The notes under the pieces were generated by a model. It searched no databases. It worked only from the letters and a program-made list of their open reading frames with translations, and was not told the origin of the DNA. Made by a program: the position numbers and the translations under genes. Source: Pelagibacterales bacterium SAG-MED01 (lineage in GTDB: Bacteria; Pseudomonadota; Alphaproteobacteria; Pelagibacterales; Pelagibacteraceae). From it: DNA of 64,000 nucleotides. Of this stretch, positions 1-64,000 are shown in pieces. Each line of letters opens with the position of its first letter. The first letter of the stretch is position 1. The stretch is taken from the NCBI GenBank assembly GCA_014654455.1, contig JACWCY010000001.1, forward strand, positions 120,001-184,000, given 5' to 3'.

Positions 1-1726
<1,726 letters not shown>

Positions 1727-1860
1727 TATGCACAGAAAAAAATTCTGTGTTGAATCAAATTTTTATTTTGAACATTAGCTAATAACATTACTAATGTTCG
1801 GATATAGATATTGATATTAATTATTATTTATATTCACAATTTTTTATAGCTAAGTGTTTC
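1727..1860 (-). other. tRNA-Ala/23S spacer with two hairpins
   Basis: Transcribed spacer between tRNA-Ala and 23S. Two perfect inverted repeats are visible: CACAGAA/TTCTGTG at 1731-1737 and 1743-1749 with a 5-nt loop, directly outside the 23S 5' end, and GAACATTAG/CTAATGTTC at 1770-1778 and 1791-1799 with a 12-nt loop. They are plausible RNase III or processing stems; that role is inferred from position. Confidence 0.5.
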
Positions 1861-1936
1861 TGGTGGAGGATAGCGGGATCGAACCGCTGACCTCCTGAAT
1901 GCAAATCAGGCGCTCTCCCAGCTGAGCTAATCCCCC
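1861..1936 (-). tRNA. tRNA-Ala (TGC)
   Basis: The reverse complement folds as a 76-nt cloverleaf starting GGGGGATTAGCTCAG and ending with an encoded CCA. The anticodon loop carries TGC, so it reads GCN alanine codons. It lies in the 16S-23S spacer next to tRNA-Ile, the standard arrangement. Confidence 0.97.
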
Positions 1937-1950
1937 AGTATCTTAGATTT

Positions 1951-2027
1951 TGGTGGGCCGAGAAAGACTCGAACTTTCGACCCCACCCTTATCAAGGGTG
2001 TGCTCTAACCAACTGAGCTACCGGCCC
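1951..2027 (-). tRNA. tRNA-Ile (GAT)
   Basis: The reverse complement gives a 77-nt cloverleaf starting GGGCCGGTAGCTCAG with anticodon GAT and an encoded CCA. The acceptor GGGCCGG pairs with TCGGCCC, leaving discriminator A. It is the first tRNA after 16S in the rRNA operon, with 14 nt separating it from tRNA-Ala. Confidence 0.97.
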
Positions 2028-2124
2028 CTATGCAAGAGAAACACTATTTTAAGAAGAGAAATGAGGACGGTCAACATTACCTATGTATATTATTTAGAAT
2101 GAAATATTAATTTCATTCATCCTT

Positions 2125-3601
<1,477 letters not shown>

Positions 3602-3611
3602 AAAAACGGCG

Positions 3612-3667
3612 CACACTAGCTTCTATATAAATTCTAAGAATAAAATTTATATAATGTTGAAGTGTGT
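3612..3667 (-). other. rRNA leader stem-loop just upstream of 16S
   Basis: A long imperfect hairpin: outer CACAC/TGTGT (3612-3616 and 3663-3667), middle CTTC/GAAG (3620-3623 and 3659-3662), and an inner perfect 10-bp stem TATATAAATT/AATTTATATA (3624-3633 and 3644-3653). It starts about 10 nt upstream of mature 16S on the transcribed strand, so a role in precursor rRNA processing or leader folding is likely but inferred. Confidence 0.45.
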
Positions 3668-3734
3668 ACGACAAATTTTGGTAACCTTAACCGTCCACAC
3701 TTCTCTTCTTAAATTTTTACTTTTAAAATAGCTA

Positions 3735-3755
3735 ATTGAGCTAAAAAGGCTCAAT
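3735..3755 (-). other. hairpin in rRNA leader
   Basis: Perfect 7-bp inverted repeat ATTGAGC/GCTCAAT (3735-3741 and 3749-3755) with a 7-nt A-rich loop, between the candidate rRNA promoter and 16S. Function is unknown; antitermination or processing are possible. I saw no clear boxA next to it. Confidence 0.35.
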
Positions 3756-3806
3756 AATCCTCACTTATTTATTGAATTAACAATAATTATTTGAGAAAGT
3801 GGGATG

Positions 3807-3834
3807 CTTATAGGCTAAAATTAAGGGAAATCAA
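3807..3834 (-). promoter_or_regulatory. candidate rRNA operon promoter
   Basis: Reading the minus strand there is a TTGATT -35 element (3834-3829), a 16-nt spacer and a TATAAG -10 element (3812-3807), followed by a CATCCC discriminator that is GC-richer than its surroundings, as is common for growth-controlled rRNA promoters. The predicted start near 3800 would give a leader of about 200 nt before 16S. The rest of 3602-3936 holds only the two leader hairpins and AT-rich sequence before mepM. Confidence 0.5.
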
Positions 3835-3936
3835 GTAATTAAGGATAAAAAATCTATTAAAAAGATCATATTTTAAAGGGTTTTTTTTGATTTTTTTGGA
3901 CACCTAATCTAATAATTGCAAATCTAAAAATATTTA

Positions 3937-5229
3937 ATGTTAAGCAAAATTAAGACTAAATTAAAAAAAGAAACTGAGATAGTTGCTCTAGGTTTACTAA
4001 TATTAATAACTATAATTTCAACGACATATTATAATTATAACAAAAAAAAAATTTATAATAATTATAAAAATACAATAAATAATATTTATTTAAAAAAGAC
4101 TTTAACTCACCTATTTGACAATTTAGAACCAAAATTTAAAAAAATTGATCATGTTGTAGCACCTGGCGAAACTTTTAATAGTATTTTAGAAAATTATTCA
4201 ATTCAAAATGATGAAATTAATGAGATTAAGAAAAAAGTATCAAAAGAATTCAATCTTAATAAATTAAATACTAATCAAAAAATTAAGTTTACACTCGACC
4301 AAACAACTAATTTAATCAAAGAATTTATATTTCAGATTTCAAATACAGAAAAAATCTATTTAAAAAGAGATACAAAAACAGAAAAATTTAATAAAGAAAT
4401 TTTAGTTACTAAACTAAAAAAAAATGTTGTTTATAAAGAAAATATAATTTTACAAAGTCTATATAAATCTGCTATGGATCAAAAAATACCAGTAAATACT
4501 GTAATTGAATTTGCTAGAATTTATGGGTTTCAAGTTGACTTTCAACGGGACATAAGAAAACAAGACAGTTTTCAAATTATGTATGAAGTTTTACTAGATG
4601 ATAGAGGTAAATTAATTGAAACTGGAAATATTCTTTATGCAAATTTAAAATTAAGTGGAGAAGACAATTCGCTATATTATTTTGATAAGAGTGGAAGCGA
4701 GGGTCACTTTGACAAAAATGGCAAAAGTATACAAAAAGCCTTAATGAAAACTCCTATCAATGGCGCAAGATTATCCTCCCCTTTTGGGATGAGAAAACAT
4801 CCTATAGATGGATTTAATAAAATGCACCGAGGTACAGACTTTGCGGCTCCGATGGGAACTCCAATAATGGCATCAGGAAATGGTGTTGTTAAAAAAGCAG
4901 GATGGTGTGGTGGTGGAGGAAACTGTGTAGTTATAAAACATAACTCAACTTATCAAACTATTTATGCCCACATGTCAAAGTTTGCTAAAGGTATCAGAAG
5001 CGGGGTAAGAGTAAAACAAGGACAGACCATTGGCTATGTAGGTTCAACTGGAAAATCAACGGGGCCACATTTACATTATGAAGTAGTTGTGAATGGGAAA
5101 AAAATAAATTCACAAACTTTAAAACTTCCTTCTGGTAAAATTCTTAAAGGAGACGACCGTGTATTATTTGAAACCAAAAAAATAAGGCTGGATGTATTAA
5201 AATCAGAAAAAATTGTTGGCTTAAATTAA
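3937..5229 (+). CDS. mepM: M23 family murein DD-endopeptidase (MepM-like)
   Basis: Probable peptidoglycan hydrolase that cuts cross-links during wall growth, anchored in the inner membrane and facing the periplasm. An N-terminal membrane segment lies at about residues 16-34. A LysM/OapA-like region follows near 55-125 (starting VAPGETFNSIL). The LytM/M23 domain occupies roughly 265-400, with the zinc ligands in HRGTDF (about residue 296) and in GPHLHYE (about 378). At 430 aa it matches the family length. It is divergent from the rRNA operon and its stop shares a TTAA tetramer with the convergent DUF4167 gene. The family assignment is firm; the exact cross-link specificity is inferred. Confidence 0.9.
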   Translation: MLSKIKTKLKKETEIVALGLLILITIISTTYYNYNKKKIYNNYKNTINNIYLKKTLTHLFDNLEPKFKKIDHVVAPGETFNSILENYSIQNDEINEIKKKVSKEFNLNKLNTNQKIKFTLDQTTNLIKEFIFQISNTEKIYLKRDTKTEKFNKEILVTKLKKNVVYKENIILQSLYKSAMDQKIPVNTVIEFARIYGFQVDFQRDIRKQDSFQIMYEVLLDDRGKLIETGNILYANLKLSGEDNSLYYFDKSGSEGHFDKNGKSIQKALMKTPINGARLSSPFGMRKHPIDGFNKMHRGTDFAAPMGTPIMASGNGVVKKAGWCGGGGNCVVIKHNSTYQTIYAHMSKFAKGIRSGVRVKQGQTIGYVGSTGKSTGPHLHYEVVVNGKKINSQTLKLPSGKILKGDDRVLFETKKIRLDVLKSEKIVGLN

Positions 5230-5633
5230 CTTACTTCAGTTTGAATTTCGTCTAATTTTTCTTTTTCATTTTCAACAATAGTATCCACTTTTTTTTCAGG
5301 TGTAGGGGCTGAATTTGTTTCATCAGTTTTTGAATATTTAGATTTTCTATAACTTTCTTGTTCACTAAGAATTCTAGTAAAATGATCGGCATGTTGAAAA
5401 TAATTTTCTGATAAAATCTTATCTCCACTAGATAAGGCTTCTCTAGCTAGATTATTATATTTTTCTATTAATTTAGGTGCATTGTGATTGTTTCTTCCTG
5501 GAGATTTTCTTTGAAAATTTTCATTGTTTGAGAAATTTGGATTAAATTTTCCTCTATCATTATTAGATTTGAAACCTCTATCATTTCTTCTAAAGTTGTT
5601 TCTTCTTCCATTATTATTTCTAAAAGTCACCAT
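5226..5633 (-). CDS. DUF4167 domain protein
   Basis: Alphaproteobacterial DUF4167 protein of unknown function. The N-terminal half is Asn/Arg-rich and low in complexity, as expected for an RNA-binding or disordered segment. The conserved DUF4167 block follows (KLIEKYNNLAREALSSGD, then a segment with ENYFQHADHFTRIL). I chose the ATG at 5633, giving 135 aa, because it lies just after the prmC stop and the protein then starts MVTFRNNNGRRNN; a longer reading from 5681 would overlap prmC. The neighbour pair prmC-DUF4167 is typical of this class. The 3' end overlaps mepM by 4 bp. Confidence 0.85.
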   Translation of the reverse strand: MVTFRNNNGRRNNFRRNDRGFKSNNDRGKFNPNFSNNENFQRKSPGRNNHNAPKLIEKYNNLAREALSSGDKILSENYFQHADHFTRILSEQESYRKSKYSKTDETNSAPTPEKKVDTIVENEKEKLDEIQTEVS

Positions 5634-5640
5634 AATTAAA

Positions 5641-6483
5641 CTAAATTTTTTTACAGATGATGCATCTATCTTTTTTTGCAAAATCTTTTAAAACTCTTTC
5701 TATATAAAATCCCTTACTTTTTAATAATTTTTTTACTTTTTCTTTTTGATCAAAAGCTATTTCTAAAAAAAGTATTCCATTTTTTTTTATCAGGTCAGAT
5801 GATCTTTTAATTACTTTTCTGATTTCTGATAATCCGTCTAATCCACCATCAAGTGCTCTTTTTGGCTCGAATTTATACACATCACGTTCCAAATATTTTA
5901 AATCAAACTTATTAATATAAGGAGGATTAGATATGATTAAATCATATTTGTGATAATTAAAATTGTCAACATCTGATTTAAAAAATTTTACTCGATTTTC
6001 TAATCTCAGCTTATAAGCATTGATCTTAGATATATTTAGGCATTTTTGGCTTACATCAATGCCTGTTCCATAAAAATCTTTTTTTTCCTTTAAAATTGAT
6101 AAAAGCAGGCATCCTGAACCAACACCGATATCAAGAACTTTTAGTTTTGATTTATTTTTGGTTATTTTTAAAACTTCCTCAATAAGGATTTCAGTATCTG
6201 GTCTTGGGATTAGCACTCCATTAGATACTTTAAATTCATATTTCCAAAATTCTTTATTTCCAACTAAATATGCTATTGGCTTACCGTAAGAACGCTCTTT
6301 TATCAAACTTCTGAAATAATTATAACTTTTGTTTTGAATCGGTTTGTTCGAATTTAAAATAATATATTCTCTTTGTTTTTTGATAGCCTTTGCCATTAAA
6401 ATCTCACTATCTAACTTTGAAGATTTTATATTATTTTTCTTTAATAAATCAGTTGCTTCTAGTATTGCTTGATTGATATTCAT
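5641..6483 (-). CDS. prmC: peptide chain release factor N5-glutamine methyltransferase
   Basis: Methylates the Gln of the GGQ motif of release factors using S-adenosylmethionine, which raises termination efficiency. The SAM-binding loop VLDIGVGSGCLLL lies in the first part of the catalytic domain, and the NPPYI signature that holds the target Gln follows. The length of 280 aa is normal. It starts 4 bp after the stop of its substrate gene prfA, the classical prfA-prmC coupling. Confidence 0.95.
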   Translation of the reverse strand: MNINQAILEATDLLKKNNIKSSKLDSEILMAKAIKKQREYIILNSNKPIQNKSYNYFRSLIKERSYGKPIAYLVGNKEFWKYEFKVSNGVLIPRPDTEILIEEVLKITKNKSKLKVLDIGVGSGCLLLSILKEKKDFYGTGIDVSQKCLNISKINAYKLRLENRVKFFKSDVDNFNYHKYDLIISNPPYINKFDLKYLERDVYKFEPKRALDGGLDGLSEIRKVIKRSSDLIKKNGILFLEIAFDQKEKVKKLLKSKGFYIERVLKDFAKKDRCIICKKI

Positions 6484-6487
6484 AAAT

Positions 6488-7558
6488 TTAAAGATTACTT
6501 AAACTTTCTTCCTGTGCTTGTAAAGTAAGGCTTTCAATCATCTCATCAAAAATTGTACCCTCTAAAAATTCGTCCAATTTATGGAGAGTAAGATTGATTC
6601 TGTGATCAGTAACTCTACCTTGGGGAAAATTATAAGTTCTTATTCTTTCAGATCTATCACCAGTTCCAATTTTACTTTTTCTATCTTGAGATCTTTCTTG
6701 GTCAATTCTATTTCTCTCTAATTCATAAAGTCTAGCTCTTAAAATTTTCATACCTTTTGCTTTATTTTTATGTTGAGATTTTTCGTCTTGTTGAGAAACT
6801 GAAAGACCAGTTGGAATATGCGTTATCCTCACAGCACTATCTGTTGTATTTACAGACTGACCCCCTGGTCCTCCTGCTCTAAATACATCAATTCTTAAAT
6901 CTGATTCATTAATTTTTAGATCCACTTCTTCAGCCTCCGGTAGTACCGCAACAGTTGCCGCAGATGTATGAACTCTTCCTTGCGTTTCAGTATCAGGAAC
7001 CCTTTGGACTCTATGAACGCCGCTTTCATATTTTAAAGTAGAATAAATATTAGTTCCTTTAATTGAGGCAATAACTTCTTTCAATCCACCAGCCTCACTT
7101 CTTGAAATAGAAATCATTTCTAATGACCATTTTTTTTTGTGACATACTTTTTCATACATTTTAAAAAGATCACTGGCAAAAAGGCTAGCTTCAAGACCTC
7201 CCGTTCCTGCTCTAATCTCAATAATTGCATTTTTTTTATCTGCTTCATCTTTTGGTAAAAGAAATAATTTTAGTTTTTTTTCATTTTTTTCATGATCTAA
7301 TTTTAAATCTTTTAATTCAACCTCTGCCATTTTCTTTAGGTCGTCTTCAGAATTTTTTTCATTTAAAATTTTTTCTAAATCAACTTTATTTGCTTCAAAT
7401 AATAAATATTTTTTTGCATATTCCACTACTTCATTTAGGTCAGAATATTCTTTTGATTTTTCTGCAAATTTTTTTTTGTCTATTTCTCCAGATGACAAAT
7501 CTTTCTCCAAAATTGAGTGTTTATTTATTAACTCTTCAATTGTTTTTTGTGGTATCAT
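6488..7558 (-). CDS. prfA: peptide chain release factor 1
   Basis: Recognises UAA and UAG stop codons and triggers peptidyl-tRNA hydrolysis. The catalytic GGQ is present in [11 protein letters not shown]. The codon-recognition tripeptide region reads [10 protein letters not shown], so it is P-D-T where E. coli has P-A-T; variation at the middle position is tolerated in alphaproteobacterial RF1 as I recall it. Length 356 aa is standard. It sits between ispG (gap 1 bp) and prmC (gap 4 bp) in one minus-strand operon. Confidence 0.96.
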
Positions 7559-7559
7559 T

Positions 7560-8657
7560 TTACTTATTTTCTAACTTCAATGCTTTTTTCTCAACTTCAT
7601 TCACCACTTTTTTAATCATATCTTCTGTTAAAACTTTTTCTTTTTGAACACCTGATAAATAAAGCATATTATTTCCGTTTTTTCCTCCTGTGATACCAAC
7701 ATCAGTCATCGCAGCCTCTCCAGGCCCATTAACAACACAGCCTATTACAGACAACGTAATAGGTGTTTTTATATGAGATAATTTTTCCTCTAAAATTTTG
7801 ACAGTATTTATTACTTGAAAACCTTGCCTTGCGCAGGATGGACATGAAATTATATTAACCCCCCTATTACGTAAATTTAATGATTTTAATATCTCATTTC
7901 CAATTTTAACCTCTTTAACTGGATCATCTGATAAAGAAATTCGAATTGTATCACCAATTCCATTAAGAAGAAGTGATCCCACCCCAATTGATGATTTTAT
8001 ACTTCCTGATATAAAGCTTCCTGCTTCAGTAATTCCAAGGTGTAATGGATATTCACTTACCTTTGAAAGTTGTCGGTATGCTTCAATAGACAAAAAAACA
8101 TCTGATGACTTAACGCTTATCTTAAAATTAAAAAAATTCTGATCCTCTAAAATTTTGATATTCCTTAAGGCACTTTCAACCAAAGCTTCTGGGCAAGGTT
8201 CTTTGAATTTATCAAGAATATCTTTTTCAAGCGAACCCGCATTTACACCAATTCTTATTGAACAATTATTATCTTTTGCAGCTTGTAAAACATCATGGAT
8301 TTTTTTTTTATCACCTATGTTTCCTGGATTTATGCGTAAACAACTTGCACCATTTTCTGCTGCTTCAATTGCTCGTTTATAATGAAAATGAATATCAGCA
8401 ATTACAGGTATATCAACATTTTTAGTAATTTCATTTAGAGCTTTTGATGAAGACTCATCCGGACAAGAAACCCTTACTAAGTCAGCACCTTCATTTTGTA
8501 TTTCATTAATTTGTTTTATCGTTGCACTTATATCTGTTGTCAAAGTGTTAGTCATAGATTGTACTGATATAGGATTGTTTCCTCCAACTTTAACTTTTCC
8601 TACATTAATAACTTTTGTTTTTTTTCTTTTTATATCTCTAAATGGTCTTATGCTCAT
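7560..8657 (-). CDS. ispG: 4-hydroxy-3-methylbut-2-enyl diphosphate synthase
   Basis: Reductive ring-opening step of the MEP isoprenoid pathway, converting methylerythritol cyclodiphosphate to HMBPP with a [4Fe-4S] cluster. The TIM-barrel domain is N-terminal. The C-terminal cluster-binding cysteines are visible in [12 protein letters not shown] and in [11 protein letters not shown], all in canonical spacing. Length 365 aa is typical. It is inside the lysC-ispG-prfA-prmC operon with gaps of 3 and 1 bp, so translational coupling is likely. Confidence 0.96.
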
Positions 8658-8660
8658 TTT

Positions 8661-9875
8661 TTATCTATCTAATTTAAATTCTTTGTGTAAAGCTATTAAA
8701 GCCTTTTTAGTATTTTTTTTATCAATCAATACTGAGATCTTAATTTCTGATGTTGAAATTACCTGAATATTAATTTTTTTATCTGCTAAGGTTTGAAACA
8801 TTCTAAATGTTACTCCAGGAGTTGTTATCATTCCAACACCAATTATTGAAATTTTAGAAACTCCTTTCTCAAATAATAATTTTCTAAAACTTATACTTTT
8901 ATTACTTATTATTATTTTTTTTGTTTTATTTAAGTCATCACTTTTAATTGTAAAAGTCAAATCAGTTTCTTTTCCATTTGCAGAAATATTTTGAACTACC
9001 ATATCAACATTTATTAAATTTTTAGACAATGGTTTAAAAATAGATGCAGCTACACCTGGACGATCTTTTACTCCGATTAGACTTACTTTTGCATCATTAA
9101 GTGTGGAAGAAATTCCAGTAATTATTTTTTGATTAATAATATTGGCTCTTTTTGTTATTAATGTTCCTGGTTTATTTATAAACGACGACTTTACTTCAAT
9201 ATCTATTCTATTTAATCTTGCATCTTGAATTGAAACTGGCTGCATTACTTTAGCTCCTAGTGATGCCATTTCTAACATTTCCTCGTAAGAAATTACTTTT
9301 ATTTTTTTTGCTTTTTTTAATTTGTTTGGGTCAGTTGTGTATACTCCCTCAACATCAGTATAAATTATACATCTTGCTGCTTTAAAAAACTTTGCAATCA
9401 TGATTGCACTTGCGTCTGAACCTCCTCTTCCAATTGTTGTTATTCTTTCTTTGTTATTAATTCCTTGAAAACCAGTTATAATTGGCACTCCTCCTTCTTT
9501 AATGTATTTGAGTATTTTATTTTTATTTATATAATCAATCCTAGAATTTTTGTTTAGCCCATTAGTTAATATCGGTATTTGCCATGCTAACCATGATCTA
9601 GATTTTAAACCTTGGTGAATTAATCTACCTGCAATTAATGAGCAAGCAACTTGTTCTCCAGAAGAAACAAGTACATCATATTCTTCTTCAGAAAAATTAT
9701 CACTAATTTCTCTAGATTTTTTTATTAACTCATTTGTCACACCACTCATTGCTGATGTGACAACAATGACTTGATATTTCTTTTTTTTATAATCATAGAT
9801 TATCTTGGCAACTTTTTTGATTTTCTCAATTGTTCCAACCGAAGTACCACCAAATTTTAAAACTACAATTTTCAC
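8661..9875 (-). CDS. lysC: aspartate kinase
   Basis: First step of the aspartate family (lysine, threonine, methionine). The N-terminal kinase signature KFGGTSVG is at residues 7-14, with TTIGRGGSDASA in the catalytic domain. Two ACT domains follow, starting near residues 265 and 340, and these normally give feedback control by lysine and/or threonine. At 404 aa it is a monofunctional enzyme. First gene of the minus-strand operon; ubiG is divergent with a 67-bp gap that should hold both promoters. Confidence 0.95.
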   Translation of the reverse strand: MKIVVLKFGGTSVGTIEKIKKVAKIIYDYKKKKYQVIVVTSAMSGVTNELIKKSREISDNFSEEEYDVLVSSGEQVACSLIAGRLIHQGLKSRSWLAWQIPILTNGLNKNSRIDYINKNKILKYIKEGGVPIITGFQGINNKERITTIGRGGSDASAIMIAKFFKAARCIIYTDVEGVYTTDPNKLKKAKKIKVISYEEMLEMASLGAKVMQPVSIQDARLNRIDIEVKSSFINKPGTLITKRANIINQKIITGISSTLNDAKVSLIGVKDRPGVAASIFKPLSKNLINVDMVVQNISANGKETDLTFTIKSDDLNKTKKIIISNKSISFRKLLFEKGVSKISIIGVGMITTPGVTFRMFQTLADKKINIQVISTSEIKISVLIDKKNTKKALIALHKEFKLDR

Positions 9876-9942
9876 GATAAATTATTCTCTAATAATTAAA
9901 TATATTGATAAAATACATGTTGATTATAAAGTCAACTCACTA

Positions 9943-10671
9943 ATGAAAATTAACACAATAAATAAAAAAGAAATAGAAAAATTTTCAAAAATTGCTGAAG
10001 AATGGTGGGATCCATCAGGTAAATTTAAACCATTACACAAATTTAATCCTATAAGGATTTCTTACATTAAAGATAATATTATTAGCACTTTTAAACTTAG
10101 AAATAAAAAAAAACCATTAGATAAAGTTAAAATTTTAGATATAGGCTGCGGCGGTGGCTTGTTGTCAGAGCCAATGAGTAGATTAGGTGCAGATGTTGTG
10201 GGTATAGATGCATCTGATAAAAATATCAATGTTGCTAAATTACATGCAAAAAAAAATAAACTAAATATCAAATATTACTGTGCTTCACCGGAGAAGTTTA
10301 ATAATCAAATAAAATTTGATGTAATTCTTAATATGGAAATAGTTGAACATGTTTCAGATATAAATTTTTTCCTTCAATCTTGTTCTAAATTATTAAAAAA
10401 AAACGGAATTATGTTTGTTGCGACACTTAATAAAACATTAAAATCTTATTTATTTGCAATAGTTGGTGCCGAGTATATTTTAAGATGGTTGCCAATTGGA
10501 ACTCATGAATGGGAAAATTTTGTAAAACCAGAAGACTTAATTAAAATTTTAAAAAAAAATAATTTAAATTTAGATAAACTAGATGGTATGAAGTTCGATT
10601 TAATTCAAAATAAGTGGGATATGAGTTCAGATAAATCAGTAAATTATATTGGGAAATTTATAAAAAGTTAA
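9943..10671 (+). CDS. ubiG: ubiquinone biosynthesis O-methyltransferase
   Basis: S-adenosylmethionine-dependent methyltransferase acting at both O-methylation steps of ubiquinone synthesis. Motif I is KILDIGCGGGLLSEP and the UbiG-type N-terminus EKFSKIAEEWWDPSGKF is intact. I chose ATG 9943, giving 242 aa, equal to family length; an upstream in-frame start would add 46 residues that overlap lysC and match nothing. The stop shares TTAA with the convergent DUF1178 gene. Confidence 0.95.
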   Translation: MKINTINKKEIEKFSKIAEEWWDPSGKFKPLHKFNPIRISYIKDNIISTFKLRNKKKPLDKVKILDIGCGGGLLSEPMSRLGADVVGIDASDKNINVAKLHAKKNKLNIKYYCASPEKFNNQIKFDVILNMEIVEHVSDINFFLQSCSKLLKKNGIMFVATLNKTLKSYLFAIVGAEYILRWLPIGTHEWENFVKPEDLIKILKKNNLNLDKLDGMKFDLIQNKWDMSSDKSVNYIGKFIKS

Positions 10672-11096
10672 TTATTCTTATCTTTTATCCAGGGAATTGT
10701 TTTAGTTTCTATTCCTTCCTCTCTTAATTCTTTAAGCTCATTTTCAGAAGCAGTTCCATATATTCCCTTTGTTCTTTTCTGTTTGTTATAGTGAATAGAC
10801 CTTGCTTCATAAGTAAAATTATTTCCAACATATTCAAAATTTTTTTTTATAAATTTTTGAAATTTTTGAATAGTTTTATCAATTTTTTTAAATCTTATTT
10901 TTTTATCTTCAGTTTCACTCACACTTTTATTATTAATCAATTTAGGTGACATTAAAGTTTTATCAACTTTTTTGGAATTACATTGATGACAAACTAAATA
11001 TTTTTTTTTTTTAAGTTTTTCATATTCCTGGGATGACGCAAACCAACTATCAAAACATAAATTACAGTTTTTACAAATTAATTTATATTTAATCAT
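10668..11096 (-). CDS. DUF1178 family protein
   Basis: Small alphaproteobacterial protein of unknown function. The N-terminus MIKYKLICKNCNLCFDSWF and the later CHQCNSKKVDKTLMSPKL place four cysteines in a zinc-ribbon-like C-x2-C ... C-x2-C arrangement, followed by the family's conserved LMSP. The C-terminal half includes the conserved GIYGTAS and the final acidic block. Length 142 aa is usual. It lies 40 bp downstream of argJ on the same strand and ends overlapping ubiG by 4 bp. Confidence 0.85.
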   Translation of the reverse strand: MIKYKLICKNCNLCFDSWFASSQEYEKLKKKKYLVCHQCNSKKVDKTLMSPKLINNKSVSETEDKKIRFKKIDKTIQKFQKFIKKNFEYVGNNFTYEARSIHYNKQKRTKGIYGTASENELKELREEGIETKTIPWIKDKNN

Positions 11097-11136
11097 CTTT
11101 CTTATCTAATAATCTTTATTAAAAATTCAATATTAA

Positions 11137-12438
11137 CTAAGTTCTATAATCAGCATTAATATCTATATATTTTTTTGTTAGATCCATTGTGTAACTCGTA
11201 AAATTTTTTGTTCCTGATGAAATATCCACTTCTATCTCTATGGTATCATTTGTCATATACTCTGAAGTATTATGTTCATTGTAGCTTGTGTGTAGCTTAC
11301 CATTCTGAACAATTACTAAATCACCAAATTTTATAGATAATTTATTTAAATTAATTAATGATCCTGATTTACCTATTGCCATAATAATTCTTCCCCAATT
11401 AGGATCCTCTCCTGCAATTGCAGTTTTAACTAGTGATGAATTTGCTATTGAAAAAGCAATTTTTTTAGCATCATTTTCGGATTTACAATTTCTAACTTTA
11501 ATGGATATAAATTTAGAAGCACCCTCTCCATCTGCTACTACTCTTTTTGCTAAATTAAGTAAAACTTTATTTAAAGCTTCATCAAAATGTTTAATCTTTT
11601 CATCATTAAAATTTTTAATTTTAGCATGCTTTGCTTTTCCGGTTGAGAAAATTGCAACCATATCATTTGTGCTAGTGTCGCCATCACAAGTTATTGCATT
11701 AAATGTAGTGGAAATATTTTTTTTTAAAATTTTTTTAAGCACTTCACTAGGAATTTCTGCATCAGTAAAAACATATCCTAGAGTTGTCGCCATGTTTGGA
11801 TGTATCATTCCTGAGCCTTTTGCTATTCCATAGATTTTTATTTTAGTGCTTCCAATTTCACATACTTCCATTGACATCTTTGGTTGGGTATCAGTTGTCA
11901 TAATTCCTAAAGCTGCTTTCATCCAGATATACTTATTTTGCGTATATTTAATATTGTCAACTAAATCGTTAATTTTATTTTTGATCTTTTCTTCTGGAAA
12001 TATTTCACCAATAGTGCCTGTGCATCCAAAGATAATTTCTTTTGTTTTAATTTTTTTTGGTAGATCCTCATCGTTTTTTTGTTTTTCAGATAATTTTTCA
12101 GAAGTAATTTCTGCTATCTTTTCCAAACTTCGATATCCTTGTTTCCCAGTAAAACAATTTGCGTTTCTCGTATTTACTATTAAAGAATATATTCTTTTTG
12201 ATTTTTGATCTAAATTCCATTTAATATTTTCAGATATTATTTTTGATTGCGTATAAACTGAGGCATAATTTGCACCTTCTCTAAAATAAAACATTACCAA
12301 GTCATCTCTCTGATTATTATATAAATTTGCAGAAACTGTTGAGATTGATAATCCATCAATATGATCTAAGTCCTGAAATTCACTCATTCTCTTATTTTTT
12401 GTTTTTGATGTTAGGAAATTAGTAAAATTTATACCCAT
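11137..12438 (-). CDS. argJ: glutamate N-acetyltransferase / amino-acid N-acetyltransferase
   Basis: Ornithine acetyltransferase of the cyclic arginine pathway: it moves acetyl from N-acetylornithine to glutamate and may also use acetyl-CoA. The precursor self-cleaves before the nucleophilic Thr, seen here as HPNMA-TTLGY with Thr218. TTDTQPK and the C-terminal YRT are conserved. The usual NTGNAN segment reads NTRNANCFTG near residue 90. Together with argB, argD and argF in this window it gives most of the ornithine/arginine route. Confidence 0.93.
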   Translation of the reverse strand: MGINFTNFLTSKTKNKRMSEFQDLDHIDGLSISTVSANLYNNQRDDLVMFYFREGANYASVYTQSKIISENIKWNLDQKSKRIYSLIVNTRNANCFTGKQGYRSLEKIAEITSEKLSEKQKNDEDLPKKIKTKEIIFGCTGTIGEIFPEEKIKNKINDLVDNIKYTQNKYIWMKAALGIMTTDTQPKMSMEVCEIGSTKIKIYGIAKGSGMIHPNMATTLGYVFTDAEIPSEVLKKILKKNISTTFNAITCDGDTSTNDMVAIFSTGKAKHAKIKNFNDEKIKHFDEALNKVLLNLAKRVVADGEGASKFISIKVRNCKSENDAKKIAFSIANSSLVKTAIAGEDPNWGRIIMAIGKSGSLINLNKLSIKFGDLVIVQNGKLHTSYNEHNTSEYMTNDTIEIEVDISSGTKNFTSYTMDLTKKYIDINADYRT

Positions 12439-12503
12439 AGTATTTAAATTATTTATTTAATAATTATATTAAAGGTTATAAATAAATAATAAATCAAAAA
12501 CTA

Positions 12504-15053
12504 ATGTTAAATCCTTTAAGCTTTATCTCAAAATTCGTAAAATCTAGTAATCAGCGGGAACTAGATAAAGTAAATAAAATAGTTGAAAAAATTAACGCAC
12601 TAGAAGTGATAACTAAAAGTTTAGAAGACTCTGAATTTCCAAAAAAAACAAATGAATTTAAGCAAAAAATTAAACAAGGAAAAAACCTGGATGAGATTCT
12701 GCCTGAGGCCTTTGCGATTGTGAGAGAAGCTTCGAGGAGAACTCGTAACGAACGTCATTTTGATGTTCAGCTAATTGGTGGAATAGTTTTACATCAATCA
12801 AAAATAGCTGAGATGAAAACTGGTGAAGGAAAGACTTTAACAATTACGTTGGCTGCTTATCTTAATGCTCTTTACGAAAAAGGCGTCCATATAGTTACTG
12901 TGAATGATTACTTGGCAAAGCGAGACTCATTAGAAATGGGACAAATTTATAATTTTTTAGGTTTAACTTCGGGATTTATTAATAATGATCAAAATGATCA
13001 AGAGAGAAAGATAAATTATAATTGTGATATTACATATGCCACAAACAGTGAGCTCGGGTTTGATTATCTTAGAGATAATATGAAATATTCAAAAGAGGAG
13101 ATGGTTCAGAGAGAACATTTTTTTTCTATTGTTGATGAGATAGACTCATGTTTAATTGATGAAGCACGAACACCATTAGTAATCTCAGGTGCAGCTGAGG
13201 ATAAAACTAATCAATATCTTGCAATAGATAAGTTAATAAGAAATTTAAATGAAAAAGATTATGAAATAGATGAGAAAGATAAAAATATTCTTTTGACTAA
13301 TGAAGGGATAAATAATGTTGAAAAAATTTTTTCTAACGCAGGAATTTTAAAAAATAACAATTTTTATGATCCAGAAAATCTGGGTTTGGTTCATCATGTT
13401 AACCAAGCATTGCGGGCTAATCACTTATTTGAAAAGGGCAAAGATTATATAATACAAGATAAAAGTCTTAAAATAATTGATGAACTTACGGGAAGAATTT
13501 TAGAAGGAAGAAGATTTGGCGATGGGCTACATCAGGCCTTAGAAGCAAAAGAAAAAATTGATATTCAAGCTGAAAATCAAACTTTAGCATCTATTACTTA
13601 TCAAAACTATTTTAAACTTTATAATAAAATTTCTGGCTGTACTGGTACTGCTGCCACTGAAGCTGAGGAATTTTTTGAAATTTATAATTTACAAGTAGTA
13701 GTAATTCCAACAAATAACGAAATGATAAGAAAAGATTTTAATGATCAAATTTTTAGAACCGACTCAGAAAAAAATAATGCCATAATTAATAAAATAAAAG
13801 AATGTAATAAAACTGGTCAACCGCTTTTAGTGTTTACTTCCAGCATTAATAAATCTGAAATATATTCAAAACTTTTAAAAAAGGAAAATATCAAACATGT
13901 AGTTTTAAATGCAAAAAATCATGAAAATGAAGCTGAAATTATAGCTAATGCTGGTAAAGAAGGATCGCTTATAATTACAACAAGCATATCAGGAAGAGGT
14001 GTTGATATTCAATTGGGAGGAAAAAAAGGATCTATTCCTGATGATCAGCTAAGTCAAAATAAAGATAAAATAAAATCTCTTGGTGGATTATTTGTAATTG
14101 GAACAGAAAGAATGGAGTCCAGAAGAGTTGATAATCAGGCTAGAGGTAGATCGGGACGTCAAGGTGATGAAGGTAGTTCAATTTTTTATGTGAGTCTAGA
14201 AGATGATTTAATGAGAATTTTTGGATCTGAGTCAATGACCAATATTTTACAAAAGTTGGGTCTAAAAGATGGTGAAAGTATAGATCATCCATGGATAAAT
14301 AAAGCACTTGAAAGAGCTCAGCAAAAAGTTGAGGCTCGAAACTTTGATATAAGAAAAACATTAATTAAATTTGATAATGTTTTAAATGATCAAAGACACG
14401 TAATATTTTCACAAAGGAAAGATGCTATGAATAGTAATCAAATTTTTGAATATTCTGAGGACTTCTTAAAGGAAATAGTGGATAATTTGATTAAATTAAA
14501 ATCTCTAAAACTATCAAATCCAAACAATAGTGAGTTTGACAATAAACTTAAATTGATTCTAGGAAAGGACTTAGAAATAACCGAATTCAATAATTTAACT
14601 TCTTTAAATGATAAAGATTTGAGAAATAAAATTATTAAAAAATTTAAAGACACTCGAGAAGATAGATCAAAAATTTTAGGAGAAAATCAATCTAAAGAAA
14701 TTGAAAAAAGAATTCTTTTACAATCAATTGATTTAAATTGGAAATCACATATCCAGTACCTAGAACAGTTGAGACAGGTAATTGGATTGAGGTCTTATGG
14801 ACAAAGAGATCCTCTTATAGAGTATAAAAAAGAAGCTTTTGATTTATTTGAAAATTTATTAAATAAATTAAAGTTAGATTATGTAACTATATTAATGAAT
14901 TTAAAAGTTGTTGAGTCTCAAAATGAAAAATCAAATGAGGTAGTAAAACCTACTAAAATTGATCCAAAATACATTGGGAAAAAAATGAGCAGAAATGAGC
15001 CTTGTCTTTGTGGTTCTGGAAAAAAATATAAACGTTGTTGTGGGGCTCTATAG
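12504..15053 (+). CDS. secA: preprotein translocase ATPase SecA
   Basis: Motor that drives unfolded proteins through SecYEG. Walker A MKTGEGKT is at residues 104-111 and the DEAD-like Walker B region is VDEIDSCLIDEARTP near residue 207. The helicase 2 region has the arginine fingers in RGRSGRQGDEG. The C-terminal SEC-C zinc motif NEPCLCGSGKKYKRCCG is intact, which supports SecB or ribosome contact. Length 849 aa is normal. The stop codon overlaps accA: CTATAG serves both genes. Confidence 0.97.
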   Translation: MLNPLSFISKFVKSSNQRELDKVNKIVEKINALEVITKSLEDSEFPKKTNEFKQKIKQGKNLDEILPEAFAIVREASRRTRNERHFDVQLIGGIVLHQSKIAEMKTGEGKTLTITLAAYLNALYEKGVHIVTVNDYLAKRDSLEMGQIYNFLGLTSGFINNDQNDQERKINYNCDITYATNSELGFDYLRDNMKYSKEEMVQREHFFSIVDEIDSCLIDEARTPLVISGAAEDKTNQYLAIDKLIRNLNEKDYEIDEKDKNILLTNEGINNVEKIFSNAGILKNNNFYDPENLGLVHHVNQALRANHLFEKGKDYIIQDKSLKIIDELTGRILEGRRFGDGLHQALEAKEKIDIQAENQTLASITYQNYFKLYNKISGCTGTAATEAEEFFEIYNLQVVVIPTNNEMIRKDFNDQIFRTDSEKNNAIINKIKECNKTGQPLLVFTSSINKSEIYSKLLKKENIKHVVLNAKNHENEAEIIANAGKEGSLIITTSISGRGVDIQLGGKKGSIPDDQLSQNKDKIKSLGGLFVIGTERMESRRVDNQARGRSGRQGDEGSSIFYVSLEDDLMRIFGSESMTNILQKLGLKDGESIDHPWINKALERAQQKVEARNFDIRKTLIKFDNVLNDQRHVIFSQRKDAMNSNQIFEYSEDFLKEIVDNLIKLKSLKLSNPNNSEFDNKLKLILGKDLEITEFNNLTSLNDKDLRNKIIKKFKDTREDRSKILGENQSKEIEKRILLQSIDLNWKSHIQYLEQLRQVIGLRSYGQRDPLIEYKKEAFDLFENLLNKLKLDYVTILMNLKVVESQNEKSNEVVKPTKIDPKYIGKKMSRNEPCLCGSGKKYKRCCGAL

Positions 15054-16145
15054 TAAAATAAATAATAATGTTGTTAAAATTAAAATAAAACTAATCGAAA
15101 AAAATATAATTTTCTTATTTTTTACTATTAATTCAAGGCTATTATTTTTTGATTTTAAAGAACTTAGATTTTCTAAGTCATTAATAAAGCCTTTATTTCT
15201 TCCAATTTTTAAAAACTTATTTTTTCTTTCAACAAAAATTTCCTCTCCTGACTTATTTTTAAATTGCTCTAAATTGTGATTTATAGATTTTCTGAGACTC
15301 TCTAAAATCAAATTTTTATCTCTATGAGCTCCTCCAATTGGTTCATCAATTATTTCATCAATCACATTTAGCTCTAATAAATCCCTTGCTGAAAGTTTCA
15401 TAGCTTTTGCAGCATCAAGCATTTTTTTTGGATCTCTCCATAAAATTGTAGCGCAACCCTCTGGGGATATGACTGAATAAATAGCATTTTCTAACATTAT
15501 AACTTTACTTGAAGACGCTAATGCAATAGCTCCCCCTGAACCACCTTCACCAATTACGATTGCTATTGTTGGTACTTTTAATTTCATGCAACATTCAATT
15601 GATTTCGCTATTGCCTCTGCTTGACCTCTTTCCTCTGCTCCAACTCCAGGGTATGCTCCAGGTGTATCAATAAATGAAATGATAGGAATGTTAAATTTAT
15701 TGGCCAATTCCATTAAACGAATTGTTTTTCTGTACCCCTCTGGCCTCATCATTCCAAAATTTCTTTCAATTCTACTATCTAAATCATCTCCTTTTTCTTG
15801 CCCAATAATTAATACTGATTGATTATTAAATTTAGCAAAACCTGCTAAAACTGATTTATCTTCACCATAATATCTATCCCCAGATAAAGGAATAAAGTCA
15901 TTAAATAAATTATCAATGAAGAATTTAGATTTAGGCCTGTCCTCATGTCTTGCAACCATTGTAGTTTGCCAAGGATTGAGGTTTGAGTAAATCAATTTTA
16001 ATTTTTCATCAAGTTCTTCTTGAGTTTTAGAAATTTTTTCAGTATCAACTTTGGATAGTCCACTTTGATTGAAAGGATCTTTAAGTTTTTCAATTTCTAT
16101 TTCTAAATCTTTTATTTCACTTTCAAAATTGAGGTAATTTTTCAT
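15048..16145 (-). CDS. accA: acetyl-CoA carboxylase carboxyltransferase alpha subunit, with C-terminal membrane segment
   Basis: Transfers carboxyl from biotin to acetyl-CoA together with AccD (36974-37906). The crotonase-like core shows the glycine-rich VIGEGGSGGAIALA and ISPEGCATILW. The core normally ends just after a KFLxIGR segment, which is here near residue 314. About 45 residues follow, ending in a strongly hydrophobic stretch (IIFFSISFILILTTLLFILL) that would span a membrane. E. coli AccA is 319 aa and this one is 365. A tail anchor is inferred from hydrophobicity only. Confidence 0.93.
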   Translation of the reverse strand: MKNYLNFESEIKDLEIEIEKLKDPFNQSGLSKVDTEKISKTQEELDEKLKLIYSNLNPWQTTMVARHEDRPKSKFFIDNLFNDFIPLSGDRYYGEDKSVLAGFAKFNNQSVLIIGQEKGDDLDSRIERNFGMMRPEGYRKTIRLMELANKFNIPIISFIDTPGAYPGVGAEERGQAEAIAKSIECCMKLKVPTIAIVIGEGGSGGAIALASSSKVIMLENAIYSVISPEGCATILWRDPKKMLDAAKAMKLSARDLLELNVIDEIIDEPIGGAHRDKNLILESLRKSINHNLEQFKNKSGEEIFVERKNKFLKIGRNKGFINDLENLSSLKSKNNSLELIVKNKKIIFFSISFILILTTLLFILL

Positions 16146-16247
16146 TATTAATATTATTTATTACATAAGTATATAAAATGACAATAAAATGTTCATGCGA
16201 ATATTAATTATTTGACTTCATTTTACTGGGGTTTTACAAAAGCTACC

Positions 16248-18407
16248 ATGTCTTCAAAATATGTAAATATTAAAAAACTTAAAGTATCTGATACTTTATT
16301 ATCGTTTGTTAATAATGAGTTGTTAAAAGATACTAATATTTCACCAGATAAATTTTGGTCAGGGTTTGATGAAGCTGTTCACGACCTTGCACCTCAAAAT
16401 AAAAAATTATTAGAAACAAGAGAAAATTTACAAAAAAAAATTGATAATTGGCATATCAAAAATAAAGGAAATAAAATTAAAATTGAAGAATATAAAAAAT
16501 TTTTAAAAGATATAGGTTACTTGATAGATGAAGGGCCAGATTTTAAGATAGAAACTAGTAACGTAGATGAGGAAATAACTCAAATTGCTGGACCACAATT
16601 AGTGGTGCCAATAATGAATGCGAGATATACTCTTAATGCAGCTAATGCAAGATGGGTAAGTTTATATGATAGTTTATATGGAACAAACCTAATAGAGTCT
16701 GATGAAGGTGGAAGTGAAAGATATGACCCTCTTCGAGGACAAGAGGTAATAAAATATGTAAGAGAATTTTTTGATAAGTATATACCTATCGATGGAACTA
16801 GCTGGATTAATATTTCTAATTTAAAAGTTGCTAATAAAGATTTAATTATTTCTAAAAATGATCAGGAGTATAAATTAAAAGACAAAAATAAATTTGTTGG
16901 ACATAGAGGTGATGCAAGTAAACCTAGTGCTTTGATACTTAAAAATAACAATCTACATTTTGAGATAATCATTAACCCCAGAGCTTTTAGTGCTGCACAT
17001 GATATAGCGGGTATAAGTGATGTAATTGCAGAGTCTGCAGTTTCAACTATTTGTGATAATGAAGATAGTGTAGCAGCAGTTGATGCAGAAGATAAAGTTA
17101 TTTGTTATCAAAACTGGTTAGGACTAATGAAAGGTAATTTAAAAATCCAGTTTGAAAAAAATGGTAAAAATCTAGAAAGAAAATTAAACCCAGACAGGAG
17201 TTATGTTTCAAAGGAAGGCAAAGGTTTAAAACTTCATGGTAGAAGCCTCCTCTTGATCAGAAATGTTGGTCACCTCATGACAAATCCGTCAATTATCTTA
17301 AAAGATGGAAGTGAAGTACCTGAAGGAATTATGGATGCTTTTTTTACAACTGCTGCAGCACTTCATGATTTAAAAAGAAAAAAAAATTCAAGAAAAGGTT
17401 CTATTTATATAGTTAAACCAAAAATGCACGGTCCAGAAGAGACTGCATTTACAGATTTGATTTTTACTAAAGTTGAGGAATTATTTGGGTTAGAAAAATA
17501 TACCTGTAAAATTGGAATAATGGACGAAGAAAGAAGAACCTCAGTCAATCTAAAAGAATGTATAAGGTCTTTAAAGAACAGAGTATTTTTTATTAATACT
17601 GGTTTTTTAGATAGAACTGGGGATGAAATGCATACATCTATGGAAGCAGGACCAATGATTAAAAAGGGGGATATGAAATTATCAAAATGGATTTCTGCAT
17701 ATGAAAATAATAATGTTGATATTGGATTAAAGTGTGGTTTTTATGGAAAAGCTCAAATCGGAAAAGGAATGTGGGCCATGCCAGATAAAATGAAAGAGAT
17801 GATGAAAGATAAGATCAATCATTTGAAAGATGGTGCAAACTGTGCGTGGGTGCCCTCTCCAACAGCTGCCTCATTGCATGTACTCCACTATCATCAAATC
17901 AACATATTTGATGAGCAAAAAAAAATTTTAAATCGTGAACAAGCAAAACTGGAAAATCTTTTAGAAATACCAATAGCAGACAGACCTAATTGGTCGGTTG
18001 ATGAAATTAATTCAGAAATATCAAATTCAGCTCAAACATTACTTGGATATGTAGTGCGATGGATTGATCAAGGAATTGGTTGTTCAAAAGTCCCTGATAT
18101 AAACAATATTGGACTAATGGAAGATAGGGCAACATTGAGAATTTCTTCTCAGCATATTGCTAATTGGATATATCATGGAATAACAACAAAAATTCAAGTT
18201 ATAGAAATTATGAAAAATATGGCTAAAATAGTCGATAAGCAAAACGAAGGAGACAAAAATTATCAAAAGATGAGTGATGATTATGATAGATCCCAAGCAT
18301 TTTTGACGGCCTGTGATTTGGTTTTTAAAGGTAAAGAACAACCATCTGGTTATACAGAACCTCTTTTACATTTAAATAGATTAAAAAAAAAAATTAATCG
18401 GAATTAG
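16248..18407 (+). CDS. glcB: malate synthase G
   Basis: Condenses glyoxylate with acetyl-CoA to malate, allowing use of glycolate, glyoxylate or two-carbon units. The TIM-barrel catalytic parts are clear (RGDASKPSALI, KMHGPEETAF, FLDRTGDEMHTSMEAGP). I chose ATG 16248, giving 719 aa near the usual 723; the open frame reaches back to a TTG at 16212. In SAR11 this gene is known for a glycine riboswitch, but the 102-bp space upstream shows no glycine aptamer. The 3' end overlaps convergent recR by 14 bp. Confidence 0.96.
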   Translation: MSSKYVNIKKLKVSDTLLSFVNNELLKDTNISPDKFWSGFDEAVHDLAPQNKKLLETRENLQKKIDNWHIKNKGNKIKIEEYKKFLKDIGYLIDEGPDFKIETSNVDEEITQIAGPQLVVPIMNARYTLNAANARWVSLYDSLYGTNLIESDEGGSERYDPLRGQEVIKYVREFFDKYIPIDGTSWINISNLKVANKDLIISKNDQEYKLKDKNKFVGHRGDASKPSALILKNNNLHFEIIINPRAFSAAHDIAGISDVIAESAVSTICDNEDSVAAVDAEDKVICYQNWLGLMKGNLKIQFEKNGKNLERKLNPDRSYVSKEGKGLKLHGRSLLLIRNVGHLMTNPSIILKDGSEVPEGIMDAFFTTAAALHDLKRKKNSRKGSIYIVKPKMHGPEETAFTDLIFTKVEELFGLEKYTCKIGIMDEERRTSVNLKECIRSLKNRVFFINTGFLDRTGDEMHTSMEAGPMIKKGDMKLSKWISAYENNNVDIGLKCGFYGKAQIGKGMWAMPDKMKEMMKDKINHLKDGANCAWVPSPTAASLHVLHYHQINIFDEQKKILNREQAKLENLLEIPIADRPNWSVDEINSEISNSAQTLLGYVVRWIDQGIGCSKVPDINNIGLMEDRATLRISSQHIANWIYHGITTKIQVIEIMKNMAKIVDKQNEGDKNYQKMSDDYDRSQAFLTACDLVFKGKEQPSGYTEPLLHLNRLKKKINRN

Positions 18408-19005
18408 AATTTAATTTTGATCTATTTTTAAAAGCTGAAAATAAGGTTCCATCATCTAAACTTTCTATTTCACCTCCAACTGGTAGACCTTGAGCAAGCT
18501 TTGTAACTTTTACAATTGAATTTTTAAGACTATCCTGAATATAGTATGCTGTTGTTTGTCCTTCGACAGTAGCACTTGTTGCTAAAATTACTTCTTCAAT
18601 GTTCTCCCTTTTTACTCTTTCTACTAAAGAATCAATTAATAGATCCTCTTTTCTTTGACCGACTGAGGATATTGTTCCACCTAAAATGTGAAAGTACCCC
18701 TGAAATATATTTGAATTTTCAATTGACCATTGGTCAGCTATATCTTCAACAACACAAATTTTATTAAATTTTTCTTTGATATTTTCACAATTTATACAAC
18801 CATTTGAATTAGACTTTAATGAACCACAAGAATTGCATCTTGTTACATTTTTGTAAACTTTAGCTAATGTGTTTGCTATTGGCTTAACAAGCTCATCCCT
18901 ATTATTTATTAATTTTAAAACTATCCTTTTTGCTGATTTTGGTCCTAATCCTGGAAGTTTTGAAATAAGTTTAATTAAATCTTCAATCTCATTTATATTT
19001 TGCAT
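18394..19005 (-). CDS. recR: recombination mediator RecR
   Basis: Part of RecFOR gap repair, loading RecA on single-stranded DNA. A helix-hairpin-helix lies at residues 15-32 (SKLPGLGPKSAKRI), a four-cysteine zinc site at C57, C60, C70 and C73, and a Toprim domain from about residue 84 (CVVEDIADQW). Length 203 aa is typical. It is last in the operon dnaX-ybaB-recR, an order conserved over many bacteria, and starts 3 bp after ybaB. Confidence 0.96.
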   Translation of the reverse strand: MQNINEIEDLIKLISKLPGLGPKSAKRIVLKLINNRDELVKPIANTLAKVYKNVTRCNSCGSLKSNSNGCINCENIKEKFNKICVVEDIADQWSIENSNIFQGYFHILGGTISSVGQRKEDLLIDSLVERVKRENIEEVILATSATVEGQTTAYYIQDSLKNSIVKVTKLAQGLPVGGEIESLDDGTLFSAFKNRSKLNSNSD

Positions 19006-19008
19006 TGA

Positions 19009-19326
19009 TTACAACGGCCACTTAAATCCTGGAATTCCTAATCCACCAGTTGCTTTTGAAATTTCCTCAGACGTTTTAGTTTTTAATTGAACTTTAGCAT
19101 TGTTATGAGCTGCAACGATTAAATCTTCTATCATCGATTTCTCTTCTTTCATTGTTTGCTCAGAAATTTCTACTTTTTGCATTTCGCCCTCACCATCAAG
19201 TACAACCTTGACTGAGTTGGAACCTGAGACACCCTCCACTTTAATTTTTTTAATATTTTCTTGGCTCTCTTTCATTTTAGCCTCAATCTCTTTAGCTTTA
19301 TCTAAGATTTTTGTAAAATCAGTCAT
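19009..19326 (-). CDS. ybaB: YbaB/EbfC nucleoid-associated protein
   Basis: Small DNA-binding protein that forms tweezer-like dimers; role in nucleoid structure or recombination is known only in outline. The family pattern of an N-terminal helix with many Lys/Glu, a central beta sheet (VKVVLDGEGEMQKVEI) and a final helix is visible. The C-terminus GGLGIPGFKWPL matches the usual glycine/proline tail. 105 aa. It abuts the dnaX stop directly and precedes recR, the standard dnaX-ybaB-recR order. Confidence 0.94.
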   Translation of the reverse strand: MTDFTKILDKAKEIEAKMKESQENIKKIKVEGVSGSNSVKVVLDGEGEMQKVEISEQTMKEEKSMIEDLIVAAHNNAKVQLKTKTSEEISKATGGLGIPGFKWPL

Positions 19327-20979
19327 TTACTCCTCATTTTTTTTTGTATCTACATTATCTAAATTAGCGTCTGGAAATTTTTCAAGAATTTTTTTATAAA
19401 ATTCGGTTTTTTTTGCTTTTTCAATCAATTCAATTTTTTTATTAGACTCTTTTTCTTTAATAGATATCTCACCTTTTAATTTACTAAAAGTAATAATCCA
19501 TCTTTGATCTGTCCATTCAAATAATTTTGTAGATAAATCCTTAACAAAATTTTTATCTAATTTATCATTAAAAGAAATTTCAATCCTATTTTTTTCAAAT
19601 CCAACTAAGTTTACATTTTTTTCTAATTCATATTTAAGTTTTATTTCTTTTTTTTCTGAACAAATCTTAATTAAATTATCAAATGATAATATTTGCATTT
19701 GTTTATTTTGATTAGTTTCTAATTTTATTTCAGGTTTAATCTTTTTTTCTTGAATAATATTTTTAATTTGATTTACAGGGCCATTACTAGACTCTAGGGT
19801 TAAATTTTTTTTTTCGTTTTCATTATCTATCTCTGAAACATCAGTTTTTAGATTAATTTCACCTTTCGGCTTAAAAGAGTTTAAATGCATTAGTCTTAAT
19901 AAAAACATTTCAATTGATAAATTTTGGTTTGAGACAATGTCAAGCTCCTCAATAGTTTTAATAGTAAACTGCCAGAATAATATCAAAATTTTATCATCTA
20001 TATCATTTGAAAGTTTTTTGATCTTTAAGAATTCATCATCATTTAATGAAAAATTCGTACTTTCTAATGTCAATAAATTGATATTTTTAAAATAATAAAT
20101 TAACTCTAAAAAATCATTCATAAAAATTTTTGGCTCAATTCCTTGATCATAAATTTTTCTATAAATATCTATGACTTTTTGATCATCTCCTTTAAGAATT
20201 AATTGAAATAATTCGATTAATTGTGATTTATCAAAATAGCCAAAAATTTTTTGTGCTGTGCTTAAGTCTAGTTCATTTTTTTTGCTTATTGAAATTAATG
20301 CCCTATCTAATAGAGATAAAGCATCTCTAACAGATCCCTCTGAAATTTTTACAATTAATTCTAGCGCTTTATCAGAAATATTCCCATTTTCTTTTTCTTT
20401 AACTTTTTTGATAAACTCAAATAACTCTAAAGATTTAATTCTAGACAAATCAAATCTTTGACACCTTGAAACAACTGTTATAGGAATTTTTTTAATTTCA
20501 GTTGTTGCAAATATAAACTTTAAATATTCTGGTGGCTCTTCAAGAGTTTTTAACAAAGCGTTAAAGGCTTGTTTGCTCAGCATATGAACTTCATCAATTA
20601 TAAAAATTTTATATTTTGATGAAGTAGGTCCATACCTTGAAAATTCGATTAAATCTCTAACATCATCTACACCCGTTTTACTAGCTGCGTCCATTTCCAG
20701 TACATCAATATGATTAGAATTAGATATAGCCTCACAGTTGGCGCATAGTTTTTCGTTGCATAGATTTTCAATACCATTTAAACAATTTAATGATTTTGCA
20801 ACTATTCTTGCTGTTGTAGTTTTTCCTACTCCTCTAATTCCTGTAAAAAGATAAGCATTAGGAACTTTATTAGCTTTGATTGAATTTGTAATTGTCTCAG
20901 CCACAACATCTTGACCGATTAGATCTTCAAATATTTGGGGTCTATATTTTAATGCTAAAACTTTAGAATTTTTATTCAT
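19327..20979 (-). CDS. dnaX: DNA polymerase III subunits gamma and tau
   Basis: Clamp-loader ATPase and replisome organiser. Starting at ATG 20979 (MNKNSKVLALKYRPQ) it has 550 aa; upstream in-frame codons run into the SRP RNA gene and were dropped. Walker A GIRGVGKTTT, the four-cysteine zinc module after it, Walker B IIDEVHML and sensor SRC (VVSRCQRF) are intact. The C-terminal part is Lys/Asn-rich and weakly conserved, as usual for tau. I did not identify a programmed frameshift site with confidence. It starts 12 bp after the SRP RNA. Confidence 0.95.
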   Translation of the reverse strand: MNKNSKVLALKYRPQIFEDLIGQDVVAETITNSIKANKVPNAYLFTGIRGVGKTTTARIVAKSLNCLNGIENLCNEKLCANCEAISNSNHIDVLEMDAASKTGVDDVRDLIEFSRYGPTSSKYKIFIIDEVHMLSKQAFNALLKTLEEPPEYLKFIFATTEIKKIPITVVSRCQRFDLSRIKSLELFEFIKKVKEKENGNISDKALELIVKISEGSVRDALSLLDRALISISKKNELDLSTAQKIFGYFDKSQLIELFQLILKGDDQKVIDIYRKIYDQGIEPKIFMNDFLELIYYFKNINLLTLESTNFSLNDDEFLKIKKLSNDIDDKILILFWQFTIKTIEELDIVSNQNLSIEMFLLRLMHLNSFKPKGEINLKTDVSEIDNENEKKNLTLESSNGPVNQIKNIIQEKKIKPEIKLETNQNKQMQILSFDNLIKICSEKKEIKLKYELEKNVNLVGFEKNRIEISFNDKLDKNFVKDLSTKLFEWTDQRWIITFSKLKGEISIKEKESNKKIELIEKAKKTEFYKKILEKFPDANLDNVDTKKNEE

Positions 20980-20991
20980 TGTTAATCCATA

Positions 20992-21075
20992 GGAGACTAG
21001 AACCTGAATAACTGTCTCTACGACTGCTTCCGTTAAGATCTGGTCGGGTTCAAGCAGCACCCACCTCTAGCCTCC
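20992..21075 (-). ncRNA. ffs: signal recognition particle RNA (4.5S type)
   Basis: The reverse complement has a perfect 10-bp terminal stem (GGAGGCTAGA with TCTAGTCTCC, one G-U pair) and the conserved SRP helix 8 core: TGAACCCGACCAGAT on one side and GGAAGCAGTC on the other. These form the symmetric and asymmetric internal loops that bind Ffh. The apical tetraloop reads UAAC, a URRC type, instead of GGAA. About 84 nt is short but fits the bacterial 4.5S form. Position upstream of dnaX is common in Alphaproteobacteria. Ends may extend by a few bases. Confidence 0.88.
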
Positions 21076-21126
21076 AGAAACTATTATAGCAGTTATGATT
21101 TCTAATCTACAAGAAAAGATTAAAAT

Positions 21127-21957
21127 TTATTTTTCTCTTAGTTTGTCGGCTTCAAAAACACCTAGGACGTGAAAATCTTCACAGTGTAATCCTAATTCTT
21201 CTAAAGATTTTTGTACTTTTGGATCCTCTATATGTCCATCAAGATCACATAAAAAAAAGAAAGAATCGAATGTATTCTTTTCTTGATAACTTTGTAATTT
21301 TGTTAAATTAACTCCATTAATCGCAAAACCACCTAAAGATTGATATAAAGCGGCCGGTTTACTTTTTAATTTAAATAAAAATGAAGTAATATATTTTTTT
21401 TTACCAAACTCAGGTTGAGAAATATTTTTTCCCATTATAAGAAATCTTGTAAGATTACCTTTTTCATTTTCAATATTTTTTTTAATTATTTCTAAATTAT
21501 ATGTTTCTGCACTTAATGAAGACGCTATTGCAGCTTTTGTTTTATCTTTAGTTTTGGAAATCATTTCAGCAGATCCTGCTGTGTCTGCTCTTACATGTTC
21601 AGTTAAATTATGAGATTTAATAAACTTTGAACATTGAGATAATGCTTGACCATGAGAATAAACATCTTTTATATCAGAAATTTTTGTATCAGGTAATCCT
21701 AATAAATTGTGTTCAATTTTTTGGAAGTACTCAGAATAAATATTTAATCTATATTCAAATATAAGATATTCAATACCTATGTTACCTGTAATTCTATTTG
21801 ACTCAGGGATTATAATTTTAGAATTTGAGTCTTTAGATGCTTTTAAAAAACATTCATCAAAAGTTTTACAAGGAATAATATCTGCTTTTGAGTCAATCGA
21901 TAGAGCAGCTAAGTGAGAATATGCTCCAAAAGTTCCTTGAAAGAAAATTTTACTCAT
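21127..21957 (-). CDS. pheA: prephenate dehydratase
   Basis: Converts prephenate to phenylpyruvate in phenylalanine synthesis. The catalytic domain starts FFQGTFGAYSHLAAL and has the catalytic TRF in NLTRFLIMGK. A C-terminal ACT domain (residues about 190-270) should give feedback by phenylalanine. No chorismate mutase domain is fused, so the enzyme is monofunctional. 276 aa. Its ATG overlaps the kdsB stop (TAATG), which suggests translational coupling. Confidence 0.94.
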   Translation of the reverse strand: MSKIFFQGTFGAYSHLAALSIDSKADIIPCKTFDECFLKASKDSNSKIIIPESNRITGNIGIEYLIFEYRLNIYSEYFQKIEHNLLGLPDTKISDIKDVYSHGQALSQCSKFIKSHNLTEHVRADTAGSAEMISKTKDKTKAAIASSLSAETYNLEIIKKNIENEKGNLTRFLIMGKNISQPEFGKKKYITSFLFKLKSKPAALYQSLGGFAINGVNLTKLQSYQEKNTFDSFFFLCDLDGHIEDPKVQKSLEELGLHCEDFHVLGVFEADKLREK

Positions 21958-22691
21958 TAAGATTTATATTCCATTATTTTTTTTATAGCTACAAAATCCT
22001 CTTCAGTATCTACTCCTATTGGAGATGATTTAGCAAGAGCAACATTAATTTTAATATCATTATCTAATGCTCTTAATTGTTCTAGTTTATTTTTAATTTC
22101 ATTTTGAGATTGGTCATAAGAAACAAAATTTTTGAGTGTTTCTAATTTATAGCAATAAATTCCTAGATGATGATAAGTATTTTCATTTATATTTTTTTGC
22201 TTTCGAGTAAAATTAATTGCTTCTGAAAAATGGGAATCATCTAAATTTTCCTTTGTAATTACTTTAACTACATTTTGATTTTCATAAAAACTTTTATCTA
22301 CGATTTTTGATGCTAAAGTGCCTATTTCAGATTTTGATTTAATCATTTGATCGTTTAAGTTTTTAATATCGTCAATATTCATTAGGGGCTCATCACCTTG
22401 GAGATTCATAACTAAATCAGTATCTAATTTTCCAAGTTTTTTTATTGCATCATAAATTCTATCAGTACCAGTTTTATGATTTTTACTAGTCATGATTGCT
22501 TGTCCACCATTTTTTTGGACGTCATCAATTATTTCTTGATCTTCAGTTGCAACATATACCTCTCCAATATTTGCACTCATTGCCTTTTTTACAACATGTG
22601 AAATGATTGATAAACCATTCACTTTAAGTAAAGGTTTCCCTGGCAACCTAGTCGCTGAAAGCCTAGATGGAATTATAACTAATGTTTTCAT
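21957..22691 (-). CDS. kdsB: 3-deoxy-manno-octulosonate cytidylyltransferase
   Basis: Activates Kdo with CTP for lipopolysaccharide core synthesis. The nucleotide-binding N-terminus IIPSRLSATRLPGKPLL and the MNLQGDEPL metal/sugar site are canonical. 244 aa. It supports an LPS-containing outer membrane, together with kdsD, lptC and lptB in this window. First gene of the short kdsB-pheA unit and divergent from the cytochrome gene with 107 bp between them. Confidence 0.95.
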   Translation of the reverse strand: MKTLVIIPSRLSATRLPGKPLLKVNGLSIISHVVKKAMSANIGEVYVATEDQEIIDDVQKNGGQAIMTSKNHKTGTDRIYDAIKKLGKLDTDLVMNLQGDEPLMNIDDIKNLNDQMIKSKSEIGTLASKIVDKSFYENQNVVKVITKENLDDSHFSEAINFTRKQKNINENTYHHLGIYCYKLETLKNFVSYDQSQNEIKNKLEQLRALDNDIKINVALAKSSPIGVDTEEDFVAIKKIMEYKS

Positions 22692-22798
22692 TCTTTTTTT
22701 TATTTAGAATTAGATTATAAACAGAGGCAAAAATGTACATTAAAATATAAGCAATTTTATATTTATAATGTTATACGTTCAAAATAAATTTTTATAAA

Positions 22799-23338
22799 AT
22801 GGATTCTTTTGAAATTAATAAGATAATTGCAGCAGTTCTAATGGTTGCTCTTTTAGTTATCGGCATAGGAAAATTATCAGATATTATATTCTATGTAGAT
22901 AAACCAAAAACACCTGGCTATGCAGTAGATACCGAACAAGCAATTACTGCTAGTGCAAATATCTCAGAAACTGCAGAAGAAAAAATTGATATAGCTGCTT
23001 TAATGGCTATGGGGGATCTAACTGTTGGTGAAAAAGTTTTTAAAAAATGTGCAGCATGTCACTCAATTGTTAAAGGAGGAAAAAATAATATTGGTCCTGC
23101 CCTATACAATGTTGTTGGTAGACAGGTTGGTGTTGTAACTGATTATAAATATTCAAAAGCACTTTCTGGTTACGGTAAGGAATGGACTTTTGAAGAATTG
23201 AATGGCTACTTAATAAAACCAGCTAAGTGGATTAAAGGAACTAAAATGGCTTTTGCTGGATTAAGAAAAGAAAAAGATAGAGCTTCAGTTATTTTGTATC
23301 TAAATCAAAATTCTGATAATCCACTAACCTTACCTTAA
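22799..23338 (+). CDS. cycM: membrane-anchored cytochrome c (CycM/c552 type)
   Basis: Mono-haem class I cytochrome c held to the inner membrane by one N-terminal helix (about residues 9-31). The haem motif is C84-A-A-C87-H88 and the probable axial Met is M150 in KGTKMAF. It probably shuttles electrons from the bc1 complex to the terminal oxidase, the role of CycM in other Alphaproteobacteria. The linker between anchor and haem domain is acidic and flexible. The 3' end overlaps convergent argF by 9 bp. Confidence 0.9.
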   Translation: MDSFEINKIIAAVLMVALLVIGIGKLSDIIFYVDKPKTPGYAVDTEQAITASANISETAEEKIDIAALMAMGDLTVGEKVFKKCAACHSIVKGGKNNIGPALYNVVGRQVGVVTDYKYSKALSGYGKEWTFEELNGYLIKPAKWIKGTKMAFAGLRKEKDRASVILYLNQNSDNPLTLP

Positions 23339-24259
23339 TTTTCCAAAACAATATAATAAAATACTTTTTTGAACATGGATTCTATTGAGAGCTTGTTGCC
23401 AAACTTTTGATTGTTTGCTAAAAAAAACTCTTTCTTCTACTTCGGAACCTCTTGGTAAACAGTGTAAAAAAATACAATCTTTTTTTGCATGACTTATCAA
23501 TTTTTGAGTTATTCTAAAATTTTTAAATTGGGATATTTTTATTTTTTTATTTACTTTATCATTTAAAGAAATCACCTTATCAGATAATATAACATCTGCA
23601 TTAATTGATGCTTCTCTCACGTTATGAAAAATATGAATTTTTCTTTTATTCTTTTTTACCCAATCTAAAACCAATTTATTAGGAACATAGTTTTTTGGAC
23701 ATCCAATATTTAATTTAAAATTAAATTTTACTGATGCGGCTATTAAACTATTTAAAACATTATTTGAGTCTCCTATCCAAGTAATATTAAGTTTAGAAAT
23801 TGGTTTTTTTTTAATTTCTTCAATTGTAAAAATATCAGATAAAACTTGTGTTGGATGTGATGATGGACTTAAACCATTGATAATTGGAATTGATAAATAA
23901 TCCTTAAAATTTTCTATCTTGTTGTCATTATCTGTTCTGAGTATAAAACCATCTCCATATGTAGATAAAATTTTTGCTGTATCTTCTAAAGTCTCTCCTC
24001 CTTCCCCTAAATGAAGTTCATTAGATCTTAAAGTTAAAGTCCCACCTCCAAGTTGTTTGATTGCTAAATAAAAACTTAATCTTGTCCTTAAACTAGATTT
24101 TTCAAACATTTGAATAAGTAATTTTCCTTCAAGAGGAGATCCTTTATCAACTTCTAAGGTATTTAACTTTTGTCTTTTTTTTTTTCTATTTTTTGCATCT
24201 ACTAATATTTTTCTTAGATCTTTTGCAGGAATATCCTTAAGATTTATAAAATGTTTCAT
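23330..24259 (-). CDS. argF: ornithine carbamoyltransferase
   Basis: Makes citrulline from ornithine and carbamoyl phosphate. I chose ATG 24259 (MKHFINLKDIP, 309 aa) because it overlaps the argD stop as ATGA. HPTQ and FLHCLP are conserved. The carbamoyl-phosphate loop reads S56-L57-R58-T59-R60, where the family normally has S-T-R-T-R, and the ornithine loop reads DKVISLND in place of the usual DxWxSMG. The protein is intact and in operon with argD, so function is likely but the loop changes deserve note. Confidence 0.9.
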   Translation of the reverse strand: MKHFINLKDIPAKDLRKILVDAKNRKKKRQKLNTLEVDKGSPLEGKLLIQMFEKSSLRTRLSFYLAIKQLGGGTLTLRSNELHLGEGGETLEDTAKILSTYGDGFILRTDNDNKIENFKDYLSIPIINGLSPSSHPTQVLSDIFTIEEIKKKPISKLNITWIGDSNNVLNSLIAASVKFNFKLNIGCPKNYVPNKLVLDWVKKNKRKIHIFHNVREASINADVILSDKVISLNDKVNKKIKISQFKNFRITQKLISHAKKDCIFLHCLPRGSEVEERVFFSKQSKVWQQALNRIHVQKSILLYCFGKLR

Positions 24260-25425
24260 TTTTTGTAACTTGAACAAACCTTATGAAAAATTTTTAAAGC
24301 ATGATCTATTTCTTTTTTTTTTATATTTAATGGTGGTAAAACTCTTATAACATTTTCAGCAGCTCTAATCGTTAACAGTTTATTATCCATAAGTTTTTTA
24401 ATAAAATCAGTTTGGTCTTTATAAAGTTGTAGTCCAATCAAAAAACCTCTTCCTCTTACTTCTTTAATTATTTTTGGATATTTTTCTCTCAATTTATTTA
24501 ATTGATTATGAAAATACTTAGAATTTTTTTTTACATTATTTAAAAAACTTTTTTTAGAAATTATATCCATTACTGCACTTCCTACTTTCATAGCAAGTGG
24601 ATTTCCACCAAAAGTAGAGCCATGAGATCCTGGCGTCATTGCTTTTGCAACTTTTTTTGTCATTAAGACGGCTCCAAGTGGAAATCCACCACCGATTCCT
24701 TTTGCAATTGGTACAATATCTGGCTTTACTTTAGATTTATCAAAAGCAAAAAATTCACCTGTTCTTCCTATTCCACATTGGACTTCATCTAAAATAAGTA
24801 ATATTTTTTTTTTATTACAAATTTTTCTTAATTCTCTCAAGCACCAGTCAGGTATCACTTTTATTCCGCCTTCTCCCATAATTGTTTCTACCATAATAGC
24901 TGCCGTCTTATTAGTTATTGCCTTTTTAAGACCTTTGTGGTCTCCAAAATTAAAATGATCAAACCCTCCCACTTTAGGACCAAAGCCCTCTGTCATTTTT
25001 TTGCTACCACTTGCAAATATTGCTGCAATAGTTCTTCCATGAAATGAGTTTTTAATACAAAGTATTCGATTTTTTTGAGGTTTTCCTATTGAATAAAAAT
25101 ATCTTCGTGCAGCTTTTATAGCAGCTTCTGTTGCCTCTGTACCAGATGATTGGAATATTACATGTTTAGCAAAAGTTTTTTTAACTAATTTTTTTGCTAA
25201 TTCCTCTCCTTCTGGTATCAAAAAAGAATTGGAAACATGCCAAACTTTTTTAGCCTGTTTAATTAAAGCCTCTAATAATTTTGGATTAGCATGACCAAGA
25301 GAATTTACAGCAATACCAGATACCATATCTAAGTATTTAGTTCCGTTGACAGTATAAAGATAACTACCACTACCTTTTTTGAATGAAATTTTTTTTCTGT
25401 TATAATTTCCTGCTAAATAGCTCAT
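24256..25425 (-). CDS. argD: acetylornithine aminotransferase
   Basis: PLP-dependent class III aminotransferase producing N-acetylornithine; it may also act as succinyl-diaminopimelate aminotransferase in lysine synthesis, which would suit dapD and dapE elsewhere in the window. The PLP lysine is K242 in PIAKGIGGGFPLGA and the DEVQCGIGRTG segment precedes it. 389 aa. Followed by argF with an ATGA overlap. The dual role is inferred from other bacteria. Confidence 0.94.
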   Translation of the reverse strand: MSYLAGNYNRKKISFKKGSGSYLYTVNGTKYLDMVSGIAVNSLGHANPKLLEALIKQAKKVWHVSNSFLIPEGEELAKKLVKKTFAKHVIFQSSGTEATEAAIKAARRYFYSIGKPQKNRILCIKNSFHGRTIAAIFASGSKKMTEGFGPKVGGFDHFNFGDHKGLKKAITNKTAAIMVETIMGEGGIKVIPDWCLRELRKICNKKKILLILDEVQCGIGRTGEFFAFDKSKVKPDIVPIAKGIGGGFPLGAVLMTKKVAKAMTPGSHGSTFGGNPLAMKVGSAVMDIISKKSFLNNVKKNSKYFHNQLNKLREKYPKIIKEVRGRGFLIGLQLYKDQTDFIKKLMDNKLLTIRAAENVIRVLPPLNIKKKEIDHALKIFHKVCSSYKK

Positions 25426-25556
25426 ATAATTTTTTTTTTAAGACCTTTATAAACTAAAATATCAAATACAAGTCACGATTGTAGATCTAATACCTCAAAT
25501 TTTATTTGTTGTTGATAACTAATAATTTTTGCTTGTTTATTAAAATTTAATAACAG

Positions 25557-25593
25557 TATATAGTGTTTATATTAAAAGTTAATACACTATATA
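25557..25593. promoter_or_regulatory. inverted repeat in the gcrA leader
   Basis: Perfect 10-bp inverted repeat TATATAGTGT (25557-25566) and ACACTATATA (25584-25593), 17 nt apart, ending 7 bp before the gcrA ATG. It could be an operator for a dimeric regulator or an RNA hairpin that hides the ribosome-binding region. The rest of 25426-25600 is AT-rich with no gene. Function is inferred. Confidence 0.45.
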
Positions 25594-25600
25594 GGTTTAC

Positions 25601-26095
25601 ATGAGCTGGACAGATGAAAAAGTCGCAAAATTAAAGGAACTATGGGGAAAAGGTAATACAGCTAGTCAAATTGCCGAAATAATAGGAGGATTGAGCCGAA
25701 ATGCAGTTATCGGTAAAGCTCATAGGTTAAATTTATCTGCTAAAATTAAAACAAGAACTGCTACTTCAAATCAAAGTTTTGAAAATTCTTTAGAAGAAAA
25801 AAAAATAAAAAATAAAAAGGGAAGAAGAAGTAAATTTAAATCCTTAATTATTGAAAAAGATTTTGAACCAGAAAATCCTAAACAACTTGAAGAATTAGAT
25901 GAAAACTCATGTAAATGGCCAATAGGTCATCCAAATGAAAAAAATTTTTATTTTTGTGGAAGATCATCCCTTAAAGATTTTTCTTATTGTAAACTACATT
26001 TACTTTATGCTTATCAACCTAAGGGTAAAAAAGAAGATGCTACTGATAAAGAAGAAGTTCCCGAATTTATTGAAAAAAAAATAAGCTCAGCTTAG
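25601..26095 (+). CDS. gcrA: GcrA-type cell cycle regulator
   Basis: Alphaproteobacterial transcription co-factor that binds sigma70 RNA polymerase and, in Caulobacter, reads GANTC methylation. The N-terminal helix-turn-helix MSWTDEKVAKLKELW...IGKAHRLNL is highly recognisable. The C-terminal sigma-binding domain contains the conserved CKWPIGHPNEKNFYFCGR and YCKLHLLYAYQP. 164 aa. A 10-bp inverted repeat lies just upstream of its start. Whether CcrM methylation exists in this organism cannot be seen here. Confidence 0.93.
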   Translation: MSWTDEKVAKLKELWGKGNTASQIAEIIGGLSRNAVIGKAHRLNLSAKIKTRTATSNQSFENSLEEKKIKNKKGRRSKFKSLIIEKDFEPENPKQLEELDENSCKWPIGHPNEKNFYFCGRSSLKDFSYCKLHLLYAYQPKGKKEDATDKEEVPEFIEKKISSA

Positions 26096-26104
26096 TAATA
26101 AATA

Positions 26105-27076
26105 TTAGATATTTTTATTTAAATCATATTTTTCTGTAGAATATTCACCACCTTCTTTCCACATATAACTATATTTTTTTATTTCTTGATCAAAAAACCT
26201 AATACTTGGAATACCAATATCTTTATTAGATTTATATTTTCCAGATAAAATATTATCGTATTTTAATAATCTCAGCTGGTCTTGAGTCAACAAAGGTTTT
26301 GGTAATAATTCAAAAAATTTTGCTGAGAGTTTTGCCAATAATAAAGGAAATGGTAGTAAAATTCTTTTTTTATCTATTGATTTAAGTAATTTCTCTAAAA
26401 TTTCTTTAAATGAAATTTTTTCTGGTCCCACACATTCAATTATTTGTGAATAAATTTTATTTTTAATAACATAATAAATTATATCTTTTAAATCAGAACA
26501 ATGAATTGGCATAAATTTTGTACTTCCAGAATAATAAAGGGGGAAAATTGGAAGCCTATTTAATAGAGTCAAAAAATTAGTAGTAAAATTATCATCTACT
26601 GAATATACAATAGAAGGCCTTAATATTGTAGCTAAAGGAAAATTTTTCAAAATATTTTTTTCACCCTCAAGCTTACTTTTTGCATACTGAGAGTCAGTTG
26701 CAGTATTTATTCCTAAAGCTGACAAATGAATAAATTGTTTCAATTTATATTCTGAACACAATTTTGCTAATAGAGAAGGAAATAAAGTGTGGATATTTTT
26801 AAATGAATTTCCTCTTTTCTTTTCAAACAAGATACCAACTAAGTTTATGCATATGTCTGCATTTTCAAAACATTTTCTTATTTTCTTTTCATCAAAAATA
26901 TTTGACTCAATTATATCTACATATCCTGCATTAGATTGGGTCTTTATTATATAGCCTTTTTGATGAATATTTCTTGTAATTACGGTAACTCGATAGTTAT
27001 TTTTAGTTAACTTTCTTATAAGATGTCTCCCGATTTGACCGCTTCCACCAAAAATTAGACAATTTTTTGCTTTCAT
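26105..27076 (-). CDS. NDUFA9-like NAD(P)-binding protein
   Basis: Extended/atypical short-chain dehydrogenase fold with a Rossmann motif GGSGQIGRHL at residues 9-18. Similarity in layout is to the complex I associated NDUFA9 family found in Alphaproteobacteria and mitochondria, where it binds NADPH and aids complex I assembly or stability. The usual catalytic YxxxK is seen only as SQYAKSKLEGEK near residue 132. 323 aa. Convergent to gcrA with a 9-bp gap and divergent from rnd. No other complex I gene is in the window. Confidence 0.8.
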   Translation of the reverse strand: MKAKNCLIFGGSGQIGRHLIRKLTKNNYRVTVITRNIHQKGYIIKTQSNAGYVDIIESNIFDEKKIRKCFENADICINLVGILFEKKRGNSFKNIHTLFPSLLAKLCSEYKLKQFIHLSALGINTATDSQYAKSKLEGEKNILKNFPLATILRPSIVYSVDDNFTTNFLTLLNRLPIFPLYYSGSTKFMPIHCSDLKDIIYYVIKNKIYSQIIECVGPEKISFKEILEKLLKSIDKKRILLPFPLLLAKLSAKFFELLPKPLLTQDQLRLLKYDNILSGKYKSNKDIGIPSIRFFDQEIKKYSYMWKEGGEYSTEKYDLNKNI

Positions 27077-27091
27077 ATATATATATTCTAA

Positions 27092-27703
27092 ATGAGTATT
27101 GATATTAAAGTTTATAAAAATGATTTACCAGATGATTTAGATTTAGGCAACGTATTAGCAATAGATGGAGAGTTTATGGGGCTTAATGTCAGAAGAGATC
27201 CACTATGCCTAATTCAAATCTCCTCAGGTAATTCTGACGCCCATATAATTCAGTTAGACAGAGTTAATTATAATGCTCCAAATTTAGTAAAAATATTAGC
27301 TGACAGTAAAATTGTAAAAATTTTTCATTTCGGACGAGCGGATATGGCACATATAAAACATTACTTAAAGACAGATACTAACAACATACTAGATACTAAA
27401 ATAGCATCTAAACTTGCCCGATCTTATTCTGATAGCCATTCATTAAAAACTTTAATTAAAGAATTTATTAATATTGATATAAGTAAGCAATTTCAAAGTT
27501 CAGATTTTGGTGGTGAATTAACTCCTTCTCAAATAAAATATTGTGCAAACGATGTTGTTTATCTTCATAAAATTCATGAGGAATTAAATAAAATTTTGGA
27601 AAGAGAAAAAAGAGTTAATTTATACAAAGATTGTTTAAAGTTTTTAAAAACAAGAGTTGATCTTGATCTTGCCTTATTCAAAGACGATATTTGGTCACAT
27701 TAA
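27092..27703 (+). CDS. rnd: ribonuclease D-type 3'-5' exonuclease
   Basis: DEDD-family exonuclease acting on tRNA or other RNA 3' ends. The first acidic pair is D25 and E27 in AIDGEFMGL. Later motifs are HFGRADMAHI and YCANDVVYLHKI (DEDDy type Tyr). At 203 aa it is the short alphaproteobacterial form without HRDC domains, so the name RNase D is loose. It starts 15 bp from the divergent NDUFA9-like gene and leads the kdsD-lptC-lptB-aroA run. Confidence 0.88.
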   Translation: MSIDIKVYKNDLPDDLDLGNVLAIDGEFMGLNVRRDPLCLIQISSGNSDAHIIQLDRVNYNAPNLVKILADSKIVKIFHFGRADMAHIKHYLKTDTNNILDTKIASKLARSYSDSHSLKTLIKEFINIDISKQFQSSDFGGELTPSQIKYCANDVVYLHKIHEELNKILEREKRVNLYKDCLKFLKTRVDLDLALFKDDIWSH

Positions 27704-27705
27704 AA

Positions 27706-28671
27706 ATGAAAAATGAAATTAATTATATCGGCAAACAAGTAATTGATTTGCAAATAAAAGCTTTAAAAAAGTTAAAAAATTCAATTGATAATTCATTCAA
27801 TCTTGCAGTAAACAAAATACTAAGATGTAAATCAAAAATAATAATTTGTGGGGTCGGCAAAAGTGGAATTATCGCTTCAAAAATTTCAGCTACCTTATCT
27901 TCAGTCGGTACTCCTGCGTTTTCTATTTCAGCTAGTGACTGTTCTCATGGTGACTTAGGAAGAATAACTAAAAATGATATTTTGGTTTTAATAAGTAATT
28001 CTGGAAACACTTCTGAATTAAATAACATAATCAAGTATTCAAAATCATATAAGATTCCTTTGATAGGAATTGTATCTAATAAAAATTCTAATTTATACAA
28101 ATCTTCTGATATAAAATTATTCATACCTGAGGTAAAGGAGTCTGGATATGGCATCGTACCAACTTCTAGTACTACCGTCCAATTAGCTATTGGAGATGCT
28201 TTAGCAATAGCTCTAATGGAGAGAAAAAAATTTGGAAAGTTAGATTTTAAAAGATTTCATCCTTCAGGCAGTTTAGGCAATAAATTAAAAACAGCTGGAG
28301 ACTTAATGTTAACTAAGAAAAAAATTCCATTTATCAGTGAAAATCAAAACATGAAAAAGGCCTTAAAAATAATTAACTTAAAACGTCTTGGTTTTTTAGT
28401 TGTTATAAACAACCAAGGATTTACCATGGGGGTTTTTACCGACGGTGATCTTAAACGATTGATGCAAAAAAAGCGTAAAATTGAAAATATCAAGATAAAA
28501 TCTTTTATGACTAAAAATCCATTTGAAGTTGAGGAAAATACATTAGCATCAGATGTACTATCTCTAATGAATAAAAAAAAAATTACCAACGTTTGTGTTT
28601 ATAAAAAAGAAAATAAAAAAAAAACTATTGGAGTTCTTTCAATTCACCACCTTCTAAATAATTTAAGATAA
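27706..28671 (+). CDS. kdsD: arabinose-5-phosphate isomerase (KpsF/GutQ family)
   Basis: Interconverts ribulose-5-phosphate and arabinose-5-phosphate, the first step toward Kdo. An N-terminal SIS sugar-isomerase domain (GVGKSGIIASKISATLSS; conserved FHPSGSLG) is followed by two CBS domains from about residue 200. I chose ATG 27706 (321 aa), 2 bp after the rnd stop. Its place beside lptC and lptB, and kdsB in the window, supports a lipopolysaccharide role. Confidence 0.93.
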   Translation: MKNEINYIGKQVIDLQIKALKKLKNSIDNSFNLAVNKILRCKSKIIICGVGKSGIIASKISATLSSVGTPAFSISASDCSHGDLGRITKNDILVLISNSGNTSELNNIIKYSKSYKIPLIGIVSNKNSNLYKSSDIKLFIPEVKESGYGIVPTSSTTVQLAIGDALAIALMERKKFGKLDFKRFHPSGSLGNKLKTAGDLMLTKKKIPFISENQNMKKALKIINLKRLGFLVVINNQGFTMGVFTDGDLKRLMQKKRKIENIKIKSFMTKNPFEVEENTLASDVLSLMNKKKITNVCVYKKENKKKTIGVLSIHHLLNNLR

Positions 28672-28674
28672 TTA

Positions 28675-29259
28675 ATGAAAAGATTAATTCAGTTGTTTCT
28701 TTTTTTTATATTATTTTTGATTGGAACTATATTCTATAATAATTATTTCACAGACAAAACTCCAAAGCAAGCAATAAAACAAAAAATAGATGATGATAAA
28801 AATTTTCCTGAAATGACCGATAAAAATAATTTAATTAAAAACTTAAAATATGATGTAAGATTAAATGATAATAGTCAGTACACTATTACTTCAGATTTAA
28901 GTGAACTATTATATGATGGTGATGTTGAATCAGTTTCTATGAATATTGTTATTGCAAAATTTATTAGTTCAGATGGATCAATTTTAACAATAACATCTGA
29001 TAAAGCAATTTTTAATAATAATATTTACGATACTAAATTTATTGATAATGTTAAAATCTTATATCTAGACCATGTAATATTCTCAGATAAATTAGATTTA
29101 AATTTCACTAAAAACAATGTGGAAATTTATGATAATGTTGTATATCAAGGTGTTCAAGGTGATATTATTACTGACAACATATTAATTGATTTAATTACTA
29201 AAAATGTTGAAATTTTTATGAATGATCCAAAAAATAAAGTTACTGTGAATACAAATTAA
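28675..29259 (+). CDS. lptC: LPS export ABC transporter periplasmic protein LptC
   Basis: Bitopic inner-membrane protein that passes lipopolysaccharide from the LptBFG transporter to the periplasmic bridge. One N-terminal membrane helix (about residues 4-21) precedes a beta-rich periplasmic domain of the OstA/LptC type. 194 aa. Identification rests on topology, weak domain similarity and position between kdsD and lptB. In many Proteobacteria lptA lies between lptC and lptB; here only 5 bp separate the two genes. Confidence 0.8.
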   Translation: MKRLIQLFLFFILFLIGTIFYNNYFTDKTPKQAIKQKIDDDKNFPEMTDKNNLIKNLKYDVRLNDNSQYTITSDLSELLYDGDVESVSMNIVIAKFISSDGSILTITSDKAIFNNNIYDTKFIDNVKILYLDHVIFSDKLDLNFTKNNVEIYDNVVYQGVQGDIITDNILIDLITKNVEIFMNDPKNKVTVNTN

Positions 29260-29264
29260 AATTT

Positions 29265-30041
29265 ATGTCTAATATTAAAAAATTTAGAATTAAATCTTTT
29301 AAAGAAAAAAAATCAATATTATCACTTGATAAAATTTCGTTAAAATTTGGAAAAAAAATAATTTTAGATAACTTGAATTTAAAACTAAATAATGGGCAAA
29401 TATTAGGTTTGTTAGGTCCCAATGGAGCTGGAAAATCAACTATATTTAATTTAATTACAGGTTTACTCTCACCAGATTATGGAAAGATTACTATTGATAC
29501 TAAAGTTGTTAATGAATACCCAATTTACCAAAGAACTTTGAAATACAATATAGGATTTGTGCCTCAGTATGGTGGTTATTTTCATGATTTAACAGTTTAT
29601 GAAAATTTACAAGCTATAGCTGAAATAACAATAGATAGCCAAAGTTATAGAATGGAAAAAATTGACTCTTTAATATCAAAATTTGAGTTAGATCCTATTA
29701 GAGATATTAAAGCAGATTTGTTATCAGGTGGACAAAAGAAAAAATTAGTAATAGCGATTGCGCTTGTTTCTGATCCAAAAATACTACTTCTTGACGAACC
29801 TTTTGCAGCGTTAGATGTTATGACAATAAAAACTCTGCAAGAAATAATAGTTAATCTACAAAGTAATAATAAAATTTCTATAATTCTTTGTGACCACCAA
29901 GCAAGAGATCTGTTAGCATGTGTAGACACTGCTGTAATAATTCATAACGGTAAAGTTGTTGCTCAAGGCACACCTTCAAGTTTAATTCAAAATATTGAGG
30001 CTAGGAATGCATATTTTGGAGATTCTTTTAAGATTAGTTAG
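29265..30041 (+). CDS. lptB: LPS export ABC transporter ATPase LptB
   Basis: Cytosolic ATPase powering LPS extraction by LptFG. Walker A GPNGAGKST, signature LSGGQKKK, Walker B ILLLDEPFAALD and the H-loop in ILCDHQARD are all present. 258 aa with an N-terminal extension of about 15 Lys-rich residues before the ABC domain. It follows lptC and precedes aroA by 11 bp. Confidence 0.93.
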   Translation: MSNIKKFRIKSFKEKKSILSLDKISLKFGKKIILDNLNLKLNNGQILGLLGPNGAGKSTIFNLITGLLSPDYGKITIDTKVVNEYPIYQRTLKYNIGFVPQYGGYFHDLTVYENLQAIAEITIDSQSYRMEKIDSLISKFELDPIRDIKADLLSGGQKKKLVIAIALVSDPKILLLDEPFAALDVMTIKTLQEIIVNLQSNNKISIILCDHQARDLLACVDTAVIIHNGKVVAQGTPSSLIQNIEARNAYFGDSFKIS

Positions 30042-30052
30042 TTTTAAAAGCT

Positions 30053-31378
30053 ATGAAAAAAAATTTAAAAATTTTAAAAACTATAAGTCCATTTAATAAG
30101 ACTTTAGAAATAGAAGGTGACAAAAGTATTTCTATCAGATGGGCCTTATTAGCATCTCAAGCAGAAGGGAAATCAAAATCTTATAACTTACTTCAGTCTG
30201 AAGATGTACTTAACACTTTAAATTGTTTGAGAATACTAGGTGTAAAAGTAAAAAATTTAAAAAATTCTTGTGAAATAATAGGTAGCGGTCTTAATAGTTT
30301 TAATTATAAAAAAAAGATTGTTTTAGATGCAGGAAACTCTGGAACATTAGGAAGATTAATAATGGGCCTTTTAATTCATTCTAAATCTACAATTATGATC
30401 AAAGGTGACAAAAGTTTATCAAAAAGAGATTTTTTAAGAGTAACAAAACCACTTCAAATGTTTGGGGCAAAGTTTAAAACTAATTTGGGAAAACTGCCTA
30501 TTACCGTTCATGGTACAAATTATCCTAAACCAATTAAATACCATGAAAAAAAAGGGTCTGCTCAATGCAAAAGTAGCATTATGTTAGCTGCACTAAATAC
30601 AAAAGGTAAAACAATAATAAAAGCTAAAAAATCTCGTGATCATACTGAACTACTTTTTAAATATTTAAATATTCCAATAAAAAAAAAAATAACAAAAAAT
30701 TTTGATTTAATAGAGGTCAAAGGAGGGAAGAAAATAAAACCATTAAATTATAATATACCTGCTGATATTAGTTCCAGCGCATTTTTTATTGTTTTAACTG
30801 CCTTATCAAAAAATTCAAAACTAACTATTAAAAATGTAAATGTAAACCCTACAAGGATTGGGGTTTTAAAAATTTTAAAAATGATGGGTGTTAAAATTCT
30901 AGTTAATAATAAAAGAAATTATAAAGGAGAAAAAATTGCTAATTTAACAATTAAAAGTAAGAAAAAGTTATTACCGATAAACTGTCCAGTTGAATTAAAT
31001 AGCGCTGCTATTGATGAATTTCTTTTAATTTTTTTAGTTGCTGCAAAAGCAAACGGAGTCTCATATTTTAAAAAATTATCTGAACTTAATCAAAAAGAAA
31101 GTCCAAGATTGATTTGGGGTGCTAAAATCTTGAAAATGATGGGTGTAAAAACTATAGTTACAAATGATAGTATTAAAATTTTTGGGGATCCAAACCTAAA
31201 AGTAAAAAAAAATATATATATTAAAAAATTTTTAAAAGATCACAGAGTATTTATGACAAGTGTAGTTGCAGCATTAATTTTTGGTGGTAAATGGAAAATT
31301 TTTGATAAAGACTCGATTAATACATCTTTTCCATCATTTTTAGATAAAATTAAAAGTTTGGGAGCTAAAATAGACTAA
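30053..31378 (+). CDS. aroA: 3-phosphoshikimate 1-carboxyvinyltransferase (EPSP synthase)
   Basis: Sixth shikimate-pathway step, toward chorismate. The two-lobed fold is supported by GDKSIS (residues about 23-28), AGNSGTLGRL, GSAQCKS, SRDHTE, KDHRVFMT and TSFPSFLDKI. Some signature positions differ from the norm: SISIRW where most enzymes have SISHR, and KRDFLRV where most have RRPMxRV. 441 aa, full length. In many Alphaproteobacteria cmk and rpsA follow; here cmk is missing and a 236-bp gap leads to rpsA. Confidence 0.9.
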   Translation: MKKNLKILKTISPFNKTLEIEGDKSISIRWALLASQAEGKSKSYNLLQSEDVLNTLNCLRILGVKVKNLKNSCEIIGSGLNSFNYKKKIVLDAGNSGTLGRLIMGLLIHSKSTIMIKGDKSLSKRDFLRVTKPLQMFGAKFKTNLGKLPITVHGTNYPKPIKYHEKKGSAQCKSSIMLAALNTKGKTIIKAKKSRDHTELLFKYLNIPIKKKITKNFDLIEVKGGKKIKPLNYNIPADISSSAFFIVLTALSKNSKLTIKNVNVNPTRIGVLKILKMMGVKILVNNKRNYKGEKIANLTIKSKKKLLPINCPVELNSAAIDEFLLIFLVAAKANGVSYFKKLSELNQKESPRLIWGAKILKMMGVKTIVTNDSIKIFGDPNLKVKKNIYIKKFLKDHRVFMTSVVAALIFGGKWKIFDKDSINTSFPSFLDKIKSLGAKID

Positions 31379-31614
31379 ATAAATTTGAATTTTTTAAATA
31401 AGATATTTTTTTAAGATTAAATATTACATAATCATAAATGTTCTTGTTTTTTGGTATTAATTATATAAAAAACAATAAAAAGCACTAAAAGCCGTTATAA
31501 ACAGTAATTTTAAACACTTTTACTTCAAATTCAGTATTGATTAACATGTTAAATTTATCTAAAAGATCAAAATTTTAATAAATTAATAAACTTTACTAAT
31601 AAATATAATAATTA
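31379..31614 (+). other. AT-rich rpsA leader/intergenic region
   Basis: A 236-bp gap, long for this genome, between aroA and rpsA. It contains no convincing open frame, tRNA or terminator hairpin. It probably carries the rpsA promoter and an S1 autoregulatory leader, but I cannot point to specific elements. Confidence 0.4.
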
Positions 31615-33342
31615 ATGGAAATATATAAAGACCTATCAAATCCGGCTTCCCAAGAATTTGAAAAATTATTAAATAGTCAACTTTCTAAAGTTAATATTGA
31701 AGAAGGAAAAGTCATAGAAGGCAAGATTAATAAAGTAACCGATAAATTTGTATTTTTATTTATAGAAGGTTTAAAAAGCGAGCCTGTGCTTGATATTAAT
31801 GAACTTAAAAGTATGGGATTAGCAGAAAAAATAAAAGTTGGTGAAACAATTTCTGTATTATTAGAAAAAATTGAGGATAAAAATGGTGAGGTATTAGTTT
31901 CTGCTAGTAAAGCTCAAAAAATAAAAGGGTGGGATAAACTTGTAGAAGCTTATGAAAAAAATGAACCTATAATGGGTAAGATTACCTCGAAGTGTAAAGG
32001 TGGATGTATAGTTGAGCATATAGATACTGGCTCTTTAATGTTTTTACCTGGATCCCAAATAAGTGATAAACCTCTAAAAGATATAAGCCATTTAATGAAT
32101 GAGCCACAAAAGTTTGCACTTATCAAATTAGATAAAATTAGAGGTAACGCATGTGTCTCAAGAAGAGAGATTATATCTTCGTTTAAAAAAGAAGATAAAG
32201 CAAAAATTATAGAAAGATATAAGGTTGGAGATATAATTAAGGGTGCTGAAGTTAAAGGCTATAGTACATTTGGATGTTTTTTTAGTGTTAACGGTGAACT
32301 AGATGTTTTAGTTCACTTACAAGAAATTTCTTATTCGAGAGTAAATCACCCAGATGAAGTATTTAATATTGGTGAGAAACATGATCTAAAGGTAATCTCT
32401 GTAGATAAAGAAAAGCTACAAGTTGGTTGTTCTGTTAAACAACTATCACCTGATCCTTTTGAACATATTGAAAATTATGAACTTAATAAAGTTTACAAGG
32501 TTAAGGTAGTTAAAATTATGGACTTTGGAGCATTCTGTGAATTAGAGCCTGGTCTAACTACACTTCTTCACTCGAGTGAACTGAGCTGGACTAAAAAAAA
32601 TGTATCAGCAAAAAAAATGTTTAAAATAGGTGATGAAATAGAATGTGTAATTACCGAAATTGATAAAGAAAAAAGAAGAGTGGCGATCTCTCATAGACTA
32701 ACACAGGAAAATCCTTTTGAAAAAATAGAAAAAGAGTATCCAGTTGGAACAATTGTAAATGGTGAAATAGTTAACAAAAATGAGTACTCTCTTTTTGTAA
32801 AAATTGAAAATTTAGATGTAGATGCATTTTTACATTGCAATGATTTGACCTATTTTAATAACGGTGAAGAAGAACTTACTAAATATAAAAAAGGTGAAAA
32901 AATTAAAGTTAAAATTTTAGAGATAAAAACTTCAGAACAAAAAATTAGAGTTGGACTAAAACAAACTCAATCTGACCCATTTGATTGGTTTAAAGATAAA
33001 AAAGAAAATCAAACAATAACTGTAAAAATTATATCCACAGATAACAAAGGTTTAATCGTAAGGCCTGAGGGATGTGAAATGGACTTTCAAATAAAAAAGT
33101 CTCAAATAGCTATTAATGCAGCTGACGCCAGACCTTCAAGGTTTACAGGTGGAGAAAGAATTGATTGTGCGATTGCTGAATTAGATTTAAATAAAAGAAA
33201 AGTAATTTTAAGTATTAAATTATTGGAAGAAATTGAAAAAAAAGAAGCTTTAGATAAATATGGATCTGAGGGCTCTGGTAAAAATCTCCCTTTTTCTTCA
33301 TTATCAGATGATTTAAAAAAGAAAGACAAAGAAAAAAAATAA
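31615..33342 (+). CDS. rpsA: 30S ribosomal protein S1
   Basis: Binds mRNA at the ribosome and is needed for translation of leaders with weak Shine-Dalgarno signals, which are common here. Six S1 OB-fold repeats can be seen, for example the segments VKVVKIMDFGAFCELEPG and VNGEIVNKNEYSLFVKIE. 575 aa, normal for the class. It is followed by ihfB after 17 bp, the usual rpsA-ihfB pair. Confidence 0.95.
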   Translation: MEIYKDLSNPASQEFEKLLNSQLSKVNIEEGKVIEGKINKVTDKFVFLFIEGLKSEPVLDINELKSMGLAEKIKVGETISVLLEKIEDKNGEVLVSASKAQKIKGWDKLVEAYEKNEPIMGKITSKCKGGCIVEHIDTGSLMFLPGSQISDKPLKDISHLMNEPQKFALIKLDKIRGNACVSRREIISSFKKEDKAKIIERYKVGDIIKGAEVKGYSTFGCFFSVNGELDVLVHLQEISYSRVNHPDEVFNIGEKHDLKVISVDKEKLQVGCSVKQLSPDPFEHIENYELNKVYKVKVVKIMDFGAFCELEPGLTTLLHSSELSWTKKNVSAKKMFKIGDEIECVITEIDKEKRRVAISHRLTQENPFEKIEKEYPVGTIVNGEIVNKNEYSLFVKIENLDVDAFLHCNDLTYFNNGEEELTKYKKGEKIKVKILEIKTSEQKIRVGLKQTQSDPFDWFKDKKENQTITVKIISTDNKGLIVRPEGCEMDFQIKKSQIAINAADARPSRFTGGERIDCAIAELDLNKRKVILSIKLLEEIEKKEALDKYGSEGSGKNLPFSSLSDDLKKKDKEKK

Positions 33343-33359
33343 AACTAAAAAGATAAAAA

Positions 33360-33650
33360 TTGGCTATTGTAAAATCAAAGCTTTTAAAACAACTTTCAAA
33401 AAATTACCCTAATTTCTTAAATAAAGACTTAGAAAAATTTACTAATATTATTTTAAACGAAATAAAACAAACTCTCAAAAGAGGTGAAAGGGTTGAATTG
33501 AGAGGGTTTGGAGTTTTTTCAACAAATACTCAAAAGGCTAGAATATCAAGAAATCCGAAAACAGGAGAAAAAGTTAACACGCCAAAGAAAAAAATTATTC
33601 ACTTCAAAATGGCTAAGGACTTGTTTAAAAAATTAAATGATGAAGAATAA
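33360..33650 (+). CDS. ihfB: integration host factor beta-type DNA-binding protein
   Basis: HU/IHF family DNA-bending protein. The signature VELRGFGVFSTNTQKARISRNPKTGEKV is split over the central beta arms and the family tail AKDLFKKLN closes the protein. 96 aa. The start is a TTG at 33360 giving M-A-I-V-K-S-K; no ATG gives the full N-terminal helix. Position after rpsA identifies it as the beta subunit, though an HU-like role cannot be excluded. It overlaps pyrF by 14 bp. Confidence 0.9.
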   Translation: MAIVKSKLLKQLSKNYPNFLNKDLEKFTNIILNEIKQTLKRGERVELRGFGVFSTNTQKARISRNPKTGEKVNTPKKKIIHFKMAKDLFKKLNDEE

Positions 33651-34332
33651 AATTATTTTTTTAGCTTGTGATACTTCCAATTTAAGTGAAATAAAAAGAA
33701 TAATTAAAAAGACTGAAACTAATAAACTTCAAATTATTCCAAAATTTGGATTGCAACTTTTTTATTCTAAAAATGGAAGAAAATTTTTAGAAAATTTTAA
33801 AAAAGATTTTTGGTTAGATTTAAAAATAAATGATATTCCTCAAACTGCGCTGTCTGCTATTGATAGTATAAAGGATTTAAAAAGATGTAAGTATATAACA
33901 GTTCATGCAAATGGTGGCCTTGAAATGTTAAAAGCTATTAAAGAAAAAACTAAAAAAATTAATAAAAATATAAAACTATTGGGTGTTACAGTTTTAACAA
34001 GCCTTAATAACAAATCACTAAGAGAAATAGGTCATACTAGAAATATAGAAACGCTAGTATTAAAACAAGCAGGTCTCATAAAAAAGTCAGGCTGTGAGGG
34101 AATAATTTGCTCAGCAAGAGAGTCACATTTTGTGAGAAAAAAATTTAAAAACTTGTTTATAGTAACTCCTGGAATAAGATTACCAGGTGACAGCGCCAAT
34201 GATCAATCAAGAGTAATGACGCCAAATGATGCTTTTAAAAATAAAGTTTCTGGGATTGTGATGGGAAGATCATTAATTAGAGGAAATATAAAAAATAATA
34301 TTCAAAGATTAATTGATCACCTAAATAAATGA
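33637..34332 (+). CDS. pyrF: orotidine 5'-phosphate decarboxylase
   Basis: Last step of UMP synthesis. The catalytic charge network is D-x-K-x-x-D, seen as DLKINDIPQT; the usual His after K-x is Asn here. TPGIRLPG...DQSRVMTP forms the phosphate-binding part. 231 aa. It begins inside the ihfB 3' end and its stop overlaps the trpF ATG (ATGA), so the genes are probably co-translated. Confidence 0.93.
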   Translation: MMKNKIIFLACDTSNLSEIKRIIKKTETNKLQIIPKFGLQLFYSKNGRKFLENFKKDFWLDLKINDIPQTALSAIDSIKDLKRCKYITVHANGGLEMLKAIKEKTKKINKNIKLLGVTVLTSLNNKSLREIGHTRNIETLVLKQAGLIKKSGCEGIICSARESHFVRKKFKNLFIVTPGIRLPGDSANDQSRVMTPNDAFKNKVSGIVMGRSLIRGNIKNNIQRLIDHLNK

Positions 34333-34958
34333 TCAAAGGATCTAAAATCTGTGGGGTCTCAGATCTTGATACCCTTAATTTTATAATTAATCATCCATAT
34401 CCACCTCAATTTATTGGTTTCATTTGTAACTATAAAAAAAGCTCAAGATACGTTGAGATTGAAAAACTAAACAAACTATTAGCATTAGATAAAAAAAAAT
34501 CTAATTTTGTAGCAGTATTAGTAAAACCTGATGAAGATATTTTAGAAAAAATTAAACATCTACCCTTTGATTACTACCAAATTTACGATTGCTCACCTGA
34601 AGAAATAAAAATAATTAAAGAAAGATATAATAAAAAAATTATTACCGCTTTAACAATAAGGAATGAAAGCGATGTTCAAAAGTATCTTTTGTTCTCTGAA
34701 ATAACCGATATTTATTTGTTTGATAGCAAAGGCTACGAAAAGAGTATGACTTTTGATCACAAGCTTATTCAAAACATAAAGATTAATAAGCCATTAATGA
34801 TAGCGGGTAATATTCAAGTAAATGATAATCTTGAAAATTATAAAAAAATAGCAGATATTATAGATATATCTGGGGGTCTTGAGACTTCTGGGATAAAAGA
34901 TAAATCCAAAATAGATATATTTTTAAACAAAGTAGAACAAATACATAATGAAACTTAA
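34329..34958 (+). CDS. trpF: phosphoribosylanthranilate isomerase
   Basis: Third step of tryptophan synthesis after anthranilate. The catalytic Cys is in KICGVSD (residues 7-13) and the phosphate-binding end reads ISGGLETSGIKDKSKI. 209 aa. Sequence between these anchors is divergent and Lys/Ile-rich. Its ATG overlaps the pyrF stop, and it overlaps trpB by 11 bp, so it belongs to the trpF-trpB-trpA block. Confidence 0.88.
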   Translation: MIKGSKICGVSDLDTLNFIINHPYPPQFIGFICNYKKSSRYVEIEKLNKLLALDKKKSNFVAVLVKPDEDILEKIKHLPFDYYQIYDCSPEEIKIIKERYNKKIITALTIRNESDVQKYLLFSEITDIYLFDSKGYEKSMTFDHKLIQNIKINKPLMIAGNIQVNDNLENYKKIADIIDISGGLETSGIKDKSKIDIFLNKVEQIHNET

Positions 34959-36171
34959 AAGGGGAATTCCATTAATTGATCAACATGATCAGCATGGCTT
35001 CTGGGGTGGTAAATTTGGAGGAAGCTTTATTCCTGAAACTTTAAAAAAACCTGTAGAAGATTTAACAAATGAATTTAAAAAACTGAGAAAAGACAAAAAA
35101 TTTCTAAAGAAAAGAGATTTTTATTTTAAAAATTATATTGGGACTCCTACTTCATTTATAAAACTCGATAATCTAACAAATTATCTAGGAGGTGCTCAAA
35201 TTTGGGCAAAGGTTGTTTCAGAGGCTAATGGAGGGGCTCATAAAATTTATGGGGCCACTGTTCACTGTTTGATTGCAAAAAGTTTGGGGAAAAAATATAT
35301 CGTTGGTGATACTGGCGCTGGTTATGCTGGAAAAATGCTCAGTATGGCAGCTAAAAAATTTGGTCTAAAATGTAAAATTTTTATGGGTGCTAAAGACATT
35401 AAGAGACAAAGACCAAATGTTATAGCTATGAAAAAAAATGGAGCTGAAATAGTTCCTGTTTATTCTGGTAGTCAAACACTAGTTGATGCCGTTAGTGAGT
35501 GCATGAGGTATTGGGTTTCAAATTGTGATAACACTCATATGTGTGTTGGAAGTACAGTTGGTCCAAATATATTTGTTAAAATCTGTGGCTGGAGTACCGC
35601 ACAAATCTCTAAAGAATTAAAAGTTCAATTAAAGTCAAAATTTAAAAAAATTCCAAACAAAATAAAACTAATTAATTGTGTTGGTGGAGGTAGTTCTGCT
35701 TATGGTTTTTGGAGTGAATTTATTGATTATGATAAAAAGCAAATTGAATTAATTGGTGTAGAAGCAGGTGGACCAAAAAAATCAAAGCTTCATGCGGCCC
35801 CATTAAGCAAAAATGCTAAAATTGGAATTTTACATGGAGCAGCATCTTATCTTTGTCAAAATAATGAAGGACAAATCAATGATACAGAGTCTATAAGTGC
35901 TGGATTAGATTACCCAGGTGTTAGCCCTATTCATTGTTTTTTAAAAGATACTAAAAGAGCAAGATACACTTATGCTACAGATGAAGAAGCTCTTGATGCA
36001 CATGTGATGGTAACAAAATACGAAAATTTAAATCCAAGTTTAGAGCCCAGTCATGCATTTGCAGAAGCAATAAAAATTGCACCTAAATTAAGCAAAGATA
36101 CTATCATCATTGTTAATTCTTGTGGAGACGCAAAAAAGGACAGGGATATTTTAAAAGAAAGATTGGGTTAA
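34948..36171 (+). CDS. trpB: tryptophan synthase beta chain, divergent
   Basis: Condenses indole with serine to tryptophan using PLP. The PLP lysine is K99 in GGAHKIYG, the phosphate cup is GGGSSA (246-251), and SISAGLDYPGVSP is well kept. Several normally invariant sites differ: EDLNHTGAHK is reduced to VSEANGGAHK, the catalytic ETGAGQHG is D121-TGAGYAG, and the C-terminal NLSGRGDKD is NSCGDAKKD. 407 aa, full length, in operon with trpA. It could be a lineage-specific TrpB or a relative with another substrate; synteny favours TrpB. Confidence 0.85.
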   Translation: MKLKRGIPLIDQHDQHGFWGGKFGGSFIPETLKKPVEDLTNEFKKLRKDKKFLKKRDFYFKNYIGTPTSFIKLDNLTNYLGGAQIWAKVVSEANGGAHKIYGATVHCLIAKSLGKKYIVGDTGAGYAGKMLSMAAKKFGLKCKIFMGAKDIKRQRPNVIAMKKNGAEIVPVYSGSQTLVDAVSECMRYWVSNCDNTHMCVGSTVGPNIFVKICGWSTAQISKELKVQLKSKFKKIPNKIKLINCVGGGSSAYGFWSEFIDYDKKQIELIGVEAGGPKKSKLHAAPLSKNAKIGILHGAASYLCQNNEGQINDTESISAGLDYPGVSPIHCFLKDTKRARYTYATDEEALDAHVMVTKYENLNPSLEPSHAFAEAIKIAPKLSKDTIIIVNSCGDAKKDRDILKERLG

Positions 36172-36176
36172 AGATA

Positions 36177-36977
36177 ATGGCTTCTTTATTAAAACAAGCA
36201 TTTCAAAATGCAAAAAGTGAAAATAGACCTGCTCTACTAACATATACTGTTGCGGGTGATAATAATAAAAAGAAGTCACTAGAAATTCTTAAATCGATTT
36301 CTAATTATGCAGATATTTGTGAACTAGGGTTTCCTCACAACACTCCAATAGCTGATGGAGGACAAATTCAAACAAGCGCATATAGAGCAATAAAAAATGG
36401 AATTAAAATCAATGATATTTTTTCAATAGTAAAAAATTTTAAAAAATCAAAAAAAACTAAACCCATTATTTTAATGGGTTATTATAATATGATCTTTCAA
36501 TATAATGAAAATAAATTTATTACGAAATGTAAAGAATCTAAGGTTGATGGATTAATTGTAGTAGACTTGCCTTATCCAGAAAATAAGATCTTTGCATCAA
36601 AATGTAAAAAAAATAAAATTAATTATATACAGCTCGTTTCGCCTACAACATCAAAATTAAGATTAAAAAAAATTATCAAAGATTCACATGATATGATTTA
36701 TTATATAAGTATGTTATCTACTACAGGTGGAAAATTGAAGGTTTCACCAAAAAAAATATTAAAAGAATACACAAAAATTAAAAATCAAAATAAATCAAAA
36801 AATGTTGTAATTGGATTTGGTATTACAGAAAAAACAATAAAATCATTAAAAAAAGCTGATGGATTGGTTGTTGGAAGTGCAATTTGCAAAGAAATAACGA
36901 ATTCAATAAAAAAAAGACAAAATGCTGTCATAAATGTTAGTAATTTAGTTAAGAGATTAAAAAATAAAATTAAATGA
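36177..36977 (+). CDS. trpA: tryptophan synthase alpha chain, divergent
   Basis: Cleaves indole-3-glycerol phosphate to indole for TrpB. From ATG 36177 (266 aa) the catalytic residues fall at E49 (ICELGFP) and D60 (PIADG), the same numbers as in the enteric enzyme. Neighbouring signature residues differ: the PFSDP of most enzymes is PHNTP, and the SGVTG loop is LSTTGG. GFGI of the phosphate site is intact. An open frame continues upstream to 36120 inside trpB but is not needed. It overlaps accD by 4 bp. Confidence 0.88.
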   Translation: MASLLKQAFQNAKSENRPALLTYTVAGDNNKKKSLEILKSISNYADICELGFPHNTPIADGGQIQTSAYRAIKNGIKINDIFSIVKNFKKSKKTKPIILMGYYNMIFQYNENKFITKCKESKVDGLIVVDLPYPENKIFASKCKKNKINYIQLVSPTTSKLRLKKIIKDSHDMIYYISMLSTTGGKLKVSPKKILKEYTKIKNQNKSKNVVIGFGITEKTIKSLKKADGLVVGSAICKEITNSIKKRQNAVINVSNLVKRLKNKIK

Positions 36978-37906
36978 ATTGGATTACTAAAATTATTAAA
37001 GCAGGTGAAAAAATTAAATCTGCTATTCATAAAAGAGCAACTAAAGAAGATATAGCTAATAGTGATTGGACTTCATGTTGTAAAGGACCAATTTTAAAAA
37101 AAGATTTAGAAGAAAATCTTTGGGTTTGTCCAGATTGTAACAAGCATCATCGGATTACACCTAAACAAAGATTTGATATTTTTTTTGGAAAAAATAATTA
37201 TGAGATATTTCAAACCCCAATCCCAAAAGATGATCCCTTGAACTGGACAGATACAAAATCTTACAAAGATAGATTAAAAAGTGCCAGAAAAAAAACTAAT
37301 ATGAAATGTGGGATGATGGTTGTTTCTGGATCAATTAATAATATTAAAATTACCGCGGTAGCTTCTGATTTTAATTTTTTAGGTGCCTCAATGGCCGCAG
37401 CAGAAGGTGAGGCTTTTTTATATGCTGTACAATACGCTATAGAAAATAAGACTCCATTTTTATGTTTTAGTTCAGGTGGAGGAATGCGTATGATGGAGAG
37501 TTTAATCTCGTTATCCCAAATGACCAGAACAACTCTTGCAATAAATGATCTTAAAGATAACAATCTTCCTTATTTGGTTTGTTTAACTGACCCAACTGCT
37601 GGAGGGATTACAGCTTCGTATGCTATGTTAGGTGACATTCATATAGCAGAGTCAAATCACGCACTAATAGCTTTTGCGGGAGCTAGAGTTATTCAAGGAA
37701 CCGTTAAAGAGGAGCTCCCAGAAGGGTTTCAAAAAAGTTCTTATGTTCAAAAAACAGGTTTTGTAGATCTAATAGCAGATAGAAAAGAACTTTCTGAAAA
37801 AATAGGAATTTTATTATCGATATTGTTAAAGAAAAATTCTGCTATAAGCACTGATGAAAATGAAACTACAGAAAATACTCAGTCGCTTTCTAAAATTGCA
37901 TCCTAA
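36974..37906 (+). CDS. accD: acetyl-CoA carboxylase carboxyltransferase beta subunit
   Basis: Partner of AccA in malonyl-CoA formation. The crotonase core has FSSGGGMRMMES and TDPTAGGITASYAMLGD. The N-terminal zinc ribbon normally has Cys at four positions; aligned to this protein these would be 33, 36, 52 and 55, but residue 33 is Thr and the sequence reads TSCCKGP with an extra Cys at 35, then VCPDCN. Zinc binding may use C35 or be altered. 310 aa. The trpA-accD-folC order is common in Proteobacteria; folC overlaps its end by 53 bp. Confidence 0.93.
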   Translation: MNWITKIIKAGEKIKSAIHKRATKEDIANSDWTSCCKGPILKKDLEENLWVCPDCNKHHRITPKQRFDIFFGKNNYEIFQTPIPKDDPLNWTDTKSYKDRLKSARKKTNMKCGMMVVSGSINNIKITAVASDFNFLGASMAAAEGEAFLYAVQYAIENKTPFLCFSSGGGMRMMESLISLSQMTRTTLAINDLKDNNLPYLVCLTDPTAGGITASYAMLGDIHIAESNHALIAFAGARVIQGTVKEELPEGFQKSSYVQKTGFVDLIADRKELSEKIGILLSILLKKNSAISTDENETTENTQSLSKIAS

Positions 37907-39125
37907 GGAAATTGATCTAAGCTTAGAAAGAATAAATTTTCTTTGTAAAAAACTCGGCAATCCTCAAGATAAAATAAAAGCTATAAGTGTTGTTGGCACA
38001 AATGGAAAAAATTCTACTATTCAGGCTTGTTATTCAATTTTAAAGGAAGCAAATGTACAATGCAATGTTTACACAAGCCCTCATATTCAAAGAATTAATG
38101 AAAGATTTGTCTTTAATAATAAAGAATTAGAGGATGATGAATTAGCTTCACTTTTTGAAGAGGTTGAAAAAATTAATGACAATCAACCAATAACATTTTT
38201 TGAAATATTAACTGCTTGTTATTTTTATAAAGCAGCTCAGTATCCCAAAAATATCAATCTAGTGGAATCAGGTTTATTTTTTAGATTTGACGCAACTAAT
38301 ATATTAAAAAAAAATTTAGCTAGTATCGTAACATCAATAAGTAAAGATCATTTAGATTGGCTTCCTAAAAATGAACAAACAATTGAAAAAATTGTGTTTG
38401 AGAAAACTTCATCACTTTTAATTTCAAATATTATAGTCGCAAAACAAAATAGTAAAAGCACAATGAATTGTATCAAAAAAACTATCTATAAAAATCCATC
38501 TAATAAAATTTTTTTTAATGAAGATTTTTCTTACACTAATGGGGAAAATGATTTCTTTTATTATGAAGATAAATTAGGAGGATTAAAATTATCAAAACCT
38601 AATGTTCTAGGTCAATTTCAATTAGAAAATGTTTCCACTGCAATAGCGGCTCTTAGAATATTGGATCTAGGCATTAATGATAATCATATTAAAAATGGTA
38701 TTTTAAAAATTAATAATATTGCTCGACTTCAAAAAATAGAGTCAGGTAAGTTAAAAAATTTAGTTAAAGATAATTTGTTTTTAATATCAGGCGATCATAA
38801 TGAAGATGGTGCAAGAGTATTAAATGAGTATCTAAAAAGCTTAGATTGTAGAAAACATATAATTATTGGCATGATGGCAAATAAAGAGCACGAAAAATAT
38901 ATTAGTTATTTTAAAGATATTTCTTCAATTACAACAATAGATATACCAAATCAACCAAATGCGATTAGTGGAAAAAAATTAAAAGAAAAATTTAAAAATT
39001 TTCCTAACGTTAGATATCAAGAAAGCATTGAGCAAGCTATCAAATCAATAGATTTAAATCAGCAAGATTTGCTACTAATTACAGGATCTTTATATTTATG
39101 TTCAGAGGTTTTAAAATTGAATTAG
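37854..39125 (+). CDS. folC: dihydrofolate/folylpolyglutamate synthase, divergent
   Basis: Mur-ligase-like enzyme adding glutamate to folates. Position after accD and overall fold support FolC. Motifs are altered: the P-loop is GTNGKNST (48-55) in place of GTNGKGST, the LGGRLDATN segment is LFFRFDATN, the EKAGI lysine segment is EKTSSL, and the DxAHNP loop is SGDHNED. 423 aa, full length. Start may be 37854 or the second Met at 37860; both overlap accD. Substrate specificity cannot be settled from sequence. Confidence 0.85.
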   Translation: MKMKLQKILSRFLKLHPKEIDLSLERINFLCKKLGNPQDKIKAISVVGTNGKNSTIQACYSILKEANVQCNVYTSPHIQRINERFVFNNKELEDDELASLFEEVEKINDNQPITFFEILTACYFYKAAQYPKNINLVESGLFFRFDATNILKKNLASIVTSISKDHLDWLPKNEQTIEKIVFEKTSSLLISNIIVAKQNSKSTMNCIKKTIYKNPSNKIFFNEDFSYTNGENDFFYYEDKLGGLKLSKPNVLGQFQLENVSTAIAALRILDLGINDNHIKNGILKINNIARLQKIESGKLKNLVKDNLFLISGDHNEDGARVLNEYLKSLDCRKHIIIGMMANKEHEKYISYFKDISSITTIDIPNQPNAISGKKLKEKFKNFPNVRYQESIEQAIKSIDLNQQDLLLITGSLYLCSEVLKLN

Positions 39126-39439
39126 ATGTTTTTTTCTAAAAATTCTTTCATGTGACTTTCAGGAACACCACCTACTTTTCTATCTACTTCCACACCTTTT
39201 TTATAAATTATAACTGTTGGCACACCTCTGATTCCAGCTACACTACCGGTATTAATTCCACCATCTTCGATGTCAGCATAATAAAATCCTGCTTTACCTT
39301 TATATTCAACTGCAAGCTTATCCATAACAGGTTTTAAAGCTTTGCAGGGTCCACACCAAGCTGCACTAAACTGAATTACAGATACATCTTCTTTTTTAAT
39401 TTTATTATCAAAATCTTCATCTTTAAAATCTATAAGCAT
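39122..39439 (-). CDS. trxA: thioredoxin
   Basis: Small cytosolic disulfide reductase. The active site is W28-C29-G30-P31-C32 and the cis-Pro is in GVPTVIIY. 105 aa, standard. No signal peptide. It is convergent with folC (4-bp overlap, TTAG) and lies 34 bp downstream of the exonuclease I gene on the same strand. Confidence 0.93.
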   Translation of the reverse strand: MLIDFKDEDFDNKIKKEDVSVIQFSAAWCGPCKALKPVMDKLAVEYKGKAGFYYADIEDGGINTGSVAGIRGVPTVIIYKKGVEVDRKVGGVPESHMKEFLEKNI

Positions 39440-39473
39440 AAAACCTTTCTAATAATTCGTACCTCAAAGTCAA

Positions 39474-40910
39474 CTAAGCAATTTCATATTTTTTTTCAAT
39501 TGACATAATAAACTCATTAATTTCATCCAATTTTTTTAATTCTTCTTCATCATCCCTATTATCCGCCTGATCTCTTAAGATATCAATTTCGTTATAAGCC
39601 ATCCCAATAGTTTGCCATTTTTCCTTATTTTTACTCAAGATTCGTCTCGCAATTTCACTCTTTATATTTTTGTACAAGTCCGGTGGTAAAATTTGTGGTG
39701 CTTCTTGATAAATAATTTTTTGCCCAAACCAGCTACATCGTTTATCTTGAAATTTATCTAACATTCTTAATTTATCCTCCCAGGAAGAACTGTGCCATAT
39801 TTTGAATAAGGCTGTATCTTTGTTTGGAATAAACTTTTCATATAAAGTTTCCTCTGGTAATAAATCCTCTTGAGTTTTAGTTTGTGCTTTTTCTTCTGCA
39901 GCTTCTCTATTAATAATTTGAATATTTTGACAAAATTTTTCGTTACTTCGAACTAATTCTGCCCTTTTTTTAATTGTCTCTAAATCTAGATCAGAATAAG
40001 CTTTTTCTTTTAATGCAAATTTTTTATCTAGCACTACTGGGGCTTTATTAGTTTTAATCACCCGAAGTGCCTTAGGACTAATTTTTTTTAAATTTGCTTT
40101 AAGTTCACTTACTGACATATCTAAAAAAGGCTCTGGGTCTCTTCTTAAATCCCATAAATATCCCCATGATGCATAAGAGGGATGAAAACAGTGAGTTGGA
40201 TGCAATGTACAAACTAGATACATCATATTTCTTCCCTTAACATTTTCAAAAATTGAATATATGCCATCACCTTTTAAAATAGACTCCACACTACTTTTTG
40301 TCGAAGTACCTAAAAATTTTTCCCAATTTTCTTTGTGTTTATCCTTTATAATTCTTAAAATTTTTAATGAATTGTGTGCATCAACATAAGCTGTATGGGC
40401 TGCTGATGTATCAAAACCTTGCTGACGAGCTAAACCCTCCAGGGCCAAACTCTCGTTCCCCGCGTCTGTTAATTCTGTTTTTAATGTTTTAGAGTTTATA
40501 GTTTGAGCAGCTCTTGCTACATGTAAACCATCATGTTCCTGATTTGGTGAGGAGTGAGTTGTATAAGGATATCTATTTCCCTTGAAAAAATTGAAATGAA
40601 ACATTCTTCTATCAAAATTTAAATTACTCCAGCCCATAAACATAGCAGGAGCGGCTTTTACAAAGAAATTTTCAACAGCACCTAAAAATTCATAATGTGA
40701 ATAATTGCCCTTAGTAAGTAAATCAATGCTAGTAGAATTAACTAAAAGAGCTTTAGCAGAAGGGACTTCGCCCTCTGGCATTCTTCCTCTAATATTTAAT
40801 TTTCCTATCTCTTTAAGATTTTTATCAACTACAACTGCTCCAACTTCAATAATTGATCCCCAAATAGTGCTGTTAGTGGTTTCTGTATCATAAATTACTA
40901 TTTTATCCAT
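39474..40910 (-). CDS. sbcB: exodeoxyribonuclease I
   Basis: 3'-5' exonuclease specific for single-stranded DNA, of the DnaQ/DEDDh fold. The first catalytic acids are D8 and E10 in IYDTETTNS, followed by NLNFDRRMFHFNF and HTAYVDAHNSLKI with the His and Asp of the later motifs. The remaining part has the ExoI SH3-like and C-terminal domains. 478 aa. It starts 2 bp after a PD-(D/E)XK nuclease gene and near rmuC, forming a DNA-processing group. Confidence 0.93.
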   Translation of the reverse strand: MDKIVIYDTETTNSTIWGSIIEVGAVVVDKNLKEIGKLNIRGRMPEGEVPSAKALLVNSTSIDLLTKGNYSHYEFLGAVENFFVKAAPAMFMGWSNLNFDRRMFHFNFFKGNRYPYTTHSSPNQEHDGLHVARAAQTINSKTLKTELTDAGNESLALEGLARQQGFDTSAAHTAYVDAHNSLKILRIIKDKHKENWEKFLGTSTKSSVESILKGDGIYSIFENVKGRNMMYLVCTLHPTHCFHPSYASWGYLWDLRRDPEPFLDMSVSELKANLKKISPKALRVIKTNKAPVVLDKKFALKEKAYSDLDLETIKKRAELVRSNEKFCQNIQIINREAAEEKAQTKTQEDLLPEETLYEKFIPNKDTALFKIWHSSSWEDKLRMLDKFQDKRCSWFGQKIIYQEAPQILPPDLYKNIKSEIARRILSKNKEKWQTIGMAYNEIDILRDQADNRDDEEELKKLDEINEFIMSIEKKYEIA

Positions 40911-40912
40911 TT

Positions 40913-41599
40913 TTAAATTAAATTTGAAAGTTCATTAAATTTTTTTAGTCTTCCTAAGAATAAATTTTGGTAAGTAATTAATTCTGGGCCTTGAATTTTA
41001 AATTCCTGAAATAGATTATCTACTGTACAAACCAGAATTACACAAGATGTGATGTGCGTGTTATACACAATATTGTGAGCTAAAGAATATGCGCTGGTTT
41101 GTAAAAACCAAGAGTCTATATACTCAGCTTTTTTTGGTTTATTAGATTGCTTGAAATCAATTATACAAGATTGTCCCTCATAAACACCAACACAGTCAGC
41201 AGTTCCTGCATATTTTTCTGGATAGTAAAGAGTACATTCAACTCCCCATATTTCTTCTAACCTATTTTTTAAACCTTTATCAATAATTTCTTTAGCCATT
41301 GATTTATATTGTTCTCCATCTTCAAAAAAACTTAAATTTTCTCTTCCTAAAAGAAAAGACTCTAAATAATTATGCATTTTTGAACCTCGACTGCTCGCAG
41401 CTTTTGTAATTGCTTCAGCTTCTTTTTGACCAGTTCTTTCGCGCCAATTGGCTAAAGCTGCTTTATCTTCCTCAGATTTGGTTGCGTCTAAAATTGAAGT
41501 AACACTTGGTAGTTTCGACTCTCCTAGTACGTATCTTCTAATTCCATCTACTGTTGCTCTTGATGACGAAGGATAATCATATTTTCTATTCCATTGCAT
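40913..41599 (-). CDS. PD-(D/E)XK nuclease, MGME1-like
   Basis: Probable single-strand or end-processing DNA exonuclease. Core motifs in order: LPSVTSIL, a W with surrounding Arg, RGSKMHNYLE (His about residue 76), then the metal site GTADC (Asp about 135) and IIDFKQS (D148-F-K150), which is the D...(D/E)xK pattern. The layout recalls mitochondrial MGME1 and phage-type nucleases. I chose ATG 41599 (228 aa); the open frame reaches a TTG at 41668 inside rmuC. It lies between rmuC and exonuclease I, so a joint repair role is inferred. Confidence 0.75.
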   Translation of the reverse strand: MQWNRKYDYPSSSRATVDGIRRYVLGESKLPSVTSILDATKSEEDKAALANWRERTGQKEAEAITKAASSRGSKMHNYLESFLLGRENLSFFEDGEQYKSMAKEIIDKGLKNRLEEIWGVECTLYYPEKYAGTADCVGVYEGQSCIIDFKQSNKPKKAEYIDSWFLQTSAYSLAHNIVYNTHITSCVILVCTVDNLFQEFKIQGPELITYQNLFLGRLKKFNELSNLI

Positions 41600-41636
41600 G
41601 AAGTTTCTTATAATCGGTATTAAAGGAAAAAAGAAA

Positions 41637-42728
41637 TTAATTTTTAAGCTGTTTATTTCTTTCAACAAATTTTTCTACATTTTCTGTTTGAACAGCTTTC
41701 TCAACCTGCTCGGGATCTTTTATATTTTCTAAAGTTCTGCTTATTGATCTTGCATCAGTACCAAACTTATCTACCACGCTCATCGCTTCTTCTAATTTTT
41801 TTCTAAGCGTAATTATGTTATCAAAATGTTTTCCAAATCTTGTGGTGATAGTTTTAAGATGATTATATATTTCTGTAGCTCCTTTTTGAACTTTAAGAGA
41901 TTGAAAACCCATATGTAAGGATTGCAAATAAGCTGAAAGAGTATTTGGGCCACAAATTACTATTTTGTATTTTTTCATTAATTCTTGGGTTAATAATTCT
42001 TTAGTGCTTGGATCCTGATATTCGGTTAATTCTTTATAAAGACTTTCTGTGGGTGCATATACTATTGCAAAATCAGTTGTCTTAGGTGGAACAATATATT
42101 TTTCCATAACACTTTTTGCTTTAGCTTTAAATGCACTTGCTAATTTTGTTCTAGCATCAGCAACAGCTTTTTTATCATCTGCATCATAAGCATCTGTGAT
42201 TGCTTTAAATTTTTCTACTGGAAAATGAGAGTCTACTGGAACCAAAATATCTCCTTGTAGCTTGATTGCAAATTCAACATTTTCACTAGTATCTTCTTTC
42301 ATCTTTACATTTGTCATAAATTGAGATGCTGGCAATAAATCTTTGATTAGTGCATCTAAAGAATACTCAGCAAGAGTTCCATATTTTTTAACACCTGCTA
42401 GAATTTTAGTAATTCCTTCTTGGCTTTGATTTAGTAATTGTACTTGCTGATTGAAATTCCCTACTTTTTCATCCACCTTAGTTAAAGCTTCTGTCATGTC
42501 TTTAGTAACGCCAGTTGAAAGAGCATTGAATGAAGTCGACATTGAGCCTAGAGATGTATTGATTGTAGTATTTAAACTATCTTTTAGTCGAACTATTTCA
42601 TTATTTAAATTTGCTATTTCTTCAACCTCTTTGCTGTCACTCCTTGGTTTGGATCTTATATTTAAATACAAAGTTGCTAGAGTTGCTACTAGCAGTAAAA
42701 TTAAGATAGTTAATAAAATTGTATCCAT
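41637..42728 (-). CDS. rmuC: DNA recombination protein RmuC
   Basis: Membrane-tethered protein with a predicted nuclease domain that limits recombination at inverted repeats. One N-terminal membrane helix (residues about 4-23) is followed by a coiled-coil region to about 130 and the conserved domain containing VDSHFPVEKFKAI and FAIVYAPTESLY. 363 aa, normal length. First gene of rmuC-nuclease-sbcB-trxA. A 43-residue membrane microprotein is encoded divergently 30 bp away. Confidence 0.92.
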   Translation of the reverse strand: MDTILLTILILLLVATLATLYLNIRSKPRSDSKEVEEIANLNNEIVRLKDSLNTTINTSLGSMSTSFNALSTGVTKDMTEALTKVDEKVGNFNQQVQLLNQSQEGITKILAGVKKYGTLAEYSLDALIKDLLPASQFMTNVKMKEDTSENVEFAIKLQGDILVPVDSHFPVEKFKAITDAYDADDKKAVADARTKLASAFKAKAKSVMEKYIVPPKTTDFAIVYAPTESLYKELTEYQDPSTKELLTQELMKKYKIVICGPNTLSAYLQSLHMGFQSLKVQKGATEIYNHLKTITTRFGKHFDNIITLRKKLEEAMSVVDKFGTDARSISRTLENIKDPEQVEKAVQTENVEKFVERNKQLKN

Positions 42729-42758
42729 GATTCGTAAGTTGTATTATAAGGTTTTTTT

Positions 42759-42890
42759 ATGGAATTATATCTAATTTTAAAAATTATATTTGTAATAGGA
42801 GTTTTAGTAGCTCTTTATGCAATATTAAGAAATTTAGATATTATCAAAATAATCCTCGTTTATTTTAAGGATAAATTATTTGGAAAGTAA
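42759..42890 (+). CDS. 43-residue membrane microprotein
   Basis: Small open frame from ATG 42759 to TAA 42890. The protein starts MELYLILKIIFVIGVLVALY, a continuous hydrophobic helix, and ends in a short charged tail (YFKDKLFGK). It fills the only space between rmuC and hisG and its stop overlaps hisG by 15 bp, the same compact convergent style as its neighbours. No family is recognised. Real translation is likely but not proven; low complexity AT-rich DNA can produce such frames by chance. Confidence 0.5.
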   Translation: MELYLILKIIFVIGVLVALYAILRNLDIIKIILVYFKDKLFGK

Positions 42891-43562
42891 TTGAATTAAT
42901 TTCTTTAATCCTTTTTTTTTTGAATTTTTCTTTGATGTAAAAATACATGCTTGAGACTTGAGAATTTCACCATCTTTTAAAACTCTCAAATTATTAGCTT
43001 TTAAAGTTTCACCTGTTGAACTGATGTCAGTGATTAATTCTGCTGATCCTGTAAAAGGATATGCTTCCGTTGCCCCAAGACTTTCAACCAATCTAAACTG
43101 GGTTACACCTTTTGAAAATAAAAATTCTTTTGTTAAATTTGGATATTTGGTTGCAACTCTTAATCTTTTTTTCTTTCTATCTCTAAATTCAAATGCAATT
43201 TCCTCAAGATCAGCAATTGTTTGAACATCAATCCAAGGGTCAGGAATTGCAACGACCAAATTAGCTTTTCCAAAGTTATATTTTTTTTCAACATTAATCT
43301 TTTTTTGAATATTAATTTCACTCTCTTTAAATAGATCAAACCCTGAAAAACCAATATCTAAAGAATTGTCACCAAGTCTTTCTATTATTTCTCTGGCATG
43401 TAAATACAATATTTTTATATTTGTTTTACTTTTAATTGAACCAATTAAATCTCGCTCTCCTCTTTCTGAAATAAGATTTAATTTTTTCTTTTTAAAAATC
43501 TTTAAAATATCTTTTTTCAATCTACCTTTACTTGGAATTCCTATGTTTATTATATTATCCAT
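42876..43562 (-). CDS. hisG: ATP phosphoribosyltransferase catalytic subunit, short form
   Basis: First step of histidine synthesis. The short form (228 aa) lacks the C-terminal regulatory domain and works with HisZ, encoded just upstream with a 2-bp gap. GIPSKGRLKKD at the N-terminus and the PRPP loop region LRVLKDGEILKS/DISSTGETL are conserved. Third gene of hisS-hisZ-hisG. Confidence 0.94.
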   Translation of the reverse strand: MDNIINIGIPSKGRLKKDILKIFKKKKLNLISERGERDLIGSIKSKTNIKILYLHAREIIERLGDNSLDIGFSGFDLFKESEINIQKKINVEKKYNFGKANLVVAIPDPWIDVQTIADLEEIAFEFRDRKKKRLRVATKYPNLTKEFLFSKGVTQFRLVESLGATEAYPFTGSAELITDISSTGETLKANNLRVLKDGEILKSQACIFTSKKNSKKKGLKKLIQLLSK

Positions 43563-43564
43563 GA

Positions 43565-44617
43565 TTAGTAATTTAAGTTTAAAGCAGCTCCTACTGCTGA
43601 GACTTGAATTTTAGAACCTAGATCAGAGATTAATTGATCGTATCTGCCACCATTAATAATATTCTTGATCTTATTGTTAGATTTAATATCAATTTTAAAA
43701 ACCATTCCTGTGTAATATTCAAGTTGTCTTCCAAAGGAAGTTGAAAAAATTACGTTTAGTTTTGATACTTTGTTGTTTGAGATTGGAAAATATTTTTGAT
43801 CTACCACCAAATTAATTTGGTATTTTTTAAAAAATTTATTTAATTCTTTAGCAGCTTTATTTATTGGACATTTAATCTTTAAAAACTCTTTAATAATTTT
43901 AGATACATTTTTCCCCTTACTTGCACGTCTTGGATCTTTAATTTTATTATCAAACCTACTTAAAATTTCTTTGATAGATCTACCGGCTATAATTGATGAT
44001 TTATCCTCCTTCATCATTTTCATATAACGTTTCTTATCAATTTCGACTATTGTTGGGTCTACATCTGAATTTGTCTCTAATCTTTTTAATAAATCGTTAA
44101 AATAATCTTCTCTCCAAAAATGTCTGAATAATCTTAACTTCCATCTTTTTGGAATATCTAATTTTGATATTAAAAGATTGAAAATTTCAACATTTCCGAG
44201 TGTTAAATTTCCTGAAGAGTATTTTAATTTTTTTAAAGAATTTAAAGATGTATTTATTATTTCTTTATCGTCAATTTTTTCATTTTTTGAACCAATAATT
44301 TCAAATCCTATTTGATCTCTAATAATAGAATCTTTTTTATTTTGAGATTTTCTATAGGCTTGACCGCTATAAAATATTTTTTCCTTTCCTTTGAAATTAT
44401 TTTCTAGATATCTAAGACATGAAACTATCGTTAAATCAGGACGCAAACACAGTTCACTTCCCTTTTGATCTGTAAATGTAAAGATAAATTTTCTAAAGTT
44501 CTCGCCTGATCTTTGTACAATATGATTTGTCTCAATTACAGAAGGTAATTGAATGTACTTAAATCCTTTAGACTTTACAGATCTAAGGATTTTTTCAGAT
44601 AAGTTTTTTGATTTCAT
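43565..44617 (-). CDS. hisZ: ATP phosphoribosyltransferase regulatory subunit
   Basis: Histidyl-tRNA synthetase paralog without charging activity that activates short HisG and confers histidine feedback. The class II core is recognisable (SELCLRPDLTI, YRKSQNKKDS in the motif 2 position, FGRQLEYYTGMVFKI), but aminoacylation residues are lost. 350 aa. It begins 23 bp inside the 3' end of hisS, its paralog. Confidence 0.92.
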   Translation of the reverse strand: MKSKNLSEKILRSVKSKGFKYIQLPSVIETNHIVQRSGENFRKFIFTFTDQKGSELCLRPDLTIVSCLRYLENNFKGKEKIFYSGQAYRKSQNKKDSIIRDQIGFEIIGSKNEKIDDKEIINTSLNSLKKLKYSSGNLTLGNVEIFNLLISKLDIPKRWKLRLFRHFWREDYFNDLLKRLETNSDVDPTIVEIDKKRYMKMMKEDKSSIIAGRSIKEILSRFDNKIKDPRRASKGKNVSKIIKEFLKIKCPINKAAKELNKFFKKYQINLVVDQKYFPISNNKVSKLNVIFSTSFGRQLEYYTGMVFKIDIKSNNKIKNIINGGRYDQLISDLGSKIQVSAVGAALNLNY

Positions 44618-45989
44618 TTATCAAATTCGATTTTGGAATTGTTTGGCTGTTTTCACCCTTAACACCTTTGAGATTTTTAATAGTTACAGTATTATCTTTA
44701 AATTCATTTTCTCCACAAATAACCGCAACTGATAATTCACGTTTATTTGCTAGTTCAAGCTGCTTTCCTAGATTTTTTTTTGTACTTAAAAACACTTCAG
44801 CATTAATATTATTTTCTCTCAATAAATCTACAATTTCATAATAATTCTTCAGATATTTTTGATCCATTACACAAACTAAAATTGGTTTTTGATCCTCTAC
44901 TTTAATTTGATCCAGCTGCATTAATGCAAATAGTAATCGATCAACTCCAAAACTTATTCCTGTCCCCGGAACATCAACTCCTCTAAATCTTGAAATAAGT
45001 TTGGCATATGAACCTCCTGAACAGATGCTACCCAATTCTATTTCCTTGCCTTTGTTATTAGTCACTTTGAAATTTAAATTTGTTTCGACTATAAAATCTG
45101 AATAATAAGAAAGTCCTCTTACTATAGTAAAATTTGTTTTAACTTGTTTTAAATTTGATCCATATCCAATAACTTCAAATACATCCTCTAATTCTTGAAT
45201 TCCTTCTTGAGATAATGGATTTTTTAAAGATTCTTTTAATTTTTTTAAATCTTTTATTTTTAGAAAATTTAATATTTGTGCTGCCTGTTCATTATTTAAA
45301 TCAGCTCCTTTAGTAATAGCTCCACTTTGATCTTTTCTCTCTTTTTTAAGTAAGTCTTCAACCCCCCTTAATCCAAAACCAGGTTTGTCAAGTTTATCAA
45401 TTGCTCTAATAACTTTTATTTGTTTTTCTTCAGAAATTTTTAAATCATCAATTAAACCCTGAACTATTTTTCTATTACTCACATTAATTGTAAATTGATC
45501 TTTTTTTAATCCACAATCTGTTAGTGTGTTTGATATTAAATTACAAAGCTCAGCATTTGCTTGTGCAGGATTGACATTTCCAACAATATCAAAATCTGCT
45601 TGCATAAATTCTCTGTATCGACCATTTCCAGCTTTTTCATTTCTGAATACATTTTGAATTTGATATCGCTTGAAGATTGATGGAAGTTCTTGGTTGTTTT
45701 GAGCATAAAATCTTGCAAGGGGACTTGAGAGATCGTAACGAAGGGTTATATTCTTGTCTCCATCCTTAAATGAGAATACATCAGACATAGGATTAGCCTC
45801 ATCTTCTGCCAAAAAAGATCCAATATTTTCTGCGATTTCGAACGAGGGAGTTTCGAGAGCTTCTGCTCCAAATTTAATAAAATTATTCTCAATAGCTTCT
45901 AAAAGCTTTTTTTTGAGAAGAAAGTTTTTCCCCCATCGGTCTTCAAATCCTGAAGGTAATCCAGGAACTAATTTATTTTTTTTGTCCAT
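44595..45989 (-). CDS. hisS: histidine-tRNA ligase, alphaproteobacterial variant type
   Basis: Class II synthetase charging tRNA-His. Motif 1/ATP region LRYDLSSPLARF and the histidine loops are present (SGLxYYS-like RGLSYYSDF). The motif-2 loop that reads the acceptor end is FRNEKAGNGRYREF (115-128) where canonical enzymes have FRHERPQKGRYRQF, matching the variant type that charges tRNA-His lacking G-1. 464 aa. It is directly downstream of a tRNA-His gene with A73, and heads the hisS-hisZ-hisG operon. Confidence 0.95.
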   Translation of the reverse strand: MDKKNKLVPGLPSGFEDRWGKNFLLKKKLLEAIENNFIKFGAEALETPSFEIAENIGSFLAEDEANPMSDVFSFKDGDKNITLRYDLSSPLARFYAQNNQELPSIFKRYQIQNVFRNEKAGNGRYREFMQADFDIVGNVNPAQANAELCNLISNTLTDCGLKKDQFTINVSNRKIVQGLIDDLKISEEKQIKVIRAIDKLDKPGFGLRGVEDLLKKERKDQSGAITKGADLNNEQAAQILNFLKIKDLKKLKESLKNPLSQEGIQELEDVFEVIGYGSNLKQVKTNFTIVRGLSYYSDFIVETNLNFKVTNNKGKEIELGSICSGGSYAKLISRFRGVDVPGTGISFGVDRLLFALMQLDQIKVEDQKPILVCVMDQKYLKNYYEIVDLLRENNINAEVFLSTKKNLGKQLELANKRELSVAVICGENEFKDNTVTIKNLKGVKGENSQTIPKSNLINEIKKLI

Positions 45990-45995
45990 TTTTTT

Positions 45996-46070
45996 TGGTA
46001 CCCGGGCTGAGAATCGAACTCAAACTTAAAGTTCCACAAACTTTCGTGCTAACCGTTACACCACCCAGGC
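45996..46070 (-). tRNA. tRNA-His (GTG), A73 and no encoded G-1
   Basis: 75-nt cloverleaf on the minus strand starting GCCTGGGTGGTGTAACGG and ending with encoded CCA. The anticodon loop TTGTGGA gives GTG. The acceptor pairs GCCTGGG with CCCGGGT, leaving discriminator A73; the genomic base at -1 is T. Canonical bacterial tRNA-His has G-1 paired with C73. It is 6 bp upstream of hisS on the same strand. Confidence 0.95.
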
Positions 46071-46122
46071 ATTCTTTGATTTTATATTATTTTAGTGTGG
46101 ATTAAAATTATATTATAAATAA

Positions 46123-46164
46123 ATAGCCTACAGGCTATGAAAATACGTGCTGTGAGTATTTTTT
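46123..46164 (+). other. tandem hairpins in the tRNA-His/csp gap
   Basis: ATAGCCT/AGGCTAT (46123-46129 and 46132-46138) is a near-palindrome, directly followed by AAAATAC/GTATTTT (46140-46146 and 46156-46162) with a T-run after it on the plus strand. The second looks like a weak intrinsic terminator. They may end a small plus-strand transcript or act as upstream elements of tRNA-His. Remaining sequence of 46071-46241 has no gene I can support. Confidence 0.35.
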
Positions 46165-46241
46165 AGTGTTTCTCTATATGTAATATTTATAATCATGAGC
46201 AACCTTTTAGAGAAAAATTAAAATTATTCAACCCTTAAATA

Positions 46242-46279
46242 AAAGGACGTTTTTTCTAATAAATAGATAAACGTCCTTT
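46242..46279 (-). terminator. hairpin downstream of the cold shock gene
   Basis: Perfect 11-bp inverted repeat AAAGGACGTTT/AAACGTCCTTT (46242-46252 and 46269-46279) with a 16-nt loop, starting 13 bp after the csp stop codon. It is the strongest hairpin in the region and is placed as a transcription terminator or 3' stabilising stem. The U-tract after it is weak. Confidence 0.65.
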
Positions 46280-46292
46280 AAAAATTTTCAAA

Positions 46293-46505
46293 TTAATCTA
46301 TTTTTTTTAAATTTATCGCTGACGGGCCTTTAGGGCCATCTTCTAACGTAAACTCCAGTTTGTCTCCTTCATTAAGATATCTCATACCTGCAGCTTTAAC
46401 TGCACTAGCATGAACAAAGGCATCTTTCTCTTTATCTTCTCTTTCAATAAAGCCAAAACCTTTTTTTCCGTTAAACCATTTAACTGTTCCTTTTAGTGTA
46501 CTCAT
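46293..46505 (-). CDS. cold shock domain protein
   Basis: Single-stranded nucleic acid chaperone of the CspA family. RNP1 is KGFGFIE and RNP2 is DAFVHASAV. 70 aa, full length. A good Shine-Dalgarno (AAAGGA) lies about 12 nt upstream of the ATG, unusual among its weakly led neighbours. It is monocistronic, between tRNA-Phe and a strong terminator-like hairpin. Confidence 0.93.
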   Translation of the reverse strand: MSTLKGTVKWFNGKKGFGFIEREDKEKDAFVHASAVKAAGMRYLNEGDKLEFTLEDGPKGPSAINLKKID

Positions 46506-46579
46506 CTTATTCTTAGTCCTTTTGTTGTTTATTATTTATAGAAGTTAATTTCTTTTATATTAATTTCAAGATATTTTGA

Positions 46580-46654
46580 TGGTGCCTCGGGAAGGATTCG
46601 CACCTCCGACACAGAGATTTTCAATCTCCTGCTCTACTCCTGAGCTACCGAGGC
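46580..46654 (-). tRNA. tRNA-Phe (GAA) with unusual T-loop
   Basis: 75-nt cloverleaf on the minus strand, acceptor GCCTCGG with CCGAGGC, anticodon loop TTGAAAA with GAA, encoded CCA. The T-loop reads TGCGAAT, so position 55 is G in place of the near-universal T that becomes pseudouridine. It lies 6 bp downstream of the infA stop. Confidence 0.93.
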
Positions 46655-46660
46655 AAATGA

Positions 46661-46876
46661 TTAACCTCTAAAGATTATTCTGCCTTTTGTAAGGTCATAA
46701 GGGGTCATTTCGACAGTAACATTATCACCTTGTAATACTCTAATTCTGTTTTTTCTTAACTTACCAGCTGTATGAGCTGTTACAATATGGCCATTTTCTA
46801 ACTTAACTCTAAACATAGCATTAGGTAACAAGTCTGTAACTTTACCTTTAAACTCAAGTAAGTCTTGTTTTGACAA
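46661..46876 (-). CDS. infA: translation initiation factor IF-1
   Basis: Single OB-fold factor that blocks the A site during initiation. [18 protein letters not shown] and [14 protein letters not shown] are typical. 71 aa. It overlaps hisD by 23 bp at its start, and it ends the long minus-strand operon that begins near 50754. Confidence 0.96.
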
Positions 46877-48161
46877 ATTTATTTCTCCTAATTCTTTTTT
46901 TTATAGATTGAGCATGTCCTGCCAACCCTTCATAATTTGCAAGAGTTATAACTGATGGTCCAAGACTTTCAATACCCTTTTTTGATAAGTTTATGTATGA
47001 AATTCTTTTATAAAATTCATTTACGCTAATACCACTTGAATATTTTGCAGAACCATTTGTTGGTAACACATGGTTTGAACCAACATTATAGTCAGTCATT
47101 GCCATAACAGCATATTTTCCCAAACAAATAGATCCTGCATTATTAATTTTAGGAATAAATCGCTTATAATTTTTAACATTTAATTCTAAGTGTTCAGGAG
47201 CAATTTTATTTACAATTTCTATGATTTTTTTATCTGAGCTAATTTGAATTAAAATTCCATTACTAAGTAAACTTTTATTAGCAACGGATCCTCTTGGAAT
47301 TTTCTTTAATTGATTAATTATCTCAACTTTTACTTTTTCTATTAAATGTTTATTTTTTGAAATTAAAATACACTGAGCAAGATTGTCGTGTTCTGCTTGA
47401 GCTATTAAATCACTTGCAACCCATTCTGGATTTGAAAATTTATCACAAACAATTGTTACTTCTGATGGGCCAGCAGTCATTCCTTCTATTCCAACATCAC
47501 CAAAAACTTCTTTTTTAGCAGCTGTTACGTAACTATTGCCTGGACCAACTATTTTATTTACCTTTTTTATTTTCTTTGTTCCATATGCTGCTGCTGCAAT
47601 TGCTGACGGACCACCAATCGAATAAATTTCCTTAATTTTGCATTTACGAGCAGCATATAAAACTGCTGAGTTTTGTTTTCCATTTATACCAGGATTAATC
47701 ATTATAATTCTTTTTACTCCAGCAACAATTGCGGGGATAGCACTCATTAAAACACTTGAAGGATACGAGGCCGTTGAACCAGGCACATAAATTGCAACTG
47801 AATCTATAGGTATATACTTGTACTCTAATTTATTTTTAAGCTTATCAGTGTAAGAAATATTCTTAAATTTTTGAAAAGAATGAAATTTATAAATTCTTTT
47901 GTAAGCAAGATCAATCGCATCTTTAACTTTTTTATCTAGAGACTTTATTGAGTTAGAAATTTGATTTAAATTAGGAATAATAATCTTGTTTTGGTTGAAT
48001 CTTTTTTCATATTTTAAAAGAGCTTTGTCTCCATTTTTTTTAACATCTTTTATAATATTTATAACTGAAAACGAATTTGATCGAATTTTATTCTTTCTTT
48101 GTAAAAGTAAACCATCAAGAGTTTTGTCAAAATTTTTATTTTTACTATATAATATTTTCAT
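46854..48161 (-). CDS. hisD: histidinol dehydrogenase
   Basis: Last two oxidations of histidine synthesis, zinc and NAD dependent. [18 protein letters not shown] and the metal/substrate region [10 protein letters not shown], plus the [17 protein letters not shown] segment, are conserved. 435 aa. It is in the alphaproteobacterial order murA-DUF2948-hisD; its ATG overlaps the DUF2948 stop by one base. Confidence 0.95.
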
Positions 48162-48559
48162 TAATCTTTTATTTCATTTTGATCTTCTAATCTTACCTCA
48201 ATTGTTTCTGCTGTTAAAATAATGTGTGCATTATTATCAAAAATCAAATTAATTTCAAAATCATCTTTATTCTTTAAACAATCTATAGCTATTAATTCCA
48301 TTACCAATTCATTATTTTTCTGATTAATATTTTTAGATTTTACTTTATCAACAAAATCAAACTTGCAGATGCTGTTTATTCTTATTTTATCCTTATCTAA
48401 TTCAACTTTTTTTCTCTCAATAGATAATAAAAAAACCTTATTAGAAGAAAGATGCTTAATGTTGCCTATTTTAACTTTTGCCCCAGAACAATAAGCTGAG
48501 ATTAAATTAAGACCTTCATGGTCAGTTGCTATTATTTTTGCTAAATATTTTTTATCCAC
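48161..48559 (-). CDS. DUF2948 family protein
   Basis: Unknown-function protein of Alphaproteobacteria placed between murA and hisD. The family's AxDxEGLxxISAYCSGA-like start is seen as ATDHEGLNLISAYCSGAK, and the C-terminus has IRLEVE-like EVRLEDQ. 132 aa. One-base overlaps on both sides (TAATG style) show tight coupling with murA and hisD. No catalytic motif is visible. Confidence 0.8.
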   Translation of the reverse strand: MDKKYLAKIIATDHEGLNLISAYCSGAKVKIGNIKHLSSNKVFLLSIERKKVELDKDKIRINSICKFDFVDKVKSKNINQKNNELVMELIAIDCLKNKDDFEINLIFDNNAHIILTAETIEVRLEDQNEIKD

Positions 48560-49812
48560 TAATTTACTCTTCTAATTTTTGCTCCAATTTTTTTTAATTT
48601 TTTTTCAATATTTTCGTATCCTCTATCTAGGTGATAAATTCTATTAATTACAGATTTTCCTTTAGCCGTTAATGCTGCTAATATCAATGATACTGAAGCT
48701 CTTAAGTCAGTTGCCATAAGCTCTGCTGCTTCAAAACTTGTATTTCCTTCTACCAATGCTTTGTTACTATTGATTGAAATCTTTGCACCCATTCGATTTA
48801 GTTCTGCAACGTGCATAAATCTATTTTCAAATATATCTTCTTTAATTATTGAATTTTTATTTGCTTTACATAACAATACCATAATCTGTGCTTGTAGATC
48901 TGTTGGAAAACCAGGATATGGGGCAGTTTTTATATTTAAATTTTTAATTTTTTTATTTCCAATTATGTGAATTTCATTTTTTTTTACACTAATTTTTGTA
49001 CCAATTTTTTTTAAAGTATTTATTTCATTTTGTATAATTTTGGGAATTACGTTTTGAATTTTTAAATTTCCTACCGTTAATGCTGCTGCTATTAAATAAG
49101 TTCCAGCCTCAATTCTATCAAACATTACTGTATAGTTTGCTTCATTAACCTCACTTACACCAAATATTTTAATTTTGCGCTTTGCAATCCATTTTATATT
49201 GCACCCTATTTTATTTAAAAAATTGGTTAAATCTTTTATTTCAGGTTCAATTGCACAGTTGCTTAAAACAGTAATTCCTTTTGCTAAACTTGCTGCAATA
49301 ATTAAATTTTCAGTAGCCCCAACCGAGATTTTAGAAAAACGAATTTTAGAACCTATTAAACCCTTGGGTGCAGATGCATGAACGTAGCCTTGAATAATTT
49401 TATAACTAACACCAAGTTTTGATAGGGCTTTTAAATGAATATCTACTGGCCTTGAACCTATAGCACATCCTCCTGGAAGTGATACTTTTGCATTACCAAA
49501 CTTTGCTAACAGAGGACCTAAAACTAAAATTCCTGCACGCATTGTTTTAACTAATTTATAGGAAGCATAATTTTTGTTTTGTTTAAAATTATTTATAATT
49601 AAGTTTTTTTTGTTAAATTTAATTTTTGATCCCAATGATTGCAATAAATTAATCATTGTCTCTATATCTTTAACTTTAGGTAAATTCTTCAAATAAACTT
49701 TTTTATTTGACAATAAAGTTGCTGCTAAAATAGGTAATGAGGCATTCTTTGAACCTGATATTTTGACTTGCCCTTTGAGCTTCTTCGCTCCAAAGACTTC
49801 TAGCTTCTGCAT
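48559..49812 (-). CDS. murA: UDP-N-acetylglucosamine 1-carboxyvinyltransferase
   Basis: First committed step of peptidoglycan synthesis. The active-site Cys is in LPGGCAIGSRPVD, and KISGSKNASLPILAA is the conserved start. 417 aa. It follows dcd with a 2-bp gap. Because the catalytic Cys is kept, the enzyme should be sensitive to fosfomycin in principle; that is known for the family, not shown here. Confidence 0.96.
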   Translation of the reverse strand: MQKLEVFGAKKLKGQVKISGSKNASLPILAATLLSNKKVYLKNLPKVKDIETMINLLQSLGSKIKFNKKNLIINNFKQNKNYASYKLVKTMRAGILVLGPLLAKFGNAKVSLPGGCAIGSRPVDIHLKALSKLGVSYKIIQGYVHASAPKGLIGSKIRFSKISVGATENLIIAASLAKGITVLSNCAIEPEIKDLTNFLNKIGCNIKWIAKRKIKIFGVSEVNEANYTVMFDRIEAGTYLIAAALTVGNLKIQNVIPKIIQNEINTLKKIGTKISVKKNEIHIIGNKKIKNLNIKTAPYPGFPTDLQAQIMVLLCKANKNSIIKEDIFENRFMHVAELNRMGAKISINSNKALVEGNTSFEAAELMATDLRASVSLILAALTAKGKSVINRIYHLDRGYENIEKKLKKIGAKIRRVN

Positions 49813-49814
49813 AA

Positions 49815-50369
49815 TTAAACTTTAGGTAAAGTTACTCCAGTTTGACCCATATATTTTCCATCCCTATCAGCATATGTCACTTCTGGTTTTTCATTTCCTT
49901 TCAAAAAAATGAATTGTGCAACTCCTTCATTAGCATAAATCTTTGCTGGTAAAGGTGTTGTATTAGAAAATTCAAGTGTTACATATCCTTCCCATCCTGG
50001 TTCTAAAGGTGTAACATTTACTATAATTCCACACCTTGCATAAGTTGATTTACCTAAACATATAACCAATATATCGTCTGGAATTTTAAATTTTTCAACT
50101 GTTCTCGCTAAGACAAAAGAATTTGGGGGTATAATACATTCTGATACATTTTTTGTAACAAAATTAGTTGGTTTAAAATTTTTGGGATCAACTATTTCAG
50201 AATTTACGTTTGTAAAAATTTTAAATTCATCCGATACTCTTGCATCATATCCGAAGGAAGATAGGCCATAAGATATACTATCCCCTCTAACTTGCTTTTC
50301 TTCAAAAGGAGAGATCATATCTTTTTCTTTAGACATTTTTCTTATCCATTTATCTGAAAGAACTGTCAT
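49815..50369 (-). CDS. dcd: dCTP deaminase
   Basis: Converts dCTP to dUTP for thymidylate synthesis. [16 protein letters not shown] and the downstream [19 protein letters not shown] match the family core with its catalytic Glu. 184 aa. Its ATG shares a base with the stop of a 33-codon gene (TAATG), so it is probably translated by coupling. Confidence 0.94.
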
Positions 50370-50470
50370 TATTTATTTTTCTTCTTTATTTTTTTTTGAA
50401 AAAGCTTTCTTTTCTTTAAGTTTTTTTTTAATGCTAAGCCCAAACGCTCATTTTTATCTTTTGAGTTCAT
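50369..50470 (-). CDS. 33-residue basic microprotein
   Basis: Open frame from ATG 50470 to TAA 50369, protein starting [20 protein letters not shown] and continuing as an almost purely basic helix. The ATG overlaps the stop of the upstream 95-aa gene (ATGA) and its own TAA overlaps the dcd ATG (TAATG). Both junctions are exact, which supports real translation. A basic short protein with an (N)ERLxxALKxNLKKRK start occurs in other Alphaproteobacteria as I recall, but I name no family. Confidence 0.65.
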
Positions 50471-50754
50471 TCTTTATCTGGATTAGTAAGAAAGTCTAAT
50501 GTAATTGGTTTTGAAGTGTCTAAAGTTTTTACCTTTGGGTCGTCTAATTTAGATCCCTCTTTAGCTAATCTTTTAGCTTTTCTTTCTGCTAACTTTTTTT
50601 CTCTTTTAGCCTGTTTCTCCATCAACTTTGCAGACTTTGTACTTTTAAAATCATAATGTATACCAGCAGATGCTAAGGGGCCATTATATTCAAAATATTC
50701 CTCTTTGATTAAAAGGTCATTCTTATCATAGATTATTTTTGTATATATTTTCAT
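50467..50754 (-). CDS. conserved hypothetical protein, 95 aa
   Basis: Not recognised. The N-terminal half (MKIYTKIIYDKNDLLIKEE..YFEYNGPLASAG) looks globular and beta-rich; the middle is a Lys/Glu/Ala helix (KLMEKQAKREKKLAERKAK) and the tail is polar. No signal peptide or membrane segment. It leads the operon with the 33-aa protein, dcd, murA, DUF2948, hisD and infA. An RNA- or ribosome-related role could be guessed from the basic helix, but there is no direct support. Confidence 0.7.
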   Translation of the reverse strand: MKIYTKIIYDKNDLLIKEEYFEYNGPLASAGIHYDFKSTKSAKLMEKQAKREKKLAERKAKRLAKEGSKLDDPKVKTLDTSKPITLDFLTNPDKE

Positions 50755-50850
50755 GGCTCATTTTTAGAAATTATTTATAACCTAATAAAATAATAAGGCA
50801 ATAATTTGTAAAAAAATGCTTTATTATCAATAAAATAATTTAAACAAAGT

Positions 50851-50924
50851 GCCCCTATAGTTAAATGGCATAACATGTCCATGGTAAGGACAAATTTCAA
50901 GTTCGATTCTTGGTGGGGGCACCA
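50851..50924 (+). tRNA. tRNA-Thr (GGT)
   Basis: 74-nt cloverleaf on the plus strand: acceptor GCCCCTA with TGGGGGC, anticodon stem TGTCC/GGACA around loop ATGGTAA giving GGT, T-loop TTCGATT, discriminator A and encoded CCA. It reads ACC and ACU. It stands alone, at the edge of a glycosyltransferase/membrane protein group. Confidence 0.94.
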
Positions 50925-50935
50925 TTCACAATTTT

Positions 50936-51640
50936 TTAACTTTTTAACGATAAAATCAATAAGTTTTTAAGTGTTCTAAAAACTTCAAGTTTTGGGATTT
51001 TAGAGTATCCCTCTTTTCTATCTTTAAAAATAATTGGTATTTCCTTTATCATAAAATTTCTTTTTTTAATTTCATATAATGTTCCCATAAAAAAACTATA
51101 ACCTTTAGTTTTTACAATATCTAAATGAAAATTTTTTAATTTTTTAAGATTAAAGCCTCTATAAGCATTAGTATATTCATTTGAATTAATCTTAAGAAGT
51201 TTTTTTATGATTTGATTACCATATCTACTTATTAAAAGTCTTCGACCTTTCATTAAACATTTTCCTCCAGGTACATATCTTGATCCAATAACAAAAGGGA
51301 AGCTATTAAGATAATAAATAAATTTTTTAATTTCTTTTGGGTCATGTGATAAATCTGCATCCATTGTTATTAAATATTCATAATTTTTTTTTTTTGCAAA
51401 GTCATATGCTAGTTTATGGGCACTATCTAAACCCAACTTTTTTTTTCTTGATATTAAGAATAGATTTTTATCTTTATTTTTTAATTTGAGTACCTTTCTG
51501 CCAGTCCCATCTGGAGAGTTATCATCTATTATCAAAATATCTGTTTTTGTAGTATGTTTTTTAATTTTAGATATCAACTTAGCAATATTACTTACTTCGT
51601 TGTATGTTGCTGTAAAGACTAATATTTTTTTTTGAGACAT
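50936..51640 (-). CDS. family 2 glycosyltransferase, polyprenyl-phosphate mannose synthase type
   Basis: GT-A fold enzyme moving a sugar from a nucleotide donor, likely to undecaprenyl phosphate. N-terminal FTATYNEVSNIAKLI and DDNSPDGTG bind the nucleotide; the metal motif is DADLSHDP. The length of 234 aa and the QII-x-KLLKINSNEYTNAYRGF block resemble DPM1/dolichol-phosphate mannosyltransferase without membrane helices. It is divergent (84 bp) from a polytopic membrane protein that could use its product. The sugar is not determined. Confidence 0.85.
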   Translation of the reverse strand: MSQKKILVFTATYNEVSNIAKLISKIKKHTTKTDILIIDDNSPDGTGRKVLKLKNKDKNLFLISRKKKLGLDSAHKLAYDFAKKKNYEYLITMDADLSHDPKEIKKFIYYLNSFPFVIGSRYVPGGKCLMKGRRLLISRYGNQIIKKLLKINSNEYTNAYRGFNLKKLKNFHLDIVKTKGYSFFMGTLYEIKKRNFMIKEIPIIFKDRKEGYSKIPKLEVFRTLKNLLILSLKS

Positions 51641-51724
51641 GATATAGATATATCAGTCAAAATTTTTACATCAATATTATTTGATAGTGGGAGTTTTAAT
51701 AAAAATATGATTTAATATAATTCT

Positions 51725-52984
51725 ATGATTAACAACTTTAAAAAATTTTTTTTTTATTATCTTTCACTACTTTTTATTTTTTGCTTCATTTATTTGGTTA
51801 AAAAACATGATGTTGGTAACGACTCAACCATCTCTGAATGGATAATAAATTATTCAGGAGGATTTACAAAAAGAGGCATAATAGGTGAAATATGTATATT
51901 AATAGCTAATACTTTTAATATAAGCTTAAGAGATACTATTCTTATTTTTCAAATTGCAATTGTTGCTTTATATTTTGTATTATTATTTATTTTAATTAAA
52001 GATATAAAAACAAATAGAATTATAATATTTTCAATTTTTTCTCCAATATTTATTTTATATCCTGTTGCTGAAGTTGAAGTTTTAGCGAGAAAAGAAGTAT
52101 TTATTTTTTGCATTTTTATTCTCTATCTTTTAATAAACAATCCTATTTTTAGAGATTTGTATAAAGTTATATTTTTAAGTTTAGCAGTATTAATTTGGGA
52201 ACCAGTAGTCTTTTATTTTATATTCTTTCTTGCAGTCGATGTAATAGACAACAAGTGGGAAAGTATTGATAAAAAATTCTTTTTAAATTTAACCTTTTAT
52301 TTTCCTGCAATATTAATTGCTGGATATATAGCCTTAAATCCAATTTCTGTTGAGAACCATGCAATTTTAGAAAACTTTTTAGAAAAAAACTTTAATGAAA
52401 CTTGTTACATGTCATGTGGAATGTTAAAATCTAAGGCAAGTCTTTATGCGCAATTTGAAGCTAACTTTGAAAAGTATTCTTTTGAAGTTTTTTTTAGATA
52501 TTTTTTAATAATTTTATTTGGTTTTGGCCCACTTATCATCTTATCAAAAAATTCAAATCTTACTCTAAATAATATTCTATTCTTCAAATATTTTTCAAAT
52601 TTATTTATGCCAATATCAATCATGTTATTACCTGTAATAATATTATTTTCCATGGGATATGACTGGGGGAGATGGGTAAATATAAGTTATGTTTTCTCAA
52701 TAATTTTTTATCTTTATCTTTTTAAAAATAAAAAAATTAACTTAAATAATTTTATTCTAGAAAAAAGATATTTTAAATTAATAAACAATAATAAAATTTT
52801 TATAATTTTATTAATTGTTTTTTGTTTTGGCTGGAACCCAAAAACAGTTATGACTGGAGATGTCTCTACAAATCCACTTTGGAAAATTCCTTATAATGCA
52901 AGCAAACATATATTTGGATTTGAAAGTTTTAGAATTTTACAAGACTCACCGCTATCTATTTGGCATAAAAAATTTATTGAATAG
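51725..52984 (+). CDS. polytopic membrane protein of unknown function
   Basis: 419 aa with about nine to eleven hydrophobic segments, starting with a helix at residues 9-25. No named domain is recognised. Polar motifs between helices include WIINYSGGFTKRGIIGE after helix 1, EVLARKE between helices 3 and 4, and DWGRWVNI near residue 315. This topology, with an acidic/basic loop after helix 1, is reminiscent of GT-C glycosyltransferases or EpsG-like polymerases. Its neighbour is a polyprenyl-phosphate-sugar synthase. The role in surface glycan synthesis is inference. Confidence 0.7.
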   Translation: MINNFKKFFFYYLSLLFIFCFIYLVKKHDVGNDSTISEWIINYSGGFTKRGIIGEICILIANTFNISLRDTILIFQIAIVALYFVLLFILIKDIKTNRIIIFSIFSPIFILYPVAEVEVLARKEVFIFCIFILYLLINNPIFRDLYKVIFLSLAVLIWEPVVFYFIFFLAVDVIDNKWESIDKKFFLNLTFYFPAILIAGYIALNPISVENHAILENFLEKNFNETCYMSCGMLKSKASLYAQFEANFEKYSFEVFFRYFLIILFGFGPLIILSKNSNLTLNNILFFKYFSNLFMPISIMLLPVIILFSMGYDWGRWVNISYVFSIIFYLYLFKNKKINLNNFILEKRYFKLINNNKIFIILLIVFCFGWNPKTVMTGDVSTNPLWKIPYNASKHIFGFESFRILQDSPLSIWHKKFIE

Positions 52985-52990
52985 TAAAAA

Positions 52991-53707
52991 TTATTTGTAA
53001 AAAATTCTTCTTAAAAATAGAGTTATTAAAATTAAAATAGCAAAAGCTATTATTGGTAAATATATTTCTTGAGAAGTAAGGAGGTCTATAATAGATGGCG
53101 CTTCTAAATTCTGTGATATAATTTTTTCCAATCCACTTCCAATTGAACAAACTAAAAAAAGTTGAGGCAACATCCCAAGTAATGATGCCCAAAAAAAATT
53201 TGACGCTTTAACATTAAACATACATGGTAATACATTCGATATAGCAAATGGTATTCCACCTACAAACCTGTAAATTAATAAATAAGTAAATTCAGACTTT
53301 TTAAATTTTTTTTCTAAGTTCTGAAATTTACTTAAAAATTTTTGTTTTATGATGTCTTTCAGAAAATAATTTGCAAAAACATATAATCCTGTTGCGCCAA
53401 TTGATAATCCTATTATTAATAATATAAGACCAAGCCATTTTCCAAAAATAAAACCTGCAAAAATTGCAACTGGAGACCCAAATCCTGCAAACATAACCCA
53501 AATAATTGTAAATAAAATAAAAGTTAAAGCTAATATAAAAAAGTTGGCTTGTCTTAATTCAAAAAAATATTCCCTATTATTTTTTATAAAATCATAACTA
53601 GTAACTTCCTGAAGACTAAATTTTGAAAAAAAGAAATACAAAAATAGTCCCAAGAAGACCATGTAAAATAAACCAATAAATAATTTAATTTTTTTTGTTT
53701 TTTCCAT
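52991..53707 (-). CDS. TVP38/TMEM64 family membrane protein
   Basis: Inner-membrane protein of the SNARE-associated/VTT (DedA-like) superfamily, members of which act in lipid or ion handling. Five or six hydrophobic segments; the family core is GFGSPVAIFAGFIFGKWLG and YRFVGGIPFAISNVLPCMF. 238 aa. Convergent with the polytopic protein with a 6-bp gap. Substrate unknown. Confidence 0.85.
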   Translation of the reverse strand: MEKTKKIKLFIGLFYMVFLGLFLYFFFSKFSLQEVTSYDFIKNNREYFFELRQANFFILALTFILFTIIWVMFAGFGSPVAIFAGFIFGKWLGLILLIIGLSIGATGLYVFANYFLKDIIKQKFLSKFQNLEKKFKKSEFTYLLIYRFVGGIPFAISNVLPCMFNVKASNFFWASLLGMLPQLFLVCSIGSGLEKIISQNLEAPSIIDLLTSQEIYLPIIAFAILILITLFLRRIFYK

Positions 53708-53800
53708 TAATTTTTAAGATAATAATAAAATCTTCCATTTGCTATTTATATATTTAATTACTATAAAGATCGAAATTTATTAAAAATTTATTCACAATTT

Positions 53801-53941
53801 ATGAAAAGAACATATCAACCTTCCAAAATAAAAAGAGCAAGAAAACATGGATTTAGATCCAAAATGAAAACCAAAGGTGGAAAAAAACTTTTGGCAAGAA
53901 GAAGAGCTAGAGGAAGAAAGTCATTAACTGTATCTGGTTAA
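53801..53941 (+). CDS. rpmH: 50S ribosomal protein L34
   Basis: 46-residue basic ribosomal protein. The start [19 protein letters not shown] and the end [15 protein letters not shown] are typical. Shorter than common gene-call cut-offs. It starts the conserved run rpmH-rnpA-yidD-yidC, with rnpA beginning 4 bp after its stop. The 93 bp before it should carry the promoter. Confidence 0.97.
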
Positions 53942-53945
53942 ATTG

Positions 53946-54287
53946 ATGAAAAGCAAAATACTTGCTCTTTCGAAAAACGAAGAATTTAAAGACTTACTCA
54001 AAAAGAAAAAAGTTTCAAATAAATATGTTACAATTTTTTTTGGTCACTTGGATAAAAAAAATAATAAAAGATTAAATATAAGTTTTGTGACTAAGAAAAA
54101 ATTAGGAAATGCTGTTAAGAGAAATAAAATAAAAAGAAGATTAAGAGATATTATGAATGATGCTTTTAAGAAAATATCTATAAAATTAAATTATTCATAT
54201 CTTGTTATTGCCAAGCCAACCATGTTAAACAGTGAATTTAAAGTTATAAAAGAAACCTTATTTGAAGAATTTAATAAAATAAAATAA
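53946..54287 (+). CDS. rnpA: ribonuclease P protein component
   Basis: Protein subunit of RNase P, which trims tRNA 5' ends. The RNR motif is visible as [11 protein letters not shown] with the preceding KKLGNAV. I chose ATG 53946 (113 aa); an in-frame TTG lies directly before it. Its stop overlaps the yidD ATG (TAATG). Confidence 0.93.
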
Positions 54288-54538
54288 TGAATATTTTGAC
54301 CTACATACTAATTAAATTAATTAAAGGTTATAAATTTTTAATTAGTCCTTTGCTTGGTCATTCTTGTAGATATTTGCCAACTTGTTCTGAGTATAGCATT
54401 GAGGCTCTAAAAACATTTGGTTTAATTAAAGGCACATTTTTAAGTCTAAAGAGAATTTTTTCTTGTCATCCAGTAAAATTTCTAGGAGGTGGTGAGGGAT
54501 TTGATCCTGTTAACAAAAATATGAAAGTTAAAAAATAA
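54287..54538 (+). CDS. yidD: membrane protein insertion efficiency factor YidD
   Basis: Small membrane-associated protein that helps YidC-dependent insertion. The family signature is [22 protein letters not shown] with its conserved cysteines, then [20 protein letters not shown]. 83 aa. Both ends overlap neighbours by one base (TAATG), so rnpA, yidD and yidC are strongly coupled. Confidence 0.95.
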
Positions 54539-56220
54539 TGGATTCAAAAAATGTTATAGCAGCAATAGCTTTATCTTCTGCAGTGATTGTTCTTTATTCA
54601 TTATTCTTTATCCCAGAACAATCGACTACAAAGCAAAATTTAGCTGAAAAAAATAAAATTGAACAAAATACCGACACACCAAGTTTAGAGGAAAAAGAAA
54701 CACTGGTTCAAATTTCAAGAGAAGTTGCTTTGAAAGAAAGCAAAAGAGTTCAATTTGAAAACCAAAGTGTAGTGGGATCAATATCTTTAAAAGGAGCAGC
54801 AATTGATGATTTAACATTTAAAAATTATAAAATCAGTCTTGAAAGTGATGAAAGAGTTACCCTATTAGGCCCAAGAAATATTGAAGAAGGATATTTGATT
54901 GAAAGTGGTTTTGTTACATCTGATAAAAATATTGACATTCCAAATTCAGATACTATCTGGTCAGTGGTTGGAAATAATAAATTGACTGAAAAATCTCCAA
55001 TTAAATTATCTTGGAGTAACAATCAGGGAATAACATTTGAAAAAGAAATTTCACTAGATGATAAATTTTTATTTTCTATTAAACAAAGGGTAATAAATTC
55101 TACAGATAAAAAATACGACTTTTACTCTTATGGTCAAATAATTAGAAACAAAATTCCTGAAGGTCTGTCGAATTTTTATATTCTTCATGAAGGTCCAATA
55201 GCTACTTTAGACGATGAACTTATAGAAGAGGATTATGATGATATTCAGGAAAAAAAATTTTCAAGAACTTCTCAAAAAGGGTGGCTTGGTGTTGGTGATA
55301 AATATTATGTAGCTTCTTTAATACCACCAAAAAATGAGGAATTTAAAACAACATTTGATTATAAAAATAAATTCAGAGCAAATTTTATTACAACAATTCC
55401 ACAAGCGTTAAATAAAAATAGTTCGATAGAAAATAACCTGAAAGTAATAGTTGCTGCAAAAAGAGTTGATGTAATAGATGGTTATGCAGATTCCTTAAAA
55501 ATTGACAAATTCGATTTGGTAATTGATTGGGGCTTTCTATATTTTATAACTAAACCACTATTCTTTGGTATTGATTATTTCTTTAAACTTTTAGGAAATT
55601 ATGGTTTAGCTATTATTGCTATAACAATTTGTATTCGATTAACCTTTTTTCCGTTGGCTAACTTTTCATTTAGAAGTATGGCTAAGATGAAAGCACTTCA
55701 GCCTGAAATGGTAAGACTTAAAGAGCTCCATAAGGATGATAAAATGAAATTACAGCAAGAGATGATGGCACTTTATAAAAAAGAGAAAGTAAATCCTATG
55801 TCAGGGTGTCTGCCTATACTGGTACAGATCCCAGTTTTTTTTGCACTATATAAAGTATTATTTGTAACGATTGAAATGAGACAGATGCCTTTCTACGGCT
55901 GGATTCATGACCTTAGTGAACGAGATCCAACAAGTTTATTTAATTTATTTGGTTTGTTGCCTTATGATGTGCCTTCATTTCTAGTTATTGGAGCATGGCC
56001 TGTGGCGATGGGAGTTTCAATGTGGGTTCAGCAGAAATTGAATCCCGCACCTACTGATGCTATGCAAGCAAAAATATTTATGTTTTTTCCACTTTTCTTA
56101 ACTGTAATACTTGCACCATTTCCTAGTGGACTAGTAATTTATTGGACTGTAAACAATATTTTAACTATGGCTCAGCAAGTGTTTATAATGAAGCGAACAA
56201 CAGTTAAAACTGTAACTTAA
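54538..56220 (+). CDS. yidC: membrane protein insertase YidC
   Basis: Inserts and folds inner-membrane proteins with or without Sec. An N-terminal helix (residues 7-24) is followed by a large periplasmic beta domain to about 330 and the conserved five-helix core from about 345, including FRSMAKMKALQPEM and NPMSGCLPILVQIPVFFALYKVL, each in canonical form. 560 aa. Its TAA overlaps the argB ATG. In many Alphaproteobacteria yihA/engB comes next; here it is absent. Confidence 0.96.
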   Translation: MDSKNVIAAIALSSAVIVLYSLFFIPEQSTTKQNLAEKNKIEQNTDTPSLEEKETLVQISREVALKESKRVQFENQSVVGSISLKGAAIDDLTFKNYKISLESDERVTLLGPRNIEEGYLIESGFVTSDKNIDIPNSDTIWSVVGNNKLTEKSPIKLSWSNNQGITFEKEISLDDKFLFSIKQRVINSTDKKYDFYSYGQIIRNKIPEGLSNFYILHEGPIATLDDELIEEDYDDIQEKKFSRTSQKGWLGVGDKYYVASLIPPKNEEFKTTFDYKNKFRANFITTIPQALNKNSSIENNLKVIVAAKRVDVIDGYADSLKIDKFDLVIDWGFLYFITKPLFFGIDYFFKLLGNYGLAIIAITICIRLTFFPLANFSFRSMAKMKALQPEMVRLKELHKDDKMKLQQEMMALYKKEKVNPMSGCLPILVQIPVFFALYKVLFVTIEMRQMPFYGWIHDLSERDPTSLFNLFGLLPYDVPSFLVIGAWPVAMGVSMWVQQKLNPAPTDAMQAKIFMFFPLFLTVILAPFPSGLVIYWTVNNILTMAQQVFIMKRTTVKTVT

Positions 56221-57086
56221 TGCTCAAAATCACTGAGGAAGAGATTAAAAAAATCCTACCATCAAAAGGTCCTTCATTTAAAGAAGTAAAAAAATATCTA
56301 GATAAGTATAATGATGAATACATAGTCATTAAATGTGGTGGAAGTATTTTGGTTGATCAGAATTTATTTAATAATTTTATCAATGATATTTCTATACTTA
56401 ATAAGTTGGGTTTTATTCCTGTCGTAATTCATGGTGGTGGAAAAAGAATTTCAAATAGATTAAATGAAGCTGGAATTAAAAGTGAATTTATTGATGGATT
56501 AAGAGTTACTGATAAAAAATCTATAAGTATTGTTGAGGAGGTTTTGAATAATTTTAATAAAGAAATTACAGAATCTTTAAAAAAAAATGCGTGTGATAGC
56601 TTATCTATAACTAATCAACAAAATAATATTCTAACAGTTTATCAAAAGAATAAGGAGCTTGGTTTTGTAGGCACTCCTACAGAAATTAATTTATCAATAA
56701 TAGAACAGATTGTTGAAGAAAAAAAAGTTCCAGTGATAGCCCCTTTAGGACTAGATAAAAATAATCAAGTATACAATATTAATGCTGACACAGCTGCTGG
56801 TGCTATTGCAAAAAAACTTAATGCTCGAAGACTAATTATCATTAGTGATGTTGAAGGTGTATTAGATGACAACAAAAAATTAATATCTGAAATCAATTCT
56901 AATAAAGTAAAAGACCTAATTAATAATAAAACAATAAGTGGTGGAATGATTCCAAAAATAGAAAACTGCTTAGATGTTGCAAGTAATGGGGTTAAAGGAG
57001 TTTGCATTATAGACGGACGATTAGACCACTCAATTTTATTTGAGTTGCTTTCTAACGCTGGATCTGGAACTTTAATTAGAAAATAA
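56220..57086 (+). CDS. argB: acetylglutamate kinase
   Basis: Phosphorylates N-acetylglutamate in the cyclic arginine pathway together with ArgJ. KCGGSILVD, VVIHGGGKRIS and the GGMIPKIE loop near the C-terminus are conserved. 288 aa. The N-terminal extension of about 30 residues before the kinase core is of the arginine-sensitive type, so feedback by arginine is plausible. Starts with a one-base overlap after yidC and ends adjacent to the HAD gene. Confidence 0.95.
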   Translation: MLKITEEEIKKILPSKGPSFKEVKKYLDKYNDEYIVIKCGGSILVDQNLFNNFINDISILNKLGFIPVVIHGGGKRISNRLNEAGIKSEFIDGLRVTDKKSISIVEEVLNNFNKEITESLKKNACDSLSITNQQNNILTVYQKNKELGFVGTPTEINLSIIEQIVEEKKVPVIAPLGLDKNNQVYNINADTAAGAIAKKLNARRLIIISDVEGVLDDNKKLISEINSNKVKDLINNKTISGGMIPKIENCLDVASNGVKGVCIIDGRLDHSILFELLSNAGSGTLIRK

Positions 57087-57758
57087 ATGAAAGAATTAAC
57101 TAAAATAAAATATTGGATATTTGATCTTGATAACACTCTTTATAGTGGACAAACTAAAGTTTTTTCAGAAGTAGATAAAAAAATGTCATCATTCATCTCA
57201 GAAAAATTTAATGTTAGCCTAGTTGAAGCGAAAAAAATTCAAAAAGAATATTTTTATGAATATGGAACAACATTATCAGGATTAATGAAAAAAAAAAATG
57301 TTGACCCCAATGAATTTTTAGAATTTGTACATGATATTGATATTTCATGGCTTCCAAAAGATAAACTTTTGAGAGAAGAATTAATCAAAATAAAGGAAAA
57401 AAAATATATATTTTCGAATGGTTCTCATGATCATATTAAGAATGTAACAAATCAATTAGGTATTGATGATTTATTTGATGGAGCATTTGATATAACTGAC
57501 GCAAATTTTGTCCCAAAACCTCATCTAGATCCTTACGAAAAATTAATTGAAAAATTTAAATTAGAACCAAAACAATCAATTTTAATTGAGGATATTGCCC
57601 ACAATCTTGAGCAAGCAAAAAATTTAGGTATGAAAACATGTTGGCTAGAAAATGATGAGGCTTTTGCAAAAAAAGACGCAGACAAGCCATACATTGATTA
57701 TAAGATTAATAACTTGCCTTCTTTTCTTCAAAAAATTAATATATTAAAAGACAGTTAA
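57087..57758 (+). CDS. HAD-family pyrimidine 5'-nucleotidase (SDT1-like)
   Basis: HAD phosphatase with the catalytic pair D13 and D15 in IFDLDNTLYSG, motif II Ser/Asn in FSNGSHDH, and motif III in LIEDIAHNLEQAKNLGM. The DNTLYSG start, followed by an alpha-helical cap, is that of the SDT1/pyrimidine 5'-nucleotidase group, widespread in Alphaproteobacteria beside argB. 223 aa. Natural substrate not known from sequence. Confidence 0.88.
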   Translation: MKELTKIKYWIFDLDNTLYSGQTKVFSEVDKKMSSFISEKFNVSLVEAKKIQKEYFYEYGTTLSGLMKKKNVDPNEFLEFVHDIDISWLPKDKLLREELIKIKEKKYIFSNGSHDHIKNVTNQLGIDDLFDGAFDITDANFVPKPHLDPYEKLIEKFKLEPKQSILIEDIAHNLEQAKNLGMKTCWLENDEAFAKKDADKPYIDYKINNLPSFLQKINILKDS

Positions 57759-57770
57759 TTCAAAAAAACT

Positions 57771-58601
57771 ATGAGCAATTTAGAAAACATTATTAATGAA
57801 GCATGGGAAAATAAGGATCAAGTAAATCAAAATTCCGATCAATCTTTAAAAGATGCAATCAATCAAATTATAAATGATTTAGATAGTGGTAAATATCGAG
57901 TTGCTGAAAAAATTAATGGTGAGTGGATTACACATCAACATTTAAAAAAAGCAATTATGTTAAGTTTTAGAATTTACCCAATGGAAAACTTAAATGGACC
58001 ATATTCTAGCTGGTTTGACAAGGCCCATTTACTCAAGGGTAAAACTGCTGGATGGACTAAAGAAGATCACGAAAAAGCTGGATTCAGAATGGTTCCAAAT
58101 TCCCCAGTTAGAAAAGGATCATTCGTTGGTAGAAATGCAGTTTTAATGCCATGCTACGTAAATATAGGTGCTTATATTGACGAAGGCACAATGATCGACA
58201 CGTTTGCAAGAGCAGGAAGCTGTTGTCAAATTGGAAAAAATTGTCATATCTCTGCAGGAAGTGGGGTCGGAGGAGTTTTAGAGCCCGCACAAGCACTTCC
58301 AACAATTATAGAGGACAATGTTTTTCTAGGAGCTATGTCTGAGGTAGTTGAAGGAGTAATTGTAGGCGAAGGATCAGTTTTAAGTATGGGCATGTATATT
58401 GGACAATCAACAAAAATAGTAGACCGAAAAACAGGTAATATTTCTTATGGTAAAATTCCACCTTACTCAGTTGTGGTTCCTGGTTCATTGCCGGACAAAA
58501 ATAATTCATCTGCACCGTCTTTATATTGTGCAGTAATAATTAAACAAGTTGATGAAAAAACAAGATCAAAAACTTCAGTAAATGATCTTTTAAGAGAATA
58601 A
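57771..58601 (+). CDS. dapD: tetrahydrodipicolinate N-succinyltransferase
   Basis: Fourth step of the succinylase branch of lysine/diaminopimelate synthesis. A helical N-terminus is followed by a left-handed beta helix of hexapeptide repeats ([25 protein letters not shown]-like [13 protein letters not shown]). 276 aa, typical. It lies 12 bp after the HAD gene and 4 bp before dapE, with lysC at the other end of the window giving the pathway entry. Confidence 0.95.
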
Positions 58602-58605
58602 ACCC

Positions 58606-59763
58606 ATGAAAATTTTAAATGAAGTCCACTTAGCAAAAGAGCTAATAAAATTTCCATCTATTACTCCGGTTGATGCTGGCGTAATGAGTTTTTTAGAAAA
58701 AAAACTCAAAAAATTAGGTTTTAAAACAAAAATAATTGAATTTAGAGAAAAAAATTTTAAACCAGTTAAAAATTTATATGCAAAATTAGGAAACAGAGGT
58801 CCCAATTTTTGTTACGCAGGACACTTAGATGTGGTGCCACCAGGTAATATAAAAAATTGGACAATCAATCCCTTTAAACCCTCTATTAAAAAAGGCCATT
58901 TAATTGGCAGAGGTGCAAATGATATGAAAAGTTCTATCGCAGCATTTGTTTCAGCAGTAAGTGCTTTTTTAAACAAAGGTCATAATTTCAAAGGGTCTAT
59001 TAGTTTATTAATAACTGGGGATGAGGAAGGTGATGCAATTAATGGTACCAAAAAAGTTGTTGATTATCTAAAAAGAAAAAAAGAAAAAATTGATTTCTGT
59101 TTAGTTGGTGAACCTACTAATCCAAATAAATTGGGAGAAATGATAAAAATAGGACGTAGGGGAAGTTTAACTGGAAAACTTACAATAGTTGGTATGCAAG
59201 GACATGTTGCTTATCCTAACAGGGCAAATAATCCATCAACTATAATTGTCCAAATTTTAAAAGAACTTAAAGATATTAAATTTGATAAAGGTACAAAAGA
59301 TTTTCAACCAACTAACTTAGAAGTAACAAAGATAAATATTAATAATACTGCTGATAATATTATTCCTGGAACTGCCGAAGCAACTTTCAATATAAGATTT
59401 AATAACAAGCATTCTTCAATCTCTATTAAAAAAAAGCTTAATAAAATTTTCAGTAGAATAAATAAAAAAAATAAATCTAAATTCATGATTGAATATAGAG
59501 TTTCTGGTGAAGCCTTTTTAACTAAACCTAATTCAACAACTTATATGATACAAAAAATCATTAAAAAAATTACAAAAATAAATCCAAAATTGTCCACTAC
59601 TGGAGGAACTTCAGATTTAAGATTCATACGCAAACTATCGCCTGGTTTGGAATTTGGTCTAGTTGGAAAAACAATGCATAAAGTAGATGAGGCTGTATCC
59701 TTAAAAGATTTAAAAAACCTTACTAAAATTTACAAAAATATTTTAATAAATTATTTTAAGTGA
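58606..59763 (+). CDS. dapE: succinyl-diaminopimelate desuccinylase
   Basis: M20 zinc peptidase-like enzyme forming LL-diaminopimelate. Zinc ligands and catalytic acids are in CYAGHLDVVPPG, GRGANDMKSSIAA and LITGDEEGDAING. TGGTSDLRFI supplies later residues. 385 aa. Follows dapD directly. Its TGA overlaps the GTG start of the HDAC-like gene (GTGA). Confidence 0.95.
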   Translation: MKILNEVHLAKELIKFPSITPVDAGVMSFLEKKLKKLGFKTKIIEFREKNFKPVKNLYAKLGNRGPNFCYAGHLDVVPPGNIKNWTINPFKPSIKKGHLIGRGANDMKSSIAAFVSAVSAFLNKGHNFKGSISLLITGDEEGDAINGTKKVVDYLKRKKEKIDFCLVGEPTNPNKLGEMIKIGRRGSLTGKLTIVGMQGHVAYPNRANNPSTIIVQILKELKDIKFDKGTKDFQPTNLEVTKININNTADNIIPGTAEATFNIRFNNKHSSISIKKKLNKIFSRINKKNKSKFMIEYRVSGEAFLTKPNSTTYMIQKIIKKITKINPKLSTTGGTSDLRFIRKLSPGLEFGLVGKTMHKVDEAVSLKDLKNLTKIYKNILINYFK

Positions 59764-60689
59764 AAACTGGATTAATAACCTCTGATACATTTCAAAATCA
59801 TAATACTGGGCCAGGACACCCTGAACAAATAGCAAGAGTATCCGTAATTATAGAAAATTTTAAAAAATTAGATAACAAAAATCTTTTTTGGAAAAAACCT
59901 GCAATAATCACAGATAATATTATTAAAGGTACTCATGATGCAGATTATATTGATTTAGTCAAAAGTTCATTTCCCAGCAAAGGTTTTTCATCATTAGATG
60001 GGGATACTATTATTTCACCCGGAAGCAAGGAAGCTACATTTGATGCGGCGGGTTCAATCATTGCAGCTATAGATGGTATTCAAAATAAAGAATTCAAAAA
60101 TGCTTTTTGTTCAGTGCGTCCACCTGGGCATCATTGCAATCAGAACAAAGGTGCTGGTTTCTGTATTTTAAATAATGTTGCAATCGGTGCTAGTTATCTA
60201 TTAAACAAATACAAATATAGTAAAGTTGCTATTATAGACTTTGATGTCCATCATGGTAATGGAACACAAGATATATTTTATGAAAATGAAAATGTTTTGT
60301 TTATATCAACTCATCAATATCCTTATTACCCGGGAACAGGCTCTGAAAAAGAAAAAGGGAAATTTAATAATGTTTGCAATATACCTTTACCAGCTGGTAC
60401 AAATTCAGAGGAATATTTAAATGCTTTTGAATCTGCTCTAAAAAGATTAAGAAAGTTTCAGCCTGAGTTTGTTCTTATTAGTGCTGGATTTGACTCTCAC
60501 ATAAATGATCCGCTTGCACAATTCAAGCTTGAAACAGAAGATTTTTACATTATTACAAAAAGAATATTAGAAACTTCAAAGAAGTTTTGTAATGGTAAAG
60601 TTGTTTCAATTCTTGAAGGTGGATATGACTTACAAGCACTTCAAGATAGTACTAAGAGGCATGTTGATGCATTAATAGAATTCGATTGA
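59760..60689 (+). CDS. histone deacetylase family protein
   Basis: Zinc-dependent arginase/deacetylase fold enzyme (class II HDAC/acetylpolyamine hydrolase relatives). Motifs in order: TGPGHPEQ near the N-terminus, RPPGHHCNQNKGAGFC with the catalytic His pair, DFDVHHGNGTQDIFY with the zinc Asp and His, AGFDSHINDPLA with the third zinc Asp, and LEGGYDLQAL with the catalytic Tyr. 309 aa, complete. Starts with GTG overlapping the dapE stop. In bacteria such enzymes may act on proteins, polyamines or acetoin; the partner here is a SET-domain gene 30 bp downstream. Confidence 0.93.
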   Translation: MKTGLITSDTFQNHNTGPGHPEQIARVSVIIENFKKLDNKNLFWKKPAIITDNIIKGTHDADYIDLVKSSFPSKGFSSLDGDTIISPGSKEATFDAAGSIIAAIDGIQNKEFKNAFCSVRPPGHHCNQNKGAGFCILNNVAIGASYLLNKYKYSKVAIIDFDVHHGNGTQDIFYENENVLFISTHQYPYYPGTGSEKEKGKFNNVCNIPLPAGTNSEEYLNAFESALKRLRKFQPEFVLISAGFDSHINDPLAQFKLETEDFYIITKRILETSKKFCNGKVVSILEGGYDLQALQDSTKRHVDALIEFD

Positions 60690-60719
60690 CTAATATCTAA
60701 TCCATTATAAGTAGCCTCC

Positions 60720-61199
60720 ATGAAATTATATAAAATTAAAAAATCTAAAATTGATAATAAAGGTCGAGGTCTTTATGCCACAAAAGATATCAGGGAGGGT
60801 ACTAAAATAATTAATTATATAGGAAAAATTGTAACTAATAAACGAGTTGAAGAGTCTAGTAAATATGACAATAACAAACCTATATATCTATTTACTCTAA
60901 ATAATAAATACACTCTTGATGGTGATTTTTCGTGGAATACAGCAGGATTAATTAATCATTCATGTGATAATAATTGTGACTATGACGGTAAAGGTTTAAA
61001 AGTATGGGTTACAGCAATAAGAGATATCAAAAAAGGTGAGGAATTTACTTGTGACTATGGTTTTGGATTTGATGAAAATTATAAACAATTTCGATGCAAA
61101 TGTGGATCTAAAAATTGTTGTGGATACATTGTTAGAGCCGAGTCTAGATGGCGAATAAATAAAAAATTTTCAATAAGTAATAAAAAAATTAGTAGATAA
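60720..61199 (+). CDS. SET-domain methyltransferase-like protein
   Basis: Possible protein lysine methyltransferase using S-adenosylmethionine. GRGLYATKDI is the SET-N motif, INHSCDNNCDY the SET-C pseudoknot motif and GEEFTCDYGF carries the catalytic Tyr. A post-SET zinc cluster RCKCGSKNCCG follows, with NHSC giving the fourth Cys. 159 aa, a bare SET domain plus post-SET. The ATG at 60720 follows the HDAC-like gene by 30 bp. The 3' end overlaps truA by 11 bp. Substrate unknown. Confidence 0.9.
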   Translation: MKLYKIKKSKIDNKGRGLYATKDIREGTKIINYIGKIVTNKRVEESSKYDNNKPIYLFTLNNKYTLDGDFSWNTAGLINHSCDNNCDYDGKGLKVWVTAIRDIKKGEEFTCDYGFGFDENYKQFRCKCGSKNCCGYIVRAESRWRINKKFSISNKKISR

Positions 61200-61929
61200 T
61201 TTTCATCAAAAATAGACCTTTTGCTGGTGCTGGAGGTGCACATAAATCTCTTTTTTTTGAATTCATTACATTTTCGAATTTTTTTAAAGACCATTTTTTT
61301 TCACCAAGATATTTTAAACAACCAACCATAGATCGCACTTGTTGTTGTAAAAAAGACTTAGATTTAAATTCTATTTCAATGTTATTTTTTAAATATTTAA
61401 TTTTAACTGATTTTATAGTTTTAACTGGGCTTTTAGCTCTACAGCTTGAAGCTCTAAATGTAGAAAAATCTTTAGTTCCAATTAACTTTTTTGCTCCTTT
61501 TTTCATTATATCTAAATCAAGCTCTTTCATAATATGCCAACCTCTGTTTTTTTCTAAAACTGGTCCACTTAAACGATTGATAATTATATATTTATACACT
61601 CTCATTTTAGCAGAAAATCTCGCATGGAAATCGTTATTTCTTTTTTTAATGTTAATTATTGCTACATCTTTATTGTTTAAAAAATGATTTATCGATCTTA
61701 AAAATTTATACAATTTTATGATTTTAGTTTTACATTCAAAATGAGCGGATTGTTCAACAGCATGTACCCCTGCATCAGTCCTTCCTGACCCAAATAATAT
61801 TATTTTTTCTTTTAAAAGTTTTGAAATCTTTTTTTGAATTAATCCTTGTATAGTTCTTCCTTTTTTTTGAATTTGCCAACCTATAAAATTGGTTCCAACA
61901 TATTCAATTAATATTTGATATCTAAACAT
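61189..61929 (-). CDS. truA: tRNA pseudouridine38-40 synthase
   Basis: Modifies uridines in the anticodon arm. The catalytic Asp is D52 in GSGRTDAGVHA. I chose ATG 61929 (246 aa, MFRYQILIEYVGTNF), which overlaps the fmt stop by 8 bp; a longer frame from 61977 lies fully in fmt. The C-terminal QQQVRSMVGCL is typical. Confidence 0.94.
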   Translation of the reverse strand: MFRYQILIEYVGTNFIGWQIQKKGRTIQGLIQKKISKLLKEKIILFGSGRTDAGVHAVEQSAHFECKTKIIKLYKFLRSINHFLNNKDVAIINIKKRNNDFHARFSAKMRVYKYIIINRLSGPVLEKNRGWHIMKELDLDIMKKGAKKLIGTKDFSTFRASSCRAKSPVKTIKSVKIKYLKNNIEIEFKSKSFLQQQVRSMVGCLKYLGEKKWSLKKFENVMNSKKRDLCAPPAPAKGLFLMKIIY

Positions 61930-62854
61930 TAGGTAGTATTGAGCCTTTTCTAATTTGTGAGCCAAGCATAAATTCACCTATTTTTTGTGGCTTTTTTCCT
62001 TGTCTTTGAATTTCAAGAACTTTAATCGACTGATTATTGTTACAAGCAATTTCTAATTTATCAGATAATACCTCTCCTGATTTACCTAAACCATTTCCAA
62101 TTTCTGCTTTTAAGATTTTATATCTTTCTCCATTAAAATTAAAAAAAGCACCAGGCACTGGGAATAGTCCGTTTATTTTTCCAATAATATTTAATGCTTT
62201 ATCGTGCCAATTAATTTTACCCTCTGTTTTATTTATTTTTTTTGCGTAAGTCGCTTTAGAGTGATCTTGATTAATAAATTTAGCTTTATTTTCAAATATT
62301 TCATCAATGTTATCTGCAATTTTTTCAGCAGCCAAAAGTGATAATTTTTCAGAAATTTGTTGAGAATTATAACTATTATTTAATTTAATCTTGTAAACAT
62401 TACTTACGGGTCCACTATCTAATTCCTCAGCAATTTTCATTATACTTATTCCTGTCTCACTATCTAAATTCATAATTGATCTTTGAATAGGCGCTGCTCC
62501 TCTCCATTTTGGAAGAATGGAACCATGAATATTAATAAAACCATTTTTAGTTAAATTTAAAAATTCTTTAGGAATAATTTGTCCATATGCAACTACTATT
62601 GCTAGATCTGCTTTTAATTTTTTTATGAAATCATATTCTTCTTTATTATTTTTTAAAGTTTTTGGTGATCTAAAATCTATATTTAAAGTTTCTGAGATAC
62701 ACTGAACAGGTGATTTATTTATTTTATGTCCACGTTGTGATTTTTGTGGAGGCTGAGTATAAACAACAGATATTGTATAACCGTTTTGATATAAAGATTT
62801 TAAAATTGGTACAGCAAAAAAAGGTGTACCCATAAAAATAATTTTTTTAAGCAT
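61922..62854 (-). CDS. fmt: methionyl-tRNA formyltransferase
   Basis: Formylates initiator Met-tRNA. IFMGTPFFAVPIL starts the Rossmann domain; NIHGSILPKWRGAAPIQ holds the catalytic Asn-His and the SLLPxxRG motif in the variant SILPKWRG. A C-terminal OB-like domain recognises the tRNA. 310 aa. It follows def with a 3-bp gap, the classic def-fmt pair. Confidence 0.95.
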   Translation of the reverse strand: MLKKIIFMGTPFFAVPILKSLYQNGYTISVVYTQPPQKSQRGHKINKSPVQCISETLNIDFRSPKTLKNNKEEYDFIKKLKADLAIVVAYGQIIPKEFLNLTKNGFINIHGSILPKWRGAAPIQRSIMNLDSETGISIMKIAEELDSGPVSNVYKIKLNNSYNSQQISEKLSLLAAEKIADNIDEIFENKAKFINQDHSKATYAKKINKTEGKINWHDKALNIIGKINGLFPVPGAFFNFNGERYKILKAEIGNGLGKSGEVLSDKLEIACNNNQSIKVLEIQRQGKKPQKIGEFMLGSQIRKGSILPNV

Positions 62855-62857
62855 TTA

Positions 62858-63376
62858 TCAAACAACTATCCGAGTAGATTTTGTTTTTGATAGTTTTTTA
62901 ATAATCATAGATTTTTTTAATTTTGATAAATAATCAATAAAAAGTATTCCCTCTAAATGGTCCATTTCATGTTGAATGCATGTAGCCAATAAGCCTTCTG
63001 CATTTAGAATTTTTTTTTCTCCATCATAATCTAAATATTCAACTTCACATTTTTTTGGTCGATTTATTTCTGCAAATTGGTTTGGAACTGACAAACAGCC
63101 TTCTTCATAAGTAGACTTTAAAATATCCTTATTTTTTATGACCGGATTTACAAAATATAGTGGTTCCTTTTTATTTTCATCTTTACTTAAGTCCATAACA
63201 ATAATTCTTTTTGGTATGCCAATTTGAATAGCTGCAAGACCTATTCCATTTGCAGCATACATCGTTTCAAGCATGTCATCCATCAGTTGACGCTCTTCGT
63301 TTCGCACTTCTTTAACAGGTTTAGACACTTGTCTTAATAATGGATTTGGTTCAGTGAGTATTGATTTGACTGTCAT
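62858..63376 (-). CDS. def: peptide deformylase
   Basis: Removes the formyl group from nascent proteins. Metal site and catalytic residues: GIGLAAIQIG, EGCLSVP (Cys ligand) and QHEMDHLEG (HExxH). 172 aa, bacterial type. Located before fmt and truA in one minus-strand operon, 24 bp after the partial upstream gene. Confidence 0.96.
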   Translation of the reverse strand: MTVKSILTEPNPLLRQVSKPVKEVRNEERQLMDDMLETMYAANGIGLAAIQIGIPKRIIVMDLSKDENKKEPLYFVNPVIKNKDILKSTYEEGCLSVPNQFAEINRPKKCEVEYLDYDGEKKILNAEGLLATCIQHEMDHLEGILFIDYLSKLKKSMIIKKLSKTKSTRIVV

Positions 63377-63400
63377 AAAAATATTATTTTAATATAATTT

Positions 63401-64000
63401 TTAGACTTTTAAAGGAAGAACTTTAAGTAAAATTTTATTTCTTATAAAATCAATATTCAATTGATTTAGTGCACTAATAATAAAATATAGAGTGTCATCA
63501 TCAATTTTTTCCAATTTATCTTGACCAATAACCTCAACTATTCTCAGTATTGTCGCTCCAATATCTTTGTTATTAATCATAATTTGAATGTCTGATGGGA
63601 TTTCGGACTCACTGATGCTGTATAGACCATTATATTTTTTTGAAATTTCAATTCCGTCTGACTTTAATGCTTCAAGGAATATTATATCCTTTTTTGAAAG
63701 GAAATATTTTTTATCTTTTTTTATTTTTTTTAAAAAATTATTTAAATCTTTTTCTATTTTCGATTTTGCATAATCACCATTAAAATAATTGATCAGTTTT
63801 GACTGGTGTAAAATATTATTATTAAATTTTACTTTGTCTTTTAAATCTTTTTTTATTTCAACATTAGTATAATAAAAACTTGTTAAATTATCTGGAACAT
63901 CAGCTGGATCAATTTGATTTAAAAAAAATTTTAGTTCAACATCGAATGCCTCATTTAAGTCGTCATCCTTAAATAATTTTTTCAAAGTTTTTAATAACTT
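63401..64000 (-). CDS. hypothetical protein, C-terminal part (cut by window end)
   Basis: Frame is open from the stop at 63401 to the window edge; a TTG at 63985 is in frame but upstream codons continue, so the true start is probably outside. About 200 visible residues, mostly helical, ending with KILLKVLPLKV. The block IGATILRIVEVIG...LDDDTLYFI resembles the C-terminal repeat of large uncharacterised alphaproteobacterial proteins, but I cannot name a family. No membrane segment in the visible part. It lies upstream of def. Confidence 0.6.
   Translation of the reverse strand, partial: KLLKTLKKLFKDDDLNEAFDVELKFFLNQIDPADVPDNLTSFYYTNVEIKKDLKDKVKFNNNILHQSKLINYFNGDYAKSKIEKDLNNFLKKIKKDKKYFLSKKDIIFLEALKSDGIEISKKYNGLYSISESEIPSDIQIMINNKDIGATILRIVEVIGQDKLEKIDDDTLYFIISALNQLNIDFIRNKILLKVLPLKV

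Follow-up and report, generated by a model that had tools for sequence, protein, structure and literature searches.

The trpB and trpA genes of Pelagibacterales bacterium SAG-MED01 that lie in the window (the whole stretch of 64,000 nucleotides analysed) encode, with a probability of roughly 0.8, the only and working tryptophan synthase of the cell, which would be the standard enzyme of SAR11, with an uncharged contact between the alpha and beta subunits and with Asp109 in place of Glu109. The variant is a real, order-wide form of a known enzyme; a distinct SAR11 trpB cluster has already been known since 2008, and it is the residue-level and mechanistic angle that is new. Tryptophan synthase serves as a reference case for substrate channelling and for allostery between subunits; its rules were drawn from enzymes with E109, D56, K167, R141, R379 and D305, all invariant in the sample from outside the order described below. 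SAR11 bacteria, which are among the most abundant bacteria in the ocean, depart from several of these rules in a single-copy primary-metabolic enzyme, and less common pairs within the order break others.

Gene organisation and assignment

The trpFBA run is composed of the following genes:

34329..34958, + strand: trpF, phosphoribosylanthranilate isomerase, first gene of the run (PF00697, 72.1 bits, cut-off 22.7)
34948..36171, + strand: trpB, SAR11-type tryptophan synthase beta chain, 407 aa (TIGR00263; best PDB match 5ey5_B; dN/dS)
36177..36977, + strand: trpA, SAR11-type tryptophan synthase alpha chain, 266 aa (TIGR00262, PF00290)

The trpF and trpB genes overlap by 11 nt, trpA begins with an ATG six bases past the trpB stop, and trpA and accD overlap by 4 nt. 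The two overlaps fit the initial annotation, in which trpB and trpA were described as intact and in operon with trpF. A TTG start for trpA at 36120, present in the list of open reading frames, is not the likely start, and the ATG at 36177 is preferred.

TrpB is 39.5% and TrpA 26.7% identical to the E. coli proteins. The closest PDB sequence for TrpB is 5ey5_B (E 5.4e-101), and for both subunits the nearest solved sequences are of the canonical kind. TrpA scores 208.9 bits with TIGR00262 (cut-off 102.35) and matches PF00290 with an E-value of 7.3e-67. TrpB passes the TIGR00263 equivalog cut-off by less than 1 bit (393.2 versus 392.45), its score with the TrpB-like model being 92.2 bits, and the TrpB of one alternative pair of the order (altY, locus L096; see below) falls under the same cut-off with 316.1 bits. 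Since the window TrpB clears the NCBI cut-off so narrowly and the tested altY protein misses it, automatic annotation may wrongly label such genomes as tryptophan auxotrophs.

The window genome (1.17 Mb, 95% complete) contains one PF00290 (TrpA) match and four PALP matches, of which the three others are, by their matched stretches, a cysteine synthase A, a diaminopropionate ammonia-lyase and a threonine synthase. A profile search of this genome with PF00290 and PALP found no second or canonical trpBA, the one genomic finding that the initial annotation had named as speaking against its reading. The genes trpE, trpG, trpD and trpC are adjacent to one another (L141, 1795-5612), trpC scoring below the NCBIfam cut-offs and above the Pfam IGPS cut-off. 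Comparison with six near relatives (91-96% TrpB identity) yields a dN/dS of 0.037-0.062 in TrpB and 0.046-0.106 in TrpA; with five more distant ones, where dS is saturated, the values are 0.060-0.152 (TrpB) and 0.067-0.365 (TrpA). Because no other TrpA or TrpB was found, trpEGDC is present and both genes are under purifying selection, the window pair most likely makes tryptophan.

Changed and kept residues

Residues are numbered as in E. coli/Salmonella, with reference proteins from E. coli (NC_000913). Alignment of the window TrpB to that of E. coli gives the changes E109D (D121 in the window protein), Q114Y (Y126), H115A (A127), K167V (V179), N171S (S183) and N236S (S250) and, in the C-terminal motif, S377C (C392), R379D (D394) and D381K (K396), with K382 (K397) kept. 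Also kept are H86, K87, T110-G113, R141, R175, S235, D305 and E350. The PLP phosphate site reads GGGSS owing to N236S, this position being N in all 56 outside sequences, and the tunnel residues 279, 280 and 306 are L, H and Y, the usual ones among the outside sequences. The TrpB features are:

35242..35244, + strand: PLP lysine K99 (= K87), kept (alignment to E. coli TrpB)
35308..35328, + strand: DTGAGYA (D121-A127) for ETGAGQH, with E109D, Q114Y and H115A; TGAG kept
35404..35406, + strand: R153 (= R141), kept; forms the beta closing salt bridge with D321
35482..35484, + strand: V179 (= K167) in the COMM domain, the TrpB side of the lost alphaD56-betaK167 contact
35908..35910, + strand: D321 (= D305), kept (alignment)
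36121..36141, + strand: CGDAKKD (C392-D398) for SGRGDKD; R379D and D381K unusual, S377C ordinary, K382 and D383 kept

The window TrpA carries F54H, S55N, D56T, G181S and V182T relative to the E. coli protein and keeps E49, P53, P57, D60, Q65, Y102, N104, Y175, T183, G184, GFG211-213 and S235. The corresponding features are:

36321..36323, + strand: E49, catalytic, kept (alignment)
36333..36347, + strand: loop L2, PHNTP for PFSDP; T56 (36342-36344), TrpA side of the lost TrpB contact
36354..36356, + strand: D60, catalytic, kept (alignment)
36717..36728, + strand: loop L6, S181-T182-T183-G184 for GVTG; T183 and G184 kept, G181S

The alignments thus agree with the first reading of the letters in that TrpB retains the PLP lysine K99 (= K87), TrpA retains E49 and D60, and TrpA has PHNTP for PFSDP (H54, N55 and T56) and a changed SGVTG loop (S181). 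The same reading had called SCGDAKKD odd and had spoken of changes at normally invariant residues. This stands for R379D and D381K in the motif and, as to invariance, for E109, K167, R379, D56 and G181; Cys at 377 is nothing unusual (33/56 outside sequences) and Q114 itself varies. Glu109 excepted, the core residues for the alpha reaction and for the PLP chemistry are unchanged.

Distribution within and outside the order

A trpB match (E 1e-30 or better) was obtained in 361 of 397 genomes of the order, and 341 of these 361 fall within the score range of the window type (a hand count that includes some fragments); the 20 others belong to the window's family (14) and to another family (6). Residues were tabulated from 251 rows, reduced to 233 by removing 18 whose trimmed TrpB and TrpA were identical to those of another row; one genome may appear twice (the window is L006). 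The main type comprises 156 rows, its sequences having been read for part of the 361 matched genomes. Asp109, first noticed as Asp121 at the place of the catalytic Glu, is present in 151/151 readable main-type TrpB sequences, as are H86, K87 and T110-G113, while residues 109, 114 and 115 are non-canonical in all 151. E350 and D305 are present in 152/152 and S171 in 153/153. In main-type TrpA, E49 (152/152), T183 and Y175 (153/153 each) and GFG211-213 (154/154) are constant, D60 is replaced by E in 1/152, and Ser181 is found in 152/153 readable rows, plus 5/6 further genomes, one having Gly181. Alpha56 varies between T, A and C, and beta379 between D, K, N and T.

The exact DTGAGYAG codon pattern occurs in 291 of 387 genomes of the order, the reversed control being absent from the rows shown. 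Some pattern-negative genomes have main-type scores, including 7/7 matched genomes of one genus (g9). Six pattern-negative genomes, two of them from g9, were therefore read: all six carry Asp109, R141 and D305, with V or I at 167 and T or A at alpha56, and they differ at positions 114-115 (YN, MA, MQ, MN). The constancy of Asp109 in these six and in the 151 main-type rows dismisses sequencing error. In an alignment scan of named genomes with trpB, the best 80 of 534 matches are all Pelagibacteraceae, Pelagibacterales or Ca. Pelagibacter.

The outside set consists of 56 TrpB sequences (E. coli, 25 loci of the class and 30 of the phylum), and in this set, whose loci were the top matches of SAR11 queries inside a single phylum and not a random sample, E109, K167, R141, D305 and R379 are invariant (56/56), as are TrpA D56 and G181 (49/49 readable). 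Indeed, Asp109 occurs in none of the 56 TrpB compared. Variation exists at Q114 (M in 3/56), N171 (S in 1/56) and TrpA D60 (E in 4/49). Ordinary alphaproteobacterial variation was rejected as an explanation: class matches outside the order reach at best 45-46% identity, and 25/25 class loci have ETGAGQH, K167, GRGDKD and TrpA D56, so that the alignment result which could have undone the initial annotation, namely that these are common variants of the class, was not obtained among the 25 loci read. The changes are nevertheless not special to this one pair and run through the order.

No trpB match was found in 36/397 genomes of the order. Of 16 of these that were checked, 14 lacked a TrpA match as well, a complete TrpA and a TrpA fragment were present in one each, and IGPS was found in 4/4 tested. 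The absence of trpB in some genomes is most simply explained by assembly gaps; it may also be true loss.

Alternative trpBA pairs at the locus

Two further types of trpBA were found at this site, altX at nine loci (L087-L095; TrpB 36-41% identical to E. coli) and altY at six (L096-L101; 35-36%). In all 15, pyrF lies upstream and accD downstream, and trpF lies between them in 14, not having been found in L096. The other family has three loci with a pair akin to altX (f2alt, L084-L086) and three with a canonical pair (f2canon, L081-L083). At the eight altX loci belonging to the window's genus, trpF shares 53-67% identity with that of the window, within the range of the relatives, while TrpB shares just 35-39%; trpBA thus looks to have been exchanged as a unit. 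The TrpB and TrpA trees have matching main, altX, f2alt and altY groups, and one altX genome (G012) is a single contig with an estimated completeness of 100%.

No donor can be named, since among the listed matches none exceeds 51% identity for altX (289 genomes of the class) or 42% for altY (397 genomes of the phylum). A search for phage carriage with main, altX and altY queries gave none, two single-protein queries reaching close relatives only.

Inter-subunit contact and closing pair

In a mycobacterial structure, the equivalent of alphaAsp56 contacts a lysine of the COMM domain, and a change of Asp56 in the complex, as in Salmonella, leads to loss of activity; in the same account the Francisella structure has none of these contacts and that of Streptococcus a main-chain contact only (PMC6608616). 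Most residues of the alpha-beta interface are described as conserved or co-evolved (PMC8187860). The beta subunit in its closed state has a salt bridge between R141 and D305, Glu109 activates N1 of indole, and alpha activation is about 30-fold (PMC9512447).

Alpha56 and beta167 change jointly in 226/226 readable pairs (220 plus those of the six further genomes). An acid at alpha56 always occurs with K at beta167 (D-K 52, E-K 12) and a non-acid never does. By type, T, A or C occurs with V or I in 150/150 main-type pairs and 6/6 more (156), T with L in 6/6 altY, E with K in 12/12 altX and f2alt, and D with K in 52/52 f2canon and outside pairs. R141-D305 is complete in the 150/150 main-type rows with both positions readable and in 56/56 outside sequences. 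It is broken in 12/12 altX and f2alt rows (R-Q, R-T, K-N, L-N), and in altY it is K-D in 6/6, which could still pair. On the aligned residues, the charges between the subunits are gone from the main type, which retains the closing pair, and altX and f2alt are the reverse.

It is tentatively proposed, at somewhat less than even odds, that the only tryptophan synthase of SAR11 works without the charged alphaD56-betaK167 contact and with Asp activating indole, that the locus is a site of trpBA exchange, and that the pairs found there each break a different part of the network, the inter-subunit part in the main type and altY and R141-D305 in altX. If true, nature has dissected the inter-subunit and beta-closing networks separately.

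These counts are of sequences and not of evolutionary events. In a tree of 40 joined TrpB and TrpA rows, from which the alpha56 and beta167 columns were removed, parsimony placed two changes at each of the sites, along shared branches, which amounts to one independent joint change on well-supported branches and two across all branches. A tree with main type and altY as a single clade has a log-likelihood lower by 4.9 and is not rejected (p-AU 0.183). With one independent pair on supported branches and this AU value, covariation was rejected as a statistical claim; since the single clade is not rejected, a single event may account for the joint loss, and drift is possible. The initial suggestion that the changes may be compensatory accordingly holds in part: the joint change in 226/226 pairs favours it, and its occurrence on only one or two occasions leaves compensation at alpha56/beta167 as a plausible hypothesis that fits and is suggested by the data.

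Proposed mechanism and alternative explanations

In the preferred reading, TrpA would cleave indole-3-glycerol phosphate using E49 and D60, indole would pass through a tunnel lined by the usual residues 279, 280 and 306, and TrpB would use K87-PLP to form aminoacrylate from serine. D109, whose side chain is shorter than that of Glu by one carbon, would take over the activation of the indole nitrogen, in a pocket that the changes at 114 and 115 would reshape. The beta subunit would still close via R141-D305, and the charged contact of loop L2 with the COMM domain would be replaced on both sides by an uncharged pair (T/A/C with V/I), probably forming a new contact. With the charged contact lost, the active sites would be coupled via another contact or less tightly coupled. 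Should coupling hold without the salt bridge, the current picture of alpha-beta signalling would be incomplete; should coupling be gone, an oligotroph can manage without it. An AlphaFold2 model built from a shallow alignment (mean pLDDT 44.2) was unusable and was dropped.

The contact may instead have decayed under relaxed constraint, at low tryptophan flux in a streamlined genome, so that alpha56/beta167 would reflect the loss of an unneeded contact and not compensation. The one or two events of joint loss, the later variation at alpha56 (T/A/C) and beta379 (D/K/N/T) and the long stems of the SAR11 clade (0.89 for TrpB, 1.15 for TrpA) agree with this, but it is unlikely, as the new residues are tightly held (V/I at beta167 in 150/150, D109 in 151/151, S171 in 153/153) and the dN/dS of TrpB against near relatives is 0.037-0.062. 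Far less probable is a change of substrate in TrpB, to a nucleophile other than indole or to a different beta-activated amino acid, accompanied by matching changes in TrpA. Such a shift could account for the non-canonical residues 109, 114 and 115, which lie within or beside the substrate loop, in all 151 main-type rows; Glu109 is the indole activator (PMC9512447). It is opposed by the presence of trpEGDCF in a genome where no other TrpA or TrpB was found, by the retention of a carboxylate at 109, of the TGAG loop, of the tunnel residues and of the catalytic residues of TrpA, and by the 15 loci at which another trpBA substitutes for the pair at the same site. A plant TSB-like pseudoenzyme is a non-catalytic activator of TrpA from which indole is released (PMC12727527), and altered active-site residues in a TrpB that still has its TrpA partner recall this case; a similar role is very improbable here, given that TrpB retains the PLP lysine, GGGS in the PLP phosphate site, E350 and D305 and that no second TrpB was found in the genome to make tryptophan.

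Comparison with known systems

The pair read here as the SAR11 tryptophan synthase shares with canonical TrpB1/TrpA (Salmonella, E. coli, P. furiosus, LBCA 5ey5) the PLP lysine, D305, R141, E350, TrpA E49/D60/T183 and the trpFBA operon, and differs from it by E109D, Q114Y, H115A, K167V, N236S and R379D in TrpB and D56T, F54H and G181S in TrpA. A literature search on tryptophan synthase E109D returned nothing; an E109D mutant of the Salmonella enzyme was reportedly studied in Biochemistry in 1992. A search for these SAR11 TrpAB residues or for SAR11 trpBA exchange likewise returned nothing among the matches listed, subscription journals being thinly covered.

The Sargasso Sea survey of 2008 described the SAR11 trpB_1 cluster as distinct and early-branching and held that it must be functional, as its authors argued for P. 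ubique; its section on SAR11 trpB_1 deals neither with catalytic or interface residues nor with the TrpA sequence or alternative trpBA pairs (PMC2395257). A lysine of TrpB1 (K162 in P. furiosus, equated here with K167) is reported to be conserved only in TrpB1 and absent in TrpB2, the archaeal and other second TrpB (PMC1854888). This lysine is likewise missing from the SAR11 main type (Val or Ile in 150/150 plus 6/6 readable pairs), but TrpB2 is described as having Arg at D300 (= D305) and its own indels (PMC1854888), whereas SAR11 TrpB keeps Asp and matches the trpB model far better than the TrpB-like model. Finally, plTrpB of Pelodictyon luteolum is a natural stand-alone TrpB with a non-textbook dependence on TrpA, caused by six residues distal from the active site (PMC11917138).

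Variation at the pyrF-trpF-trpBA-accD locus

Across the order Pelagibacterales, the site between pyrF-trpF and accD is also occupied by two additional divergent trpBA pairs, altX (L087-L095) and altY (L096-L101), which together account for 15 loci. In altX, TrpB carries Gln, Thr or Asn at position 305, the Asp that closes the R141-D305 pair (Salmonella numbering), and the catalytic Asp60 of TrpA is replaced by Glu, a residue not confined to altX, as it is also present in 4 of the 49 readable TrpA rows from outside the order. In altY, the catalytic-loop motif of TrpB (canonically ETGAGQH) reads ETGASMN or ETGASMH, and the single altY TrpB scored missed the NCBIfam cut-off.

Two neighbouring genes of the window also vary:
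34329-34958, trpF
36974-37906, accD, with CC as the first zinc-ribbon CxxC (DWTSCCKGP)

At the low end of comparisons between genera, trpF identity is 30-37%, with the position of the gene unchanged. A trpF this divergent is also present at three altY loci from the genus to which the window itself belongs (L098, L100 and L101). The region from pyrF to folC as a whole therefore looks susceptible to gene exchange. Regarding accD, the CC..CxxC pattern fits 149 of its 234 best matches; at locus L102, compared between SAR11 genera, accD identity falls to about 40%, whereas that of trpB is still 81%.

Irregular reading frames in other genomes

Genome G189 of the order, assembled as one contig, has its IGPS gene trpC divided between two overlapping frames (L136 and L137, C1:930231-930997), reflecting either a frameshift or an assembly error. 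A trpB match (L068, G294 C11:12475-13623) contains two TGA and four TAA codons and is apparently partly out of frame.
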